Source of the DNA: Candidatus Poseidoniaceae archaeon
Lineage (GTDB): Archaea; Thermoplasmatota; Poseidoniia; Poseidoniales; Poseidoniaceae
Direction of reading: 5' to 3'
Length of the DNA stretch: 64,000 nt
NCBI GenBank assembly: GCA_949372655.1
Contig: CASIAI010000001.1
Location: 139,279-203,278, forward strand
The notes under the pieces were generated by a model, which saw only the letters and a program-made list of their open reading frames with translations, did no database searches and was not told the origin of the DNA. Both the position numbers and the translations under genes were made by a program. Shown here piece after piece: positions 1 through 64,000 of this stretch. Positions within the stretch are counted from its first letter, which is position 1. Every line of letters begins with the position of its first letter.

Positions 1-478
1 AATCTGCCCCAGCCTTAGCATGAGATAAAGCGATATTACAAAGTTCACTAACAGACATTTCGTTATCGATTTCATCATTATGAATAATTCCACAATGCCC
101 ATGATCTGTTGCTGTACAAAGGCAAACATCAGTAAGTAATACGATATCACCACCATACAAAGATTTCAACTGTTTTACTGCTCTTTGTAAGGGCATATCC
201 ATGTTAGATGCTTTACTAGCATACGAATCCTTATCCTCTAAATCTAGTACAGGGAAAAGCATATGCGATTTTATCCCTAACTCCATATCTTTAGAAATTG
301 TATCTAATAATTTATCTACTGATTGTCGATTAATTCCAGGCATACTAGAAATTGTTTCATCGATACCTTCTCCGCTTACGACAAAATGAGGTTGAACCAG
401 AGATGATTTGATACTCAAATCAAAATTTAAGTCTCTTCTTGCTTTAGTCCAGCGGTTAATTCTAGGCCTAATATTCAA
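1..478 (-). CDS. hemB: porphobilinogen synthase (delta-aminolevulinate dehydratase), N-terminal part
   Basis: Condenses two 5-aminolevulinate molecules to porphobilinogen in heme synthesis. The frame stays open to the left edge, so 159 codons are visible and the C-terminus with the Schiff-base lysines lies outside. The family motif DVCLCTATDHGHCG is clear, with zinc-ligand cysteines at about residues 119, 121 and 129, so this is a zinc-type enzyme. The start is a TTG that overlaps the hemCD stop as TTGA, with a GAGGTGA ribosome-binding sequence a few bases upstream. No ATG is available at the expected N-terminus. It is the third gene of a tightly overlapping hemA-hemCD-hemB unit. The identity is firm; the TTG start is inferred from the overlap. 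Confidence 0.93.
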   Translation of the reverse strand, partial: MNIRPRINRWTKARRDLNFDLSIKSSLVQPHFVVSGEGIDETISSMPGINRQSVDKLLDTISKDMELGIKSHMLFPVLDLEDKDSYASKASNMDMPLQRAVKQLKSLYGGDIVLLTDVCLCTATDHGHCGIIHNDEIDNEMSVSELCNIALSHAKAGAD

Positions 479-2172
479 TCAATCACCTCTCTGTTTTTTT
501 TCCACCATTTAGAAACAAATTCTGCTGTAGGTCCTTGTAAAATTTCCACTGTTGATTTTGAAAAATAATCCAGCGAATCTATCTCCTCTTGTGATGCTTT
601 GCCCATACACAGTATATTTTTAGGTATGGGTAATGCATTTTCTACCCATGACCTAGCCGAGGATGGTGATGATAGAAGCAGTACGTCATCAGCATCCATT
701 TCTATAGAATTTATAGTTATCGATTTATTCTCATAACCAATCCATGAATTAACTTCAAAACCTAAATCTTTCAAGCCATTGATGAATTTTTTAGAAGCGA
801 CATTAGAGCGGGGAATCATTAGACTTGTATCCTTTGAAACCTTTCTTTCGATAAAGTCTGTTAATTCACTGGAATTTCTAGACTTTGCACAGATTGAAAC
901 AGTTACTCCTCGCATAAAACATGCCCTTGCAGTCCCCTCACCAATAGCTAACCATTGAATGCGATTAAAGTCGTCATTTTTGGCTGCGACTTCGATTGCA
1001 CATTTAGCTGCAAAGGGAGAAGTCAAAACCAAATAAGGCCACTCAGACCTTGGAATATCATCATCTAAGAAATTAGAAGGCCAATTATCAGAAATAGAAT
1101 TCAATTCAATTACTGGTTGATTCAAAATATCAATTCCATCATTTTGTAGTATTGTAGCCAACCTATCGGAATTCAAAGTTGAAATTAGTTTTGGCCCTTT
1201 ATTATTATTATATGATTTGGTAATTTCTTGTTTTGGTAATTCAATTTTTAATTCTGAAATCAGACCATTATACCTTGTACTACCAAAATTCAATCCTTTA
1301 CAAAAAATCTGCTTCCAGTTCATAGGAGATACTTGTAATGTTACTTTTTCACCAATCACTTTTATTCCCGCTGGGTATAAGCAACCACCGCCTAAAGAAG
1401 ATAATATTTCACGCTCTTGGACTATTTCGCGTTCTGATTCAGGATGATTCAAAATATCTCTATACTCTTGAAATAAATCAATATCTTCTGTTCTACAGTG
1501 AACTGATATCGAACCCTGACCAGGTGCTGTAGGCCATTCTTTTTCACATATTCGAACTGCACTAAATTTAAGAATCCAAGGTTCTAGAGCGTTGATTTCA
1601 TACAACCTTTTCAAACCAATTTCGGCGAGTATTATCGCATCAATACGCCCCTCTTTTAATCTCTTTAATCTTGTCTCAACTTGACCCCTAACCGCTATTG
1701 GAATAATGTCTGGACGTCGCGCTAAAACAAATGATTGCCTTCTACCTGAAACTGTACCAATCATACCTGATTTAGGAATCACGCTCAATACTTGATCTAG
1801 AGAATAATCTAAATCCATACTAAATAAATCTCCAAGATTACCATATCCCTCCTTGGTCGGGAAAATCAGAAGGTCACTTGTACATCCACGTTCTAAATAT
1901 GCTAAATTAGAAATTTGCTTATTGATTTCTACTGGTACATCTTTACTTGAATGGACTGCTATATCTATATTATTATTCAGTAATTCTGAATCTACTGCAT
2001 GAATAAACTGACCTACTGAAGAAGATAAATCTCCGCCTAGAGATTTATCACCCATTGAAGAAATCCCTACAATCTCAGTATCAAATCCTTTTTCTTCTAG
2101 GCCTTCTCTGACTTTATTGGCCTGCCACATTGCAAGATTAGAGGTTCGAGTTCCTATTCTAATCAGTTTCAA
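475..2172 (-). CDS. hemCD: fused porphobilinogen deaminase / uroporphyrinogen-III synthase
   Basis: The N-terminal part (about residues 1-300) is hydroxymethylbilane synthase: RIGTRTSNLAMWQA, HSSKDVP, GTVSGRRQ and APGQGSISVHCR are present. The dipyrromethane-anchoring cysteine sits in LGGGCLYPAG at about residue 264. The remaining part (about 320-560) resembles the bilobed HemD fold, with LTSPFAAKCA and SSPSSARSWV segments. At 565 aa the protein equals a typical HemC plus HemD. A fusion would channel the unstable hydroxymethylbilane to its cyclase. The start is TTG within TTGA overlapping the hemA stop, preceded by a GGAG ribosome-binding sequence, so translation is probably coupled. HemC is certain; HemD is a poorly conserved family and is inferred from position, length and these motifs. 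Confidence 0.93.
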   Translation of the reverse strand: MKLIRIGTRTSNLAMWQANKVREGLEEKGFDTEIVGISSMGDKSLGGDLSSSVGQFIHAVDSELLNNNIDIAVHSSKDVPVEINKQISNLAYLERGCTSDLLIFPTKEGYGNLGDLFSMDLDYSLDQVLSVIPKSGMIGTVSGRRQSFVLARRPDIIPIAVRGQVETRLKRLKEGRIDAIILAEIGLKRLYEINALEPWILKFSAVRICEKEWPTAPGQGSISVHCRTEDIDLFQEYRDILNHPESEREIVQEREILSSLGGGCLYPAGIKVIGEKVTLQVSPMNWKQIFCKGLNFGSTRYNGLISELKIELPKQEITKSYNNNKGPKLISTLNSDRLATILQNDGIDILNQPVIELNSISDNWPSNFLDDDIPRSEWPYLVLTSPFAAKCAIEVAAKNDDFNRIQWLAIGEGTARACFMRGVTVSICAKSRNSSELTDFIERKVSKDTSLMIPRSNVASKKFINGLKDLGFEVNSWIGYENKSITINSIEMDADDVLLLSSPSSARSWVENALPIPKNILCMGKASQEEIDSLDYFSKSTVEILQGPTAEFVSKWWKKNREVID

Positions 2173-3551
2173 AGTGCAGCCTCCGTAAGATTTGACTTCG
2201 CATTAATGTGAATTATCTTTTCAGTCACATCACTAGCCACTATCTTAAGAAGACTTGGATTCAGTTTCCTTTCAGTAGAAAGAATCATTTCATTAAGTTC
2301 ATTTGAAGAAAAAGGTCCTTCTCGATTACATATCCAAGTAGCAATCTCTCTAGAAAATGCTCCTAATTGCAAATTTTCTTCACCAGAATTTCTGTTATCA
2401 GACCATTGGCTTGATAGTTGTTCAAGTGTCTTGTAAATAAATGCCCTAAACATACCTTGATTTCTATCAGAGAGAGCTGACATAAACTTATTTTCAATAT
2501 TAGAAATCAAAACTTCACTTTTCTCGATTGTACTTTCATAGTCCCATTCAACTCCGAGTTTATGGGCTACTTTAATCCAATATTCCATTCCAAGCAACTC
2601 TTGACCTTCGGAAATCCCAGTTGAATCAATAGATGGTGGCCATGAGAAATCCATTATTTTCACAGGGTTTTTATTTGGGATTATATTACTAGAATTAAAA
2701 GTTGGTTCAATGTTTCTTACTGTCGAGATTATTAACGATGGTTTGATTTGTTCAAGACTCCATTGGTCAAAGGATAATATAGTGATTCTTGAAGATAATT
2801 GTAAATCTCTTTGTGATGACTTTTCAGGATTTCTAGAAAATACAACTACCTTTTCTTGCCCCTGTGAGAGTAGTACATCTACTGCTTTACGCCCCATTTC
2901 TCCAAAACCAAGAACCACACATAATGGATTTTCTTCTAGTGATAATACTTCTTCAATCGCATTAGATGCCAAATTTAACATAGATTCTGTAGTTTGATTA
3001 AAACCAAATTCTTTCCTTAATAGCCTATTTGCTGAAATAATATGGCTGAAAAAGGAAGAATTCATTTCATCTATTAGATTATTTTCTCTATGAAGAGATA
3101 TCGAACCTCTGAATTGTGACATTACCTGTAACTCACCAATGATAAATGAGTCAAGACCACTGCACACTTTCACAAGATGCCTCCAAACCTCTATGCCACT
3201 ATATTTGTCAAAAAGAGCCTCTTTTTGATTGAAAATGCTAAGAACACAGCGCTCTAATTCATCACAGTTCGTTCCAAAACCAACATATAGAATACGATTA
3301 CAAGTAGAGAATTCAAAAATATCACATCCAAGTTTATTCTTAATTTGGCCAATGAGCTTTATTCTGGATTCTTTGGATAAGCCCTCTGATGTAAATTTCT
3401 TAACATAATCAATATTTGATGAATTAATTTTCATCGAAATCATACTGACACTATTTATCATATCATCAGAACTCAATGATTTACCATTGACGGTATGAGA
3501 ATTACTTGACAATCTAGTCAAATCAATATTAGGCTGCCCTAAATTTGACAT
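2169..3551 (-). CDS. hemA: glutamyl-tRNA reductase
   Basis: First committed enzyme of the C5 heme route; it reduces glutamyl-tRNA to glutamate-1-semialdehyde with NADPH. The catalytic cysteine lies in STCNR at about residue 84. The family segment GLDSFIIGELQVMSQF follows, and an NADPH-binding loop VLGFGEMGRKAV lies near residue 210. At 460 aa it is of normal length, with about 30 extra N-terminal residues before the region aligned with other family members; an internal ATG near residue 27 is a possible alternative start. It heads the heme unit and overlaps hemCD by 4 nt. The 150-bp upstream gap is AT-rich and probably carries the promoter. Glutamate-1-semialdehyde aminomutase (hemL), needed between HemA and HemB, is not in this window. 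Confidence 0.95.
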   Translation of the reverse strand: MSNLGQPNIDLTRLSSNSHTVNGKSLSSDDMINSVSMISMKINSSNIDYVKKFTSEGLSKESRIKLIGQIKNKLGCDIFEFSTCNRILYVGFGTNCDELERCVLSIFNQKEALFDKYSGIEVWRHLVKVCSGLDSFIIGELQVMSQFRGSISLHRENNLIDEMNSSFFSHIISANRLLRKEFGFNQTTESMLNLASNAIEEVLSLEENPLCVVLGFGEMGRKAVDVLLSQGQEKVVVFSRNPEKSSQRDLQLSSRITILSFDQWSLEQIKPSLIISTVRNIEPTFNSSNIIPNKNPVKIMDFSWPPSIDSTGISEGQELLGMEYWIKVAHKLGVEWDYESTIEKSEVLISNIENKFMSALSDRNQGMFRAFIYKTLEQLSSQWSDNRNSGEENLQLGAFSREIATWICNREGPFSSNELNEMILSTERKLNPSLLKIVASDVTEKIIHINAKSNLTEAAL

Positions 3552-3703
3552 AATATTCCCTCTAACGTGTGGGAACAGTCACCCCTTATGAACTTGGATG
3601 TTTTTCGATAATATTCAAAATAAAAACTTTGACTTTAATTACACTGAAAATCGATTACTATTGAAAACTCATATTATAAAACTTCTAAATTAATGTCTCT
3701 TTT

Positions 3704-4789
3704 CTAGACAACAAAGTTTTTCCATCTTTTCATATATTCTATGAATACTGGACTCAAGTCTACATTTTCAAGATGTTTAACAGTGAAAGGTGGTTTTTCC
3801 GGTTGATAGTCGGGGTCACTCAGATGTTGTGGCCAGTCTGGATGTCCAATTCCAACTCTTGCAACACCAATGATATCTGCACCTTCATCTATCAACCACT
3901 GAGCATCCTGTGAAGTCCAAACTGCTCCAGTAGAAATTAATGGAATAGTTTTTGGAACTATTTTACTAAACCTCTTTGTCAAACTTGGACCGGTTTCTTC
4001 ACCCTCTACAGGTTGAAATACATCCCAGCAGGAAATATGTAACATATCAATTTGCATATCACAAAGAATATTTGCTAACTGGAGACTATCTTCGAGATAA
4101 AGACCAACCTTCTCGATTATCGGGGAAATACGTACTGCGATTAGAAAATTTGGATTGGTAACTCTTCTGATCGATTCGATTACTTTTCTAAGAAATCTGC
4201 TTCTGGAATAAATATCTCCGCCCCAATCATCTTCTCTGCGATTGGTGATACTACCTAGAAATTGACAAATCAGATATGAATGCGCACCATGTAGTTCAAC
4301 ACCATGAAATCCTGCTTTTTCACACCTTAATGCGGCCTGTGTAAAGGATTCAATCATAGAATTTATTTCTTCATCAGACATCTCTCGGGTATACTTTCCA
4401 TCCATTCCAGCTTCTGTATTCTTGCTTGCTGAAATCGGTTGAACGCCGTTCAGCGACTCGGGTGCTCGCATTCCTCCATGAAATAATTGTACTAGACTGA
4501 TAGTATCTGTTTGATTAAGTTGGGTTGCCATTTTGGTTAATCCTGGCAATTGATGGTCTCCCCAGACCCCCATTTCTCCATCCCAACCACGCCCAGTTTC
4601 AGTTACATTTGCGGCTGCTGTCGTAGTTATTCCAAATCCACCTTTGGCTCGTCTTACCAACCATTTTATCTCTTCATCTGACAAAGTGCCATCGAGATTA
4701 CTTTGTTTATTAGTCATTGCTGCAAGCAAAGTTCTATTGATAGACTTCAAGCCAATTCTTGGGAATACTATTGAATCAGTGGCTTTCAT
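3704..4789 (-). CDS. Old Yellow Enzyme family NADH:flavin oxidoreductase
   Basis: An FMN-dependent TIM-barrel oxidoreductase that typically reduces activated C=C bonds or dienoyl compounds. Diagnostic segments are QLFHGGMRAP, the substrate-binding GFHGVELHGAHSYLICQFL and NRREDDWGGD followed by SRFLRKVI. Its 361 aa match the short OYE forms that lack the Fe-S and FAD domains of 2,4-dienoyl-CoA reductase. It follows the photolyase gene on the same strand after 35 bases and may be cotranscribed with it. The substrate cannot be told from sequence. Confidence 0.9.
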   Translation of the reverse strand: MKATDSIVFPRIGLKSINRTLLAAMTNKQSNLDGTLSDEEIKWLVRRAKGGFGITTTAAANVTETGRGWDGEMGVWGDHQLPGLTKMATQLNQTDTISLVQLFHGGMRAPESLNGVQPISASKNTEAGMDGKYTREMSDEEINSMIESFTQAALRCEKAGFHGVELHGAHSYLICQFLGSITNRREDDWGGDIYSRSRFLRKVIESIRRVTNPNFLIAVRISPIIEKVGLYLEDSLQLANILCDMQIDMLHISCWDVFQPVEGEETGPSLTKRFSKIVPKTIPLISTGAVWTSQDAQWLIDEGADIIGVARVGIGHPDWPQHLSDPDYQPEKPPFTVKHLENVDLSPVFIEYMKRWKNFVV

Positions 4790-4824
4790 GTTACTCGCTG
4801 AATACTCATGGTTTTTGACTATTG

Positions 4825-6360
4825 TTAGGATTGAATCATCACTTCATCATCTCTTGAAAGGGTTGACAATATATACTCGAAAGATAATTTATCTTGCTCT
4901 TTCTTTTCATCACTTCTTTTTGCTAAACTTCTAAGAGGCATTGCCATTCTAATATTACCTTCAAATGCACTTTTATGCCGCTCTATAAAGGCCCAATAAA
5001 GATTGGAAACCATACAATTTTTCTTTGGGTCGAATTTACATGTTTTACAGTAATCTGACATCTTATTTATGTAAGGAGTTCCTGATATATACGGCTTAGT
5101 CATCATTGCATCTCCTAATGAATAAGTCCCCATTCCCAGAACGTTTGGCTCAACCACCCAGTCATAGGCATCGATAAAGGCTTCATGAAACCAAGTGGTC
5201 AGTTCTCTAGGATTGATGTCCAATAAATTAGCAAAATTACTCAATATCATGAGTCTTGGAATATGATGTGTCCATCCTTCGTCCATAACTGATTCAACAA
5301 CGTCATCAAGGCAGTTAAAACCACTTTTTTTACCCCAGTAAGTTTCAGGTAAGGGGTTATTTTGATTCAAGAAATTGGGCTCGCCTGAATCTTTGTCAAA
5401 TACTTCCAATGCTCTAAAGCCGTCTGTTACTTCATGTATATGTCTGACATATTCTCGCCAAATCATCTGTCTAAAGAACCCCTCAAGACTGTTCAAAGGT
5501 GCTTGAGCACTCAATGCAGAGTCGATTACTTCTCTTGGAGATAATCTATGTAAATTTATCGAAGTAGCCAATTTAGAGTGAAATAAATAACGACTTTTCG
5601 TACTCATTGCATCTTCATATCGCCCGAAATGGGGCAAATTTCCTAAGGCCCAGTTTAGACTGTCAATATTTTGTTCTAAGGTCGTTGGAACTTTAGAAAG
5701 ATCACATTTACCAGGATGTGAAGAAAACTTTTCATTCACTAAATCCATTACTTCATTATCGATTTCATCGACTTCAAATTCTAATTCTTTTTGGGTTTCA
5801 GGGTCTCCTTTCCAAGGAAATCTATTTTCTGAATCAAAACTATACTTACCTCCTGTTGGTTTTCCTTGCTCCATCAAGATACCTGTTTCTTTTCTTACTC
5901 TTTGATAAAAACGGTCCATTCTAAATGGTGGTTTATCACCAACACTTTCTAAGAACCAACTTCTTTTTGTCAGCCAGCCATCATGTTCCAAGAACTGAAT
6001 TTTACCAGCCTTCCCTAAAGGTTCTAATTCAAATCTTAATTCCCTTTCTGCTGGTTTGACAACTTTTATCGAGCCAATTTGTTCGTACAAGTCCTCCAAA
6101 ACTTCACTGTAGCCTAGTGTTGTACTCTTGTAAATTATTGGATGGCCTAAAGATTCGGCCTCTTTTGAAAAGTGTCTCATATTTGATAGTAATAAAGCCA
6201 GTTTTTGTTTATGAAAGTTTTTTGAATTGCCTTTTTTGGAAGATTCAATAAAAATTAGACCATTATTGTCCCTATTGGAATCTGCCCAAGGAAAAATATC
6301 ATGATTGAGCTGGTCATACGGAACAAAGAACCAATTCACCGAGTCTATCGACTTGCTCAT
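4825..6360 (-). CDS. iron-sulfur photolyase / cryptochrome-related protein (FeS-BCP, PhrB-like)
   Basis: Resembles the FeS-BCP or CryPro branch of DNA photolyases, which repair UV lesions ((6-4) photoproducts in Agrobacterium PhrB) with FAD, an antenna chromophore and a [4Fe-4S] cluster. The N-terminal 130 residues form the Rossmann-like antenna domain, and the helical FAD domain follows. Four cysteines fit the cluster: Cys near residue 349 (GFNCLDD) and a trio near 437, 440 and 449 (YCKTCKFDPKKNC). The last spacing is shorter than I remember for PhrB. FAD-site segments such as HHIPRLMILSNFANLL and DAYDWVVEPNVLGMGTYS are strongly conserved. It implies a sunlit habitat. The photolesion repaired is not decidable here. 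Confidence 0.9.
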   Translation of the reverse strand: MSKSIDSVNWFFVPYDQLNHDIFPWADSNRDNNGLIFIESSKKGNSKNFHKQKLALLLSNMRHFSKEAESLGHPIIYKSTTLGYSEVLEDLYEQIGSIKVVKPAERELRFELEPLGKAGKIQFLEHDGWLTKRSWFLESVGDKPPFRMDRFYQRVRKETGILMEQGKPTGGKYSFDSENRFPWKGDPETQKELEFEVDEIDNEVMDLVNEKFSSHPGKCDLSKVPTTLEQNIDSLNWALGNLPHFGRYEDAMSTKSRYLFHSKLATSINLHRLSPREVIDSALSAQAPLNSLEGFFRQMIWREYVRHIHEVTDGFRALEVFDKDSGEPNFLNQNNPLPETYWGKKSGFNCLDDVVESVMDEGWTHHIPRLMILSNFANLLDINPRELTTWFHEAFIDAYDWVVEPNVLGMGTYSLGDAMMTKPYISGTPYINKMSDYCKTCKFDPKKNCMVSNLYWAFIERHKSAFEGNIRMAMPLRSLAKRSDEKKEQDKLSFEYILSTLSRDDEVMIQS

Positions 6361-6401
6361 ATCTAAAAATATTTACTAGTAGACATAAACCTCTGTTTAT
6401 T

Positions 6402-6500
6402 TTAAGGAGTCTTTATCTTAGAATCATCTACTAATTCATCCCAACTAGAATCAAATCCAATATAATGAATAAAATATTCATCACCGTTGATTTCTCTCAT
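6402..6500 (-). pseudogene. fragment of a Tudor-knot/chromo-barrel-like domain
   Basis: A 32-codon reading frame encodes GDEYFIHYIGFDSSWDEL, which closely resembles the core of Tudor-knot or chromo-barrel domains (Y-hhHY-GW-x2-WDEW). The homology appears to run upstream of the ATG: the in-frame codons before it read R-D-A-L, like the usual YDA-hhx approach to this domain, but they are preceded by an in-frame TAG. A solitary half-domain with a stop inside the homologous region is best read as a decayed gene end. It lies just downstream of another broken gene on the same strand. Confidence 0.5.
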
Positions 6501-6550
6501 CAGTGCGTCCCGCTAACCACCGTTCCATTCAACTTGACTTGTTGAACTTA

Positions 6551-7588
6551 TCAAAAAGATGACTCATTGAAAGGATGGTCGTCTGGCCTAACTTTCCAAC
6601 CGGTTGGTCCAACCACATATACTGTATTTTTGGTTTCCACTCTTGCTGTGGCCCTGTCATCGAAGGTTACTTTTTCTATTGATGAGGAACGAACATTAGT
6701 ATCGCCAAGTTTTGAATGTCCGTAAACAAATCCACGTAGTATACCATTATCGATTTCAGCATCCTTGATTATTACTTCCTTCTTTGATTCAAATAGCTCC
6801 ACCATTATCTTTGCAAGATCTTTGTAATTTATCTCAGAGTTTGGGGGAATTCCCATTTCTTCGAACATCTCTACAACTTCATTAATTTGGAGAGGATCTC
6901 CTATTTCAGTTAATATTTAAAATAATTCTTGGGAATTGATTGTTCCACTATTATCTTTATCAAAAACCATGAATGCCTCGATTAATTCTTGTTCTTCAGT
7001 GGATATATGTTTAACATATTCTTGCGCTGCTTTTGAATCGGGTTGAATTTCAGCAATTTTTCCAGGGAAAAATGTACCATAATTTTTCCAATTAACAAGT
7101 ACTCTATCCCCTAGTTCTAAAGCATCATCTGCTCGACGAATATTGCCAGGGTTAGAACCAATAACTAAACCATATTTGGTTTCAATATCCGAACTTTTGG
7201 GTACATCCACATCATAACTGCCATCATCATTGACTTTGATGACTGTACACCTATCTAGCCAACATTTATTGGTTGGACTAAAGTATTCAACATGCATCTC
7301 TAATTCCAAATCAGGAGATATTGGTAATTGAATCAATTCTTCAATCTGTTGATTGTTATCCGAATTATTGACTATCCCTAATCGCTCTAATGCACTAATA
7401 ACAGCGCTAGTAACAGTATCAACATCATTGTTTATGACTGTATTATGAACTACATCTCCACCTACAACTGAATCTTGCATATTAAGAGTTTGAGTTCCGC
7501 TTGGTGGTACTGGAATCCATTCACTTCCAGACCACCTAAATTTACCGTCTGACTGTAAACTATGTCTGTCATGAGAGGTGCAACAACT
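6551..7588 (-). pseudogene. broken Tudor-like/EF-hand protein, interrupted by an in-frame TAA
   Basis: Two frames, 7480-6917 and 6868-6551, are in the same phase and separated by one TAA at 6919-6917 plus 16 sense codons before the next ATG. The join falls inside an EF-hand pair: DKDNSGTINSQELF, stop, ILTEIGDPLQINEVVEMFEE, then NSEINYKDLAKIM. Upstream of the EF-hand are two Tudor/Agenet-like strips (residues about 62-90 and GDRVLVNWKNYGTFFPGKI). In-frame coding-like sequence also continues 36 codons upstream of the ATG at 7480 (SDGKFRWSGSEWIPVPPSG) to a TAG at 7591-7589, with no start codon. So both the 5' end and the middle look damaged. Alternatives are programmed stop readthrough or a sequencing error at 6917-6919. 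Confidence 0.65.
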
Positions 7589-7605
7589 CTAATCTAAAAG
7601 AGATT

Positions 7606-10600
7606 ATGAAAAAATTCCGACGGTGCAAAGGTTTTACATTTGAAATCATAGGGTCTTTCATGACCAATGCAAAAGTATTACCAATGACATTAGTTTTTTT
7701 GTTTATTTTTACTTCATTATCCCCTATTGTCGACGCATTTGATTGGGATAATGATGGTATTGATGATTCGACAGATACGGATGACGATAATGATTTGATT
7801 TTAGATATTGATGACCAATGTACGCCAGGCCAAGTAAATAGTTACTCACTAGGGATGAATGACCATGATTCTGATGGATGTGATGACCATGAGATGATCA
7901 TTTCAAATGCCTTTTTAGAAGGAGATGGCACCGATGTTATTTCCGATGTTCTTTTTGATAGTAACAATAATCAAATCGTATCTGGCTATTCTCTAGGGAA
8001 TTATTCAAAGTTTCAAAATTATAATATTACAACTGACCCAAATCGTCTAGGCTATTCTTTTGTTTCTAAGATTAATAGTTCAGGGAATGTTGATTGGCTG
8101 ATTTATACTTTTGATGAGGACTACACTGACATAGTATTAGCAGATGATGATTCCATCTACTTAACGAGTAATATATTGACTAATACAACTTGGTATACTA
8201 CAAATAATAACTGGAACATAATAGATTCAAATAATTATTGGGACCCTTATGTGATGAAAATCTCAAGCCAAGGTGATATAGAATGGATTGAACACAATGA
8301 GAACTTTGGAAATCAGACATCTCAAGGAATTGCTATTGGTTCTAATAATAACGTCGTTATTCCCATTTACAACATGGAAATAACTACCCTCACATTTGGA
8401 ACTCAAACTTTAGCTCTTAATTCAATTGAGGGTTTTGTCATCAATATTTCATCTAATGGGATATGGGGACAAGATATTATATCCATAGAAAATCCGACTC
8501 CAGTACCTAATGATGGAGGCATTTTTAGAAAGATTTCAAATACAGAACAAGGATATATGTCGATAGTTTCTTACCAAGATACGCCAACAATGAATATCAA
8601 AAAGAATGGAATTGTACAATGTTCAATTAGTAAAAATAACTCTGCGACTAGCGATGCCATAGTTTCAATCACCTTATTTCATGATTGGGTTTGTATCGAC
8701 ACTATTTCTGTTGAAGCGCATTCTGGATATGCAGAGGCATGGGTAAACCAAATTGTTCTTGCATTTGAAAATCAAACTGGGGATATTAATATTGCTGTTG
8801 CAGGTGCTATGGAAGCTGATACCTTCAATTCTTCAACATTAGAGTTTGGAGACTGGGGAATAATTACTCCACTAGGAGAATATACTTATGATGGATTTAA
8901 AGCATTTTATGGAGAGATAAATTATGTCCCAAATAGTGTTAGTAATTCTTTACAATGGGAGTATTTAATGTGGGATAGTTCATATAATTACGCTTCGGCA
9001 TTCACTGATTTGGTCTATTCAGATCATGCATACGCATTATGTGGAAATTTTTATTCAATTCTATCACTGGTTGATAATAATACTAGTAGTATTCCTTTCT
9101 TAAATCTTTATTCGACATCTAATTCTGATTACGATTCATATTGTCTGTTTTTATTCGATCAAGGTAAATCCCAAGTAAACGGCAGTTTAGGTTTTGTATC
9201 TCAACAATTTGGATTTTATAATAATGATATAATCACAGGAATTGATATTGATAATACGGGTCGAATTTCTATTGCAATGGCATCAACTTCGACATATGTT
9301 ACCTTCAATAATACCAATATTACTACTAATGGTTCAAGTTATGACACACATCTATTTAATTTATTATTGGAAGAAGATTATGATGATGATAATGATGGAA
9401 TTGAAGACTATATCGACCAATGCCCGTTAGGAGAAACTAATTGGAATTCAACTAATAGTTCACTGGATTTAGATTGGGATGGATGTAAAGATTCAACGGA
9501 AGATGATGATGATGATAATGATGGTTTGGAAGATTCCCTAGATTCATGCCCTAGAGGTGAGACAAACTGGTCTAGTTGGAATTATTATGAAGATTATGAT
9601 TCTGATGGATGTCAAGACTTCACTGAAGATTTGGATGATGATAATGATGGCGTTTTAGATATTGATGATTTATGCCAAGCCCCATATTCAGATTTGGGCT
9701 GGAATAGTGATTCTATAACTGATTATGATGAAGATGGTTGTCAAGATTTCTTAGAAGATTATGACGATGATAATGATGGCGTTTACGATGATTATGATAA
9801 TTGTATCAAAGGTTTACTAAATTGGACTAGTGGAGACCCGAATATCGATTGGGATGGAGATGGTTGTGAAGATTCTATAGAAGATGAGGATGATGACAAT
9901 GACCAAAGAGATGACGATGATGATTCATGCCCTAAAGGTGAGTTAAATTGGAATTCCCAAAGTTCACAACTTGACTTTGATATGGATGGTTGTAAAGATG
10001 GGATTGAAGACTGGGACGATGATAATGACGGAGTTTACAATAATAATGATGATTGTAATCCAGGAGAAATGTCTTGGGTTTCAAGTATCCAGACAGACTA
10101 TGATTCTGATGGGTGTAGAGACTTAACTGAAGATTTCGATGATGATAATGATAACAAAGAAGATACAATTGATGATTGTATGCTAGGGAACCTTGGATGG
10201 GAATCTAAACCTTCAACAGATTATGATTCTGATGGATGTAGAGACTCAACTGAAGACTTAGATGATGATAATGATGGAGTTGAGGACTTATTAGATCAAT
10301 GTCCGTTAGGGGAAGTAGGTTGGACTTCCAATGAAATAAATGATTATGATGGAGATGGATGTAAAGATGCTCAAGAAGATAATGACCATGATAATGATGG
10401 TGTTTTGAATCCGAGTGATTATTGTAAAAAAGGTGATTCAAATTGGATTTCTAATTACTCTACTGATTACGACCTTGATGGTTGTAGAGATTCTACTGAG
10501 GATTTAGATGATGATAGTGATGGAGTTGCCGACATAATTGATGCATGTCAGTTTGGTCTATCATATTGGTATTCTAATTCAGATACTGATTATGATGGAG

Positions 10601-11955
10601 ATGGGTGCTTTGACCAAGAAGAGACGATTTCCTCATTAACTTGGGAATTAACAGAGGATTTAGATGATGATAATGATGGGGCATTAGACATCTATGATGA
10701 TTGTAAGGAAGGCACTTTAGGGTGGAGTCAAAGTAATTCTGTAGACCATGACATGGATGGATGTTTTGATAATGATGAAGATTTAGATGATGATAATGAT
10801 GGTATGATTGACCTAAATGATGATTGTAAAAGAGGAGTAATAAATTGGTCTTCATCCCTTTCAAATGACTATGACAGTGATGGATGTCATGATTCATCTG
10901 AAGATGAAGATGATGACGACGACATGAAACCTGATTTATCTGATTCATGTCCTGTAGGTGAATTGGGATGGATCTCTTTTCAAAATAGCGACTATGATAA
11001 TGATGGATGTAAAGATAGTTCTGAAGACTTAGATGATGATAATGATGGCATAAGTGATACTAATGACCGTTGTCCGACTGGTGATTTAGGTTGGATTTCC
11101 AATCCGGAAAATGATTATGACCGTGATGGCTGTCAAGATAATTCTGAAGATGATGATGATGATGATGACATGATTAAAGATAATTCGGATATTTGTCAAA
11201 ATAGTGAAACTATAATGTCGATGAATTGGGTTTCGGATTATTCAACAGACCATGACAGCGATGGTTGTAACGATGAATTTGAAGATGATGATGATGATAA
11301 TGATGGGATGAAAGATGAAAAAGACCAATGCCCAACTGGAGACCTCGGATGGGTTTCAACTCTGAAAACCGATTTTGATAATGATGGTTGCCAAGATTCC
11401 TTAGAAGATTATGATGATGATTCAGACGGAGTCATTGATTCTCAGGATATGTTTCCACTAAATCCGGATGAATCATTTGATTCCGATGGGGATGGAGTTG
11501 GAAATAATGAAGATGATTTCCCTAATGACAAAACAGAAACTGTTGATTCTGATGGAGATGGAGTAGGTGATAACACTGACTTATTCCCATCAGCATCTTG
11601 GTTAGGTTCTGGTACTTCGTTCTCTTTAATCGCAATTATCATTATTTCAATAATTGGTACAGTCTTTGTTTTCCGAATGAAAAGAAAGGATGCCATTATG
11701 CCAAAACAACAGACTAAGACATTTGAAGATCAAGACGAGTTCTTTGAAGATATATCCGATGATGCTCTGAGCCTTGCTGGAATTGCACCTATGATTAGTG
11801 AGACTCAACATCTCGTTGATAATTTACCGCCTGGTAATGAACTGGTTGGAGAAATCGATAGTGATGGTTATGAGTGGATTGAACATCCCGAAGCGAGCGA
11901 AATATGGTATTGGAGAGGTTCTGAATCAAATGATTGGGACCTTTACGAAGAATGA
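7606..11955 (+). CDS. giant secreted surface protein with thrombospondin type 3-like Ca-binding repeats
   Basis: A 1449-aa cell-surface protein. A signal peptide with hydrophobic core LPMTLVFLFIFTSLSPIVDA precedes a first Asp-rich motif. Residues about 60-590 form a beta-rich, Asn/Ser-rich region of propeller type. Residues about 590-1270 hold some 16 tandem units of about 42 aa of the form DDDNDGxxDxxDxC...W.S...DYDxDGCxDxxED, each with two cysteines, like thrombospondin type 3 or OmpA-linker calcium repeats. A transmembrane helix (SLIAIIIISIIGTVFVF, about 1345-1362) and a cytoplasmic tail ending in a Trp-rich segment follow. An internal ATG at residue 19 is an alternative start. The role is probably adhesion or an envelope stalk; the ligand is unknown. 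It converges on the RND gene with no intergenic base. Confidence 0.85.
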   Translation: MKKFRRCKGFTFEIIGSFMTNAKVLPMTLVFLFIFTSLSPIVDAFDWDNDGIDDSTDTDDDNDLILDIDDQCTPGQVNSYSLGMNDHDSDGCDDHEMIISNAFLEGDGTDVISDVLFDSNNNQIVSGYSLGNYSKFQNYNITTDPNRLGYSFVSKINSSGNVDWLIYTFDEDYTDIVLADDDSIYLTSNILTNTTWYTTNNNWNIIDSNNYWDPYVMKISSQGDIEWIEHNENFGNQTSQGIAIGSNNNVVIPIYNMEITTLTFGTQTLALNSIEGFVINISSNGIWGQDIISIENPTPVPNDGGIFRKISNTEQGYMSIVSYQDTPTMNIKKNGIVQCSISKNNSATSDAIVSITLFHDWVCIDTISVEAHSGYAEAWVNQIVLAFENQTGDINIAVAGAMEADTFNSSTLEFGDWGIITPLGEYTYDGFKAFYGEINYVPNSVSNSLQWEYLMWDSSYNYASAFTDLVYSDHAYALCGNFYSILSLVDNNTSSIPFLNLYSTSNSDYDSYCLFLFDQGKSQVNGSLGFVSQQFGFYNNDIITGIDIDNTGRISIAMASTSTYVTFNNTNITTNGSSYDTHLFNLLLEEDYDDDNDGIEDYIDQCPLGETNWNSTNSSLDLDWDGCKDSTEDDDDDNDGLEDSLDSCPRGETNWSSWNYYEDYDSDGCQDFTEDLDDDNDGVLDIDDLCQAPYSDLGWNSDSITDYDEDGCQDFLEDYDDDNDGVYDDYDNCIKGLLNWTSGDPNIDWDGDGCEDSIEDEDDDNDQRDDDDDSCPKGELNWNSQSSQLDFDMDGCKDGIEDWDDDNDGVYNNNDDCNPGEMSWVSSIQTDYDSDGCRDLTEDFDDDNDNKEDTIDDCMLGNLGWESKPSTDYDSDGCRDSTEDLDDDNDGVEDLLDQCPLGEVGWTSNEINDYDGDGCKDAQEDNDHDNDGVLNPSDYCKKGDSNWISNYSTDYDLDGCRDSTEDLDDDSDGVADIIDACQFGLSYWYSNSDTDYDGDGCFDQEETISSLTWELTEDLDDDNDGALDIYDDCKEGTLGWSQSNSVDHDMDGCFDNDEDLDDDNDGMIDLNDDCKRGVINWSSSLSNDYDSDGCHDSSEDEDDDDDMKPDLSDSCPVGELGWISFQNSDYDNDGCKDSSEDLDDDNDGISDTNDRCPTGDLGWISNPENDYDRDGCQDNSEDDDDDDDMIKDNSDICQNSETIMSMNWVSDYSTDHDSDGCNDEFEDDDDDNDGMKDEKDQCPTGDLGWVSTLKTDFDNDGCQDSLEDYDDDSDGVIDSQDMFPLNPDESFDSDGDGVGNNEDDFPNDKTETVDSDGDGVGDNTDLFPSASWLGSGTSFSLIAIIIISIIGTVFVFRMKRKDAIMPKQQTKTFEDQDEFFEDISDDALSLAGIAPMISETQHLVDNLPPGNELVGEIDSDGYEWIEHPEASEIWYWRGSESNDWDLYEE
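9370..11425 (+). repeat. tandem array of about 16 Asp-rich 42-aa coding repeats
   Basis: Units of about 126 bp are dominated by GAT codons (runs such as GATGATGATAATGATGG). They recur with diverged spacers, so the period is kept at protein level more than at DNA level. Three units depart from the consensus: one has a 10-aa insertion (near 10620) and two have DDDDDM in place of DDDNDG (near 10915 and 11150). Antisense His-rich open frames in this region are artefacts of the repeats. Confidence 0.85.
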
Positions 11956-14328
11956 TTAGTCTTCATTTTCCTCTATTAACTGCACTGGTTTCTTTACTGG
12001 AAATAATCGGTCCATCCATTTTGGTGACCACCAATTTGCTTTACCCATAAGTCTCATTGTAGCAGGTACAACTAGGGCCCTAACAATCGTAGCATCAAGT
12101 AAAATTGCAAGTGCTAATCCAAATCCGATTTGCTTGAGGATAATCACAGATGAAAGACCAAATGCACTAAAGACAACTACCATTACTGCTGCTGCACCTG
12201 TGATAAGTCTTCCAGTTCTCTGTAAGCCATTAGCTACTGCCAATGAATTATCTCCAGTCCTTTCCCATTCCTCATGAATCCTAGAAAGCATTAGAACTTC
12301 ATAATCCATTGAAAGTCCAAATACTATACAGAAAATTATGACTGGAGTTGTAGCTTCTATCGGCTGGGGAGTGAAGTTTAGAAGTTCTGAACCATAGCCC
12401 CATTGAAATACAACAACTAGCATACCAAATGATGCAGATATCGAAAGAATATTCATCACTATTGCCTTAAATGGAATTACTACACTTCTAACTTGGATGA
12501 ATATTAGTATTATTGTCGCAGTGAAAATAAATATAATTGCAATTGGCAAATTATCTGTAATTGCGTCTAAGGTGTCGAGACTTAAAGCTGCAAATCCAGC
12601 AACTTCTAAACTACCTGAATCACCCATCGTTAGTTCATCCAATAAATCAGAGCGAGTATCTCTAATGCTCGATACAAACTCTCTACTATCTGAACCTGTA
12701 ATGGGGCCATCTAGAGAGTAAACCAAGTAAGTGACATTTTGTGAGATAAATTGTTGTCTAAGATATTCACGTAATTGTATTGTTGTATCATCCAAACTCT
12801 GATTAGGGGCCAGCCAGAAGTTTACTACTTCTGATTCACTCATCGACACGTTTGGTAGTGCGTACCCAAATCCATTTATCACCCGTTTATCCTCGATATT
12901 AGAGACCATCCAGCGGTGTAATAATCTAATATTATTTTCGCTTAGTGGGTCTTCTCCATCAAAATCAATTACTATCAATGCAGAGTTTGTCGCACTCTGC
13001 GTCCATATACTGTCGATAGTTTCTAGTCCAACTCTAGACTCATCTTCGGGAGGTAAAGCATCTCTAGAGGCGAGGGAATATTCTGCTTGTAAGAATGGCA
13101 TTCCAGCCCCTAAAAGAATTATTAAAGTAGGAATGAGCACTGCCCAAGGATGCTTCATTACAGTCTTAGCTATTTTTGACCATACTCCTTCACCATCCTC
13201 ATTTTTGATACTGAAAGAAAAGGGTAATTTACGTCCAGTATTTATCCTATCACCTAACATGGCTAATACTGCGGGTAATACGATTAATGAGTAAATCATT
13301 CCAATAGAGACTGCTAAAGTTCCACCAATTCCTAAACTAGGGAGGTTAGTATTTTCAAAGAATAATAATCCCATCAAACCAATAGCAACTGTTACTCCGC
13401 TGAAGAAAACCGCTTTCCCAGCAGTAGCAACACTCATTGCAGTTGCTGTTCTTAAATCTCGACCGCGACCTAACTCTTCTCTGAATCTATTAACTAAAAA
13501 TAGTGAATAATCAATTGAGATTCCTATTCCTATCAAGGAAATAATATTGACTGAATAAACATCAACAGTGGTTATATTTGACAAAAATATAGTCATTCCT
13601 ACTGCTGCCATGACGGTTAAGACACCAATGCCAACAGGCAATAATGCTGCGAGTAAAGTTCCAAATACAATACCAAGGATGATCAATGAGAGGGGTCCGG
13701 AAATCAATTCTGCTTTGACTAAGTCTTTCTTGATACGGTCATCGAAGGTAAATTCAATAGCGGTCTGGTCTGTTCTCCATGTTTCAAAATCGCCATCCAT
13801 GGAAACAGTATCTTTGTGTTCTGAGTAGAGTACTTTTGCTTCCTTACGCTCTAAATCAAAAGTTAAAACATTTCTAGCCCATGTTCCAGAATCATTTTGA
13901 AAGATATACTTCTCTCTCTCATCCCCAACAATTTCCCATGAGTATTGTATTGAGACATCTTTGCTGTCATTAAATTCTTTTAGAGCCTCAATAACTGACT
14001 TTTGCCAAATATCTGAACTGTCGTCTAATGTTGGGTGAAATACCAACAAAGTGAAGCCTTGTGAGCTGGTATTAATTTGAGTAAATGCGTCGTTCTTTGT
14101 ATCTATAGCACTGACCGACTCAAGTTCTCCTTCACCCCATGAGTCTGCCCAATCTGGACCTATTGCCATCAATGAAGTCATTAATAAACATGAGAGTAAT
14201 CCAAAAACTAATACTTTTTTCCGATTATCAAAAGTAAATTCTCCAAGACGGTAAAAGGCACGGTCCTTGAGCATTTGAGGGTCTGTGACCGACTCCATAC
14301 CCACCGGCCGTGAAATATAGTTTATCAA
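11956..14328 (-). CDS. RND superfamily (MMPL-type) exporter
   Basis: A 790-aa integral membrane protein with the duplicated layout of MMPL/HpnN-like RND transporters. One helix lies near residues 38-57, followed by an extracytoplasmic loop, and then a block of about five helices (about 208-370) containing GIGISIDYSLFLVNRFREEL. After a second helix and loop comes another block (about 615-770) containing FGLSMDYEVLMLSRIHEEW. These two GxxxDY segments are the sterol-sensing-domain/MMPL signatures with proton-relay Asp residues. It is probably a proton-driven exporter of lipids or hydrophobic compounds. The frame opens at a TTG (14328); an ATG at 14298 (MESVTDPQ) is an equally plausible start. 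The neighbour is a surface protein, so a role in envelope assembly is possible. Confidence 0.88.
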   Translation of the reverse strand: MINYISRPVGMESVTDPQMLKDRAFYRLGEFTFDNRKKVLVFGLLSCLLMTSLMAIGPDWADSWGEGELESVSAIDTKNDAFTQINTSSQGFTLLVFHPTLDDSSDIWQKSVIEALKEFNDSKDVSIQYSWEIVGDEREKYIFQNDSGTWARNVLTFDLERKEAKVLYSEHKDTVSMDGDFETWRTDQTAIEFTFDDRIKKDLVKAELISGPLSLIILGIVFGTLLAALLPVGIGVLTVMAAVGMTIFLSNITTVDVYSVNIISLIGIGISIDYSLFLVNRFREELGRGRDLRTATAMSVATAGKAVFFSGVTVAIGLMGLLFFENTNLPSLGIGGTLAVSIGMIYSLIVLPAVLAMLGDRINTGRKLPFSFSIKNEDGEGVWSKIAKTVMKHPWAVLIPTLIILLGAGMPFLQAEYSLASRDALPPEDESRVGLETIDSIWTQSATNSALIVIDFDGEDPLSENNIRLLHRWMVSNIEDKRVINGFGYALPNVSMSESEVVNFWLAPNQSLDDTTIQLREYLRQQFISQNVTYLVYSLDGPITGSDSREFVSSIRDTRSDLLDELTMGDSGSLEVAGFAALSLDTLDAITDNLPIAIIFIFTATIILIFIQVRSVVIPFKAIVMNILSISASFGMLVVVFQWGYGSELLNFTPQPIEATTPVIIFCIVFGLSMDYEVLMLSRIHEEWERTGDNSLAVANGLQRTGRLITGAAAVMVVVFSAFGLSSVIILKQIGFGLALAILLDATIVRALVVPATMRLMGKANWWSPKWMDRLFPVKKPVQLIEENED

Positions 14329-14413
14329 TGAATGTATTTCTCATAATTTGAAAGTAAGTATCTTGCTATGCACCTGTGCAACAATTGATAAGTCGGCAAT
14401 ATCACCTAGGATT

Positions 14414-14932
14414 ATGGCTAGAGCGCTACTTGGTGGAGGATGTTTTTGGTGTACAGAAGGAGCCTTCAAGGAAATGAGAGGGATTGATTCTGCATTGCCA
14501 GCATATGCTGGAGGACCTGATAAAAATCCAAATTACAATTCAGTCTGTGCCGGGAGAACGGGTCATGCAGAGATAGTTGAACTCGTTTATGACCCAAATA
14601 TAATCTCTTTTGAAACTATTTTGGAAGTTTTCTTCACGGTCCATGACCCAACGCAACTTAATCGACAAGGCAATGATGTTGGAACTCAATATCGTAGTTG
14701 CATCATGCCTGTAGAGGATGGACAAGCCGAGGTTGCCAAAATGATGATTGAAAAAATGGAACAATATTTTGATGACGAAATAGTCACAATAATCGAACAA
14801 CCAATAAATTTTACAATTGCTGAAAAATACCATCATGACTACTATGCAAGAAACCCGACTCAGGGCTACTGCATGGCAGTTGTTGGTCCTAAACTGTCCA
14901 AGTTACGTCAGAAGTTGTCTCACCTATACTAG
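14414..14932 (+). CDS. msrA: peptide methionine-(S)-S-oxide reductase
   Basis: Repairs oxidized methionine using thioredoxin. The active-site motif GGGCFWC appears right after the start, with catalytic Cys10. Other MsrA blocks follow: YAGG, NYNSVCAGRTGHAEIVE, VFFTVHDPTQLNRQGNDVGTQYRS and a C-terminal EKYHHDYYARNP. I chose the ATG at 14414 rather than the frame opening at 14348, because family members start a few residues before the GCFWC motif; this gives 172 aa, the usual length. An oxidative-stress repair enzyme fits an aerobic surface-ocean lifestyle. Confidence 0.95.
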   Translation: MARALLGGGCFWCTEGAFKEMRGIDSALPAYAGGPDKNPNYNSVCAGRTGHAEIVELVYDPNIISFETILEVFFTVHDPTQLNRQGNDVGTQYRSCIMPVEDGQAEVAKMMIEKMEQYFDDEIVTIIEQPINFTIAEKYHHDYYARNPTQGYCMAVVGPKLSKLRQKLSHLY

Positions 14933-14968
14933 CGAGATATTGAAGAAGTTCCTTCTACACCCCTGTAC

Positions 14969-16603
14969 ATGGTCAATAGTATACCGCGCCCTCCGACCCC
15001 TGTTAATGAACCAATTCTTGGTTACCTTCCAGGAAGTCCAGAACGAATTTCATTGAAAGAAGAATTAACTCGTCAATCAGGTGAAGTTATAGAAATACCT
15101 TGTATTATCAACGGTGTCGAAGTCTATACAAATAATGTTATTGAACAAGTTATGCCCCACAATCATAGCCATGTTATTGCAAGAGTTCACTTGGCTGGAG
15201 AAAACGATGTCAAGGATGCAATTAAGGCGGCCTTGGATGCACATGAAGCATGGTCAAGTATGCCTTGGGAAGCAAGAGCTGCTATTTTCTTGAAAGCAAG
15301 TGAACTATTAAAGGGGGAATATAGAGCTAAGATCAATGCTAGTACAATGATAAATCAATCAAAAACATGCCATCAAGCAGAAATTGATTCGGCTTGTGAA
15401 CTTATTGACTTCTGGAGATTTAATGCTGATTATGCACGTCAGATATATGAAGACCTACAACCACCTGTTTCTACTTCTAGTATGTGGAATTCAAGTGAAG
15501 TAAGACCATTGGAAGGTTTTGTTTTCTCTGTAACACCATTTAATTTCAGTAGTATTGCTGCTAACTTACCTTCTTCCGCTGCAATAATGGGTAATACAGG
15601 AGTATGGAAACCAAGTAGGAATTCCTATCTCTCAAATTACTACCTCATGCGCTTAATGATGGATGCTGGATTACCTGATGGTGTAATCAACTTCATCCCA
15701 GGAAAAGCTAGTATGGTTGGCGATATTTGCTTATCACACCCTATGTTAGCAGGTATTCACTTTACTGGCTCAACTTCAGTTTTTAGAAAAATGTGGAAAG
15801 ATGTTGCAGAGAATCTTCCAAATATGCGTTCATACCCTCGAATCGTTGGAGAGACTGGAGGGAAAGATTTCATTGTTGCTCATCCAAACTGTGACCAAAA
15901 GGCACTGATTGTAGCCCTATTAAGAGGGTCTTTCGAGTTCCAAGGTCAGAAATGTAGTGCTGCCAGTAGAGCATATATCCCTAAATCAGTATGGGATAAC
16001 ATCAAGGAAGAATATTGTTCTGAAGTCTCTAAAATTACAATCGGTGACCCAAAGGATTTCTCAAACTTCATGTCTGCAGTTATCGATAAAAAATCATTCG
16101 ATAATATCACTGGGTACATCGACAGAGCAAAGAAAGATTCTGGTTGTGAAATAGTCACAGGTGGAAGTTATGATGATTCTAAAGGCTATTTCATTCATCC
16201 TACAACAATAGTTTGTTCTGACCCCAATTATGAATCGATGAGTGAGGAAATATTCGGGCCTGTTCTATCAATTCACGTATATCCTGACCAAGAATTCGAG
16301 GAGGTTCTAAAAACCTGTGATAACACATCAGAATACGCACTAACAGGTTCTATTTTTGCCGCAAATAGAGAAGATATTGAAACCGCTAAGAAAGCTCTGA
16401 AATATTCTTGTGGTAACTTTTACATCAATGATAAGCCGACTGGGGCTGTTGTTGGCCAACAACCATTCGGAGGAGCGAGAGGTAGTGGAACTAATGATAA
16501 GGCTGGCTCACCCCTTAACTTACTAAGATGGGTAAGTCCTCGTTCTATCAAGGAGACTTTTGCACCACCACATGAGTGGACTTATGGTTTCCTAAACGAA
16601 TGA
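14969..16603 (+). CDS. pruA: L-glutamate gamma-semialdehyde (1-pyrroline-5-carboxylate) dehydrogenase
   Basis: Oxidizes glutamate semialdehyde to glutamate with NAD, the second step of proline catabolism. The whole 544-aa chain is collinear with the animal ALDH4A1-type enzyme as I remember it: NEPILGYLPGSPER at the N-terminus, LEGFVFSVTPFNF, IVGETGGKDF (general-base Glu region), FQGQKCSAASRAYIP (catalytic Cys) and the C-terminal NFYINDKPTGAVVGQQPF with GGARGSGTNDKAG. No proline dehydrogenase is adjacent. The start ATG follows msrA after 36 bases. The close match to the ALDH4A1 subgroup rather than to generic aldehyde dehydrogenases makes the substrate call fairly secure. Confidence 0.93.
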   Translation: MVNSIPRPPTPVNEPILGYLPGSPERISLKEELTRQSGEVIEIPCIINGVEVYTNNVIEQVMPHNHSHVIARVHLAGENDVKDAIKAALDAHEAWSSMPWEARAAIFLKASELLKGEYRAKINASTMINQSKTCHQAEIDSACELIDFWRFNADYARQIYEDLQPPVSTSSMWNSSEVRPLEGFVFSVTPFNFSSIAANLPSSAAIMGNTGVWKPSRNSYLSNYYLMRLMMDAGLPDGVINFIPGKASMVGDICLSHPMLAGIHFTGSTSVFRKMWKDVAENLPNMRSYPRIVGETGGKDFIVAHPNCDQKALIVALLRGSFEFQGQKCSAASRAYIPKSVWDNIKEEYCSEVSKITIGDPKDFSNFMSAVIDKKSFDNITGYIDRAKKDSGCEIVTGGSYDDSKGYFIHPTTIVCSDPNYESMSEEIFGPVLSIHVYPDQEFEEVLKTCDNTSEYALTGSIFAANREDIETAKKALKYSCGNFYINDKPTGAVVGQQPFGGARGSGTNDKAGSPLNLLRWVSPRSIKETFAPPHEWTYGFLNE

Positions 16604-16890
16604 ATAGGTAATTTCTTACTTTTGTCGACTCGATTTACGGAGTCTACTAATGGCCTAGGAGTCATTTCTTTACCAACTATTGAGATTAGCCACCACCCAA
16701 GTGATAGAAGTGGTGTGGAGATTAACATTACTAGGCAAAGAAAAACTATAATATTTGATTTAGAAAGTTGCCAAGAATAGAATATTGTAACAATCATTAT
16801 CAAAACAAAATATAGCCTAGAGGCTTCACTGGGTGTAGACCAACCCCTATGATCGAGTCTTGGAGCGAATAGATATTGCATTACTCCCAT
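16582..16890 (-). CDS. small predicted two-helix membrane protein
   Basis: A 102-aa frame with two hydrophobic segments, at about residues 26-40 (LYFVLIMIVTIFYSW) and 46-70 (IVFLCLVMLISTPLLSLGWWLI), and a basic C-terminal tail. It overlaps the 3' end of the convergent pruA gene by 22 bases. I recognise no family. The composition is that of a genuine membrane protein rather than antisense noise, since most of it lies outside any other gene. Coding status is moderately supported. Confidence 0.5.
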   Translation of the reverse strand: MGVMQYLFAPRLDHRGWSTPSEASRLYFVLIMIVTIFYSWQLSKSNIIVFLCLVMLISTPLLSLGWWLISIVGKEMTPRPLVDSVNRVDKSKKLPIHSFRKP

Positions 16891-16975
16891 ATCCGACGAC
16901 TTTTACTAACCAAATAAAAAGACATGTTTTTCTATTCATACGATGCCTTGATGTCTTAAGGCTACTAGGGTCAAT

Positions 16976-17043
16976 CCCGCTGTGATGACTGCTTTAGCCG
17001 AATGCTGTTTTTTCAGTGACGAGTGATGGGCGAACTGAGCGGG
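16976..17043 (+). ncRNA. candidate C/D box sRNA (2'-O-methylation guide)
   Basis: A 68-nt intergenic element carries all parts of an archaeal C/D guide in order. There is a terminal stem CCCGC (16976-16980) with GCGGG (17039-17043), box C GTGATGA (16982-16988), D'-like CTGT (17005-17008) and C'-like GTGACGA (17016-17022), then box D CTGA (17035-17038). The D guide is 12 nt (17023-17034) and the D' guide about 16 nt (16989-17004). The complement of the D guide contains UUCGCCCAU, which I recall from the archaeal 23S rRNA A-loop/helix 92 region. The terminal stem flush with boxes C and D would form the kink-turn bound by L7Ae. A separate small hairpin (16945-16962) lies upstream. Confidence 0.7.
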
Positions 17044-17107
17044 ACAAAATTGATTTCATTTTACCGTAATACAGTTGGTTTGAAGGCTTGAACCACTTAC
17101 GAGGTTC

Positions 17108-18547
17108 ATGCAGGGATTGGCTAAAACTCCACTTTCTCCTGCGCCCAACAACTTGTACTTATCTCAAACTTCATCTCGCTGGAAAACTGTAAGTTCAATG
17201 TTGGGTTTGGTAATTATTGTATTCTTCTTGGTACAGATTGCAGTTTTATCTGTATCTGGACTTATAGATTCCGACTTTAATGGAACATTAGGTCCTAGTG
17301 ACCCGTTTCAGGTGATTCTAGGCGCGGTTTGCTCGACGCCTTTCCTTTTACTTTTCATTATTCTGAGACGACCAAAATTAGCACATATCGTTAGAGTCGA
17401 GAATGTAGAAGTTGGTTCAACTGCACACCTAATTGCACCTGCAACTTTGATTCAAACACCATCTCAAACCTCTATTCAACATCACCTTGTCCACAATACT
17501 GGTCCGTTAGAAGTACCACCTCTCAAACATTTATGGATTATTTTCATTTTAGGAACTATTATCTCAACATTATGTATGTTACCATTATTATTTAATTCTT
17601 CAATATTCTCAATCTTACTATTTGTCTTGATAGCCATTCCCGCTTGGCTGATCGGATTCTCAACACCCGTATTTGCATGGTGGGCAACATCAAACGAGTA
17701 TTTTGGTCTCAAGACAACTAAGAGACAAGGTGAATGGATGTTAATTGCAGGTATGCTATCGACATTTCCCGCTCTAATCATAAATTCAATCATTTCACCA
17801 ATTATTATCAGTTTTCTGGGAATCAGTATGGACGGAGTACAAAGTCTCGGATATGGAATGATTCTATTTCTATCAGCTCCCATTGGAGAGGAACTGAGTA
17901 AAGCCGCTGCGATACTTTTCCTTGCAAGATTTATCGATTCCCCAAAGAGGGGTTTTCAAATTGGGTTTTCTGTTGGATTGGGCTTTGCACTTCTTGAGAA
18001 TATGATTTACATATTGAGTTCAATAGTAGTTGGTGAAGGAGCTGCCATCAGTTTCGTTTTAACCACTGTTCTAAGAGCGATTGGTTCAATACCTGGTCAT
18101 GCAACTTGGACTGCTATTACTGGATTTGCGATTGGCCACTACATTACAGAGAAAAAGAGAAATCAAGACATTATAAACGGTGTTCAGCAAACTAATAAAA
18201 GCGATAATGAGAGTCAATGGATATTGTTTGATAAGAAAACTGGAGCCCCGATTTCTAGTTCTAATGTAAATGTGGAACCAGTAATTCCAAAATGGCTAAG
18301 TGCTGGGGAAAATAATGCAATTCGGATGACTAAGTCACCTATAAGTGCTCTTTTGATAGCTATTTTTTGTCATGGAATGTGGAATGGTACAATGTGGGTC
18401 ACCAGTAAACTTTTGGTAAATGAGTCGTTATTATTTTCTTTTTTTATTGAGATGACTTTGGTAATTATTTTAATCATAATTCTATGGAGTGTTCTCAGAA
18501 GATTAATTCCTTATGCGATAAATGAACGGAATTCAACAATAATGTGA
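17108..18547 (+). CDS. PrsW-family intramembrane metalloprotease
   Basis: A 479-aa polytopic membrane protein with about nine hydrophobic segments. It shows the conserved PrsW/CAAX-like motifs: GEELSKAAAI (glutamate pair), LGFALLENMIYI (Glu-Asn), PGHATWTAITGFAIGH and a late FCHGMWNG whose histidine completes the metal site. PrsW proteins perform site-1 cleavage of membrane anti-sigma factors in Bacillus; in archaea the substrate is unknown. The first 140 residues are an extra region with two helices and a Thr/Gln-rich linker. The gene stands alone between the candidate sRNA and the DUF92 gene. Confidence 0.85.
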   Translation: MQGLAKTPLSPAPNNLYLSQTSSRWKTVSSMLGLVIIVFFLVQIAVLSVSGLIDSDFNGTLGPSDPFQVILGAVCSTPFLLLFIILRRPKLAHIVRVENVEVGSTAHLIAPATLIQTPSQTSIQHHLVHNTGPLEVPPLKHLWIIFILGTIISTLCMLPLLFNSSIFSILLFVLIAIPAWLIGFSTPVFAWWATSNEYFGLKTTKRQGEWMLIAGMLSTFPALIINSIISPIIISFLGISMDGVQSLGYGMILFLSAPIGEELSKAAAILFLARFIDSPKRGFQIGFSVGLGFALLENMIYILSSIVVGEGAAISFVLTTVLRAIGSIPGHATWTAITGFAIGHYITEKKRNQDIINGVQQTNKSDNESQWILFDKKTGAPISSSNVNVEPVIPKWLSAGENNAIRMTKSPISALLIAIFCHGMWNGTMWVTSKLLVNESLLFSFFIEMTLVIILIIILWSVLRRLIPYAINERNSTIM

Positions 18548-18557
18548 AAAACGACTA

Positions 18558-18619
18558 ATTCCCTATATATCGGGGGTATGACATTTTAAGACGCTTAATT
18601 CCGACCATATATTGGGAAT
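18558..18619. repeat. imperfect inverted repeat in an intergenic region
   Basis: ATTCCCTATATAT (18558-18570) and ATATATTGGGAAT (18607-18619) are inverted with one mismatch in 13 bases and 36 bases between them. The right arm abuts the start of the DUF92 gene. It could be a regulator-binding site or overlap core promoter elements; nothing else supports a function. Confidence 0.35.
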
Positions 18620-18622
18620 AGT

Positions 18623-19384
18623 ATGGACGTCTTGACTGGAGGATTCAACGAGGGCAATCTAATTGTCACCGTAGTCATAATCCTAGGTTTGATAATAGGC
18701 TCCTCAAAGGCCAATATGCTAGATTCCGCTGGAGTTGCTGCTGCGGCTTTCATAGGACTGGTTGTTGGAGGAATGGGGCATTGGACATGGTTACTAATTT
18801 TACTAGCATTTCTACTAGCATCACACAAAGCAACAAAATGGCGATTCGAAGAAAAAAAGAGTCGTAACATGAGTGAATCTGATGATGGTCATCGTGGTTG
18901 GGTAAATGTTCTGGCCAATGGAGGATTACCTGCCATAGTAGCAGCAATGGCTTTTTTCCAAGAAGATTGGGAATTTGGAATTTGGATGTTTAGCGCTGCT
19001 GTTGCCGTGGCTGCTGCTGATACTTTTGCTAGCGAAATTGGATGTCTTGATGACAATGTTAGAATGATTACTACTCTAAAGCCATGTGAGGCTGGATTGA
19101 ATGGAGGTTTTTCTGCCACTGGCCAAAAAGCTGCTCTAGTTGGTTCTGCAATAATTGGTGTATTGGTTTTCTTCGCTTGGTATGCCACTAATTTTAATTC
19201 TAATATAATGGATGGAGTATATCTATCCATTCTGACTTGCATCATTGGATGGATTGGTTGTCAGGTTGACAGCCTGTTAGGTGCAGTTTTTGAAAACCGT
19301 GGATATTTGACCAAAGGTGGAGTTAATACCCTAGCAATAACATCGGGAATGATGTTAATGTGGGCTTGGCTTAGATTCTTTTAA
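18623..19384 (+). CDS. DUF92 family integral membrane protein (VTE6/TMEM19-like)
   Basis: A 253-aa membrane protein with six to seven helices. Family hallmarks are AADTFASEIGCL near residue 133, the basic/Pro loop ITTLKPCEAGLNGGFSATG and the C-terminal WIGCQVDSLLGAVFENRG. Plant VTE6 of this family is a phytyl-phosphate kinase; archaeal members may handle isoprenyl phosphates in lipid synthesis or salvage, which is inference. The start ATG lies 3 bases after the intergenic inverted repeat. A dolichol/phytol-kinase-like protein is also encoded 6 kb away (25188-25865). Confidence 0.85.
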   Translation: MDVLTGGFNEGNLIVTVVIILGLIIGSSKANMLDSAGVAAAAFIGLVVGGMGHWTWLLILLAFLLASHKATKWRFEEKKSRNMSESDDGHRGWVNVLANGGLPAIVAAMAFFQEDWEFGIWMFSAAVAVAAADTFASEIGCLDDNVRMITTLKPCEAGLNGGFSATGQKAALVGSAIIGVLVFFAWYATNFNSNIMDGVYLSILTCIIGWIGCQVDSLLGAVFENRGYLTKGGVNTLAITSGMMLMWAWLRFF

Positions 19385-19436
19385 TTAGCCATCAAATCGT
19401 CGGCGAGTTCTTCAACCAAAACCTATTGGTTAGTTC

Positions 19437-21758
19437 ATGCGCAAGCATAGCATACCTCTACTGTTACTAGCACTAGTGATTGGTATGGGTATGGCAAGTT
19501 CTGTTTCTAGCTTCGAGGAGGCAGTCTATGAAGCGGGTTATGTTGATTGGGAAATAAACCCTATAGAGAGATTGTATGTTGAAGGTTTAGAATCTTCTGA
19601 CGCAGTATTACAGAGACAAAAGTCAGATAATGCACCGGGTGGAATAAGCATAGGAAATGGTTTCAATGGACAAATCCTAAATCTAAATAGCGAGCCTATT
19701 CAAAATGGATTTAGTTCAACAGTAAATATGAGTGTTTTCTTTTCAGTATACCTAGACCAAGGGGCTGGACCACAGACATGTACAAGGCAGCAATCCGGTT
19801 CCAACCTAATTCCTGGAACTGATGCCACTACTACTCTAATCTACTCAGTTGATGCTGGAGGAGTACCAGTCTATGATTCTGTAATTACTCAAGTTGTAGA
19901 CAAAGTCAATTCTAATGAAGCGATGAACTTCTCTGGGGAAATGATTGAGGTTAATCTCACAATGGCTGAAGGTGACGTATTCTCACTATCTGTATCTGTT
20001 CAACACAACTGTGCTGCCAGAGCAAGGGTTCAATGGGGTGCTTTAGAGCAGAACAGTGGTGGAATTATTATCAAAGGTGAAATCTATGAGCCCAAAGGCG
20101 AAATTACAATCGATGAGTCGAGAAGAGCTCACATCGAATTTGAACCACTATTCCCTTGGGGTGGAGACGATGTCAAAGAAATAAAATGGGAAATTTGGGG
20201 TCCATTAGAGGATTATGAAAGAACACCATACACACTTGAAGGAATGATGGAGAATTCAATTGGAAGAACTATGACCATTAGAGAAACCGGCGATAATCGT
20301 TCGATATGGACATGGTCAGGTCAGAATGAATTGACTCCTGGCCTAACTAATTTACAATTTTGTGTTACTACCACTTCAGGTGATTCCAATAGTGATTGTC
20401 ATGCATTTGGAATAATAAAAATTCAAATTCAGGAAGAAAATGATGGCTTTGCGAGCGCTAAACTATTTTTGACATTATCTAGTTTCTTGGCACTAATAAT
20501 TTTCTTAAGAAATATATTTAGCCAAGGTTTGATGTTGCCTTTACCCATTATTGGAGCATTAGTTGCCATAATGTTGCTTTTCCTTCCAACTATCTTTGAC
20601 CAAGCAAATCTCGGTGCTGATGCAGCAATAGATGATAATACCCGAGTTAGTAATACTGAACTTTATGATGAGAATGGAGAAGTTTACACTATTTCAGAGT
20701 TAATCGATGGTAAAGATGCCATAGTTATCGGAGTTGGACTTCCTGCTTCTGAGAATTTAATAGACCAATCAAATCAATTTAATCTAACGATTGAACACTT
20801 TGGACAAGATATCGCAGTCGTACATATTTTATCTGGGATGGATCCTTTAGAAAGTGACATAATCCAGATGAAACAGCAGATTAACTCTTCATGGCCAGTA
20901 CTTATCGATAGAGATGAAGCATTTACTAGCGGTTTACCAGACGGTGTTTCTGACTCTGTTGTAGTGATAGACCCTGCTATGCACGTAACATATAGTAAAG
21001 CACCTGTAGCATTTTCCAAGGAAATTATTGAAGCAGTAGAAGATATATCGTCAGGAGGAAGTCAAAATTCAGCCTCGTATTTCACTTTGCTATTAGGTCC
21101 AGGTTTATTTTTGATATTTTTGGCATTGCCTAGAGAAGATTGGACTGCTCCTGAACAACCACTACCTCCAGGAACTTTGTGGGCATCAATAATTGGTGCC
21201 TCAGGATTAGGGATTCTTATTGTGAATCTACCAATATTAATCGCCACCTTACTTCCGATTGGCGGTGATATTTTATTCTGGATTGATATTGTCCTAATGC
21301 TTTGGTTTGTTGAAATGAGTATTGTAACTGCAAAGAGAGGTAAACCCTTTGAAGCGGAAATAATCGCTAAATATCTACATAGGCTATTCCCTAAATCATT
21401 CCAAAACTGGAGACCTTTGGAAGATATGGAAAGAGATGTACTACTAGGTATTTGGTTCGCTTGGTTCGGAATATTAGCATTCCCTGCATTGTTTACTCAA
21501 GGTGTGGGTGCGCCTATGTTAAGCGGAGTTAGCGGGATATTCAGCGGCCTGCTAAATCTATCAGTATACATAATACTTGGAGGAGTTTCAATCTTAATTC
21601 TTCGATTACTTGCTGCTATCGGTGGTCCAGTCTCACGAGTCTTTGGAAGGTATGGTGCAGAAGCATTCACCCAGTTTGTAGGATGGTGCCTAGTACCGAT
21701 TTCAATTTGGGTAACAGTAAATGCAATAATTACAAGTTCTATCTTCGGAATATTGTAA
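19437..21758 (+). CDS. large secreted/membrane protein with a redoxin-like domain
   Basis: A 773-aa protein with an N-terminal signal peptide (SIPLLLLALVIGMGMASSVS) and an extracytoplasmic beta-rich region (about 25-330). Two helices follow near 340-385, then a thioredoxin/AhpC-like domain at about 395-535 (GKDAIVIGVGLPASENL through VVVIDPAMHVTYSK), and several helices at 545-770. No CxxC is visible in the redoxin-like region, where PASE takes the redox-active position. If it belongs to that fold it is probably not a classical disulfide reductase. No close family is recognised. It lies downstream of and collinear with the DUF92 gene. Confidence 0.75.
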   Translation: MRKHSIPLLLLALVIGMGMASSVSSFEEAVYEAGYVDWEINPIERLYVEGLESSDAVLQRQKSDNAPGGISIGNGFNGQILNLNSEPIQNGFSSTVNMSVFFSVYLDQGAGPQTCTRQQSGSNLIPGTDATTTLIYSVDAGGVPVYDSVITQVVDKVNSNEAMNFSGEMIEVNLTMAEGDVFSLSVSVQHNCAARARVQWGALEQNSGGIIIKGEIYEPKGEITIDESRRAHIEFEPLFPWGGDDVKEIKWEIWGPLEDYERTPYTLEGMMENSIGRTMTIRETGDNRSIWTWSGQNELTPGLTNLQFCVTTTSGDSNSDCHAFGIIKIQIQEENDGFASAKLFLTLSSFLALIIFLRNIFSQGLMLPLPIIGALVAIMLLFLPTIFDQANLGADAAIDDNTRVSNTELYDENGEVYTISELIDGKDAIVIGVGLPASENLIDQSNQFNLTIEHFGQDIAVVHILSGMDPLESDIIQMKQQINSSWPVLIDRDEAFTSGLPDGVSDSVVVIDPAMHVTYSKAPVAFSKEIIEAVEDISSGGSQNSASYFTLLLGPGLFLIFLALPREDWTAPEQPLPPGTLWASIIGASGLGILIVNLPILIATLLPIGGDILFWIDIVLMLWFVEMSIVTAKRGKPFEAEIIAKYLHRLFPKSFQNWRPLEDMERDVLLGIWFAWFGILAFPALFTQGVGAPMLSGVSGIFSGLLNLSVYIILGGVSILILRLLAAIGGPVSRVFGRYGAEAFTQFVGWCLVPISIWVTVNAIITSSIFGIL

Positions 21759-21793
21759 TAACATTGACTTAGGTTAATGTTAATTCCTTGATT

Positions 21794-22726
21794 ATGAATC
21801 AGTTACAAACTATGTGGAGTATCAGTAGACGTAAGTCGTTAATTAATTGCCCCCGCCAGTATGTGTTGAGGTATTCTAGAAGTCAAAATAACTGGAGCCA
21901 AATTAATAATCATAGTGCGATTAAACATTCTTTAAGTGACCTAATTATTCGTTCTACGAGAAAGGTAATGCTGGAACGGCTTGAGGATCATAAGAATGGT
22001 TTAGAATGGTCAAAAAGAATGATTTCTCTAAAAATTCGCTTAGGATTAAAGTCGGAAATAAGTCCCGAGAGATATAAAATAATTAGAGATAGTTACAAAT
22101 TAAGAGACTTAATTAGTAATGCCAAGATTAAAATCGACTCTCTTTGGGATACGACGATATTCAGAAGAATAATAAATAGAGAAATTAAACACTGGTCATG
22201 CTTAAGGAGAACTAAATTTTATTCTGATGGACATATTGATATTTTCTGTTCTCCAGACATATCGTATAAAATTCAAAATAAATGGCATTTGCTAAGAATT
22301 GATTTCCAAGGAGAGAAAACAAATTCTTCCACTGAGTTAGAAGGCCTTGCAATGGTAAATTGGGCGAAAAATAATCATTTTTTACCTGTGGTGACAGAGC
22401 AGTACATCGTTCATACCTTAAAGTATATCAAAGGGTACTGGGTCCATGAAAAGTATATCCCTAGTGATGAACTATTACAACAATCAAAACAACTCTTAGA
22501 GAAGGATGTTAATGAGATGAATAAATTAGTAAAAAAGATGGGTCCGTTACTAGATATCTCCCAAATCCCTCTTTCTAAGAATGAATCTACCTGTAATAAT
22601 TGCTCTTTTAAGCCATTATGTCCTGCTAAGGATGGCTTAAAGTCATCACAATTAGAGCAAGAAGCAATAGAATATCATAATGCTAAGATTTATTTTGAAT
22701 TAGATAGAAGAAACAAGGTCTTCTAA
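21794..22726 (+). CDS. Cas4/RecB-like PD-(D/E)XK nuclease relative
   Basis: A 310-aa protein with the four-cysteine pattern of Fe-S Cas4/AddB nucleases: NCPRQYVLRY near the N-terminus and CNNCSFKPLC (C-x2-C-x5-C) near the C-terminus. The central nuclease motifs are GHIDIF followed by LLRIDFQGEK. The usual catalytic D/E-x-K reads D-F-Q here, so the lysine is replaced and the enzyme may be inactive or use a displaced lysine. The frame opens at a TTG (21788); I prefer the ATG at 21794. No CRISPR or adaptation genes are nearby. Its 3' end overlaps the convergent tpiA by 27 bases. Two larger relatives occur at 52408-56046. Confidence 0.75.
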   Translation: MNQLQTMWSISRRKSLINCPRQYVLRYSRSQNNWSQINNHSAIKHSLSDLIIRSTRKVMLERLEDHKNGLEWSKRMISLKIRLGLKSEISPERYKIIRDSYKLRDLISNAKIKIDSLWDTTIFRRIINREIKHWSCLRRTKFYSDGHIDIFCSPDISYKIQNKWHLLRIDFQGEKTNSSTELEGLAMVNWAKNNHFLPVVTEQYIVHTLKYIKGYWVHEKYIPSDELLQQSKQLLEKDVNEMNKLVKKMGPLLDISQIPLSKNESTCNNCSFKPLCPAKDGLKSSQLEQEAIEYHNAKIYFELDRRNKVF

Positions 22727-23389
22727 AACTGAAATAGCATCACTTGCCTTGGTGACTCCACTAGCAAGAAGAACCCCTTCGGCACCTAACTCAATGGCTT
22801 TAGCAACATCATTACCATTCTTTACTCCTGCTCCACAAAGAATCCGAACATTAGGATTTACAGACTTAACTGCATATACAGTATCACTTACAATTGAAGG
22901 GTCAGCAGTAGTTACTGAAATATCTCCACCGATAAGCTCTGGTGGTTCAACTGCAATAAAAGTTGGACCGAGTTCGGCCAATGCTTTTGCCTCCTCAACG
23001 TTAGCTGCACAAGCACATATTGGGAAACCTTCAGGCAATTGTTCCATCAATTGTTTGACATGCTCTATTGATACCTTATGTTCTGCGTGATTGATAATTG
23101 TTCCTTGGGCACCTCTTGAAATTGCTGTTTCTGGCTCTAACCATCCGGTAAAACTACCACGGCCAACTGGATCTAAGTGTTGAGACCAAACTTCTAAATG
23201 GTTACTTGCAGAAGAAACAGAATGTAAATCAAAGGCTGAAACAACGGCCACCATTCGTACATTTGCATTGGAAAACTTTTCCATCTTCCTCGCTAGGTAA
23301 TCAGCAGTGGATGCTGAAGCGGAAGAATATGTCTTAAAATTGACAACTACAAGTGGCTTGTCCATGATTTTGGCGTCTTGTAATGACAT
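22700..23389 (-). CDS. tpiA: triosephosphate isomerase (archaeal type)
   Basis: Interconverts dihydroxyacetone phosphate and glyceraldehyde 3-phosphate in glycolysis and gluconeogenesis. Active-site elements are VVNFKTY (Asn/Lys), the catalytic-His region SQHLDPVGRG, the catalytic Glu in AVEPPELIG and the phosphate-binding ILCGAGVKNGND and GVLLASGVTKA. The frame opens at 23446, but an ATG at 23389 preceded by GGAAGG is a better start and gives 229 aa, typical of the short archaeal TIM. It lies just downstream of the nucleotidyltransferase gene; the longer start would overlap that gene by 20 bases. Confidence 0.95.
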   Translation of the reverse strand: MSLQDAKIMDKPLVVVNFKTYSSASASTADYLARKMEKFSNANVRMVAVVSAFDLHSVSSASNHLEVWSQHLDPVGRGSFTGWLEPETAISRGAQGTIINHAEHKVSIEHVKQLMEQLPEGFPICACAANVEEAKALAELGPTFIAVEPPELIGGDISVTTADPSIVSDTVYAVKSVNPNVRILCGAGVKNGNDVAKAIELGAEGVLLASGVTKASDAISVLEDLVSSI

Positions 23390-23426
23390 TTGAGTCCTTC
23401 CGTCAAATTGTATTAAAACAATTGAT

Positions 23427-24422
23427 TTACGGCCATTGACCATCATTTAGAATTGTATTATCTGGAATAATAGAACCATGGTCGACTATCATATTTGTGA
23501 TTTTACTATTCTCTCCTATTGTCACATTCTCACCAATCAAACTAGACTCGATAGAGACGTTTCTTGAAATTCTACTACCTGAAAGGAGTGTCGAGTTTAC
23601 TATTTTAGAATTCATAATCTCAATACCACTACCTACCATGGAATCAGTTATTATAGAACCTTGTTCGACTTTCCCCTGTGGTTTAGCAAACCAAGAATTA
23701 CCACTTATCGCTCCTTTCGAAAATCTATCATTAGCAATGCATGTTCTAACAGCATCACACCAAGAACTTCTGGTGCCTGAATCTATAAAGAATCCATCAA
23801 ACTTTTGTCCATTAAGTAATTCTTCTTCGGCCAGCAACGGGAATACTTCTCTTTCTATAGAATTTCTCCGCTTGGGGATATATTCAAAAATGTCATCTTC
23901 AAAAATGTATGAGCCGGCATTGATCAAGTTTGAAAACACTTCCTCTGGCTTTGGTTTTTCCATGAAGCGTGTTATTTTAGAATTATCATCTATACCGACA
24001 ATACCAAACCTTGTTGGGTCATTAACTTCCCAGAGACCTAAAGTTCCAATACCTCCGTTCGATTTATGTAATTGAAGTAGTGATTTGATATCTAATGACG
24101 AAATAACATCCCCATTAAAGCATGCAAAGTTTCCACTAACAACGTCTCTACAATTACCTAAAGCCCCTCCAGTACCAAGAGGTTCATCTTCTGGAACAAT
24201 TGTTATATCAAAATCAAAGTCTGATTTAGAAAAGTATGACTTAATCATATCTACTTTGTAACCTCCCGCTACAACCACTTCATCAATCATTTCAGTGGGT
24301 ACAGAAGAGATAACCTGCTCGAGGAGAGTTTTATCCAACATCGGGAGTAGGGGTTTTGGTATACCATTAGTCCAAGGGAGCAATCGAGAGCCTATCCCTC
24401 CGGCTAAAACTACTACCTGCAT
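23427..24422 (-). CDS. sugar-phosphate nucleotidyltransferase
   Basis: Transfers a nucleotide to a sugar 1-phosphate for glycan or polysaccharide synthesis. The N-terminal Rossmann-like domain opens with VVLAGGIGSRLLPWTNGIPK, the G-x-G-x-R...K nucleotide signature. The substrate-site segments GTGGALGNC and NGDV follow. From about residue 240 a left-handed beta-helix with hexapeptide-like repeats forms the C-terminus (ISRNVSIESSLIGENVTIGE). This layout fits mannose-1-phosphate guanylyltransferase or glucose-1-phosphate thymidylyltransferase; the sugar and base are not decidable. At 331 aa the length is usual. Confidence 0.9.
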   Translation of the reverse strand: MQVVVLAGGIGSRLLPWTNGIPKPLLPMLDKTLLEQVISSVPTEMIDEVVVAGGYKVDMIKSYFSKSDFDFDITIVPEDEPLGTGGALGNCRDVVSGNFACFNGDVISSLDIKSLLQLHKSNGGIGTLGLWEVNDPTRFGIVGIDDNSKITRFMEKPKPEEVFSNLINAGSYIFEDDIFEYIPKRRNSIEREVFPLLAEEELLNGQKFDGFFIDSGTRSSWCDAVRTCIANDRFSKGAISGNSWFAKPQGKVEQGSIITDSMVGSGIEIMNSKIVNSTLLSGSRISRNVSIESSLIGENVTIGENSKITNMIVDHGSIIPDNTILNDGQWP

Positions 24423-24471
24423 AATTTAGGCGAAACAAGGTTACCTTTCAAACAATGCGCCTATTTGAAAC

Positions 24472-24591
24472 CTATTTTGATGGTTCTTTGACAGATTCTT
24501 TATTGTCGTCACTGGGGTCAGAATAATCTATACCACAACTTCTACAAACCATATTTTTATCCCAATCACACTGTCTTCGGCATCCTGTCAT
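24472..24591 (-). CDS. 39-aa cysteine-rich microprotein (putative zinc ribbon)
   Basis: The frame ATG(24591)-TAG(24472) encodes MTGCRRQCDWDKN followed by MVCRSCGIDYS and an acidic tail. Four cysteines form C-x3-C and C-x2-C pairs (residues 4, 8, 16, 19), as in a minimal zinc knuckle. It starts 8 bases after the stop of the redoxin gene and is preceded by a GGTGAG ribosome-binding sequence, so it is probably cotranslated with it. No family is recognised. The strong start context and cysteine spacing are the support. Confidence 0.6.
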   Translation of the reverse strand: MTGCRRQCDWDKNMVCRSCGIDYSDPSDDNKESVKEPSK

Positions 24592-24599
24592 AATCTCAC

Positions 24600-25142
24600 C
24601 TACTGTTTCCATTTAACCGAGCAGCCAATAGATTCAGTTATCTGATTCTCGACTGCTTTACCATCAACTAAAGAATTTACTGCATCTAGTAATTCAGTAC
24701 TTGAAACTTGATTTGGGTCTCTTGGTGAATCATCCATTCTACCTTTGTAAACCAGTCTTCCTTCTCCATCAAATAAGAAGAACTCAGGCGTTCTTTTAGC
24801 ATCAAATGTCTCAGCTACAATCTGAGTTTCATCAAATAAATAGGGGTATGGCATGCCTTTATCAGCTCTCTTTCGCATATTTTCAAATGAGTCTGAACTA
24901 TACACGCTAGCATCATTAGAATTTATTCCGATGAAACCAACGTGCTTGGAAGAAGCATATCTAGCCATTTCATTTATTCTATCAATACTGGCCACAACAT
25001 AAGGGCAATGGTTGCATTCGAATAATATAATCAAGCCATTCTGCCCTAAATGCTCGCTGAAGTTGACCTTTTCTCCACCGACCGAAGAGTTAGCATTGTT
25101 CAACTCAAAGTTAGGCATTTTACCTCTTAGTTCTATTGACAT
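24600..25142 (-). CDS. thioredoxin-fold redoxin (peroxiredoxin-like family 1)
   Basis: A 180-aa AhpC/TSA-related protein. It has the signature LFECNHCPYVVASIDR near residue 40 (C-x2-C-P), a PYLFDETQIVAETFDAKRTP segment with the cis-Pro, and the C-terminal SIGCSVKWK block, all characteristic of the cd02969-type redoxins found in bacteria and archaea. It is probably a thiol-dependent peroxidase or disulfide oxidoreductase in the cytoplasm, since no signal peptide is present. A 39-aa Cys-rich microprotein gene follows immediately on the same strand. Confidence 0.88.
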   Translation of the reverse strand: MSIELRGKMPNFELNNANSSVGGEKVNFSEHLGQNGLIILFECNHCPYVVASIDRINEMARYASSKHVGFIGINSNDASVYSSDSFENMRKRADKGMPYPYLFDETQIVAETFDAKRTPEFFLFDGEGRLVYKGRMDDSPRDPNQVSSTELLDAVNSLVDGKAVENQITESIGCSVKWKQ

Positions 25143-25187
25143 GGTATCACCAATTCCTAATGCATTAAAATTTCTTGTATTAAAATC

Positions 25188-25865
25188 TCAGATCAAGGGA
25201 CCTAAAATTAAACCTATGAAGATGATAAAACTCGATGCTATTATGATGAGAACATTATCATCTATCACTCCAAATTCATATCTTTCCACAAATGATGCAA
25301 CTCCACCTGAAATCAGTCCCCAAAGAGGTATTGCTGGATTTGCCAAAGTTCCTATAAACCAACCAAGAGGGAGACAAAGTATTGCCATACCTAGGTTGCC
25401 CCAGGCACTTTTTGTCCTTTTCCTGAACATTTTATTTCTAATGATGCCAGTGACACCATCTCCAAAAGCCATGAATAATGATGGTAATATCGCAAGCCAT
25501 GGTTCATCGGAGTAGGTCCAAATGACATAAACTGAAAGACCTAACATCAAAGAAAAAGTTGCGTCATTCATATTCTGTTCAGTCTGCATCCACCATAATC
25601 TTCGGTCTAGTAAATGAGTACTCATTAGAGCAACAAATCCAATCAGTCCGCCGATTAAAGGCCAAATAGGGTCGTCAAATACTATCGGAGTGAGAATGAT
25701 TGGCACTCCACCTGCAAGCATATGTGCAATCTTACGATTATAGTAAACCGCAACCATATTTTCACTACCTCTAGAAACCATAAAAGTATGAAGAGGCTTT
25801 ATCAAAAATACGATGACTACAGACCAAATCCCCAAGGCAAAAAACCATAATACATTTGAATCCAT
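25188..25865 (-). CDS. dolichol/phytol kinase-like integral membrane protein
   Basis: A 225-aa protein with about seven helices. It resembles the SEC59/VTE5/CdsA-related family, whose members phosphorylate polyprenols with CTP or transfer CMP to lipids. Hallmarks are NRKIAHMLAGGVP near residue 43 (conserved Arg-Lys-xx-His), MAFGDGVTGIIRNKMF with the catalytic Asp, then KSAWGNLGM and the Gly-rich ISGGVASFVERYE. In an archaeon a natural substrate would be geranylgeraniol or dolichol for ether-lipid or glycan carriers; that is inference. It lies divergently from sucC. Confidence 0.85.
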   Translation of the reverse strand: MDSNVLWFFALGIWSVVIVFLIKPLHTFMVSRGSENMVAVYYNRKIAHMLAGGVPIILTPIVFDDPIWPLIGGLIGFVALMSTHLLDRRLWWMQTEQNMNDATFSLMLGLSVYVIWTYSDEPWLAILPSLFMAFGDGVTGIIRNKMFRKRTKSAWGNLGMAILCLPLGWFIGTLANPAIPLWGLISGGVASFVERYEFGVIDDNVLIIIASSFIIFIGLILGPLI

Positions 25866-25906
25866 AATGTGTGCTTTCTAACTCGGCGTTTAGTGATTGA
25901 GGTCGA

Positions 25907-25920
25907 TTTAAATTTTATTT
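25907..25920 (+). promoter_or_regulatory. TATA-like core promoter of sucCD
   Basis: An uninterrupted A/T stretch, TTTAAATTTTATTT, lies about 75 bases before the sucC start in the divergent gap between the dolichol-kinase-like gene and sucC. It is the only TATA-like element in a good position; the transcription start was not determined. Confidence 0.35.
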
Positions 25921-25994
25921 AATCAAAAAATTGTTTATTTCTTGAATCAAAGTATTCAAAGACGGTCTTTATGTGGAGTCAATTGGAGAGAGAG

Positions 25995-27203
25995 ATGAAC
26001 ATCCACGAATATCAAGGTAAAGCGCTTCTAAAAGCAAATGGAGTTCCCGTTCTAGAAGGAGTGCACTGTACTTCTGTAGAGCAGGCCCTAGCAGCATATG
26101 ATAAATTAGGTTCCAAGGTAGTTGCGGTTAAATCACAAATACATGCTGGAGGAAGAGGTAAAGGTACTCTATACCACCCAGATAGCAAAGAACATGTGAT
26201 GGATGGAGGAGTTAAAATCGCTTTCTCTAAAGATGAAGTAGAACAATATTCATCTCATATTCTAGGAAACCTTTTGGTGACAATTCAGACAGGCGATGAA
26301 GGTAAAATCGTCAGTAACTTGTACATCGAATCAGGTTGTGAAATTGAACATGAATACTACTTAGCACTACTAGTAGATAGAGATAACAAAGCGGTTTTGA
26401 TTATGGCATCCACAGAAGGTGGAATGGATATTGAAGATGTCGCTCACAACACTCCTGAATTAATACATAAAATAACTGTAGACCCAAATTCGGGACTTCT
26501 AGGCTTCCAGAAAAGAGACTTAGGAATGGCTCTAGGTCTTTCTGGTACTGCGCTGAAATCCTTTTTCAAGATGCTTGGAAGCATGTATGACATGTTTGTT
26601 AGCAATGATTGTGCAATGGTTGAGATAAATCCTCTAGTCAAAAATACTGATAATGAAATAATCGCTTTGGATGCCAAGGTCTCCTTTGATGAGAATGCAG
26701 AATTTAGACATAAGAATTGGGATAACCTACGTGACTTATCAGAAGAAGAGGATGTTGAAATTAGAGCTAAAGAAACTGGTTTATCATATGTCAAGTTAGA
26801 TGGAAATATTGGTTGCTTGGTCAACGGAGCAGGTTTGGCAATGGCTACGATGGACGTTATCAAACTATATGGTGGAGAACCTGCTAACTTCCTTGATGTT
26901 GGTGGTGGAGCAAATGAAGAGCAAGTTAAAACTGCTTTTTCTATAATACTCGAAGACCCCAATGTAAAGGGGATTTTAGTCAATATATTTGGCGGTATAA
27001 TGAGATGTGATATTATCGCAAGAGGAGTTATTGCTGCTACTGAGGCTTTGTCGCTAGAAGTACCACTCGTGGTTAGACTTGCAGGTACAAATGTCGACGA
27101 AGGTAAAGCAATTCTTGCTTCTTCAACCTTAAACATACATTCAGTGGATGATCTGGCAGAAGGTGCTCAAAAAATTGTCTCTTTAATTGGAGGTGAGGCT
27201 TGA
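25995..27203 (+). CDS. sucC: succinate-CoA ligase (ADP/GDP-forming), beta subunit
   Basis: With SucD it converts succinyl-CoA to succinate with substrate-level phosphorylation in the TCA cycle. The start [19 protein letters not shown] is the standard SucC N-terminus, so I use the ATG at 25995 rather than the frame opening at 25971. The ATP-grasp fold runs to about residue 240, with [10 protein letters not shown] as the nucleotide-binding loop and MVEINPLV near the end. The C-terminal flavodoxin-like domain holds FLDVGGGA and [13 protein letters not shown]. Its stop overlaps the sucD start as TGATG, indicating coupled translation. Confidence 0.96.
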
Positions 27204-28126
27204 TGGCTATTTGGATTGAAGAAGACGCAAAGGTGTTAGTTCAAGGAATAACTGGAAAGCAAGGTCACTTCCATGCTGATAAAATGGTGGAATATGGAAC
27301 TAATATTGTTGGCGGATGTACACCTGGAAAAGGCGGACAAAGCGTTGAACTTCAGGGTAAAGAATTCCCTGTTTGGGACTCGATGAGAGAAGCAATTGCT
27401 GCTACTGATGCTGATGCTACTGTAATCTATGTACCCCCACCATTTGCTGGAGAAGCAATTATGGAAGCGGCTGAAGCATTTGATGCTGTAAAAGGAGAAG
27501 GTGTTATAGTTTGTATTACAGAAGGAATACCAACACTAGATATGGTAAAAGCAGTTTCTTATGTCTACAATAGACCTGGAATTCGTCTAATTGGTCCAAA
27601 TTGTCCAGGAATAATCACGCCAGGTGAAACTGGAGGTGCGAAGATTGGAATTATGCCAGGACATATTCATGCAAAGGGAAGAATTGGAATTGTTTCCAAA
27701 TCTGGAACATTAACCTATGAGGCAGTTGCCCAAACTATGAGTATTGATGAAGGTCAATCCACATGTATTGGAATTGGTGGAGACCCGGTCAATGGAACTG
27801 GTTTTATCGAATGTTTAGCGGCCTTTGAAGCAGATGAGCAAACTGAAGCAATAGTTATGATCGGAGAAATCGGTGGAAATGCAGAGCAAGAGGCGGCCGC
27901 TTGGGCTGCCAAAAATGTCACAAAGCCGATTGTTGGATTTGTTGCTGGTGCTACTGCTCCTCCGGGTAAAAGAATGGGTCACGCTGGAGCGATAATCTCT
28001 GGTGGTAAAGGAACTGCTGAAGAAAAGTTTGCAGCTTTTGAGGCTGCTGGAATTGCTTGTGCTAGAGACCCATCAGAACTTGGAGCGGTTTTACTTGAAT
28101 CTCTTAAGAAAGCAGGTCTAAGGTGA
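27203..28126 (+). CDS. sucD: succinate-CoA ligase, alpha subunit
   Basis: CoA-binding subunit of succinyl-CoA synthetase. [12 protein letters not shown] and [10 protein letters not shown] form the CoA-binding Rossmann fold. [12 protein letters not shown] and [13 protein letters not shown] follow, and the phosphohistidine loop is [17 protein letters not shown] near residue 250. The 307-aa length is normal. Translation starts at the ATG overlapping the sucC stop, with GAGGTGAGG upstream as ribosome-binding sequence. Confidence 0.96.
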
Positions 28127-28135
28127 GATTGTATA

Positions 28136-29422
28136 ATGGAAGATTTTGATTTTCATCAGTATTATCAAAATCATGAAGTTGACATATCATGGCTTACTAA
28201 ACCCAGTCAGAATGAATTTCGCTGGCGATGTTCTGATGGCAGATGGAGAAAATCCAAACGAAGAGTCAGTTCAACTGAGACATTTAGAAAAGCCATCTTT
28301 CAAGATAATCCCACCGACATCTATTTTTCTACATCTTCCTGGTTAAATCCAATCGATTTACCAAGGCTAAGTGATGAAACTAGTCCACATCCAATATTAC
28401 TCAATCACTTGATTGTATTTGACATTGATTATTCGCCATTATCGTTAGAAAACTTAGAACAGGCAAGAATCACAACACTAAAACTACATAAGTGGATTGA
28501 AGAAAACTATGATTATGAGTTAATATCAATCTCTTTTTCCGGTAGCAAAGGTTTTCACTTATTCTATAATGACCAAGATAGAACTTTATTTTCTATTGAA
28601 AATCCAAAAGAGAGAGAGAATGCAGTAAAAGAGGAACGCAAAAAATTACTTCATCAGGTCTTGCTGGCAGGTTTCAAAGTAGACCCAAGAATCACTGCTG
28701 ATACTCGTAGGATTATCCGCTTACCTGGTAGTATTCACGGAAAAACCGGACTATTATGCCATAGAATTAGCCTCGAGGTGCTTGAGAATAATATTGAATC
28801 ATGGATAAATGAAGTTCCAAGTTACTATACAGATGTAGAAATTCCAAAGTTCGCAAAGACACAAGAAAATAAAGAAAAAAAGCAAGTTGAAAAATACATC
28901 AAAGAAGAAAATGAAGAAAACCAAAAACATACCTATATGATAGAAGTTAGCAATCACTTACCTGGCACCAAGGATAGAAGTGCGCTAATCTTTTGGACTC
29001 CTTACTCATGGGGCACGGGTACTGAATGCTTTGAAAGATTAAATGGTTTAATCGAGATGGAAAATTTAGCCTATTGCGCTATTTTTTCAGATGGTGAAAG
29101 AATTCTATTCATCTGCCCTGAATCTATCACTAGGGCAAAAGTAGTAAAAATTCTAAACGATTTAGGTATGGAAAAATTATCAGAGAACCTAAAACAAAGA
29201 GAGCATTATTGGGTTAGAATATCCGGTATAATGGGGGAAGATGGCAATTGGCATAATGAGCCAAAATTTATCTCAATTATTAGTAATAATGAAATCAAAT
29301 CTACCTATTCAAAATCACATTTAATATTACTAACTAAACTTGGCGTCCAAATTGATTTTTCCAAGTATGAGGAACTCTCAGGAAACAGTGAACAAAGCAC
29401 AAGAATGGTTGTTCGAGACTGA
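28136..29422 (+). CDS. priS: archaeal DNA primase small (catalytic) subunit
   Basis: Synthesizes replication primers together with PriL. Catalytic motifs of the AEP superfamily are present: the metal-binding LIVFDIDYSP near residue 100, SFSGSKGFHLFY near 140, and DPRITADTRRIIRLPGSIHG at about 185-205 with the third carboxylate and nucleotide contacts. Residues after about 250 begin with a charged, Lys/Glu-rich linker. A C-terminal domain of about 140 residues follows that I cannot assign. It is 428 aa, longer than many PriS proteins (about 330-400). It lies 9 bases after sucD, probably in one transcript, an unusual pairing of TCA-cycle and replication genes. Confidence 0.87.
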   Translation: MEDFDFHQYYQNHEVDISWLTKPSQNEFRWRCSDGRWRKSKRRVSSTETFRKAIFQDNPTDIYFSTSSWLNPIDLPRLSDETSPHPILLNHLIVFDIDYSPLSLENLEQARITTLKLHKWIEENYDYELISISFSGSKGFHLFYNDQDRTLFSIENPKERENAVKEERKKLLHQVLLAGFKVDPRITADTRRIIRLPGSIHGKTGLLCHRISLEVLENNIESWINEVPSYYTDVEIPKFAKTQENKEKKQVEKYIKEENEENQKHTYMIEVSNHLPGTKDRSALIFWTPYSWGTGTECFERLNGLIEMENLAYCAIFSDGERILFICPESITRAKVVKILNDLGMEKLSENLKQREHYWVRISGIMGEDGNWHNEPKFISIISNNEIKSTYSKSHLILLTKLGVQIDFSKYEELSGNSEQSTRMVVRD

Positions 29423-29423
29423 T

Positions 29424-29432
29424 AATTTATAG
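29424..29432 (+). promoter_or_regulatory. TATA-like element before the structured RNA / zinc-ribbon gene
   Basis: AATTTATAG-type sequence immediately after the priS stop. Archaeal transcription would start about 25 bases downstream, close to the 5' arm of the 29454-29534 pairing. This placement supports a short RNA or structured leader starting there; it is inferred from spacing only. Confidence 0.35.
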
Positions 29433-29453
29433 ACTCTCTACTATCAATATCAT

Positions 29454-29538
29454 CTGTCCCCAATGGAGTCTTAGGACTGTGACATTTCGCTACGCGAGAC
29501 CATAGAAACAATCGGCAACGGCGCTCGGGGACAGCGCC
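29454..29538 (+). ncRNA. candidate structured RNA or leader with two competing pairings
   Basis: The 137-base gap holds CTGTCCCC (29454-29461), which is fully complementary to GGGGACAG (29527-29534). The same GGGGAC also forms the loop of a perfect 6-bp hairpin, GGCGCT (29520-29525) with AGCGCC (29533-29538). The two helices are therefore either mutually exclusive (a switch) or a loop-pairing pseudoknot. Between them lie two small hairpins, AGTC/GACT (29467-29478) and TCGC/GCGA (29487-29497). The element is more G/C-rich than its surroundings. It ends 21 bases before the ATG at 29560, so a cis-regulatory leader or an independent sRNA are both possible. The strand is assumed from the TATA-like element upstream. 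Confidence 0.45.
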
Positions 29539-29559
29539 TAGCCACATTTTCGTGATAAT

Positions 29560-30216
29560 ATGGCTGAAAAGAATTACTTTTCTACTATCGTACTGGGTGT
29601 CATATTTGCAGGATTAGTCTTTATGGCATCTCGCGGCACTGAACACTCCGGAGGATGGCTTGTTTTAGCATCTTTTTTCGGTTTTGGATTTTTGGCACAA
29701 ATACTTGTAGTCAACGGAATCATGCAAATTACGCCGGTCAATCAATTGCCAAAAAACAGCATGAATAGATCTTACAGTCGTCCTGTCATTGACTATAGGA
29801 ATTATCAATACAAATCGATTATTGCTAAAATAAACTCCAGCGGAGTAACTGTAACTACCGTTGAGGATGCAATAAAGACATATTCAACTTTGTTCAATGT
29901 TGGAGAAAAAGCAGCTAGGCCATTCTTCCAAAATCAGTTTGTCATGGCAACATTGGGTTTGGATATGCAAAATACTGCACAGACCTCACAAGTTGGTTCA
30001 ACTCGTAAAAATAAAACCAAGCAATTAGACTCTAACTTTTGGGATGATGTCTCAAAGGGAGTTACAAAAAATGAAACGGAATCTGAAGAAGTTTGTGCAG
30101 ACCCTAACTGTTCTAAACCTGTTTCTGCATTTGATTTCCGTTGTTTCCAGTGTCGCGGTAGGTATTGTTCTGATTGTGAAAGTGGCAAGAGTATAATGTG
30201 TAAATCCTGCTCATAG
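29560..30216 (+). CDS. membrane protein with C-terminal zinc-ribbon/RING-like cysteines
   Basis: A 218-aa protein with two N-terminal hydrophobic helices (about 6-22 and 30-52) and a middle soluble region. The C-terminal 38 residues carry eight cysteines: CADPNC, FRCFQCRGRYCSDC and MCKSC. That is a treble-clef or double zinc-ribbon arrangement, facing the cytoplasm if the helices form a hairpin. No named family is recognised. It follows the structured RNA candidate, and its 3' end overlaps the convergent helicase gene by 6 bases. Confidence 0.75.
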   Translation: MAEKNYFSTIVLGVIFAGLVFMASRGTEHSGGWLVLASFFGFGFLAQILVVNGIMQITPVNQLPKNSMNRSYSRPVIDYRNYQYKSIIAKINSSGVTVTTVEDAIKTYSTLFNVGEKAARPFFQNQFVMATLGLDMQNTAQTSQVGSTRKNKTKQLDSNFWDDVSKGVTKNETESEEVCADPNCSKPVSAFDFRCFQCRGRYCSDCESGKSIMCKSCS

Positions 30217-33006
30217 GAAAATTTCTTTCCTGTGTAACGAATTTTGAGGTGCCATTGTTGAGGATTTGAGGATGTCAACTCTAATCTTTCCTTCCTTACT
30301 TCTCGCATAAAATAATTCAGATGGGCTAACAAACTCATTCCAGTAGCGTTGGAAAACTTCCGCTTTTTCAAGTGATGCTGCCAATACCTTTGGCACTGTG
30401 TGATACATAACCAATCTATCTTGTACTGGCCTGAAGAATTTAGCAATTACTTCTGGCATAATTTTAGTCAGCCACGTATCAGTAATGAACTTAGATGATC
30501 TAGAAATTACGTACCTTGGTTTTTCCATTGGTCCTAAAATTTCTTCTAAACAAGCACTGAATAATGCACTCTCCTCTTCTGTAGCATTCTGAAGGTGTAA
30601 ACGGACCCATCCTCCTCCTCGGTCACCTCCATCAGCACGACAATTTCTTGATATCATCCCTAGATGAATTAAACTGTTAACGATGGAAAGTGAAATCGCT
30701 TGGGTTAATGATTCATCAGTCCACGGTGTTTTATCTCTACCAAACGAAAAACCTCCACCAGAACCAATACTTAATTTTGCTTCAATTGCTGAAGTTGGTT
30801 TTGCATTGAATGGTTGACCAATTCCCCAGAGCCCTCTTATGTGGTTTCTATTGCGACTGCGTCTTAACATATCTTCATTGAAAACTGACATACCTTCACT
30901 AACACCTTCTGGTTCAGCTTCAGTAAAGGCAGCGTGTACATGTCCGACACCTTTCTCAATTGCACCATCATCACATACGCCATACAACTGCTTATGCTTC
31001 TTCTTGAAGCGCTCATAATCTGAGAATCCATTGGTAAACTCTTCTGCAAGGCAAATAATATCCCAATTATTTGCAACTTTCTCTGGCCATAGTTTATCCA
31101 GTCTAATCGAACGACCTCTAAGTTGGTTGATACTCATACTTGTTGTCACAGTAGTCAGGTCTATCAATACATTAATTCTTGAGGCATCCCATCCTTCTCC
31201 GAGTAATCCTCTTGTTCCAATTAGGCACTTTGTAATACCTGATTGGAAAAACTCGGTTATCATTAGCGAATAATGCCTAGGAATCCAATCTTTACCCTTA
31301 CCAATTATCTCATGATAGCCATTTCTCAATTCATCACTCAAGGTAATTTTTAGATTTCTTTGTTTAATCCAATCGTTTGCCGCATTCAAAAATTCATCTG
31401 CTAAATCGTCATCGACAAGTACTGTACTACCAGTCATCAATATTGGATTTAGTAATTCCACATTATCACATCGTACTGCTTGTCTAAATGCAGCAACTGC
31501 TCCTCCAGCTTCATCATCCATCACACCTTCAACCAAAGTTGTAGCAGAGGTTTTCTCAAAATCTGTTATTATTACTGCTCGAATATCTCCACCTAATGCT
31601 TGCATCTCAGAACTTAATATAGTAGAAATAGCATTGGTTTTCGATGAAGCATAGGCCATAATTCTTCCGACTGGTGATGCACAAGGTCGAATACCTGTTT
31701 CTGTTATTTGTGTACCTAACATTCGTAACCTTTGAGTTACTAACTCTGCCTTTTCATGGTCGAGTTCGCTCTTACTTCTTCGTAAACCATGTCTAACATA
31801 GCGATCTAATACGGGCCTTAATATCGCCAACTTATTTTGGTAATTATCTAAAATATGCTTTTGTGGATGAGGAACTCCTGACGGTAAATCTCCAATTGTG
31901 TTTATCAAAAAAGCTCTAGCCGCATCAGCAAATGCTGAGTTCCTCTTGTCAAATGATTCCCAGTCTTCCTTCTTACCGCCAGGGGACCTTCTCTCTTCTA
32001 AGGCTTCTAATACCCACTTATCAATTGGCAGTGTAGCATTATCGTGGTTTTGTTCTTTATGCAAATCATCGAGTATCTCTTGGAATTCATCATCCACTTG
32101 CGCAACATAACTCAACTCTTTTTGTGAAGGGCGTACAAAGAATGCCAAATCTTGGTAAGGTGCTAGATTAGAATCTCTTACCAGAGCAGGAACCGGAACT
32201 TCATAATCAATGTCGCCAAAAAACTCTTGATATCTTTTGGCATCCTCTTCCTCATAATGTTGAAAATCGGGAGGAGTCGCAGTTAGACCTAAGACAATAG
32301 GGTCATCGAAAAACTCTCTTACCTCTGTTAGTACCCTACCCCAATGATGAAGTAAATGATGGCATTCGTCTAAAATTATCATTCCAATACCAATTTCTTT
32401 GAGTTTCTCGAGTGTTTTTCTTGACGATTCATTTAATGTCCATAGTGCATTACCATGTTTCGAGAAATCGTCTCTGACTTTCTTTCTATAGACCGATAAT
32501 CGTTCCTTATAATAGTTGATATTCTTGGTTTCAAGGTCTTGAATCCAAGCTATAGCAGAATCTTCATCATCCGCCTCATCATTAATTATTAATGATTCAC
32601 TCCATAACTCAATAGCCACCTCATCTAATTGTTCACCGCCACGTTTTGGCATAGTGATTGATTGGTATGTTAGAGAAGTAAGCAATCCTGGTTTTTTCGG
32701 GTCAGTGCTAATAAATTCATCTTTACCATCTAAATCAAATAAATCGGTTCTTGCAGCCCATTGAGCCTGTATTGCTGAGTTTGGAGATAGAACCAGTGTC
32801 GGCAATCTAACCAAATCGGACCAAACATACAATCCAAGTACTGTTTTTCCTGAACCAGGTGGAGCAACTATGTGCAGGTGCTTTCCATCTTCTTCAAGTT
32901 GAGGAGAAATTACTGAAACTGCTGCAACTTGTGAAGGACGTAATTGACCATTAAATTTGATAGAACCAAAATCTGGTAAATCTCTATTGGTCATCAGATC
33001 ACTCAC
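30211..33006 (-). CDS. superfamily 2 DEAD/DEAH-type helicase (XPB/RAD25-like)
   Basis: A 931-aa SF2 ATPase. Walker A is VAPPGSGKTVLGLY near residue 50, and motif II is LDECHHLLHHW near 213, a DECH box. TATPPDF serves as motif III. The C-terminal RecA domain has GTRGLLGEGWDASRINVLID and the arginine-finger motif QLRGRSIRLD. The insertion between the RecA lobes is long (about 300 residues), and about 250 residues follow motif VI. This architecture fits DNA-repair or restriction-type translocases, but no nuclease motif was recognised. It starts 2 bases after the stop of the zinc-ribbon protein gene upstream, so the two form a coupled pair. Confidence 0.85.
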   Translation of the reverse strand: MSDLMTNRDLPDFGSIKFNGQLRPSQVAAVSVISPQLEEDGKHLHIVAPPGSGKTVLGLYVWSDLVRLPTLVLSPNSAIQAQWAARTDLFDLDGKDEFISTDPKKPGLLTSLTYQSITMPKRGGEQLDEVAIELWSESLIINDEADDEDSAIAWIQDLETKNINYYKERLSVYRKKVRDDFSKHGNALWTLNESSRKTLEKLKEIGIGMIILDECHHLLHHWGRVLTEVREFFDDPIVLGLTATPPDFQHYEEEDAKRYQEFFGDIDYEVPVPALVRDSNLAPYQDLAFFVRPSQKELSYVAQVDDEFQEILDDLHKEQNHDNATLPIDKWVLEALEERRSPGGKKEDWESFDKRNSAFADAARAFLINTIGDLPSGVPHPQKHILDNYQNKLAILRPVLDRYVRHGLRRSKSELDHEKAELVTQRLRMLGTQITETGIRPCASPVGRIMAYASSKTNAISTILSSEMQALGGDIRAVIITDFEKTSATTLVEGVMDDEAGGAVAAFRQAVRCDNVELLNPILMTGSTVLVDDDLADEFLNAANDWIKQRNLKITLSDELRNGYHEIIGKGKDWIPRHYSLMITEFFQSGITKCLIGTRGLLGEGWDASRINVLIDLTTVTTSMSINQLRGRSIRLDKLWPEKVANNWDIICLAEEFTNGFSDYERFKKKHKQLYGVCDDGAIEKGVGHVHAAFTEAEPEGVSEGMSVFNEDMLRRSRNRNHIRGLWGIGQPFNAKPTSAIEAKLSIGSGGGFSFGRDKTPWTDESLTQAISLSIVNSLIHLGMISRNCRADGGDRGGGWVRLHLQNATEEESALFSACLEEILGPMEKPRYVISRSSKFITDTWLTKIMPEVIAKFFRPVQDRLVMYHTVPKVLAASLEKAEVFQRYWNEFVSPSELFYARSKEGKIRVDILKSSTMAPQNSLHRKEIFL

Positions 33007-33008
33007 AA

Positions 33009-34433
33009 TCAGCGAGGTGGACCTCTTTTGGGACCCTTCGGAGGACCACCTTTCTTAGGGCCTCCGCCAGGTGGACCACTTCTCTTAGGACCACCAGAAG
33101 GACCGCTTCGAGGAGGACCGCCTTTACTCCCACCGCCGGGTGGGCCACTTCTCTTAGGACCGCCAGAAGGACCGCCGGGTGGACCGCCTCTGCTTGGACC
33201 GCCGGGTGGGCCGCCTCTGCTTGGACCGCCGGGTGGGCCGCCTCTGCTTGGACCGCCAGGTGGACTACTACGTTGGGGAGATTTAGGTGACGTTCGAGAA
33301 GGTCCAGATGGACTAGATCTTCCAGGACCCCTTGGTGGATTTCTTTGAGGTGGAGAGACTTCTTCGTCTTCTTCTTCGTCTTCTTCTTCAAAAACAGCGC
33401 CACAATGAGGGCAAGAATTATCACTTTCTTTAACAAGTCCTTCACATATTTCACATGCGAACATTTCTTCATCATCATCATCGGAACTATTTCCAGATAA
33501 ATCTTCAACTTCTCCATCCTTGGAACGGAATAAATTAATTTCCACTAAATACTCAAATCCTTTCAATGCGACTTCTGTCTGAATTGCATGTTCAAATGCT
33601 TGCTTTAAGTCCTCAGGAGTATCCAATACTCTTCCATCATCAACATAAGTAATGTTTACTGAAAGTATATCAGAATCTAATTTGGCCTGCGGTGTCTCTA
33701 CTGCCACGCCTCTCTTTCGTGCCACTCTTCTAACTGCGACTTCACACATTCTCCTCAAAAACGCATCATTAGGTGCTTCATTTTGAGTCCCAAGTGCTCC
33801 GGAGAGTATATCTTTAGCAGCATTATCTCCACCTCTAAGATGAGATGGTAATTCTGCACCTAGGGAAGATAAAACATCTGATGCTGAAGTTTGATTCATA
33901 TTTAGCCATTGACTTCTTCTCTCCGTTTTCATGGCTTTCTCTGCCTCAGCAATTCGGTTGACCATCTGATCAGTCGGGGAGTTTGTCTGACCTATGTCGG
34001 GTGATTGAGAATTCCTCATGTTCTGATTCGGAATAACATTACTTTGAACATTACTCTGAACATTACCTAGAGTCGGCCTATTTTGTTGGAATTGATCCCC
34101 AATATTTGAGTTGCTCACAACATTTGATTGAATATTTTGAGGAGGGAAACTACCCGGTGGGATATTTTGTTGATTTTGAAGTCCTTGGGCGATTTGCTGT
34201 AAAAGTTCAGGAGAAATTGCACTTAGGTCTGTTTCACCCATTTCTCTTTGGTGCCTGATAGCTTCACCTGAAACAACACCAAAATTACGTCCGCCAGAAA
34301 CCTCTTGACCGCTTAGACCTACTGAATTAGGGCTAGTAAAACTACCTGCACGAGACATATCTTGTCTAGCACCACACTCTGGACAGAAAATGCTGTCATC
34401 AGGAATTAATTCACTACATGAACCGCACTCCAT
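33009..34433 (-). CDS. two-zinc-ribbon protein with Pro/Gly/Arg-rich tail
   Basis: A 474-aa protein in four parts. An N-terminal zinc ribbon (CGSCSELIPDDSIFCPECGA) is followed by a Asn/Gln-rich disordered stretch (about 30-150) and a folded middle domain (about 160-320, charged alpha/beta). A second ribbon (CEICEGLVKESDNSCPHCGA) then leads into an acidic run and a low-complexity tail of PPGGPSRGG-type units. The tail resembles RGG/PGG nucleic-acid-binding tails. It sits 2 bases upstream of the SF2 helicase and probably delivers or regulates it on nucleic acid; that is inference. The function is unknown. Confidence 0.8.
   Translation of the reverse strand: MECGSCSELIPDDSIFCPECGARQDMSRAGSFTSPNSVGLSGQEVSGGRNFGVVSGEAIRHQREMGETDLSAISPELLQQIAQGLQNQQNIPPGSFPPQNIQSNVVSNSNIGDQFQQNRPTLGNVQSNVQSNVIPNQNMRNSQSPDIGQTNSPTDQMVNRIAEAEKAMKTERRSQWLNMNQTSASDVLSSLGAELPSHLRGGDNAAKDILSGALGTQNEAPNDAFLRRMCEVAVRRVARKRGVAVETPQAKLDSDILSVNITYVDDGRVLDTPEDLKQAFEHAIQTEVALKGFEYLVEINLFRSKDGEVEDLSGNSSDDDDEEMFACEICEGLVKESDNSCPHCGAVFEEEDEEEDEEVSPPQRNPPRGPGRSSPSGPSRTSPKSPQRSSPPGGPSRGGPPGGPSRGGPPGGPSRGGPPGGPSGGPKRSGPPGGGSKGGPPRSGPSGGPKRSGPPGGGPKKGGPPKGPKRGPPR
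33169..33249. repeat. 27-bp coding minisatellite
   Basis: Three near-identical 27-bp units (33169-33195, 33196-33222, 33223-33249), the first with one change (GGTGGA for GGTGGG). They encode SRGGPPGGP in the tail of the zinc-ribbon protein on the minus strand. Diverged copies flank them from about 33070 to 33280. The block is strikingly G/C-rich in an AT-rich genome and is likely to vary in copy number between strains. Confidence 0.85.
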
Positions 34434-34610
34434 TGTTTACACTACCCCTAACACCTATGCCAAAGACTCTTTGCCTAAAGAATTAACTAATTAAAAGACT
34501 ATTTTTACATGATAAATAGATAGATATAATTTTAAAAATGTGTCAACTGAATTAATATTTAACCATAGAGTCAATAAGAAATAACCGTTGGAGAAACATG
34601 AGGGGATTAA

Positions 34611-35627
34611 TTGTCGGTGCTTATCAATGACAAGATAGATAATTTACTTAAGGCAACTTCTCGTTCCTTCTACCCTACACTGAAATATTTACCAAAGAAA
34701 GTCCGCGGACAAATTGGACTTTTGTACCTACTTGCAAGAGTCGCAGATACAATAGCTGATTCAAAGTCGGGTGAAACTGATGAACTATTGAGATTATTAC
34801 ATGATTATAATGAAGTGGCGCAGGGTAAATCGAGTGATTTACCTGATTTTTCCAAACTTGCTGGGATTCAAGATAATCAGCATGAGGCTGAACTTTTACG
34901 AAATGTACAGGACGTAGTTGATGGCCTTATGGTTTACTCAGAAGAGGACAGGGGGAGGATGCTAGAATGTCTTGACACCATTGTCGCTGGTCAAATTTTG
35001 GATCTTGAAAGGTTCGGACCTGCTAAAGAAGGAGGCGTTTTATCTGCGCTTAATAATAATTCAGAATTGGATGATTATACCTTCAGAGTTGCTGGGTGTG
35101 TGGGTGTGTTTTGGACAAAAATGTCCCTAGCACATTTAATCACCTTACCACCTGAAAAAGAAAGCGAGTTTTTTGAGAAAGGTATTAGATTTGGCAAAGC
35201 ATTACAGATGATAAATATCTTACGAGATATTCCTGAGGATTTAAGGTTTGGACGCTGTTATATCCCTGAACAAGAATTGGCCAAACATGACCTGAAACCT
35301 GAAGACTTGTTTGAACCTGGTAATATTGAAAAGTTTAGGCCCCTGTATGATGAATACCTTGATTTGACAAATGAACATTTAGATGTTGCTATAGAATATA
35401 TCAAGATGCTTCCTGAGACCCAATTTAGACTCAAAGCTTCATGTATGCTCCCAGTATTAGTTGGACAGAGAACTGTTACTTTACTTAGAGATGGAAATAT
35501 TCTTGATTCCTCTGATAGAATAAAAGTCACAAGAGACGAGATGAAATCTTATGCGCGGAAGTTGTTGCGAGCATTAATCATCCCGGGAGGAGTTAAAAGA
35601 CTTCTAGAAAAAAATAAGAACTCCTAA
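34611..35627 (+). CDS. squalene/phytoene synthase family protein (first of two)
   Basis: Head-to-head prenyl transferase, 338 aa. It has the first aspartate motif LARVADTIADS near residue 45 and the second one INILRDIPEDLRFGRCYIPE near 205, both binding Mg-diphosphate. The start is a TTG at 34611 preceded by GAGGGG; a GTG at 34617 is the alternative, and an ATG just upstream is out of frame. The YIPE ending of motif 2 and the overall length resemble squalene synthase-like or dehydrosqualene synthase-like enzymes. Whether it uses farnesyl or geranylgeranyl diphosphate cannot be told. It is followed by a paralogous gene. Confidence 0.87.
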   Translation: MSVLINDKIDNLLKATSRSFYPTLKYLPKKVRGQIGLLYLLARVADTIADSKSGETDELLRLLHDYNEVAQGKSSDLPDFSKLAGIQDNQHEAELLRNVQDVVDGLMVYSEEDRGRMLECLDTIVAGQILDLERFGPAKEGGVLSALNNNSELDDYTFRVAGCVGVFWTKMSLAHLITLPPEKESEFFEKGIRFGKALQMINILRDIPEDLRFGRCYIPEQELAKHDLKPEDLFEPGNIEKFRPLYDEYLDLTNEHLDVAIEYIKMLPETQFRLKASCMLPVLVGQRTVTLLRDGNILDSSDRIKVTRDEMKSYARKLLRALIIPGGVKRLLEKNKNS

Positions 35628-35764
35628 AATAACCCTTAACAAATTTAGTTGGCAACTACTTACTTGGTTTAAAATCATTATTTTAGTTGAATTTTTAGTT
35701 ATTTACTTTGATACTTTTAAACAAAGAAATGAAAAGGGAGTAGTCATACAGGTGTTTGATAGGG

Positions 35765-37063
35765 ATGTTGGAACGACGGAAACCTCTCGACTTACTTTTC
35801 CCTCTGAAGGGAAATGCCAAGAGTCGCACTGGTAACGAGAACAACGAATCTTTGACCACTTTGCAACGTTTGAGAGCAGGTGTAGTTCTTGCCGGAGATG
35901 CTGTCAAGGCCGTTAGTGTAACTGCGATGGAAGCATTAAGAGAAGGTGCAACATTTATTGGGCTTGTATCTGAGAAAAATGAGTTAGTCGATCCTTTTGA
36001 ACACCTTGACGCACCAATATGGTCTGAAATGCCTCCTCAAGAACTTTTGAAATTGGCTTATGGATACTGTGAAGAACTAACCATAAGAGAAGCAGGTAAT
36101 TTCTATCATTCTTTCAAGTATCTACCTGATGAACAGAGACAGGCTATGTGCTCAGTCTATGCATTTTGTCGAAGAGCAGATGATATAGCGGACGGTGATT
36201 GGTCCGATAGATTCCCCGGAAGCGGAGGAGAAGAAAATATTGAAGCAATTGCCTATAGAGAAGAATTAGAGGCGCTTCAAGACAGAGGAACTATCCTTGA
36301 TGAAGCATCTTACCTCAATAAGATTACACAGTTATTTTTCTTTAGGAAGAAACTCTCTACATGCTATACTGATGTTTATTCAACAGACCCCGTTTTCTTG
36401 GCTTTGAAGGATACTGTTGACAGATATAAGATTCCTAGAGACGTATTTGATGACCTGATATCAGGTATGGAAGACGACCTTTACAATAACAGGTATCGGT
36501 CTTTTGACGAACTTTACAATTACTGCTACAGAGTTGCATCTGTAGTTGGTCTAATGTGCATAGAGATTTATGGTTATGAAGACCCAATGGCAAGGAAATA
36601 TGCAGAATCTTGGGGCATATTCATGCAACTGACAAATGTTCTAAGAGATGTGGGAGAAGATATTGAAAGAGATAGAGTATATCTGCCTCTAGATGAATTA
36701 GAGTCTAACGGTATTTCGGAAAAGGAACTCGATGGAAAGGTTGTATTGAATAAGACATGGGAGCCGTATTGCTACCATTATGCGAAGAGAGCTAGAACCT
36801 ACCTTGAAGAAGCAAAACAACTGCTACCTCTTCTTCCAAGAAGAACTAGATATTCTCCAGCGGCGATGATTGCTTTCTATGATAAGATTCTAAGACAAAT
36901 CGAAAAGCAGCAAGGTGACGTTTTTACTAAAAGAGTCAAATTGAACAAGGTTCAAAAAATGAGTCTGGCTGCTGCAGTCTATGTTAGACACAGACTTTTA
37001 CCTAGATTCTTAGACCCTGTATGGTCTGGATTAGCAAGGATTGGATTACTACCATCTGTTTAA
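35765..37063 (+). CDS. squalene/phytoene synthase family protein (second, N-terminally extended)
   Basis: A 432-aa paralog of the preceding gene. Motif 1 is YAFCRRADDIADGDW near residue 138 and motif 2 is QLTNVLRDVGEDIERDRVY near 290, the latter being the phytoene-synthase form. An extra N-terminal stretch of about 90 residues has no visible family match. The frame opens at TTG 35756; I chose the ATG at 35765. Adjacent paralogs could form a pair making different carotenoid or squalane precursors, as HpnC/HpnD do in bacteria, or one may supply C40 for retinal. It meets the convergent acyl-CoA dehydrogenase gene with no gap. Confidence 0.87.
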   Translation: MLERRKPLDLLFPLKGNAKSRTGNENNESLTTLQRLRAGVVLAGDAVKAVSVTAMEALREGATFIGLVSEKNELVDPFEHLDAPIWSEMPPQELLKLAYGYCEELTIREAGNFYHSFKYLPDEQRQAMCSVYAFCRRADDIADGDWSDRFPGSGGEENIEAIAYREELEALQDRGTILDEASYLNKITQLFFFRKKLSTCYTDVYSTDPVFLALKDTVDRYKIPRDVFDDLISGMEDDLYNNRYRSFDELYNYCYRVASVVGLMCIEIYGYEDPMARKYAESWGIFMQLTNVLRDVGEDIERDRVYLPLDELESNGISEKELDGKVVLNKTWEPYCYHYAKRARTYLEEAKQLLPLLPRRTRYSPAAMIAFYDKILRQIEKQQGDVFTKRVKLNKVQKMSLAAAVYVRHRLLPRFLDPVWSGLARIGLLPSV

Positions 37064-38239
37064 TCAAGCATTTCTTGTGAAGGCTTGGATTCCAGTGATG
37101 TATCTTCCCAAAATCAAATTGTGAATGTCGTGAGTTCCTTCATATGTTTTGACTGACTCTAAATTTGCCATGTGACGCATTACAGGGTATTCATCCAGAA
37201 CCCCATTAGCTCCATGAATATCTCTAGATACTCGGGCAATTTCTAATGCTATATCGACGTTATTCATCTTGGCTAACGATATTTGTTCGTTAAACCATGT
37301 ACCTGCATCCTTCTTCTTACCCAAGTGATACGCTAATAGTTGACCCTTGGTAATTTCTCTGAGCATCCAAGCTAATTTATTTTGTACCAATTGATAAGAT
37401 GCAATCGGATGATCGAATTGAATTCTAGAAAGTGCATATGTCTTAGCGCTATGGAAACAAGCCATAGCGGCGCCTAATGCACCCCAAGAGATTCCGAAAC
37501 GAGCATTATTCAAACAGGAGAACGGACCCTTAAGACCCTTAACATCTGGCAGCATCCTATCCTTAGGTATTTTACAATCTTGGAATACTAGTTCACTAGT
37601 AACTGATGCTTTTAGAGAATGCTTTCCTTTCATTTCTGGGGCAGTAAATCCTTCATCGTCTTTCTCGACTATGAATCCTCTAATTACTCCATCCAACTTA
37701 GCCCAAACAACAGCAACTTGTGCGATTGTACCGTTAGTAATCCACATCTTAGCACCATTCAACAAATAATGATCACCCTTATCCTCAGCCCTAGTAATCA
37801 TATCACCAGGGTTGGAGCCATAATCTGGTTCTGTCAAACCAAAACATCCGACCCATTCTCCTGAAGCCATTTTCGGAAGATAGTAATTTTTCTGTTCTTC
37901 AGTTCCGAAATCCCATATTGGGTACATGGCAAGTGAACCTTGGACAGATGCAAATGAACGCAGTCCAGAGTCGCCTCTTTCTAATTCTTGACAAATCAAA
38001 CCATATGCGATATAGGATAATCCAGGACAGCCATAACCCTTCAAAGGTGCGCCTAATACTCCCATTTCTCCAAGAGCAACACGCCATTCATCAGGAAATA
38101 CTCCTTCTTCACAAGCATGTTCAATTTTAGGTAAAACTTCTTCATCAACCCAGTTACGAACCATGTCGCGAATCATTATCTCTTCTTCTGTAAGTAAACT
38201 TTCTATGTCGTAAAAATCGACTCCTTCGAACGGCTCCAT
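37064..38239 (-). CDS. gcdH: glutaryl-CoA dehydrogenase (acyl-CoA dehydrogenase family)
   Basis: FAD enzyme that oxidatively decarboxylates glutaryl-CoA to crotonyl-CoA in lysine and tryptophan degradation, passing electrons to ETF. FAD/substrate signatures are FGLTEPDYGSNPGDM and MWITNGTIAQVAVVWAK. The catalytic base is Glu near residue 367 in TYEGTHDIHNLILGR, the position and context typical of glutaryl-CoA dehydrogenases rather than of short- or medium-chain enzymes. RDIHGANGVLDEYPVMRHM is also typical. At 391 aa the length is standard. ETF subunits are encoded at 42240-43916. Confidence 0.92.
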   Translation of the reverse strand: MEPFEGVDFYDIESLLTEEEIMIRDMVRNWVDEEVLPKIEHACEEGVFPDEWRVALGEMGVLGAPLKGYGCPGLSYIAYGLICQELERGDSGLRSFASVQGSLAMYPIWDFGTEEQKNYYLPKMASGEWVGCFGLTEPDYGSNPGDMITRAEDKGDHYLLNGAKMWITNGTIAQVAVVWAKLDGVIRGFIVEKDDEGFTAPEMKGKHSLKASVTSELVFQDCKIPKDRMLPDVKGLKGPFSCLNNARFGISWGALGAAMACFHSAKTYALSRIQFDHPIASYQLVQNKLAWMLREITKGQLLAYHLGKKKDAGTWFNEQISLAKMNNVDIALEIARVSRDIHGANGVLDEYPVMRHMANLESVKTYEGTHDIHNLILGRYITGIQAFTRNA

Positions 38240-38282
38240 AGTACCCTCTCCAAATAATGGGGGTCATAGGCGCTTCAAGAAC

Positions 38283-39479
38283 CTAACTCTTTTTTGGCTT
38301 CTTTTTGTCTTTTCCAAAACCCCTCATTTTGGAATATAACCTTTGCATAGTTTTACTATTCATGTAAATCAATCCCAAAATTACTCCGGGTACCGAAATA
38401 ACGACAACATAGCCTATTACAACCACTACTAAACTCTCTTCTATTTCCTCAAGTAGAGGATTGAAAGAGATTACATTACCGAAGGAAGTAATGATAAATC
38501 CATTATTGAACGAATTCTCCCAAGCAAAAGAAATAGAACGACTAGAAATTATAGCATCCCATTGAGTGACATCTTCAGAAGAAGTGTGAACAAAAGCATC
38601 ATCTTCAACCGGAAAATGTCTAACTGTAGAAAACGGTGCCAATAGAATTAATGAAGTACTTCCATGACCTCTGGATACCTTTGTAAAATCCCCTTCTAAA
38701 GTAGTATACTGAACTGAAGCTCCTGCTGATGACTTAGTTGAGTCAATCGAGTTAATGGAAATGATTCTAGTTCTTAGACCACTTCCAAAAGCGACACATT
38801 CATTCAAAACTGGCTCTGCACAATCTACATCTACCCAAGTATCAGAACTAGTACTTGAGAGCCATGAAATATTATGTGTTGAACCAATCACTGCAAGACC
38901 ATCATCAAGCGTCGACATAACACATACATCGAAATTTCTATGGCATGAAATTCCGGTAATCGAACTATCCTTAGTACCATCTAATGCAATAAAGCCAATA
39001 CCCTCAGCAAATTTCCAAACTCCGCCATCTTTCGCTCCAAAGTATGCGTAATCGCCCGCTTGCCTCCATTCAACTATACTCAAGTCTCTTCCGATTATTG
39101 ACCCTGTGCCGTTGACAAGAGTAACGCCATGATTCGAAGTTTCATATCTAAGAGCAACTCCTTTATCTCCAGCAATAAGTGCTGCTTGTCCTCTAGGATG
39201 CCATGCGACATCGTTTAGAGAAACGGTTCGACCTGTGTTCAACTCAACATCTTTGGTTCTATCATCGGCTTTTAACGCAGATAACTCTCGGGCATAACCG
39301 TCCATTCCAACGACAAGTACGGACTCCCCATCAGGAGATAAAGCACCTGCTAAAATACCTATATCGATACTTGATAGCGATTCTTCAACCTCTAAATCTA
39401 CTACTGACTTTGAAGCAATTGTTGACGGTATCAACAAAATAACAAGGCAAGAAAATACAAAAATCAATTTGCCTCGCAT
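38283..39479 (-). CDS. signal-peptide protein with predicted beta-propeller and C-terminal anchor
   Basis: Chosen start is the ATG at 39479 (MRGKLIFVFSCLVILLIPS), an obvious signal peptide; the frame itself opens 13 codons earlier. The ectodomain (about 30-345) shows repeating SPDGESVLVVG, WHPRGQAALIAG and similar short strands, typical of WD40/PQQ-like propellers. A C-terminal helix (VVVVIGYVVVISVPGVILGLIYM) and a Lys-rich cytoplasmic tail follow. No catalytic motif is seen. Similar propeller proteins occur at 44693-46342 and 58605-59813. Confidence 0.78.
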   Translation of the reverse strand: MRGKLIFVFSCLVILLIPSTIASKSVVDLEVEESLSSIDIGILAGALSPDGESVLVVGMDGYARELSALKADDRTKDVELNTGRTVSLNDVAWHPRGQAALIAGDKGVALRYETSNHGVTLVNGTGSIIGRDLSIVEWRQAGDYAYFGAKDGGVWKFAEGIGFIALDGTKDSSITGISCHRNFDVCVMSTLDDGLAVIGSTHNISWLSSTSSDTWVDVDCAEPVLNECVAFGSGLRTRIISINSIDSTKSSAGASVQYTTLEGDFTKVSRGHGSTSLILLAPFSTVRHFPVEDDAFVHTSSEDVTQWDAIISSRSISFAWENSFNNGFIITSFGNVISFNPLLEEIEESLVVVVIGYVVVISVPGVILGLIYMNSKTMQRLYSKMRGFGKDKKKPKKS

Positions 39480-39567
39480 AATGTGTCCACACAGCAATCG
39501 AACAAAACTCCTTCGCACAAATTATCCTAATTTAAATTGGAAATATCAGTTTTTGACGGAGAGCCTT

Positions 39568-40119
39568 ATGTTCAATGGAGGTTTGCCTCGTCTTATGGAG
39601 AAGTTTGCTGTTAAACGTGGATTACAAAAGTCGATTGGTGGAAATTCAGGACTAGCCAAATTGGCAACGGAATATTTTGAAGAGATTAATGCCGATTCTG
39701 ACGGTAAATTTAGCGGTTCTTTTGGTATATTGACTAGTGTAAGTGGGTATTTTGACAGTGATGGTAAATTATCCATGGATGTTGTTCAGCTAAAGGGCGA
39801 AGCACTTGGAGAGTTCTTAGCCTCAGATAATGGTAGAGAATTAGCGATGGAGTCCAGAAAAAGATGGTCTAGTTTCTTAGATCTTGCTACAGGATATAGT
39901 CCAAAGCAACGTGGAGACAAAGCAAAAGAGGAAGCAAAGAAGTTCTCTAAGGCTAAGTCTGCCATTAAGATGGCTCACAAGTCAATGCAACTAGCCACAT
40001 CTATTACTCAAGAAAAAATCGATATCGCAAATCAGATGATTGCTGATTTAGAAGCAATGATTGAAAGTGGCGAAGCTCCTTCTGAAGGAAGAGTCAAAAA
40101 ATTGAATGACTTATTCTGA
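39568..40119 (+). CDS. conserved-looking hypothetical protein, alpha-helical
   Basis: A 183-aa soluble protein with two similar segments, NADSDGKFSGSFG and YFDSDGKLSMDV, near residues 40-70. These look like short EF-hand or calcium-loop motifs, but they lack the final Glu of a true loop. From about residue 105 the chain is Lys/Ala/Glu-rich and probably coiled-coil. I use the ATG at 39568 because the frame upstream (to 39469) overlaps the divergent gene's signal peptide region. It ends 2 bases before the TyrRS frame. The function is unknown. Confidence 0.65.
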   Translation: MFNGGLPRLMEKFAVKRGLQKSIGGNSGLAKLATEYFEEINADSDGKFSGSFGILTSVSGYFDSDGKLSMDVVQLKGEALGEFLASDNGRELAMESRKRWSSFLDLATGYSPKQRGDKAKEEAKKFSKAKSAIKMAHKSMQLATSITQEKIDIANQMIADLEAMIESGEAPSEGRVKKLNDLF

Positions 40120-40130
40120 TTGTGATTTCT

Positions 40131-41276
40131 ATGGACTTAGACACTATCCTCGCACCTTATGAGGAAAAATGTCCACGGTTATCTGAGTTAAATCATGAAC
40201 AAAGAACCAGAATCGCATCTATTGTTGGCGAAGTGGAAGAAACTGTAGGAATTGACCACTTAGTAGACTGTATCGCTGATGGTACAAGTATTGGAGGAGA
40301 TGGAACAATCAGATGCTATGTTGGTTTTGAGCCGTCAGGAAAAGCCCATATTGGTTGGAAAGTACTCGCATTACAACTTAGAAGAATGCTTGATGCTGAT
40401 GTCAATGTTTTGATATTCCTCGCTGATTGGCATGCTTGGATAAATGATAAGTTCAATGGTAAAATGGAAGATATTCAAGTAACTGCAAGATATATGGAAG
40501 ATACTTTCAGAGCACTACTTGGTCATCCTGAAGAAGGGGATGGGCCTGGGCAATTGAGATTCTTTTGGGCTTCGACATTGATGAATTCAGGAGATTATTG
40601 GGCTCGAGTGCTAAGATGTTCAAAGGGTGCAACACTAGCCATGGTTAGGAAAACATTCACTATAATGGGTAGAGATGAAGCATCTTCTGACCATGACCTT
40701 TCTAAGTTCTATTACCCTGCAATGCAAGCTTCAGATATTTTCGAACTAAATATCGATATCGCCATTGGAGGAATGGACCAAAGAAAAGCACACATGTTTA
40801 TGAGGGATGTTGCTAGTAAATGGGGGTGGAAAAAGGCCACATGCCTCCATACTCCAATTATCTCTTCACTAAAATCTTCTGGGGCAAGAATGGAAAGTTT
40901 CGACCATAAAATGAGTAAGTCAGACCCGTCAGGGGCAATCCTAATCCATGATACTGAGAAGGTTCTTAGGAAAAAGATGCAAAAGCATGCTTATCTTAAT
41001 CCAGAAGATGAATCATCACCTGTTTACGAATTAGCAGAGCATGTAGTACTCCCTGAGTGGGGTGAAATTAATGTCACACCAAATCCTAAATTTGGAGAAC
41101 CTTCAACATGGAAAGATTTAGATTCTTTCAAGAAGGCTGTACAGAATGGTGAAATACACCCTCTAGATGCAAAATTAGGAGTTGCAGATGGAATCTATAG
41201 AGGGTTGCATGAAGTCTCTAAATTCTTTGAAGAAAATCCTGAAAGACTCGATGCTGTTAATGAGTTATTAAAATAA
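40131..41276 (+). CDS. tyrS: tyrosyl-tRNA synthetase (archaeal/eukaryotic type)
   Basis: Charges tRNA-Tyr. The class I HIGH-like motif is VGFEPSGKAHIGW near residue 65, and the tyrosine pocket is formed around FLADWHAWINDK. The family segment YYPAMQASDIFELNIDIAIGGMDQRKAHM follows, and the KMSKS loop is present as KMSKSDPSGAI near residue 262. The order and spacing are those of archaeal and cytosolic eukaryotic TyrRS, with no bacterial S4 domain. The frame opens at a GTG (40122); I chose the ATG at 40131. At 381 aa it is somewhat longer than the Methanocaldococcus enzyme. Confidence 0.94.
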   Translation: MDLDTILAPYEEKCPRLSELNHEQRTRIASIVGEVEETVGIDHLVDCIADGTSIGGDGTIRCYVGFEPSGKAHIGWKVLALQLRRMLDADVNVLIFLADWHAWINDKFNGKMEDIQVTARYMEDTFRALLGHPEEGDGPGQLRFFWASTLMNSGDYWARVLRCSKGATLAMVRKTFTIMGRDEASSDHDLSKFYYPAMQASDIFELNIDIAIGGMDQRKAHMFMRDVASKWGWKKATCLHTPIISSLKSSGARMESFDHKMSKSDPSGAILIHDTEKVLRKKMQKHAYLNPEDESSPVYELAEHVVLPEWGEINVTPNPKFGEPSTWKDLDSFKKAVQNGEIHPLDAKLGVADGIYRGLHEVSKFFEENPERLDAVNELLK

Positions 41277-42122
41277 TCTATTCTTAAAACCAGGTTCAAT
41301 ACTATGTATTTTTAATATTAAGACTCTCCTAGTATCCATTGCAAAGTCACGGTTTGGTAGATGATCTAACTCGACCCAAGCATTGACTGTAACCTCTTGA
41401 GTAAGAGATAACATACCAACATATTCATCATTTATTACTGCTAAATAACGGAATAAAGGATTTCTAGTTTCATCATGAGCGTGTCTTTTAAGCATTACAG
41501 GGCATGTTAATTCGATATACTGAACATCTTCGTATACATTACCCTCAACTATCATCGAGATATTTGTCGGGGGAGGGATTTTTGCCTTTCCATCTGTTTT
41601 TTTCATTTCATCATAATAAGATTCTGCACATAATGAACATTGAATAGAACGCTTCCTTTCCCTTGCTAAAGATTGCCTGATAGACCATGTTGTCCCACAT
41701 TCATTACAGATATACTGTGACCTCTTGAGCCAACCCATCGGAGAATCTAAATTTGAGATTATACTATTAAAAGATAGTAATCTTCCTCTATCTCTAGTTC
41801 TTACATCCCCTAGTAAATATGAGAATTCATCATCGAAGCCAATTATTCTTATCACAGGACGTGTCCTAGAATCACGTGTCTGAAATTGTTCTCTAATGAC
41901 TTGATTACCCAATTCAAGACATTTGGTCGGACTGTTAGGGAAAATAGAATGTAGAGGCGTATTCTTGAGATACTCCCACTGAACTTCAAATCCAAAAACA
42001 TCTTCTTCACATAATAAAAAATAATCTAGTTCGGAACTATACTTCTCTTCAAAAATCAACCTCCAAGTGTTGAGTATTTCTTGAGCCTCTTCATCCGGTT
42101 CTGTAGTCTTAATTGGCGTCAT
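41268..42122 (-). CDS. stand-alone protein resembling the MCM N-terminal OB/zinc domain
   Basis: A 284-aa protein without AAA+ motifs. Residues about 105-260 read like an MCM N-terminal domain: a strand-rich start (DRGRLLSFNSIISN), then zinc cysteines YICNECG and IQCSLC, then PTNISMIVEGNVYEDVQYIE, which parallels the oligonucleotide-binding strand region of MCMs. The first 100 residues would correspond to subdomain A. It may bind single-stranded DNA or modulate the true MCM helicase; this is inference from pattern only. It converges on tyrS (9-base overlap) and is divergent from etfB. Confidence 0.6.
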   Translation of the reverse strand: MTPIKTTEPDEEAQEILNTWRLIFEEKYSSELDYFLLCEEDVFGFEVQWEYLKNTPLHSIFPNSPTKCLELGNQVIREQFQTRDSRTRPVIRIIGFDDEFSYLLGDVRTRDRGRLLSFNSIISNLDSPMGWLKRSQYICNECGTTWSIRQSLARERKRSIQCSLCAESYYDEMKKTDGKAKIPPPTNISMIVEGNVYEDVQYIELTCPVMLKRHAHDETRNPLFRYLAVINDEYVGMLSLTQEVTVNAWVELDHLPNRDFAMDTRRVLILKIHSIEPGFKNRLF

Positions 42123-42239
42123 GGAAATCTTTGTGATACACGACGGTTTTCAAATATTTCTCATCATAATGATAAATTACACAATAACAATGTTCATCAA
42201 TGGATTTCATTACGACCAATTATCAGCGTAGGTGTTAAT

Positions 42240-42977
42240 GTGACAAAAATTGCAGTTCTAGTTAAGCAAGTACCAGATACTAATTCAAAAATAGTCATTT
42301 CTGGAGATTCGGTTGACCTTTCAAATGTAAAAATGGTAATGAGTCCTTACGATGAATTCGCTGTTGAAAATGCACTTCGACACAAAGAATCAGTTGGCGG
42401 TACTGTAACTGCCATTACAGTTGGTGGTCCTGGAGCAGAAAAAGTACTCAAAGACGCCAAAGCAATAGGTGTTGACGAAATCATAAGAATCGATTGTGAT
42501 TCATATTTGGACTCAAATGCTCTTCAATCCATTTTGAGTTCAATGATTGCCGAAGACGGATTTGAACTAGTGTTCTGTGGTAAATCTGCGGCGGACACAG
42601 GTGCAGGTTCTACTGGACCTGGACTCGCAGAACATCTTGGATGGGCATCAGTATCAAACATTATAGATTCAAATAGCGAAGGAGGATTTACTGTTGTCGC
42701 TCCATTGAATGATGGAAATGCAGTAATTGAAGTGCCATTACCTGCGGTCATAACATGCGACAAAGGAAATACAAAGGTTAGAAAACCAAATGTGAAAGGT
42801 ATTATGCAAGCAAAGAGGGCTCAAGTCGATGTTAGGGGTTGTGAAACTCCTACATCTTCAGTCAGCGTGGTAAACCAAAGTTTACCTCCAGCAAAACCTG
42901 AAGGCAAAAAGTATGAAGGTGGTCAATCTGCTTCTGAAGTGGCTAGATTACTTAGAGATGAGGCAAACATTATTTGA
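42240..42977 (+). CDS. etfB: electron transfer flavoprotein, beta subunit
   Basis: Pairs with EtfA to carry electrons from acyl-CoA dehydrogenases. KIAVLVKQVPDTNSKI is the canonical N-terminus, and SPYDEFAVENALRHKE and FCGKSAADTGAGSTGP form the AMP-binding core. The start is taken as GTG at 42240, because the only nearby ATG is followed directly by TGA and the frame extends far upstream through non-coding-like sequence. The 245-aa length is normal. The stop is followed by a GAGGTGA ribosome-binding sequence for etfA. Confidence 0.94.
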   Translation: MTKIAVLVKQVPDTNSKIVISGDSVDLSNVKMVMSPYDEFAVENALRHKESVGGTVTAITVGGPGAEKVLKDAKAIGVDEIIRIDCDSYLDSNALQSILSSMIAEDGFELVFCGKSAADTGAGSTGPGLAEHLGWASVSNIIDSNSEGGFTVVAPLNDGNAVIEVPLPAVITCDKGNTKVRKPNVKGIMQAKRAQVDVRGCETPTSSVSVVNQSLPPAKPEGKKYEGGQSASEVARLLRDEANII

Positions 42978-42986
42978 GGTGAAATT

Positions 42987-43916
42987 ATGACAAATACAAT
43001 AGTAATAGCAGAATTAAACAAGGGAATCATTCATTCAACAACTAGAGAGTTAGTAACTGCAGCACAGATGTTAGGTAGTTCGTGTACGGTAATTGTACCA
43101 TGTACTGATTCATCAGTCTCCGATTCTATAGGTTCTACATCTGGTGTCGATAAAATAATTGTAGCAAAATCACAGATTTTCGAGAACTATGATGCCTCAG
43201 GATGGGCTTCAGCAATAGATTCAGTAACTCCACAAGGGGTCATCATTACTTCTGCTAGCCCTCAATCAAAGGATTTGGCTGCTCGATTGGCCGCTAGAAG
43301 GAAAATTTCAGTAGTCCAAGATGTGGTAGCAATCGATGGTGTAAATCTAACTTCTCCGGTTTACTCTGGAAAAGCAATGCAAACCGTTTCCATGTCTGGA
43401 AATACAGTTGTCAGTATTAGACAGAATGTGTTTGATGCTTCACCTGATGGTGGGTCAGCTGAATTATCAGTTATTGATGCATCTGGAAATGTAGCGACCG
43501 CTGTTAAAGAGTTGATTTCAAGAGCATCTGCAAGATTAGATGTATCTGAAGCTAACATCATTATTTCAGGAGGAAGAGGAATGGGTTCTCCGGACAACTT
43601 CACTCATTTGGAACAAATTGCAGATACCCTTGGAGCAGCCGTAGGAGCATCAAGAGCAGCCGTTGATACTTGGGACGATATTCCTCATTCGATGCAGGTT
43701 GGACAAACTGGGAAAACGGTAAATCCTAATCTTTACATCGCTGTTGGTATTTCAGGAGCAATTCAACACTTGGCTGGAATGAGGTCTTCAAAGTATATCG
43801 TAGCGATCAACAAAGACCCTGATGCACCTATATTCCAACATGCAGACTATGGTATTGTGGCAACTTGGGAAGAAGCACTTCCAGTTCTTCAATCAAGTCT
43901 TTCTGCAATGATGTAA
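42987..43916 (+). CDS. etfA: electron transfer flavoprotein, alpha subunit
   Basis: FAD-binding subunit. The C-terminal FAD domain is clear: ANIIISGGRGMGSPDN, VGASRAAVDTWD, QVGQTGKTVNPNLYIAVGI, SGAIQHLAGMRSSKYIVAINK and DPDAPIFQHADYGIV. The N-terminal domain (about 1-180) is less conserved, as usual. At 309 aa it is of normal length, with the ATG 9 bases after etfB. The likely electron donor nearby is glutaryl-CoA dehydrogenase; no ETF:quinone oxidoreductase is in the window. Confidence 0.95.
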   Translation: MTNTIVIAELNKGIIHSTTRELVTAAQMLGSSCTVIVPCTDSSVSDSIGSTSGVDKIIVAKSQIFENYDASGWASAIDSVTPQGVIITSASPQSKDLAARLAARRKISVVQDVVAIDGVNLTSPVYSGKAMQTVSMSGNTVVSIRQNVFDASPDGGSAELSVIDASGNVATAVKELISRASARLDVSEANIIISGGRGMGSPDNFTHLEQIADTLGAAVGASRAAVDTWDDIPHSMQVGQTGKTVNPNLYIAVGISGAIQHLAGMRSSKYIVAINKDPDAPIFQHADYGIVATWEEALPVLQSSLSAMM

Positions 43917-44684
43917 TCACATATACTTGCCAATAAAGCCATCATTATCTTGGCTAGATTGACCAACATATGGATTTGTTAGTTTTTCAATTCCTATAGA
44001 AGTTAAAGGTCCATGCCCTGGATGAACAATAGTATCTGGAGTTAAAGGCCATAATTTAGTCTTAATTGAATTAGATAATACCTCAAAATCACCACCAGTA
44101 TCGGGTAGGTCCGTTCTTCCAACAGACCCCGCAAACAAGGTATCACCGACGAAAATATGATCTGGACCATCTGATATCTTGAGTAATAGGCAGCAACCTC
44201 CTAGGGTATGTCCAGGCGTGTGAAGTATTTTCAAACTAATACTCCCAAAATCAAGAAACTGTTCATCTGAGATTTGCTGGGTAGCTGTTGCTGGTTCTGG
44301 TAAACTTATCCCACGTCTTGCTCCAGAAACCTTAGCCAATGTTTGCAAGAAAGTATCATCCTTATGCAAGTACCAATCTACCTCGTATCTTTCCAACAAA
44401 TATGGTATATGGCCACTATGGTCATAATGAGCATGTGTGTTGACTAAAGCAACTACCTTTCTATTAGATACACCAATCTGTTGCATCTCTTCTAAACTTG
44501 AAGGCCCAGTTGACCAGTTTGGACCTAAACCCTGAAATCCTTCAATCCAAGAAATAATTCTTTCCGATTCGCCACCACCATCAATTATTATTGTATCTCC
44601 TGTCGCTAAGTCAGTAACTACAGAACATCTCATTTGTAGATCTCCAACCATAAATGATTCAATCCAAGGCGATTCAAGTTCCAT
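43917..44684 (-). CDS. metallo-beta-lactamase fold hydrolase (glyoxalase II-like)
   Basis: A 255-aa cytoplasmic hydrolase with a complete dinuclear metal site: NTHAHYDHSGH (HxHxDH), HTPGHTLGG (His), FVGDTLFAGSVGRTDLP (bridging Asp) and HPGHGPLTSIG (last His). The GDTLFAGSVGRTDLP motif is typical of the YcbL/GloB branch, which hydrolyses thioesters such as hydroxyacyl-thiols. The physiological substrate is unknown. It converges on etfA with no gap. The gene upstream on the same strand is the propeller-PKD protein, 8 bases away. Confidence 0.9.
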   Translation of the reverse strand: MELESPWIESFMVGDLQMRCSVVTDLATGDTIIIDGGGESERIISWIEGFQGLGPNWSTGPSSLEEMQQIGVSNRKVVALVNTHAHYDHSGHIPYLLERYEVDWYLHKDDTFLQTLAKVSGARRGISLPEPATATQQISDEQFLDFGSISLKILHTPGHTLGGCCLLLKISDGPDHIFVGDTLFAGSVGRTDLPDTGGDFEVLSNSIKTKLWPLTPDTIVHPGHGPLTSIGIEKLTNPYVGQSSQDNDGFIGKYM

Positions 44685-44692
44685 AATAATAC

Positions 44693-46342
44693 CTACTTTT
44701 CTACAATAACTGTGATACTGTCACTATTCCAATTCCCATCTAAATCACAAATTCTTAGTTCGAATTGATGTTTGCCAATATTTAATTTTACATTAAGTTT
44801 AGCAAGGTCCGAAATTTCTCTACCTGTTGAATCAATCCATGACCAGGCATTAATCCGGCTTTGTGGGTCATAACTGGAAGTTGCGTCAAGAGTAACTATT
44901 GCTGAGTGATCATCTTGCGAAGTGATTCTTTGGTCACCACCAGCATTAGCGACAGGTATCTCGATTTCTTCAATCGAATCATTCAATTCATCAATTATAG
45001 ATTGCTGTGGAATCATTGCCATGTTCTCTAGTGCATCATCCAACTGTGATAGAAGTTCGTCTGTATCAATATTCATTGTACCTTTTAATTCAGACTTTCC
45101 TTCGACAGTCGCTTCTATTTTTAAAGCCCCAATTAGTTCATCTATAGATTCTGCAAGAGTGCTAAACTCTTGTTCTCCTAATTGCCTAACCTCTTCTTTA
45201 GTAAGATGCTGTGACATTTGGTCATCCGAGTATAACTCTTCTGATGTTAAATGCGAGGTTTCTTGAATATCGTTAAACCAAGAAGGTAATTCAGATTCAT
45301 CTATTTCTATTAGTTCACTATTTAGAGATATTTTACCTATCGGTTCAGAGTCTGTCCAGTCATTTTGATCTTCTCCTGCAAATAGGCATATTTCACCATC
45401 TTGTGAAATTTGAATATGTTCAGGTATTCCTTGATGTTCTACTTTCCATACCTGGCCACTTGAATTAAACCCGTAAATGAAGAACCAAGCTGTACAAATT
45501 ATTTGCTCAGAATGGAAATTTATACTTTTGACAGTATACTTGCAATCAAATAACAGAGACATTTCTTCTTTAAGTTGCCCATTGGGATCATTAAGTAACT
45601 GCATTACCTTTCCATCATCAAAACCAAATATTAACCCTTCAGAAGAATTAGTGGTTACCATGAGTCTTGAATTAAGGTCCATTCTTCGAATCAACTTATT
45701 CTCTGAAAAGTTCCAAATCTCTAGTTCTAATGCTTCTTCATCACCAGGAACCAAGGCATATCCTTCACGGCCTATTATCAAATTTCCATCTTTTGTTGAA
45801 CCGATAGCAGTGATAGATTCTCCCATCTCACCGCGTGAAGGTCGTTGCCATATTGTTTGACCATCTAAAACCACTCTAACCTCTCCATTTTCATGTGCAG
45901 TGATAAGTTTGTCTCCAAATCTTTCAATCTTGATAACTGAACTATGTAACTCCCCTAATTCAATTACCTCTCCATTCATAAGAACATAGTGCAACCTCCC
46001 AAGAGAATCTATCACTGCAAAACGATCTTCGAGTTTAACCAAACTAAAACCCCCGCTCTTTATCTCAGATTTCCAAACTAATTCACCTGATAGATCTAAA
46101 CACGCTAATCCATGAAACTCATCGAGAATGAATATATTTTCATTTGAAGCAATAAGTCCTGTAACCTTTCCTTCTGATTTCCAAAATAGTAAATCTTGAC
46201 CGGTGAAATCAATTGGTTTGTGGGAAATACTGACTAGTCCATTTACTTCTGACCAAACCGTTACTCTACCATCAGGAGATAGTGCCAAAGCAGAAATCTT
46301 GGCCTGAGGCTTAAAAGCCACGACAACATCTCTACTAAGCAT
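44693..46342 (-). CDS. beta-propeller protein with C-terminal PKD-like domain
   Basis: A 549-aa protein without an obvious signal peptide. Residues about 1-340 show propeller-type blades (SPDGRVTVWS, TKDGNLIIGREGYALVPG, SQDGEICLFAG). A helical acidic linker (about 370-455) follows, then a PKD/Ig-like domain, AGGDQRITSQDDHSAIVTLD, ending in YDPQSRINAWSWIDSTG and HQFELRICDLDGNWNSDSI. PKD domains are usually extracellular, so the missing signal is odd; export may be non-classical or the protein may be an intracellular scaffold. The MBL hydrolase follows in the same unit. Confidence 0.75.
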   Translation of the reverse strand: MLSRDVVVAFKPQAKISALALSPDGRVTVWSEVNGLVSISHKPIDFTGQDLLFWKSEGKVTGLIASNENIFILDEFHGLACLDLSGELVWKSEIKSGGFSLVKLEDRFAVIDSLGRLHYVLMNGEVIELGELHSSVIKIERFGDKLITAHENGEVRVVLDGQTIWQRPSRGEMGESITAIGSTKDGNLIIGREGYALVPGDEEALELEIWNFSENKLIRRMDLNSRLMVTTNSSEGLIFGFDDGKVMQLLNDPNGQLKEEMSLLFDCKYTVKSINFHSEQIICTAWFFIYGFNSSGQVWKVEHQGIPEHIQISQDGEICLFAGEDQNDWTDSEPIGKISLNSELIEIDESELPSWFNDIQETSHLTSEELYSDDQMSQHLTKEEVRQLGEQEFSTLAESIDELIGALKIEATVEGKSELKGTMNIDTDELLSQLDDALENMAMIPQQSIIDELNDSIEEIEIPVANAGGDQRITSQDDHSAIVTLDATSSYDPQSRINAWSWIDSTGREISDLAKLNVKLNIGKHQFELRICDLDGNWNSDSITVIVEK

Positions 46343-46421
46343 GATTATTCCTGTTTGCCTTATACCATTAAACTGACTATCTCTTGATAATTAGGAAATC
46401 AAAGTGTTAAGTGACATCAAA

Positions 46422-47963
46422 TCACTCACCTGAATCATTATGTAAATCCAGAATTTGATCTTCATCGTCGTCTTCTTGCTTAGCAGTATCATTTCTCTTG
46501 TCATGTAATTCCTTTAGGTAAGATTCAGTTATATTTCCTGCAACATATCTACCATCAAAGCAACTAGAATCAAAGTCCATTTCTAAACCTGTATCCATAA
46601 GAATTGATTCGATTAAGTCATCCAATGTTTGATAGAATAATCTATCACTGCCAATTCGATCATTGATTTCTTCTATAGAACGACCATTTGCTATGAACTC
46701 ATTTGCTGCAGGCATATCGATTCCATACACATTTGGATGCCTAACCGGAGGGGCTGCTGATGCGAAATAAACTTTCTTTGCACCCACATCTCGAGCCATC
46801 TCAATTATCTGCTCACTTGTTGTACCTCTGACGATTGAATCATCAACTAAAAGAATGTTTTTTCCTGAAAACTCGTGCTCAATGGCATTTAGTTTCCTAC
46901 GAACCGACTTTTCACGAAGTGCTTGACCTGGCATTATGAATGTACGTCCAACATAGCGATTCTTCACAAATCCTTCTCTGTAAGGTACATCAAGAGTATT
47001 AGCCATTTGCAAAGCAGCTATTCTTCCTGAATCAGGAACTGGAATGACTGCGTCAATATCATGGTCTGGCCATTGTTCTAGAATTCTCTCTGCGAGTTTT
47101 TTACCTTGATTTAATCTTGCATTGTATACTGAAATACCATCTATTACAGAATCTGGCCTAGCGAAGTAAACATACTCAAAGATACATGGTGAATGAGTCA
47201 TCTTCTCGGAACACTTACGAGTAAAAAGGTGACCTGATGAAGAAATGAAAATCGCTTCACCAGGCTCAACATCTCTAACGACTTCAAACCCTAAAGCAGT
47301 AATTGCTACCGACTCGCTTGCTACAATCCATTCTGATTCGCCTTCGACTTCTCTCTTTCCAAAAATTAGAGGCCTGATTCCATGAGGGTCTCTAAATGCT
47401 AATAATCCATATCCTGAAATCAAGGATACACAAGAATATCCTCCTTCGACTTTTTCATTCAAAGCTTTAATCGCTCCAAATACAGCCTCAACATCTAAGT
47501 GTGGATCTCCTCCAATTGAAATCCCATTGGAGCGTTCCGATAATTCAACTGCCAAAACATTCAATAAAATTTCTGAGTCACTTTTAGTATTCATATGTCT
47601 AAAATGAGTATCTAAAAGGTTCTTTCTTAATTCTTCAGCATTGGTAAGATTACCATTATGGGCAATTGACAAGCCATAAGGTGAATTGACATAGAATGGT
47701 TGAGCTTCAGACTTTGATGATGAACCAGCAGTGGGATACCTAACGTGCCCCAAACCAGTATGGCCTTCTAATCTCTGCATATGTCTTGTATAGAAGATAT
47801 CAGATACTAATCCATTTGATTTTCTAAGGCGAAACTGACCATCATAGTCAGTCATTATTCCAGCAGCATCTTGACCTCTATGCTGCAATACTGTAAGTCC
47901 GTCATAGATTAACTGATTCACATGAACGCCATTGCGTCCAACAACACCCATTATGCCGCACAT
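46422..47963 (-). CDS. purF: amidophosphoribosyltransferase
   Basis: Commits PRPP to purine synthesis. The N-terminal nucleophile is Cys2 in [12 protein letters not shown], and the glutaminase domain has [26 protein letters not shown] and [12 protein letters not shown]. The phosphoribosyltransferase domain has [16 protein letters not shown] and the PRPP loop [13 protein letters not shown], near residue 370. The mature enzyme would need to expose Cys2 directly by Met removal. At 513 aa the length is standard, with an acidic tail. L37e lies upstream on the same strand, a pairing I recall as frequent in archaea. Confidence 0.96.
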
Positions 47964-48028
47964 GGCTCTGCCTCATTCAATGTAACAGTAGGATGTAGGT
48001 ATAAATTGCCCTTGGAAATCAAAAAATT

Positions 48029-48208
48029 TCACGCCTTAGGTCGGTGAGATTTCTTTGACCAGCTGAATTTACGTATTCTGCTAGTTTTCCCGTATCCGCA
48101 TGATGCGCATACGCTCTTTTGCTTGTGGTAAGCATTTCTTCCACATCTTCTACATCTGATGTGTGTAGTCTTTTGACGACGTCCCATAGAAGGTGTTCCC
48201 TTTGACAT
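48029..48208 (-). CDS. rpl37e: 50S ribosomal protein L37e
   Basis: A 59-codon frame encodes [20 protein letters not shown] followed by the zinc ribbon CRRCG...[11 protein letters not shown] and a basic tail, the complete L37e layout. It is a small large-subunit protein binding 23S rRNA. All four zinc cysteines are kept. A longer frame on the same strand (48019-48219) is a shadow in another phase. It precedes purF by 66 bases. Confidence 0.95.
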
Positions 48209-48276
48209 ATAATCACCACGACAAACGCCCCACCGACCTCCCCCTTATGAAATAAGCGGGTGGAAAGCAGAACTAA

Positions 48277-48750
48277 TTATTCCTCTTCTTGGAAGATTAT
48301 TCTCTTTTTACCGTTGGTCAAAGTAGCAAACATAGAACCCACACAAATGGCAACTGCTAGAGAAATAGCCAAGAAAGATACTATTGTATGACCCATATTG
48401 TAAACTGTTTGAGCCATTACTGAGCCGTTGGCTTCTAAAAGCATAGGACCCATTCCGATTAATGCCAAAGTAGCCGCTACACCAATAGACACTGCCAATA
48501 CCATACCAATCAGTGGGGCTAAAGGTCTCTTTCTTGAATCTGCATAAAAGAATAGATTGCCTAGAAGTATTATCGAACCAAGGGTATAAGATGTCAAGAT
48601 AGCATTTGCAAACCTTGTGAAAGAATCACTAGTATCTAGATTGGAAAAATCTCCTTTCAGAGATGAATCTATTACCCAAATCAAAACTATAGGTAATAAA
48701 AAAGCAATTGAAATTAATTTAAGATTGAGGGTTTGCTTTACTTCACTCAC
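48277..48750 (-). CDS. four-helix membrane protein, unknown family
   Basis: A 157-aa protein with hydrophobic segments near residues 12-28, 48-67, 80-104 and 118-145, a short basic loop (YADSRKRPLA) and a charged C-terminus. It overlaps the upstream membrane protein gene by 8 bases and so probably forms a complex with it. No motif points to a transport or enzymatic role. Confidence 0.65.
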   Translation of the reverse strand: MSEVKQTLNLKLISIAFLLPIVLIWVIDSSLKGDFSNLDTSDSFTRFANAILTSYTLGSIILLGNLFFYADSRKRPLAPLIGMVLAVSIGVAATLALIGMGPMLLEANGSVMAQTVYNMGHTIVSFLAISLAVAICVGSMFATLTNGKKRIIFQEEE

Positions 48751-49540
48751 TTTCTACACCTCCAATATTATTAGCAATCTTTTGCGAAGCCTGCGATAAT
48801 TCATCGATTGTTGGAGGAGGGACTGATTTTGGTTCATCTATTGACTTCTCATAGATGTAAATAACCAATCCAAATATAAATATTGAGAGAGAAATACCAA
48901 CTAAGATACCAAATAAATCGGAAACTGAAAGCCAGAAGTATGTAGTAAAGGTATCTGATGAGATATTCTTACCATCAAATGTCAGGCCACAAATTATCAA
49001 TACCATAGAAATAAGTGATATCGATCTCATTACGCTTGATTCTGTCTGTCTTTCTTCACCGATAACCAGCATGGAAATAGATAAAACCGACGATAAACTA
49101 GCAACCATCAAAAGAAGGGTAGGGAAGAATATCAACCAAAACCGATTAACATCTTCGCCATCATATATTGGAGTAAATACTCCCCATTGCATCAAACAAA
49201 ACCATACCGAACCTAAAGTCATACAAAATATTCCTAAATTCCTATCACTAGTAGGTAACTTTCCTACAGGAACAGACCCTGAAAATATCAAAAGATATAT
49301 TCCGATCAGTAAAAGACTGGATGGTCCAATAATGAAGCCGATTAAATGGCCGATTGAGGAAGATGGAGATGAAGGTACTGTCCAAGGACTAGAACATACC
49401 ATTAGTAGACCAATAATGGCAGTTATTCTCCCAAAATTAGTTCTGAAATTACCTTTCGAAGAAAGTGAAACCCATGCACCTAGGGCTATCATGGATAGAG
49501 GGAGCCAGAAAAGCAATAATGCTTTTAGTATTTCACTCAT
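48743..49540 (-). CDS. multi-helix membrane protein, unknown family
   Basis: A 265-aa protein with about seven predicted helices (first at about 6-25, last at about 215-238) and a polar Pro-rich C-terminal tail of 25 residues. The 3' end overlaps the start of the four-helix protein gene. Upstream lies a 132-base gap separating it from the divergent L44e gene. No family is recognised. Confidence 0.65.
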   Translation of the reverse strand: MSEILKALLLFWLPLSMIALGAWVSLSSKGNFRTNFGRITAIIGLLMVCSSPWTVPSSPSSSIGHLIGFIIGPSSLLLIGIYLLIFSGSVPVGKLPTSDRNLGIFCMTLGSVWFCLMQWGVFTPIYDGEDVNRFWLIFFPTLLLMVASLSSVLSISMLVIGEERQTESSVMRSISLISMVLIICGLTFDGKNISSDTFTTYFWLSVSDLFGILVGISLSIFIFGLVIYIYEKSIDEPKSVPPPTIDELSQASQKIANNIGGVESE

Positions 49541-49672
49541 AATGCATCCTACGCGTGGATACTAATTACTTCATCCCTTATTTCATATCGCAGTGGCTCG
49601 TTTAATACACCCTTGTGCATGCGGAGTTTCTAAATACCCGACTCTTGTGGGTCGAACGCTCAAGGTGCTACT

Positions 49673-49957
49673 ATGGTAAAGATGCCACGTCAAATCAAGC
49701 GTTACAGTCCATCAGCTGGTAAGCATACTCTGCATACCGTAGAGCGTGTCAAGAAGCGACGTGCTTCTGAACTGAAGTGGGGTCAGAGAAGATTCCGTAA
49801 GGTTATGGCTGGATACCGTGGTTTCCCACGTCCAAAGCCAGATGGCAGAGAAAAACCAACAAAGAGAGTAAACATATTGTTCAGATGTACTGAGACTGGA
49901 AAGGCTCATTATGCTCCATGTCAGAGAGCGAAGAAATTTGAATTAGTTGACAAGTGA
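49673..49957 (+). CDS. rpl44e: 50S ribosomal protein L44e, N-terminal zinc pair lost
   Basis: The conserved core ASELKWGQRRFRKVMAGYRGFPRP identifies L44e, followed by GREKPTKRVNILFRC and KKFELVDK. Canonical archaeal L44e binds zinc through a N-terminal CPYCNKH-type pair and a later CxxC pair. Here the first pair reads SPSAGKH (codons AGT and GCT instead of Cys) and the second reads C-T-E-T-G...C, leaving single cysteines with changed spacing. So the zinc site appears dismantled. It overlaps no gene and starts the S27e/aIF2-alpha/Nop10 cluster. Confidence 0.92.
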   Translation: MVKMPRQIKRYSPSAGKHTLHTVERVKKRRASELKWGQRRFRKVMAGYRGFPRPKPDGREKPTKRVNILFRCTETGKAHYAPCQRAKKFELVDK

Positions 49958-49967
49958 AGTGATTTTG

Positions 49968-50138
49968 ATGGCAAGTAATTTTCTAAAAGTATCGTGCAGA
50001 GACTGTGGCGCAGAAGTTGTAATTTTTTCAAGGGCTACTAGCGTAGTATCTTGCTCCGTTTGTGGAGCAACCCTAACAGCACCATCCGGAGGAAAGGCTG
50101 ACCTCGTTGGATGTAATATCATTGAAGCCCTAGAATAA
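49968..50138 (+). CDS. rps27e: 30S ribosomal protein S27e
   Basis: A 56-aa zinc-ribbon ribosomal protein: FLKVSCRDCGAEVVIFSRAT and VSCSVCGATLTAPSGGKA keep both CxxC pairs. The ATG at 49968 is used; an earlier in-frame start would run into the L44e coding end. It lies 10 bases after L44e, in the L44e-S27e-aIF2-alpha-Nop10 order I recall from many archaea. Confidence 0.94.
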   Translation: MASNFLKVSCRDCGAEVVIFSRATSVVSCSVCGATLTAPSGGKADLVGCNIIEALE

Positions 50139-50153
50139 GGAGGCTGAGCCTCC
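50139..50153 (+). promoter_or_regulatory. ribosome-binding site enclosed in a perfect hairpin before aIF2-alpha
   Basis: GGAGGC (50139-50144), a TGA loop and GCCTCC (50148-50153) form a 6-bp perfect inverted repeat. It starts immediately after the S27e stop and ends at the base before the aIF2-alpha ATG. The 5' arm is the Shine-Dalgarno sequence, so folding would hide it from the ribosome. This suggests coupling to translation of S27e or feedback control; it is inferred from sequence only. Confidence 0.55.
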
Positions 50154-50945
50154 ATGAGTAAAGAAGATAAAATCAACCCTCCTGAAGAAGGAGAGTTAGT
50201 TGTTGTTACTGTCAAATCTGTTAAGCAAAACGGAGTATATGTCGATTTTGATGAATTTCCTGGTCTTGAAGGATTTATTTTTATCGGCGAAGTTGCCAGT
50301 GGATGGGTAAAGAATATCCGTGCATTTGTTAGAGATGGTCAACGCCTTATTTGTAAAGTAATGCGTACAAGGAAAGATGGTTCTTCTCTAGAATTATCTC
50401 TAAAGTCTGTATCTGAAGAACGAAGAAGAGATAGACTCCAAGAATGGAAAAATGAACAAAGGTCTGTTCAACTTTTCAAAGTTCTTGCCGAAAAAGTTGG
50501 ATGGGATGAAGAGACTAAGTCTTCTAATTCAGAAGATTTAATCAACTCTTTTGGAACGCTATATAGTTCATTTGAAGAAGCGGCAACAAATGAAACAGCA
50601 TTGAATGATGCTGGTTTTGAAGGTGAATGGCTAAAAGAATTCACTAATATTGCAGTTGAAAATATAATCCCTCCCTTTGTTGAGATTAGAGGAACTTTGA
50701 CGCTCAGTATCAATACACCTAATGGAGTCACAGTAATTAGAGATGCTCTTTCAGCAGCCGAAGCATATTCATCTGAAGAAGAAGAAATAATTGTTTCATG
50801 CTACTATAATGGAGCACCTGATTACAGACTCGAACTTAAAGCACCGGACTTCAAAACAGCTGAAGATCTTTGGATTAACGTATCAAAGACTGCTGTTGAC
50901 CATGTTTTAGAAAATGGCGGGGAAGCTTCTGCATTTAGAGAATGA
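50154..50945 (+). CDS. translation initiation factor aIF2, alpha subunit
   Basis: Part of the heterotrimer that delivers initiator Met-tRNA. The N-terminal S1/OB domain is clear (GELVVVTVKSVKQNGVYVDF, LEGFIFIGEVASGWVKNI, LELSLKSVSEERRRDRLQEW). The helical middle domain spans about 90-170, and the C-terminal alpha-beta domain includes RGTLTLSINTPNGVTVIRDA. At 263 aa it has the usual length. It sits between S27e and Nop10, the usual archaeal arrangement. In the eukaryotic homolog Ser51 is regulatory; no claim is made here. Confidence 0.95.
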   Translation: MSKEDKINPPEEGELVVVTVKSVKQNGVYVDFDEFPGLEGFIFIGEVASGWVKNIRAFVRDGQRLICKVMRTRKDGSSLELSLKSVSEERRRDRLQEWKNEQRSVQLFKVLAEKVGWDEETKSSNSEDLINSFGTLYSSFEEAATNETALNDAGFEGEWLKEFTNIAVENIIPPFVEIRGTLTLSINTPNGVTVIRDALSAAEAYSSEEEEIIVSCYYNGAPDYRLELKAPDFKTAEDLWINVSKTAVDHVLENGGEASAFRE

Positions 50946-50985
50946 TTACCAACTTAATCATAAGTAAAGACGCATAGGCCAATAC

Positions 50986-51231
50986 ATGGCACGCCAATTA
51001 CTTCAACAATGTCTAGATTGCCGAGCTTGGACACTATCAACAAAATGTCCTCAATGCGGTGGAACTGCACAAGCAGCAGCACCAATCAAATGGTCTCCAG
51101 AAGACCATAGAGCATCTATTCGAAGAAAGATGTACGATGTTAGTTCTAAAGAATGGACTGATAATTTGCCATCATTTAATTCATTAGAAGATATGAAAAA
51201 TGATTCTGTAATCAGTTTCGAAGAAGAATAA
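50986..51231 (+). CDS. H/ACA RNP component Nop10
   Basis: Small zinc-binding protein of pseudouridylation particles. LQQCLDCRAWTLSTKCPQCG gives the zinc ribbon, and PIKWSPEDHRASIRRKMY matches the conserved SPED...RRK linker helix. At 81 aa it carries an acidic C-terminal extension of about 25 residues beyond the usual 55-60. Nop10 lies directly after aIF2-alpha, and the PAC2 gene follows. Confidence 0.92.
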   Translation: MARQLLQQCLDCRAWTLSTKCPQCGGTAQAAAPIKWSPEDHRASIRRKMYDVSSKEWTDNLPSFNSLEDMKNDSVISFEEE

Positions 51232-51320
51232 ATGGAAAAATTCTTGACTGCTGGAAATCGAAAGATTTCCTAGTATTCTATGTCAAACATTATACTTCGT
51301 AAAGTTTCGTTGGGTAAATA

Positions 51321-52076
51321 ATGAGTTTACTTGTAGAGTGGAGAGGAGGCAATACTACACTTGGAATCAATGCTGTAGCAATGATTGCATTACCTGGTGT
51401 TGGAAATATTGGTAAAACCTCCTTAGAGGCATTAAATGAAATAAATCAGGCCGAAGAAGTTGCTAGATTACACCATACTGCCTTACCTCCACTGGCAACA
51501 CTTGATGAAGATGGACTATTATCGCCACCACATCTATCTGTTAGGTCTATAGAATCAACTACAGGAGTTAGATTACTGACTATTGTTGGAACCTCACAAC
51601 CTCTTGAATCCCAGTTCCAGGGAGTTATGGCGAGAGAAATTATGAAATTTTTAAAGTCTGAAAAGGTGGATAATCTAATCGTTTTGGCTGGAATGGTTGA
51701 TGTTGCAACTCGCAAGGAAACTTTCATTGTTCCAAGCAGTTCAGGTTTTAGAGTTGAATTAGAGGCTATGAGCGCCGATGTTCGAAGAGATGAGCCAAGT
51801 TCAGGGGCAATTGGAATGGCTGCCCTTTTATCCTCTTATGGACCCTTATTTGATATCAATTCGGCATGCGCAATAGCAACAACTGTCGGTTCAAGTGGTG
51901 ATATTCATGCCTCTCAAAGACTACTTGAGTCTCTCGACAAGTGGTTTGGACTAGGCGTAGCCCTACCCAAAGATGCCAAAGAAAAACTTTCGAAGAAACT
52001 AGAATCAATGGCACCAAAAGAAATCAATGATCACTACTCAGAAATTACCGAATCACCTGATGCCTTCTACATGTGA
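51321..52076 (+). CDS. PAC2-family protein (proteasome assembly chaperone-like)
   Basis: A 251-aa protein of the PAC2/DUF75 family. The N-terminal ALPGVGNIGKTSLEAL and the segment LTIVGTSQPLESQFQGVMAR with LIVLAGMV are typical, as is the GAIGMAALLSSYGPLFDI segment. Archaeal homologs are proposed to help proteasome core assembly. It belongs to the aIF2-alpha/Nop10 neighbourhood in many archaea, which agrees with its place here. Confidence 0.9.
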   Translation: MSLLVEWRGGNTTLGINAVAMIALPGVGNIGKTSLEALNEINQAEEVARLHHTALPPLATLDEDGLLSPPHLSVRSIESTTGVRLLTIVGTSQPLESQFQGVMAREIMKFLKSEKVDNLIVLAGMVDVATRKETFIVPSSSGFRVELEAMSADVRRDEPSSGAIGMAALLSSYGPLFDINSACAIATTVGSSGDIHASQRLLESLDKWFGLGVALPKDAKEKLSKKLESMAPKEINDHYSEITESPDAFYM

Positions 52077-52079
52077 AGT

Positions 52080-52164
52080 TGGCGCCGAGAGAGAGATTTG
52101 AACTCCCGTGTCCGAAGACAGTGGATTTCGAATCCACCGCAATACCGGGCTATGCGATCTCGGC
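52080..52164 (-). tRNA. tRNA-Ser(CGA), with encoded 3' CCA
   Basis: On the minus strand the acceptor arms GCCGAGA and TCTCGGC pair fully. The anticodon stem is GTGGA/TCCAC with loop TTCGAAA, giving anticodon CGA (codon UCG). A long variable arm (TGTCTTCGGACA) marks a type II tRNA, and the T-loop is GTTCAAAT. The discriminator is G and CCA is encoded at 52082-52080. No intron is seen. The 3' end lies 3 bases beyond the convergent PAC2 gene. Confidence 0.95.
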
Positions 52165-52218
52165 AGTAGATGTCGCTTCAGCGCCACCATGATAAGCATG
52201 GTGCTACAACGCCTAATC

Positions 52219-52419
52219 ATGCAGATTCATTTTGTTGGCAGAGGCTATGATTCAATGGTAGACTTCGAACAAAGCATATCGATAAGAGAAGCTCTTAGCA
52301 AAGCAAATATTCAACCATCAACTGTTATAGTTTCATTTGAGGACAATATATTACCCCATTCATCCTTAATCAAGTCAGATATTACCTTGAATGTAATTAC
52401 TGTTTCATCAGGTGGATGA
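52219..52419 (+). CDS. ubiquitin-like sulfur carrier / small modifier protein (MoaD/ThiS/SAMP-like)
   Basis: A 66-aa beta-grasp protein ending exactly in VSSGG, the Gly-Gly tail used for adenylation and thiocarboxylate or isopeptide formation. The pattern MQIHFVG...ISIREALSKANI...VIVSFEDNILPHSSLI...ITLNVITVSSGG matches the ThiS/MoaD/Urm1-SAMP fold. I chose the ATG at 52219; the longer frame back to 52108 would cross the tRNA. It could serve tRNA thiolation, molybdopterin synthesis or protein conjugation. No E1-like enzyme is in this window. Its 3' end overlaps the convergent nuclease gene by 12 bases. Confidence 0.82.
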   Translation: MQIHFVGRGYDSMVDFEQSISIREALSKANIQPSTVIVSFEDNILPHSSLIKSDITLNVITVSSGG

Positions 52420-54240
52420 AATTACTTGAATCTTAGAATTACGTGAGATATCCCCTCGTACCTGTGATGCCCAAGCATCAATACCTGTGTTTGCAATCAA
52501 AACTAAATCTCCTATTTGCGACATGTCATACTGACTACTCCAATCATTAGCCCAACCTGAAATTTTCATAGAACCGGATGGATCCATTATCATAACTCCT
52601 TTTCTGTGCCACTGTTTGCCATTACGGCCTATTCCTTTTTTGTCGAACTTATAGACTAATTTACCGACAACATTCCACCTTGCTCTAAATTCCATTAAAT
52701 CTGAATATTCTTTTATCTCTTTATCTGTTATTGAAATTAATCCTAATGGGTCTATTTTTAGAACTAGTTCACCCTTCCAGTTAACAGTTACAACTGCATT
52801 CTCCACCAATATCCGGTCACCTTTAGAAATCTGTTCAGGCCATGGTCTTTGTCCATCCTGATGTTTATCAACCAATATGTCAATTTTAGCCATGCTATTC
52901 CCTTGACTAACTGTGATACTGGGCCTGTTGTTTTTCGTATCGAAAACGGAAAAAACATTGCATACAATACTCAACCTTGGGTCTAATTCTTCAATTCGTG
53001 TTACTTCGATAGGAGTAATAGTTCCAGGTATGCTAAAAGATTTGTTCACTGGAAATTCATCACTACCAGAACCACCAGGACAAATTACCTTCCAGTCACA
53101 TCTTTCACACCTTTTTTCATTTGGCGAAGCGGTTTCAACACCACCCTCAAGAAACCCTCTAACCGGGCTCGGAATAGGTGGAAAGTTCTCTATAGAAATG
53201 TCACTAGACTTCAATTCTTTCCATAATAAATTGAGTTCCTCTTCCATCTTTTTTAATTCTTTTTCGCTAGGGTTAGGTATAATTTTTATTTTATTCGCTC
53301 CCAGATACCAAACTTCTAATTCACTAACCATTTCCTTTTTGTCATGTGTAACCCACCACAACATTGCATACATTCTTAATTGTTTGACATAGTCTCCCGA
53401 GCGGTCACCTTTCCCAAGACTTGCTTTAAGGTCAACAATCTTGATATTGCCATCCCATCGGTATACTAAGTCATATTCTCCTTGAAACCAAAAATCTGGG
53501 TGAATTGAATTAAGGCTGAATTTGGCTGCATCAGGATCTACAAACCAAGGACGGCAAATCTCCCAAGCCTCTAGTAAAGTTATTTTTGCGGTACTTGCCA
53601 ATGGATGAGAACCTGTAAGGTTAAACCCAAATCCATCAGGAGATGGCCACATCATTCTATTTCCATCCCTCCAAGTTTGTAAATCATCATCTCCAAGGTT
53701 TTCATAGCATGCTTCTAATTCTTTTATGTGCATATCTAATCCATTTATACACATTTCACGACAATAGGCATAATTGACATCAGACCAATCCCCTGCCTTT
53801 CTTTCATCTTTTTCCCATTCCAGTCTCATCAAGTCTAATGAGACTGGCAAATGGGAATCGATTCTAGAGATTGCCCAGTCTCTGATTTGGCTAAGAGATT
53901 TTGGCAATAACTTTTCAGGCAATGGAAGTATTCTTTGTGATGGCCATATTTTTTCATCATCCCTATCTGGCTGTCCATTTTGGTCAAGAGGTATTTTCGA
54001 GAGAGTCTCACTTGAAGCATTACTCGAAATTAAACCTGGAGATTCTCTAAGCATTCTACAGAATGCATCTTCAACTGCTCTTCCAACAAATAATACCGGT
54101 ACTTGTGGAAATTTGAAATGTAAATTCTTCTCATAGAACCATAGTCTAGGACATGATTGAAAACTATTTACCTGGCTTGCCGATAGTCTGTTGAACGGCC
54201 CAACAACATCTTTATCTTGGTCTACAATCGTTGCTGGCAT
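52408..54240 (-). CDS. Cas4/RecB-type PD-(D/E)XK nuclease fused to OB domains
   Basis: A 610-aa protein. The nuclease part (about 18-400) has SFQSCPRLWFYEK, the metal site GEYDLVYRWDGNIKIVDLKAS (Asp then D-x-K), the QLRMYAMLWW motif and the cluster CERCDWKVIC. With the early Cys this gives the four-cysteine Fe-S set of Cas4/AddB/Dna2. From about residue 410 to the end, two OB-fold-like regions follow (about 415-515, and 525-605 containing GVMIMDPSGSMKISGWAN). It probably processes DNA ends or single strands. A paralog lies immediately upstream. No cas genes or repeats are present, so a CRISPR role is unlikely. Confidence 0.85.
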   Translation of the reverse strand: MPATIVDQDKDVVGPFNRLSASQVNSFQSCPRLWFYEKNLHFKFPQVPVLFVGRAVEDAFCRMLRESPGLISSNASSETLSKIPLDQNGQPDRDDEKIWPSQRILPLPEKLLPKSLSQIRDWAISRIDSHLPVSLDLMRLEWEKDERKAGDWSDVNYAYCREMCINGLDMHIKELEACYENLGDDDLQTWRDGNRMMWPSPDGFGFNLTGSHPLASTAKITLLEAWEICRPWFVDPDAAKFSLNSIHPDFWFQGEYDLVYRWDGNIKIVDLKASLGKGDRSGDYVKQLRMYAMLWWVTHDKKEMVSELEVWYLGANKIKIIPNPSEKELKKMEEELNLLWKELKSSDISIENFPPIPSPVRGFLEGGVETASPNEKRCERCDWKVICPGGSGSDEFPVNKSFSIPGTITPIEVTRIEELDPRLSIVCNVFSVFDTKNNRPSITVSQGNSMAKIDILVDKHQDGQRPWPEQISKGDRILVENAVVTVNWKGELVLKIDPLGLISITDKEIKEYSDLMEFRARWNVVGKLVYKFDKKGIGRNGKQWHRKGVMIMDPSGSMKISGWANDWSSQYDMSQIGDLVLIANTGIDAWASQVRGDISRNSKIQVISST

Positions 54241-54288
54241 ACTGATAATGCTATTGGGCTACCCTATTGAAACCTATGATTTCATAAA

Positions 54289-56046
54289 TTAATCTTTCAC
54301 AGTAATCCTAGTATTTCTTGAATCTATTCTTAATTGTGGTAGTCCTGCTCGCCAACCAATTTCGGCACCGGTTAAACAAACCTTTTGACCTTTAGTTATC
54401 GATTCCATTTGAGCATTAATACTTGAACCAAATGCTACGACTTCAACTACGTTATCTCCATCCCAAATATACATATTTAGCATAGTCCAAGGTTTACCAT
54501 CCAACCTAATGCCATTTCTCTTTCGGATGCTCAGTACAAATCCTTCAGCATTAGCTCTAGTCCTGAGTAAACCAACTCGAGTTATCATCTCAGATAATTC
54601 TTGACCAATTGAAGAAAAATATTTTTCTGCATCCTCAAGACTTAATATTTTAGTTCTTGAATCTACGTATAAACGAGGATTACCTCGCCAAACTCCAGGT
54701 AATGCATCAATTATCACGACTTCCCCATTAGGACAATCATGCAATTTTGGAAATGCTCCGGGATCACTTTCTTCAATAGTAATCTGTTTTTGACCAGATG
54801 ATAGCATAGCACCTAAGACCGGTTCTGAGAAGTGATTTGGCAAAGGACCCCATGAACCCGTAAATTTACCCTTCACAGTAACTCTTGAAGGAATATTTTT
54901 CAATACCTCGGACGGTGGCTTGATTTCAATTTCTAAATTCTTAGTGATTGCCTCGACTTTCTCAGGATTGGTCCAAGTACCAGACTCATCTCTAGAAACA
55001 CCACACCAGTGACAACCTGCTTGCTCACCTTGACATTCGTTTTGTTCCATACTAGGGAATACAACAGGCCCTGCACCCATGGATTGCATTTCTTTGTGTA
55101 CTTGCTTAAATTCTACGCTCATAGATTCATATTCCTCATCACTGGGAGCATCATAAGAGATTCTCTGTGCGCCGTCAAGGTACCATCCTTCCATACCATC
55201 AATACGTTCCCCTTGATGCGTTTCCCTCCATAACCAAGAATAGAATCTTAATTGATGAATAAGAGATACTGCGAACTTAGATTCGGGATTACCTGATTTG
55301 ATATCCACTATTCTTATTCTCCCATCCCACCTTAAGACTAGGTCTAACTCTCCAGCAGCCCATCCATCTGGATGAAATAATCTCTGAGGTTGATGTACTC
55401 TCGGGTCTTTTACCCATGGTCTAGCAATTTCCCAAGACTCACACCAAGATACTTTACTACCTGAATCTTGCCACTCAGCCTTTTCATCTATAGACCATTT
55501 CCTAAGAGCGAAATTATTTACCTTATCCGGAATAGGAAATATCGGTTCCTCTCCCCATGCAGGCGAGTTCCTCTCAAATACTGATTCTCCTTTACGGAAA
55601 CGTTCTAAATAAGGGCCGCCATTAGAATTATAGCAATCTTCAACCTCTTGAATAAATAATTCCAAACCACATGAGATCCTATACATTATTGATTCTAATT
55701 CTACATCATCCCATGAATTTCCTTCCTTATGCCAAATCCCTTGATTCCAAAGCTCCTCTCCTCTTTCCATAGCTTTAATGGAATATTCTTCAACAAATCC
55801 ATTAGACCATTGTTTAAGTTCTTCGAGATTGGTTATTTGTTTCGGCCTCTTCATTAAGATTTCACAGAAGCAATCCTCAATGACTATACCGAGAACTTGT
55901 GATGTATTTAATGGCCCAGATAAACCGAGTTTAGAACCTAGAAACCATTGCCTTTTACATCTAAGGAAAGTGGTAAGACCACTTGCAGAAATTCTTGAAC
56001 GTGACTTCCCGAGTGGTCCGCCTAAAGGTGGTTTTCCAAATGGCAT
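54289..56046 (-). CDS. second PD-(D/E)XK nuclease-OB fusion, paralogous to the neighbour
   Basis: A 585-aa protein with the same layout as the downstream gene. It has ISASGLTTFLRCKRQWFLG, catalytic GELDLVLRWDGRIRIVDIKS and the QLRFYSWLWRE motif, and C-terminal OB-like regions from about residue 370 (KNIPSRVTVKGKFTGSW and a final KVCLTGAEIGWRAGLPQLRI). The later cysteines read C-x6-C-x2-C instead of C-x2-C-x5-C, so the Fe-S site may differ or be lost, while the catalytic residues stay intact. It begins 8 bases after the ABCE1 stop on the same strand. Confidence 0.85.
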   Translation of the reverse strand: MPFGKPPLGGPLGKSRSRISASGLTTFLRCKRQWFLGSKLGLSGPLNTSQVLGIVIEDCFCEILMKRPKQITNLEELKQWSNGFVEEYSIKAMERGEELWNQGIWHKEGNSWDDVELESIMYRISCGLELFIQEVEDCYNSNGGPYLERFRKGESVFERNSPAWGEEPIFPIPDKVNNFALRKWSIDEKAEWQDSGSKVSWCESWEIARPWVKDPRVHQPQRLFHPDGWAAGELDLVLRWDGRIRIVDIKSGNPESKFAVSLIHQLRFYSWLWRETHQGERIDGMEGWYLDGAQRISYDAPSDEEYESMSVEFKQVHKEMQSMGAGPVVFPSMEQNECQGEQAGCHWCGVSRDESGTWTNPEKVEAITKNLEIEIKPPSEVLKNIPSRVTVKGKFTGSWGPLPNHFSEPVLGAMLSSGQKQITIEESDPGAFPKLHDCPNGEVVIIDALPGVWRGNPRLYVDSRTKILSLEDAEKYFSSIGQELSEMITRVGLLRTRANAEGFVLSIRKRNGIRLDGKPWTMLNMYIWDGDNVVEVVAFGSSINAQMESITKGQKVCLTGAEIGWRAGLPQLRIDSRNTRITVKD

Positions 56047-56054
56047 TAAATCAC

Positions 56055-57836
56055 CTATCTAGTATCAAAAGAATAGTAATCCCCGGAACTTTGCTGTTCC
56101 CTATCTTTTCTGCTTTTGTTCTTATTTATTCTTGGCCGTTTGGAATCATGGTCTCTTCTGAAAGTGATATTGACATCTTTCAAGAAACGATTCATACCTT
56201 CTCTAAGTGAAAAAGGCCCTTCTGCTTTTCCAAAAGAACCACCTTGGCCATCGAATACTAATAGTGAATCACTTAGAATATCAATAAAATATACATCATG
56301 GTCAATTACGAAAGCAGACTTTTCATTGGCTTCCATCGTTCTTCTAATGGCTTTAGCTGCTTCCATTCTTGCATTAGCATCAAGGTGTGCTGAAGGTTCA
56401 TCCAGAAGATATAAATCCGCTTCCCTTCCAAGGCATATAGCAATAGAAACCGCTTGTCTTTCACCACCTGATAATTTCTTGACTCGCTTAGCAAGTAGTT
56501 GGTCAACACCCAATGCTTTGATAACATTCACATTGAATTCTCCACCTCTCCACTTAGCACCAATTTCACTATCTAACCATAGTTGTACACTACAGTCCAT
56601 ATCAACATCAATGTGTTGAGGCTTGTAAGAAACAGTAGATTCTTTTGTAACCCATCCATCATCATATTCATGAATACCTGCTAGTATTTTTATCATGGTA
56701 GATTTACCAGTCCCATTAGGTCCAACCACCCCTACAACTTCGCTTCTGTGTACTGCTCCATCGCCAGTAGTAAGTTCAAAGTTGCCTAACTTCTTTTTTA
56801 TTCCTGACCAGGAGACTACTTCTGAACCAAGTTCAGAACGTCTGTCTTTATGATTTAGAAATTGAATGGGTTTATCTCTAATTCTAACATTTTGTTCTGG
56901 TAAAAATCCGTCTAAATATGAATTTATTGCTTGCCTTGTAGAACGGGCGGGCGTAAATATTCCAAATGCTCCTTTCTTGCCATAAACTATGTGAACCAAA
57001 TCAGCAAGAACATCAAGAACTGCTAAGTCGTGCTCAATAACAATGACTCTCTTCGTTTCTGAAAGCTTTTGAATTATATTGACAATTCTCATCCTCTCAT
57101 GTATATCTAGATAAGATGATGGTTCGTCAAAAAAGTACACATCAACATCTCTTAGAATTGTAGCGCATATAGCCATTCTTTGTAATTCTCCGCCTGATAA
57201 TTGCTGGATTGTTCGATCTAGTAAATGGTCTATTCCAAGGTCTTTTGTAGCACTATCGAAGATATTTCTCTCATCAACTTTAGACAGTAAATCACGAACT
57301 GTACCTTCTATTCTCTTTGGAAGTTTGTCGACATTTTGAGGCTTGACTGCAACTTTCACTTCACCCTTATCAACAGATATCAAAAAGTCTCTCAGTTCTC
57401 CTCTCGGTAATGATTCAATAATATCTTTCCAATCGGGTTCTTTGTTCAGCCAATCTCCAAGATTTGGCACTATTCTACCAGATAAAGCATTTATTGCTGT
57501 TGATTTACCCATCCCATTTGGACCAAGGATTCCAACAACACTTTCTTTGGAAGGAGTTGGTAGGCGGAATAATCGGAAACCATTCATAGAATATCTGTGT
57601 ATCATATCAGTTTCTAATTCACTTGGTAATTGTTCTATTATCAATGCATCATGTGGACACTTATTTATGCAAATACCACAGCCAATGCATAGGCTTTCAG
57701 AGATATGTGGCTTTCCAGTTTTATCATCCATTATTATGCATTCTTGTCCATTTCTAACTGGGGGACAGAAAGCTTGACATTCATCATTACACTTCTTTGG
57801 CTGACAACTGTCTTCCTTCAAAACTGCAACTCTCAA
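56055..57836 (-). CDS. ribosome recycling ATPase ABCE1/Rli1
   Basis: Splits post-termination ribosomes. The N-terminal Fe-S domain carries two cysteine sets (CQPKKCNDECQAFCP and CIGCGICINKCP). Two ABC cassettes follow: Walker A GPNGMGKST near residue 110 with signature LSGGELQR, and GPNGTGKST near 370 with LSGGERQA. The hinge, rich in Arg, precedes the second cassette, and a basic tail rich in Arg, Asn and Ser ends the protein. At 593 aa it is full length. It lies downstream of L10e on the same strand. Confidence 0.96.
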   Translation of the reverse strand: MRVAVLKEDSCQPKKCNDECQAFCPPVRNGQECIIMDDKTGKPHISESLCIGCGICINKCPHDALIIEQLPSELETDMIHRYSMNGFRLFRLPTPSKESVVGILGPNGMGKSTAINALSGRIVPNLGDWLNKEPDWKDIIESLPRGELRDFLISVDKGEVKVAVKPQNVDKLPKRIEGTVRDLLSKVDERNIFDSATKDLGIDHLLDRTIQQLSGGELQRMAICATILRDVDVYFFDEPSSYLDIHERMRIVNIIQKLSETKRVIVIEHDLAVLDVLADLVHIVYGKKGAFGIFTPARSTRQAINSYLDGFLPEQNVRIRDKPIQFLNHKDRRSELGSEVVSWSGIKKKLGNFELTTGDGAVHRSEVVGVVGPNGTGKSTMIKILAGIHEYDDGWVTKESTVSYKPQHIDVDMDCSVQLWLDSEIGAKWRGGEFNVNVIKALGVDQLLAKRVKKLSGGERQAVSIAICLGREADLYLLDEPSAHLDANARMEAAKAIRRTMEANEKSAFVIDHDVYFIDILSDSLLVFDGQGGSFGKAEGPFSLREGMNRFLKDVNITFRRDHDSKRPRINKNKSRKDREQQSSGDYYSFDTR

Positions 57837-57907
57837 AAAATCACCCTCAAATCACTGGAAAATATTCTTACTTTTGAAACCGTACCCAAAATCAAGAACA
57901 AAAATGC

Positions 57908-57931
57908 CCTTTGATGATGGGCAAAGGCCCA
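57908..57931. other. overlapping hairpin candidates between L10e and ABCE1
   Basis: Two alternative short perfect stems share bases: CCTTTG/CAAAGG (57908-57913 with 57922-57927, loop 8) and TGGGC/GCCCA (57918-57922 with 57927-57931, loop 4). They lie in the 102-base gap before ABCE1. They could act as a transcription terminator for L10e or a leader for ABCE1. No U-run is conspicuous. Confidence 0.3.
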
Positions 57932-57938
57932 CCTATGT

Positions 57939-58478
57939 TCAAATTAGACCCTTTAGATGCTCGTGACCTTTAATCAAACGAATGGTACATGGAGTTGGGA
58001 ACTTCATGCTAGCCTTTCTTAGAGCATCTCTTGCTACTAAGTAATGCTCAGGTTGAACTTGAATAGAAATGACTCTTTGTCCTCTCTTTACTCTAGCAGC
58101 AGTACCAACATTCTTTCCAAATGCGCACCTCATACCTTGAGATACACGGTCTGCACCTGCTCCAGTAGCTTGCTTATTCTCTCTTAGTACGTGGTGAGGG
58201 AATGTGTGAACTCTCAAAGCATATCCTTGAGTTCCTGCTTCATTACGAATTGTTGAATTTGAAATAACACGGGCTGCTTCTAATGCAGTGTGCCTAATTT
58301 GACAGTTGTTGTCGGACCTTAGTTCGATTACAACCGGAAATTGTCCGGTTTCAGCTGCTCTTCTATTCCCTACGTGGAATTGCATAATACGGTTGTTTGG
58401 TACACCACCGATATACTTGCGTCTGGTATAAGCAGGACCTTTCAAACGGCGATACATTGATGCGGGTTTTCTTGCCAT
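57939..58478 (-). CDS. rpl10e: 50S ribosomal protein L10e (uL16)
   Basis: The archaeal/eukaryal L10e N-terminus MARKPASMYRRLKGPAYTRR is unmistakable, and further blocks are RAAETGQFPVVIELRS, VRVHTFPHHVLRENK and GADRVSQGMRCAFGK. I chose the ATG at 58478; the frame opens 18 codons earlier with atypical sequence. At 179 aa it has the expected length. It binds near the 23S A-site region and the central protuberance. Confidence 0.95.
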   Translation of the reverse strand: MARKPASMYRRLKGPAYTRRKYIGGVPNNRIMQFHVGNRRAAETGQFPVVIELRSDNNCQIRHTALEAARVISNSTIRNEAGTQGYALRVHTFPHHVLRENKQATGAGADRVSQGMRCAFGKNVGTAARVKRGQRVISIQVQPEHYLVARDALRKASMKFPTPCTIRLIKGHEHLKGLI

Positions 58479-58604
58479 AATAGACCTCCAAGCAACACTG
58501 CGATTGATGCTCCCCTTATCACTTCTCCGCATGATTGGCTTATTTTAAATTTCTAAAATGTAAGAGAATAATAGATATTTTATCAAAGCCTTCATGGAGT
58601 ATAC

Positions 58605-59813
58605 ATGCGACCGGAGGATATGGCGAAGGGATGGAAGCGGTTTCTTGAAGAAGAATCTGAACATCAATGGCTAGCCATTTCTTTGTTCTTCGTGTTCATC
58701 CTTATCGGAGCTTTTGCGATTCATGGAACTGGTAAACTTACAGGAATGGACTTGGCAAGAGAGTCAGTAGTTGAAGATTCTCGAGTACTAGAGATTGATT
58801 ATCAAAGTGGTGGCGACCACTATTCTGTTAGCCATACTCTTGATGGAACATATCTGTATAAATTTTCTGACGGAGAAAGAATAGATATAATCGACCCTAG
58901 AAACGATGAAAGTGCTTCTCAAATAAAATTCCTTACTGAATTAAATAACGGTACAATTGCCACCTCAGTTAATGAAAATTCAATTATGATAATAGATGAT
59001 TCTACAGTCTCAAATTTTAATCTAAGTGAACAAAGAGGAATCTTCAACATCATCGACTTATCTGAAAATATGGACTCGGAGTCTAATTCTATGATCTTAA
59101 TCACTGATGAAGGTGGCCACACAAGTTTTAGAGGAGTGGCAGTCGATGGAGTACCTAGTTCTTCTATGCCTAATACAGATGGAGTGGAATGGCAGAAAGT
59201 AGAGGCTATCGATAACCATCAATGGATTGCAACAGGAATTGATATTTCTTCAAACTCTGGCCAGATTAATAACCCTGCATCTCCCGAAATAAAGCCAGTT
59301 GTTGGTCACATAATATGGAATGGTGGACTTACTGCACCAATGCTTGCTAAATGGTATACTGCTCCAAGTGGCGAGTTCCACTCAATGATAAGAATGGGCA
59401 GTGATATGATTATTGCGGGAACTAGCCAAACTGTAATTTTTCATTCCAGTGACCTCACTTTTGAACACTCTACCATTACAAGTTCTGCCGCTGTCAAAAG
59501 TGGTTGTGAAGTGGTTTGGTTCTTTGGCCCTCTGAACTCTGAATCAGTCATTAAATGGACTGAAGATGGCAGTGAAGTAATAGAATTACAACATAGACTA
59601 CCTATTGAAATTGAAACTCATGGAGTCTCATCAGATATCATTTACATGCATGGAATAGACTCAAACGGAGAATATAAAACTCTTATTTTTGACGACTCAT
59701 CTTATGGTTCTATAGAAAGTGGAAGAGGTTTCTTAAACTTCGCGTTCTTATTGACTTTCACTATTGTTTTCGGGGTTATGGGATGGAACATAATTGAGAG
59801 AATGAAATTTTGA
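58605..59813 (+). CDS. membrane-anchored predicted propeller protein
   Basis: A 402-aa protein with a short basic N-terminus and a helix near residues 22-40 (WLAISLFFVFILIGAFAI). A large extracytoplasmic beta-rich domain (about 55-370) has repeated strands of sensor/propeller type, and a second helix ends the chain (FLLTFTIVFGVMGWNII, about 378-396). It may be a surface sensor; no catalytic motif is seen. The layout resembles the propeller protein at 38283-39479. It precedes mutS. Confidence 0.72.
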   Translation: MRPEDMAKGWKRFLEEESEHQWLAISLFFVFILIGAFAIHGTGKLTGMDLARESVVEDSRVLEIDYQSGGDHYSVSHTLDGTYLYKFSDGERIDIIDPRNDESASQIKFLTELNNGTIATSVNENSIMIIDDSTVSNFNLSEQRGIFNIIDLSENMDSESNSMILITDEGGHTSFRGVAVDGVPSSSMPNTDGVEWQKVEAIDNHQWIATGIDISSNSGQINNPASPEIKPVVGHIIWNGGLTAPMLAKWYTAPSGEFHSMIRMGSDMIIAGTSQTVIFHSSDLTFEHSTITSSAAVKSGCEVVWFFGPLNSESVIKWTEDGSEVIELQHRLPIEIETHGVSSDIIYMHGIDSNGEYKTLIFDDSSYGSIESGRGFLNFAFLLTFTIVFGVMGWNIIERMKF

Positions 59814-59916
59814 GAAAAATCTATTGAAATAGAAATAAGTTTTAGATTTCTTTGGCAACCTTCATGTGCCTTATCCAACGACAATCAAATCCAGCGCAAG
59901 CCATGGATGTGATGAT

Positions 59917-62538
59917 ATGTCAAAGAGAGGCATGATGGACCAATTCATGGAGATAAAATCTGAACATCCAGATACTATTCTATTTTTTAGAATGGGGGAT
60001 TTTTATGAATTATTCCATGAGGATGCTGAAGTGTCTGCAGAAGTATTAGGGTTAGCCTTGACTTCAAGAGATAAAAATGCTGAAAAACCAATACTTATGG
60101 CTGGTTTCCCATGGCATGCTCTAGAAGATAATTTGAGAAAGATGCTTAAGTCGGGATTCAAAGTTACTGTTGCAGAACAAGAAGGCGAACTTAGAGAAGG
60201 CGCAAAACTTCTAGAAAGAGTTGTTACAAGAGTCTACACCCCTGGCAGCCTCTATGAAGAATCTCTATTGTCAAGTGAGGAACGTTCTCTGTTGACTGCA
60301 ATCGTTCTTGGTAAAGAACAACTAGGAATGGGCGTAATTGATGCTTCCACAGGGGAGGCATGGGCAAGTACTTGGGTTGGTAGTGATCGATATAACAGAG
60401 CTATGGATGAGATACTTCGATGGAACCCTGCTGAGATTGTAATAACTTCAAAAGACTCAGAAGATTCCACTCTATGTAACATGTTCACTCATCTTCAAGA
60501 TACCGTAATAAGTCAACATAATGCTTCAGAAAACAAAAGACGTAATAGATTAAAGGAAATAATGAAAGTAGGTGATTTAGGACATTTGGATTTAGATAAT
60601 GCTCCTCTATCAATTGCAGCTGCTGGACTTGCTGCAGATTATTTAGCTACTGTTCATATCGCCGATTCTATTCCACTAAGAGATATTTCTATTATCGAAG
60701 AAAAGGGTAATATGTTACTTGACCAAACGACACTTAGAAATCTAGAGTTAACTTCAACTCTTTCAGGTGAATACGAAGGAAGTTTACTTTCGAGTATAAA
60801 TTTCTGCCGTACTGCAATGGGAAGAAGATTATTGAAGACGTGGATATTAAGACCATTATCTAATATTGAATCAATCACTTCGAGACAAAATTCTGTAAAT
60901 GCCTTATTCCGTTCCTCAAAACGTATTGATTCACTGAGAGACTCACTCAAAGGTCTGAGAGATATGGAACGGCTTGCCACACAATTAGCATATAATAGAT
61001 CAAATGCTAGAGATTTACTTGCCACATCTCTAGCGATAGAAAGAATGCCTGCTGTGATTGGAATATGTCAGCAAGCAGATGATGTATTACTCAATCATTT
61101 GACAACAAATTTAGATTGTTTAGATGATATGGGGGAAGAAATTCGAAGAACCTTAGTCGATAATCCACCTCTTAGTTTGCGTGATGGGGGAATAATTAGA
61201 GATGGTTTTAGCAAAGATATAGATCTTCTTAGAGACACTACATCGAAAGGCCATTCCTGGTTTAGTGATTTAGAAAAGAAACTCAGAATAGAATTAGAAA
61301 TCCCCTCGCTCAAAGTAAAAATGAATAGACAAATTGGTTGGTTTATCGAAGTCACCAAAACTCATGAAAATAAAACTCCAGAGGAATGGAAAAGAAAGCA
61401 ACAGATGACAAATGGTTCAAGGTATACAACCGATGAATTAATTGAAAGAGATGATTTACTACTTACTGCAGATACTAAAGTCAAAGAATTAGAATATAGA
61501 ATATTCCGTCAACTAAGAGATAAGTGCAGAAGTAATTCTCAACAATTAGCTGAGATAGCAGGGAAAATAGCCTCTATAGACGTACTTCAGTGCTTTGCCA
61601 TCGTAGCAAAGAGACGTTCTTGGGTAAGGCCCGAAATAATAGATTCCCCTACAATGAAAATCGAACAAGCCAGACATCCTGTTCTAGAACAACAAGGTGG
61701 ATTTGTTCCCAATGATATAAACCTTGATAATAAGAAAAACTTCCTCCTAATCACTGGACCCAATATGGGTGGAAAATCAACTTATTTACGTACAACTGCA
61801 CTGATATCGATTCTAGCACAATCCGGTTCTTTTGTACCGGCTTCCAAGGCTAAGATAGGTCTTGTAGACAGAGTATTCACCAGAGTTGGAGCCAGTGATG
61901 ACCTTAGAAGAGGGAGATCTACATTCATGATGGAAATGATAGAAGTCGCTCACATACTAAAAAGAGCAACTAGTGATTCTTTGATACTTTTAGATGAAGT
62001 TGGACGAGGAACTTCAACATTTGATGGCCTGTCTATTGCTTGGTCGATGACTGAAGATATTTGTAACCGAATAGGTGCAAGAAGTCTATTTGCGACTCAT
62101 TACCATCAATTAATCGGACTTGCTGAAGAAATAAAGACGATTAAGAATGTCCATGTACAAGTTGCTCAAAGCAATGGTGAATTGAAATTCCTTCATACTG
62201 TTGGAGAAGGTCCCTGTGATGATTCATATGGCGTACAAGTCGCTGCTTTAGCAGGGCTTCCAAGAAATGTGGTTGAGAGAGCTTCGGACCTTCTAGTGTT
62301 CTTAGAAAAGCAAGCTAAAGGGGCAAGGGCTGGGGAATCAGGCGCCCCAATCGCTAGAGATTTAGGCCAAGCCAGTTTGATGGGTTATCTGGCTGCTGCT
62401 GCAAATGAAAATACTACTAATAAGTATGAGAAAGTAATTGAAGAATTAGATTATATTTGCTCTAAATTAGATAATTTATCTCCAAAAGATGCACATGATT
62501 CTTTGTATCGTTTGAAATCATTAAGAGAGGGGTTATGA
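59917..62538 (+). CDS. mutS: DNA mismatch repair protein MutS
   Basis: Recognises mismatches. The N-terminal mismatch-binding motif is LFFRMGDFYELFHEDAE, with the Phe-x-Glu contact FYE near residue 27. The middle lever/clamp domains follow. The ATPase has Walker A GPNMGGKSTYLRT near residue 620 and Walker B LILLDEVGRGTSTFDGLS, then ATHYHQL. I chose the ATG at 59917 (MSKRGMMDQF), giving 873 aa; the frame opens at GTG 59866. It is bacterial MutS1-type and is followed by mutL after a 9-base gap. MutS/MutL are found in only some archaea, probably by transfer from bacteria. Confidence 0.95.
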   Translation: MSKRGMMDQFMEIKSEHPDTILFFRMGDFYELFHEDAEVSAEVLGLALTSRDKNAEKPILMAGFPWHALEDNLRKMLKSGFKVTVAEQEGELREGAKLLERVVTRVYTPGSLYEESLLSSEERSLLTAIVLGKEQLGMGVIDASTGEAWASTWVGSDRYNRAMDEILRWNPAEIVITSKDSEDSTLCNMFTHLQDTVISQHNASENKRRNRLKEIMKVGDLGHLDLDNAPLSIAAAGLAADYLATVHIADSIPLRDISIIEEKGNMLLDQTTLRNLELTSTLSGEYEGSLLSSINFCRTAMGRRLLKTWILRPLSNIESITSRQNSVNALFRSSKRIDSLRDSLKGLRDMERLATQLAYNRSNARDLLATSLAIERMPAVIGICQQADDVLLNHLTTNLDCLDDMGEEIRRTLVDNPPLSLRDGGIIRDGFSKDIDLLRDTTSKGHSWFSDLEKKLRIELEIPSLKVKMNRQIGWFIEVTKTHENKTPEEWKRKQQMTNGSRYTTDELIERDDLLLTADTKVKELEYRIFRQLRDKCRSNSQQLAEIAGKIASIDVLQCFAIVAKRRSWVRPEIIDSPTMKIEQARHPVLEQQGGFVPNDINLDNKKNFLLITGPNMGGKSTYLRTTALISILAQSGSFVPASKAKIGLVDRVFTRVGASDDLRRGRSTFMMEMIEVAHILKRATSDSLILLDEVGRGTSTFDGLSIAWSMTEDICNRIGARSLFATHYHQLIGLAEEIKTIKNVHVQVAQSNGELKFLHTVGEGPCDDSYGVQVAALAGLPRNVVERASDLLVFLEKQAKGARAGESGAPIARDLGQASLMGYLAAAANENTTNKYEKVIEELDYICSKLDNLSPKDAHDSLYRLKSLREGL

Positions 62539-62547
62539 GGTGGAAAT

Positions 62548-64000
62548 ATGACAGAACCTAATATTATTGTTCAATTAGATGAAAATACAATCGGCCATAT
62601 TGCCGCTGGTGAGGTCGTGGAAAGGCCTGCACAAGTGGTCAAAGAACTAATTGAAAACAGTCTTGATGCCGGTTCTTCTCAGATTAAAATAACCATAGAA
62701 AGGGGTGGTTTCGACCTAATCAAAATAGAAGATAATGGTGGTGGAATTAGAGAACAAGATCTAACCTTATCTTTGGACAGACACGCTACTTCGAAATTGA
62801 AGTCGGCTGAAGATTTACAGAAGATAAATACCTTGGGTTTTCGAGGAGAAGCATTAGCAAGTATTGGTATTGTTTCCAAATTAATGGTAGCAAGCAGACC
62901 TAATGGTTGCGAAGGTCGTTGTATATCAATGGAATTTGGAAATAAGAAAAAAGTAGAACCTTATGGTATGGCTGAAGGTACAAAAATAGAAGTTAAGTCT
63001 CTTTTTGAAAATACTCCTGCCAGACTGTCATTTCAAAGAAGACCTGCAACTGAAAACTCACGTATTGTAGATGTGGTAGTTTCTCATGCAATGGCCAATA
63101 TAGAAACTGGATTCAAACTTGTTAATGATGAAAGAACAATTCTAGACGTACCGAAAAGTGAAACTTTAGCAGATAGGTTGTATGAGATTCTAGGAAGACA
63201 GGCTAACCAATTGATAGAGTTAAAAATACCTAAAATCGATGATGATGCACCTGGTAATGAGAAATGGAAAGGTTGGATCAGTACACCTGATATCACTAGA
63301 GGAAAAGGCGATGATATTTACATTCTAATCAATGAAAGGCCAGTCGCATCTGGACCATTTCAACAAGCTATACGAAGAGGTTACCGAACCAGACTAATGC
63401 AGGGAAGACATCCAATTGCAGTTTTATCTCTTGAGATTCCACCTGATGAAGTAGATGTAAATGTTCATCCGACTAAGCGAGAAGTTCGTCTAAAGCACTC
63501 ATGGAGAGTCTTAGAACGATTAGAAAGAGCAATTTCTAATACATTAGAAGAAGTCCCTACTAATCCAGATTCTGCAGGTGGAATTAAAGAATTACAAGGA
63601 CTAAATTCAGTCGATATTGAGCCTGTTGCTAATTTGTTTAGTAAAAATACACCAATTCCAAATATATCAGAAGCAGCTGGAATTAGCCCTACAATACTTC
63701 CATCTATAGAAGTAAAAAGTGACGTTTCGATTCCTTCTTGGGCAATTGCTGCAGGTTCACAATTAAACCTTCATGGAAGTGAGGCTGATACTCCTAAAGA
63801 TTTGATTAAACCTAGACCTGTATCCTCGTCACAAACACCACAACAGATACTTCCTGGTATGGAAGAAAATCCAATTTCACCAGCCTTATCATCTGCAGAA
63901 AGGGAATTGCATAGATATTCTAAGATTGGTAATCAAATTTCACCTAATGATGAAATGCCTCTTGAAAAAGTAATCAATGATTTACCTAAGATGGAGCCTC
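62548..64000 (+). CDS. mutL: DNA mismatch repair protein MutL, N-terminal part
   Basis: 484 codons are visible before the window ends, so the C-terminal dimerization/endonuclease part is missing. The GHKL ATPase is complete: IAAGEVVERPAQVVKELIEN, ENSLDAGS, IEDNGGGI, DRHATSKL and TLGFRGEALASIG. The S5-like transducer has DEVDVNVHPTKREVR near residue 305. A Pro/Ser-rich linker follows. The ATG at 62548 lies 9 bases after the mutS stop, with GAGGTGG upstream, forming a mutSL unit. Confidence 0.95.
   Translation, partial: MTEPNIIVQLDENTIGHIAAGEVVERPAQVVKELIENSLDAGSSQIKITIERGGFDLIKIEDNGGGIREQDLTLSLDRHATSKLKSAEDLQKINTLGFRGEALASIGIVSKLMVASRPNGCEGRCISMEFGNKKKVEPYGMAEGTKIEVKSLFENTPARLSFQRRPATENSRIVDVVVSHAMANIETGFKLVNDERTILDVPKSETLADRLYEILGRQANQLIELKIPKIDDDAPGNEKWKGWISTPDITRGKGDDIYILINERPVASGPFQQAIRRGYRTRLMQGRHPIAVLSLEIPPDEVDVNVHPTKREVRLKHSWRVLERLERAISNTLEEVPTNPDSAGGIKELQGLNSVDIEPVANLFSKNTPIPNISEAAGISPTILPSIEVKSDVSIPSWAIAAGSQLNLHGSEADTPKDLIKPRPVSSSQTPQQILPGMEENPISPALSSAERELHRYSKIGNQISPNDEMPLEKVINDLPKMEP

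Follow-up and report, generated by a model that had tools for sequence, protein, structure and literature searches.

The guides of archaeal C/D box sRNAs evolve fast, and conserved sites are often reached by convergent guides, according to PMC4644070 and PMC7994747. The A-loop of the 23S rRNA includes the residues U2552, G2553, U2554, U2555 and C2556 (PMC12123411). Two predicted sites in this loop, U2552 and C2556, are named in PMC4644070, according to which Methanococcus maripaludis has no site in the A-loop. The published 23S modifications of Haloarcula marismortui include Um2552 and Gm2553, and Cm2558 is not among them (PMC2584109). In the literature searched, no report of a guide or a methylation at C2558 was found; the supplementary tables of PMC4644070 may list this site.

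In this work we analyzed a stretch of 64,000 nucleotides (the window) from a Candidatus Poseidoniaceae archaeon, whose genome assembly (1.58 Mb in 10 contigs) is 75% complete. The window carries an element that is very probably an archaeal C/D box sRNA that guides methylation of helix 92 of the 23S rRNA at C2519; more generally, it almost certainly encodes a small RNA that would put a methyl group on one nucleotide beside the tRNA-binding loop of the ribosome. This kind of RNA is already well known, but its guide proved to be shared by very distant archaea.

The element (Table 1) reads, in transcribed letters, UCCCGC-UG-UGAUGA-CUGCUUUAG-CCGA-AUGCUGUUUUUUCAG-UGACGA-GUGAUGGGCGAA-CUGA-GCGGGA, where box C starts with the G that precedes UGAUGA. 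A terminal stem of 6 bp brings box C and box D together. As in archaeal C/D box sRNAs, box C is of the RUGAUGA type and box D is CUGA, and box C' shows a single departure from the consensus RUGAUGA. The original prediction had placed a C/D box guide RNA between two genes: the terminal stem, the boxes C, C' and D and the 12-nt D guide that it claimed are all present, its intergenic position is borne out by the flanking genes, and the anatomy, the conservation among congeners and the pairing with the 23S rRNA support its reading of the element.

Table 1. Features of the element and its neighbouring genes (window positions)
Feature	Position	Strand	Remarks
Whole element	16975-17044	+	C/D box guide RNA anatomy, length ~70 nt
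Terminal stem, 5' strand (UCCCGC)	16975-16980	+	Covarying pairs, 144 copies
Box C (GUGAUGA)	16982-16988	+	UGAUGA invariant in 30 aligned congeners
D' spacer/guide (CUGCUUUAG, 9 nt)	16989-16997	+	Variable among the relatives compared; without convincing target
Likely box D' (CCGA)	16998-17001	+	Nearly all relatives have CNGA; in some it is CUGA
D'-C' linker (AUGCUGUUUUUUCAG)	17002-17016	+	Contains the alternative D', CUGU, at 17005-17008
Box C' (UGACGA)	17017-17022	+	Preceded by G17016; invariant in 30 aligned congeners
D guide (GUGAUGGGCGAA, 12 nt)	17023-17034	+	N+5 position is G17030; conserved in other archaeal phyla
Box D (CUGA)	17035-17038	+	Invariant in 30 aligned congeners
Terminal stem, 3' strand (GCGGGA)	17039-17044	+	Covarying pairs, 144 copies
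Upstream neighbour, aldehyde dehydrogenase family	14969-16603	+	PF00171, E 4.6e-103
Downstream neighbour, PrsW-type membrane protease	17108-18547	+	PF13367, E 1.7e-25

A DNA search showed that 32 of the 35 congeners carry the element, with matches at E ≤ 4.9e-18; another congener gave only a short and weak match (E 0.003), and two others, both incomplete genomes, gave no match in this search. In the 30 aligned congeneric copies the motif UGAUGGGCGAA is invariant, as are UGAUGA, UGACGA and CUGA, and the flanks and the D' spacer are variable. Loss of the boxes in close relatives, which the original prediction had named as its own refutation, was looked for, and the relatives keep them. The order of the genes is also preserved, given that a match to the PrsW protein lies beside all 30 copies and a match to the aldehyde dehydrogenase beside 28 of them. 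The terminal stem was examined in 144 distinct copies at the five pairs adjoining the boxes. Standard pairs occupy 98, 99, 99, 98 and 94% of the cells, and the Watson-Crick types number three at the first position and four at every other one; when one strand was slid as a control, pairing fell to 34-43%. Three of the 144 copies have poor stems, among them a match in Chryseobacterium; since this match is likely a chance hit, the stem serves as an internal control.

The D guide pairs over 11 bp with positions 2515-2525 of the organism's own 23S rRNA (contig 3), with 10 Watson-Crick pairs and one G-U; from the base adjoining box D onwards there are nine Watson-Crick pairs, followed by the G-U and by a U-A. 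The guide thus falls within the 10-12 nt complementary to rRNA or tRNA, with a target at N+5, that characterize these RNAs, and the check proposed beforehand, pairing of at least 9 bp between the guide and the organism's own rRNAs, turned out positive. The target had been placed near the A-loop on the basis of a match to UUCGCCCAU; the location is right, and the letters that the 23S rRNA of this organism has there are GUUGUUCGCCCAUUAAAA. The fifth nucleotide upstream from box D faces C2519. Because the A-loop stretch U2552-G2553-U2554-U2555-C2556 corresponds to UGUUC in this rRNA, C2519 is equivalent to C2558 of Escherichia coli, which lies in helix 92 on its 3' strand, directly beneath the A-loop. 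The nucleotide expected to be methylated is a C, as had been anticipated. Some 3% of 12-mers drawn at random from the window score as well somewhere in the rRNA, so the weight of the target claim rests on conservation, and GUUCGCCCAUUAAA is intact in the 23S fragment of every relative that covers the target site. We regard the target of the D guide as well supported; transcription of the element and methylation of its target are predictions.

According to the mechanism that we propose, the terminal stem and boxes C and D would form a kink-turn bound by L7Ae, C' and D' would give a weaker motif inside the RNA, and the particle would be completed by Nop5 and fibrillarin. The D guide would then pair with the sequence 5'-UUCGCCCAUUA-3' in helix 92, and fibrillarin would methylate the 2'-OH of C2519, with the D' half probably acting as a scaffold and not as another functional guide. 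The genome contains an L7Ae-family gene, and the fibrillarin and Nop domains were not found in the available assembly. The idea that the C/D RNAs of this lineage do without fibrillarin or Nop5 was considered and rejected: fibrillarin is present in 85 of 100 relatives and Nop5 in 84 of 100, and in most relatives the two genes are adjacent. Since most relatives have both, their absence here is most likely a gap in the assembly.

The distribution of the guide was followed with a broad pattern (TGATGA, TGANGA and ATGGGCGAACTGA, with spacing limits) across 84,980 species. At least 116 stretches matched it, where our own arithmetic for random sequence gives an expectation of about 0.4. Among the matches listed, 78 of 80 are archaeal records, and these include Poseidoniales, other Thermoplasmata, Methanobrevibacter, Methanosphaera, Methanobacteriaceae, Methanothermococcus, Methanocaldococcaceae, Nanohaloarchaea, Diapherotrites and ainarchaeum. 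The two non-archaeal ones among them are the Chryseobacterium match mentioned above and a single-cell genome labelled as Deltaproteobacteria (JAOMAZ010000047.1). The latter carries a C/D RNA of the Poseidoniales type and presumably represents contamination. In six Methanobacteriales loci the same D guide accompanies a 12-nt D' guide that does not vary among them (ACCCUAUGAGCU), together with a canonical CUGA.

A relaxed pattern, in which the last two letters of the guide were loosened and the C' requirement was dropped, was searched in 243 Thermoplasmatota genomes. It was present in 90 of them (the reversed-pattern control gave 0), including 59 of the 64 Poseidoniales genomes from both families, and it was absent from large parts of Thermoplasmatota. 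The guide is therefore not universal, and in line with this Cm2558 is missing from the modifications published for the 23S rRNA of Haloarcula marismortui (PMC2584109). In most genomes of the sister family of the Poseidoniales, the stem, box C and the guide AUGGGCGAU-CUGA are kept, and a hairpin stands in place of the C'/D' part. Compensatory changes in this hairpin, read by eye, include GAUGCC/GGCAUC, GAUACC/GGUAUC and GGUGCC/GGCACC. The RNA of the sister family looks like a single-guide C/D RNA, and the fact that it keeps the stem and the guide while replacing C'/D' supports the idea that the D half is the part held by selection.

The box D' of the original prediction fared worse. The 16-nt guide is there as letters only when CUGU at 17005-17008 is taken as box D', and the relatives favour CCGA instead; the 16-nt guide has no match of at least nine Watson-Crick pairs in the organism's rRNAs. 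In 58 distinct copies that bear the linker, the equivalent of 16998-17001 reads CCGA in 46, CGGA in seven and CTGA in two, and the remaining three have CTGA with an extra T; at the place of CUGU the same copies read CTGT (46) or CTGA (12). A genome from the same family shows a plain TGATGA-TGCCTTTTT-CTGA-TCTG-TGATGA arrangement. Measured from box C, CCGA lies at 9 nt and CUGU at 16 nt, and the consensus is a CUGA at 10-12 nt. CCGA is favoured for two reasons: the sheared pairs require a GA, which of the two places only the upstream one retains throughout, and a spacing of 9-11 nt is nearer to the canonical one. In our judgement box D' is thus quite probably CCGA. The linker contains UGCUG, which is invariant across the Poseidoniales copies that have a linker, and a few other Thermoplasmata also have CUGCUG. 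This linker motif could pair with 23S CAGCAG (2491-2496, some 20 nt upstream of the target of the D guide), but a role as an accessory guide was rejected: the pairing amounts to only 5-7 bp, CAGCAG is kept where the linker reads AUGCUG or the element is absent, and there is no covariation.

It is conceivable, though unlikely, that the D' half, whether CCGA or CUGU serves as its box D', guides in its own right and is directed to a tRNA or another RNA, which would make this a dual-guide sRNA. Archaeal C/D RNAs are usually dual, box C' is invariant, and GCCGA and UGCUG vary little or not at all in the genus. However, the D' spacer varies among congeners, a convincing, coherent rRNA target was sought under both readings of D' and none was found, and the sister family has a hairpin in place of the D' half.

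Less likely still, the particle could bind helix 92 chiefly to chaperone folding while the ribosome is assembled, with methylation incidental or absent. Such a role has been proposed for those archaeal C/D sRNAs whose two guides both pair with rRNA (PMC4644070), and helix 92 is structured and adjoins the peptidyl transferase centre. In contrast, a single convincing guide was found here, and box D and the N+5 register show the strict conservation that methylation requires. The conserved position upstream of the PrsW-type gene leaves a further alternative, a cis-acting kink-turn in the 5' leader of this gene that is bound by L7Ae and is not a separate guide RNA, considering that L7Ae has been proposed to regulate some mRNAs through kink-turns (PMC5539422). 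We consider it very improbable, given that a regulatory kink-turn requires neither box C' nor a guide complementary to the 23S rRNA, and that the same guide RNA occurs at a methanogen locus and a Thermoplasmata locus without a PrsW match.

A scan of both strands of the 64 kb for RUGAUGA, TGANGA 18-55 nt further on and, after 8-14 nt, CTGA, returned this element as the single strict candidate; first-order Markov shuffles gave 0.03 candidates per strand per 64 kb, and not one of 200 shuffles yielded a candidate with a stem of at least 4 bp. The folding energy of the element is uninformative (z -0.63). The bare pattern TGATGA..TGANGA..CTGA was discarded for counting C/D genes in whole genomes, where its matches mostly resemble Asp/Glu-rich coding sequences. 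Such patterns do arise randomly, seemingly in coding DNA of this kind above all, but that the motifs here are a chance arrangement of short sequences has a negligible probability and is already refuted by a stem that covaries, boxes that are invariant between diverging flanks and a guide that crosses phyla.

With a methylation guide as the preferred reading, the distant copies may reflect shared descent or convergence; archaeal guides do converge, according to PMC4644070. As a broader interpretation, to which we give an even chance, an old archaeal guide would have been retained, or would have evolved more than once, in Thermoplasmatota, methanogens and DPANN, and the element would be its representative in Poseidoniales; the 2'-O-methylation that it directs, at the position of E. 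coli C2558, has apparently not been reported before. Its D guide and stem would have been held and its D' half rebuilt; in the sister family, where a hairpin takes the place of C'/D', the RNA would be effectively single-guide. A D guide that is kept nearly letter for letter across several archaeal phyla and is aimed beside the A-loop would mark one of the few methylations that are not given up by mesophilic archaea. The prediction concerns a single nucleotide, Cm2558, and cultured methanogens carry the same guide.

Compared with the archaeal C/D box sRNAs described so far (PMC4644070, PMC7994747), the element is alike in its length of ~70 nt, its terminal stem and boxes C, C' and D, and its 12-nt D guide with rRNA complementarity from box D onwards. 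It differs in that D' is probably CCGA and not CUGA, the D'-C' linker is extended, and the D' side has no convincing target; its D guide is also conserved far beyond the descriptions of fast-evolving guides. At the Rfam gathering thresholds the only match of the window is a tRNA gene (52083-52164, minus strand), and the element lies below every threshold. Its best match is sR2 (RF01139), with 22.8 bits against a threshold of 42, so by the rule of Rfam the copy of the window is not a member of this family. Copies from Methanocaldococcaceae and Methanothermococcus with the identical D guide, ATGGGCGAA-CTGA, do pass, with 47-55 bits; in contrast with sR2, the D' half and the linker of the window copy are unrelated, and the D guide of the sR2 consensus, GUgGAUGGCgGcu, has other letters. 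The systems that act on Um2552 in the A-loop, i.e. RlmE, RlmR, yeast snR52 and the predicted sR25 of Pyrococcus (PMC2584109, PMC12123411), share with the proposed function of this element the ribose methylation of helix 92 in the large-subunit rRNA. Those systems modify U2552, whereas the guide of the window points six nucleotides further on, to C2558 in the 3' arm of the stem.
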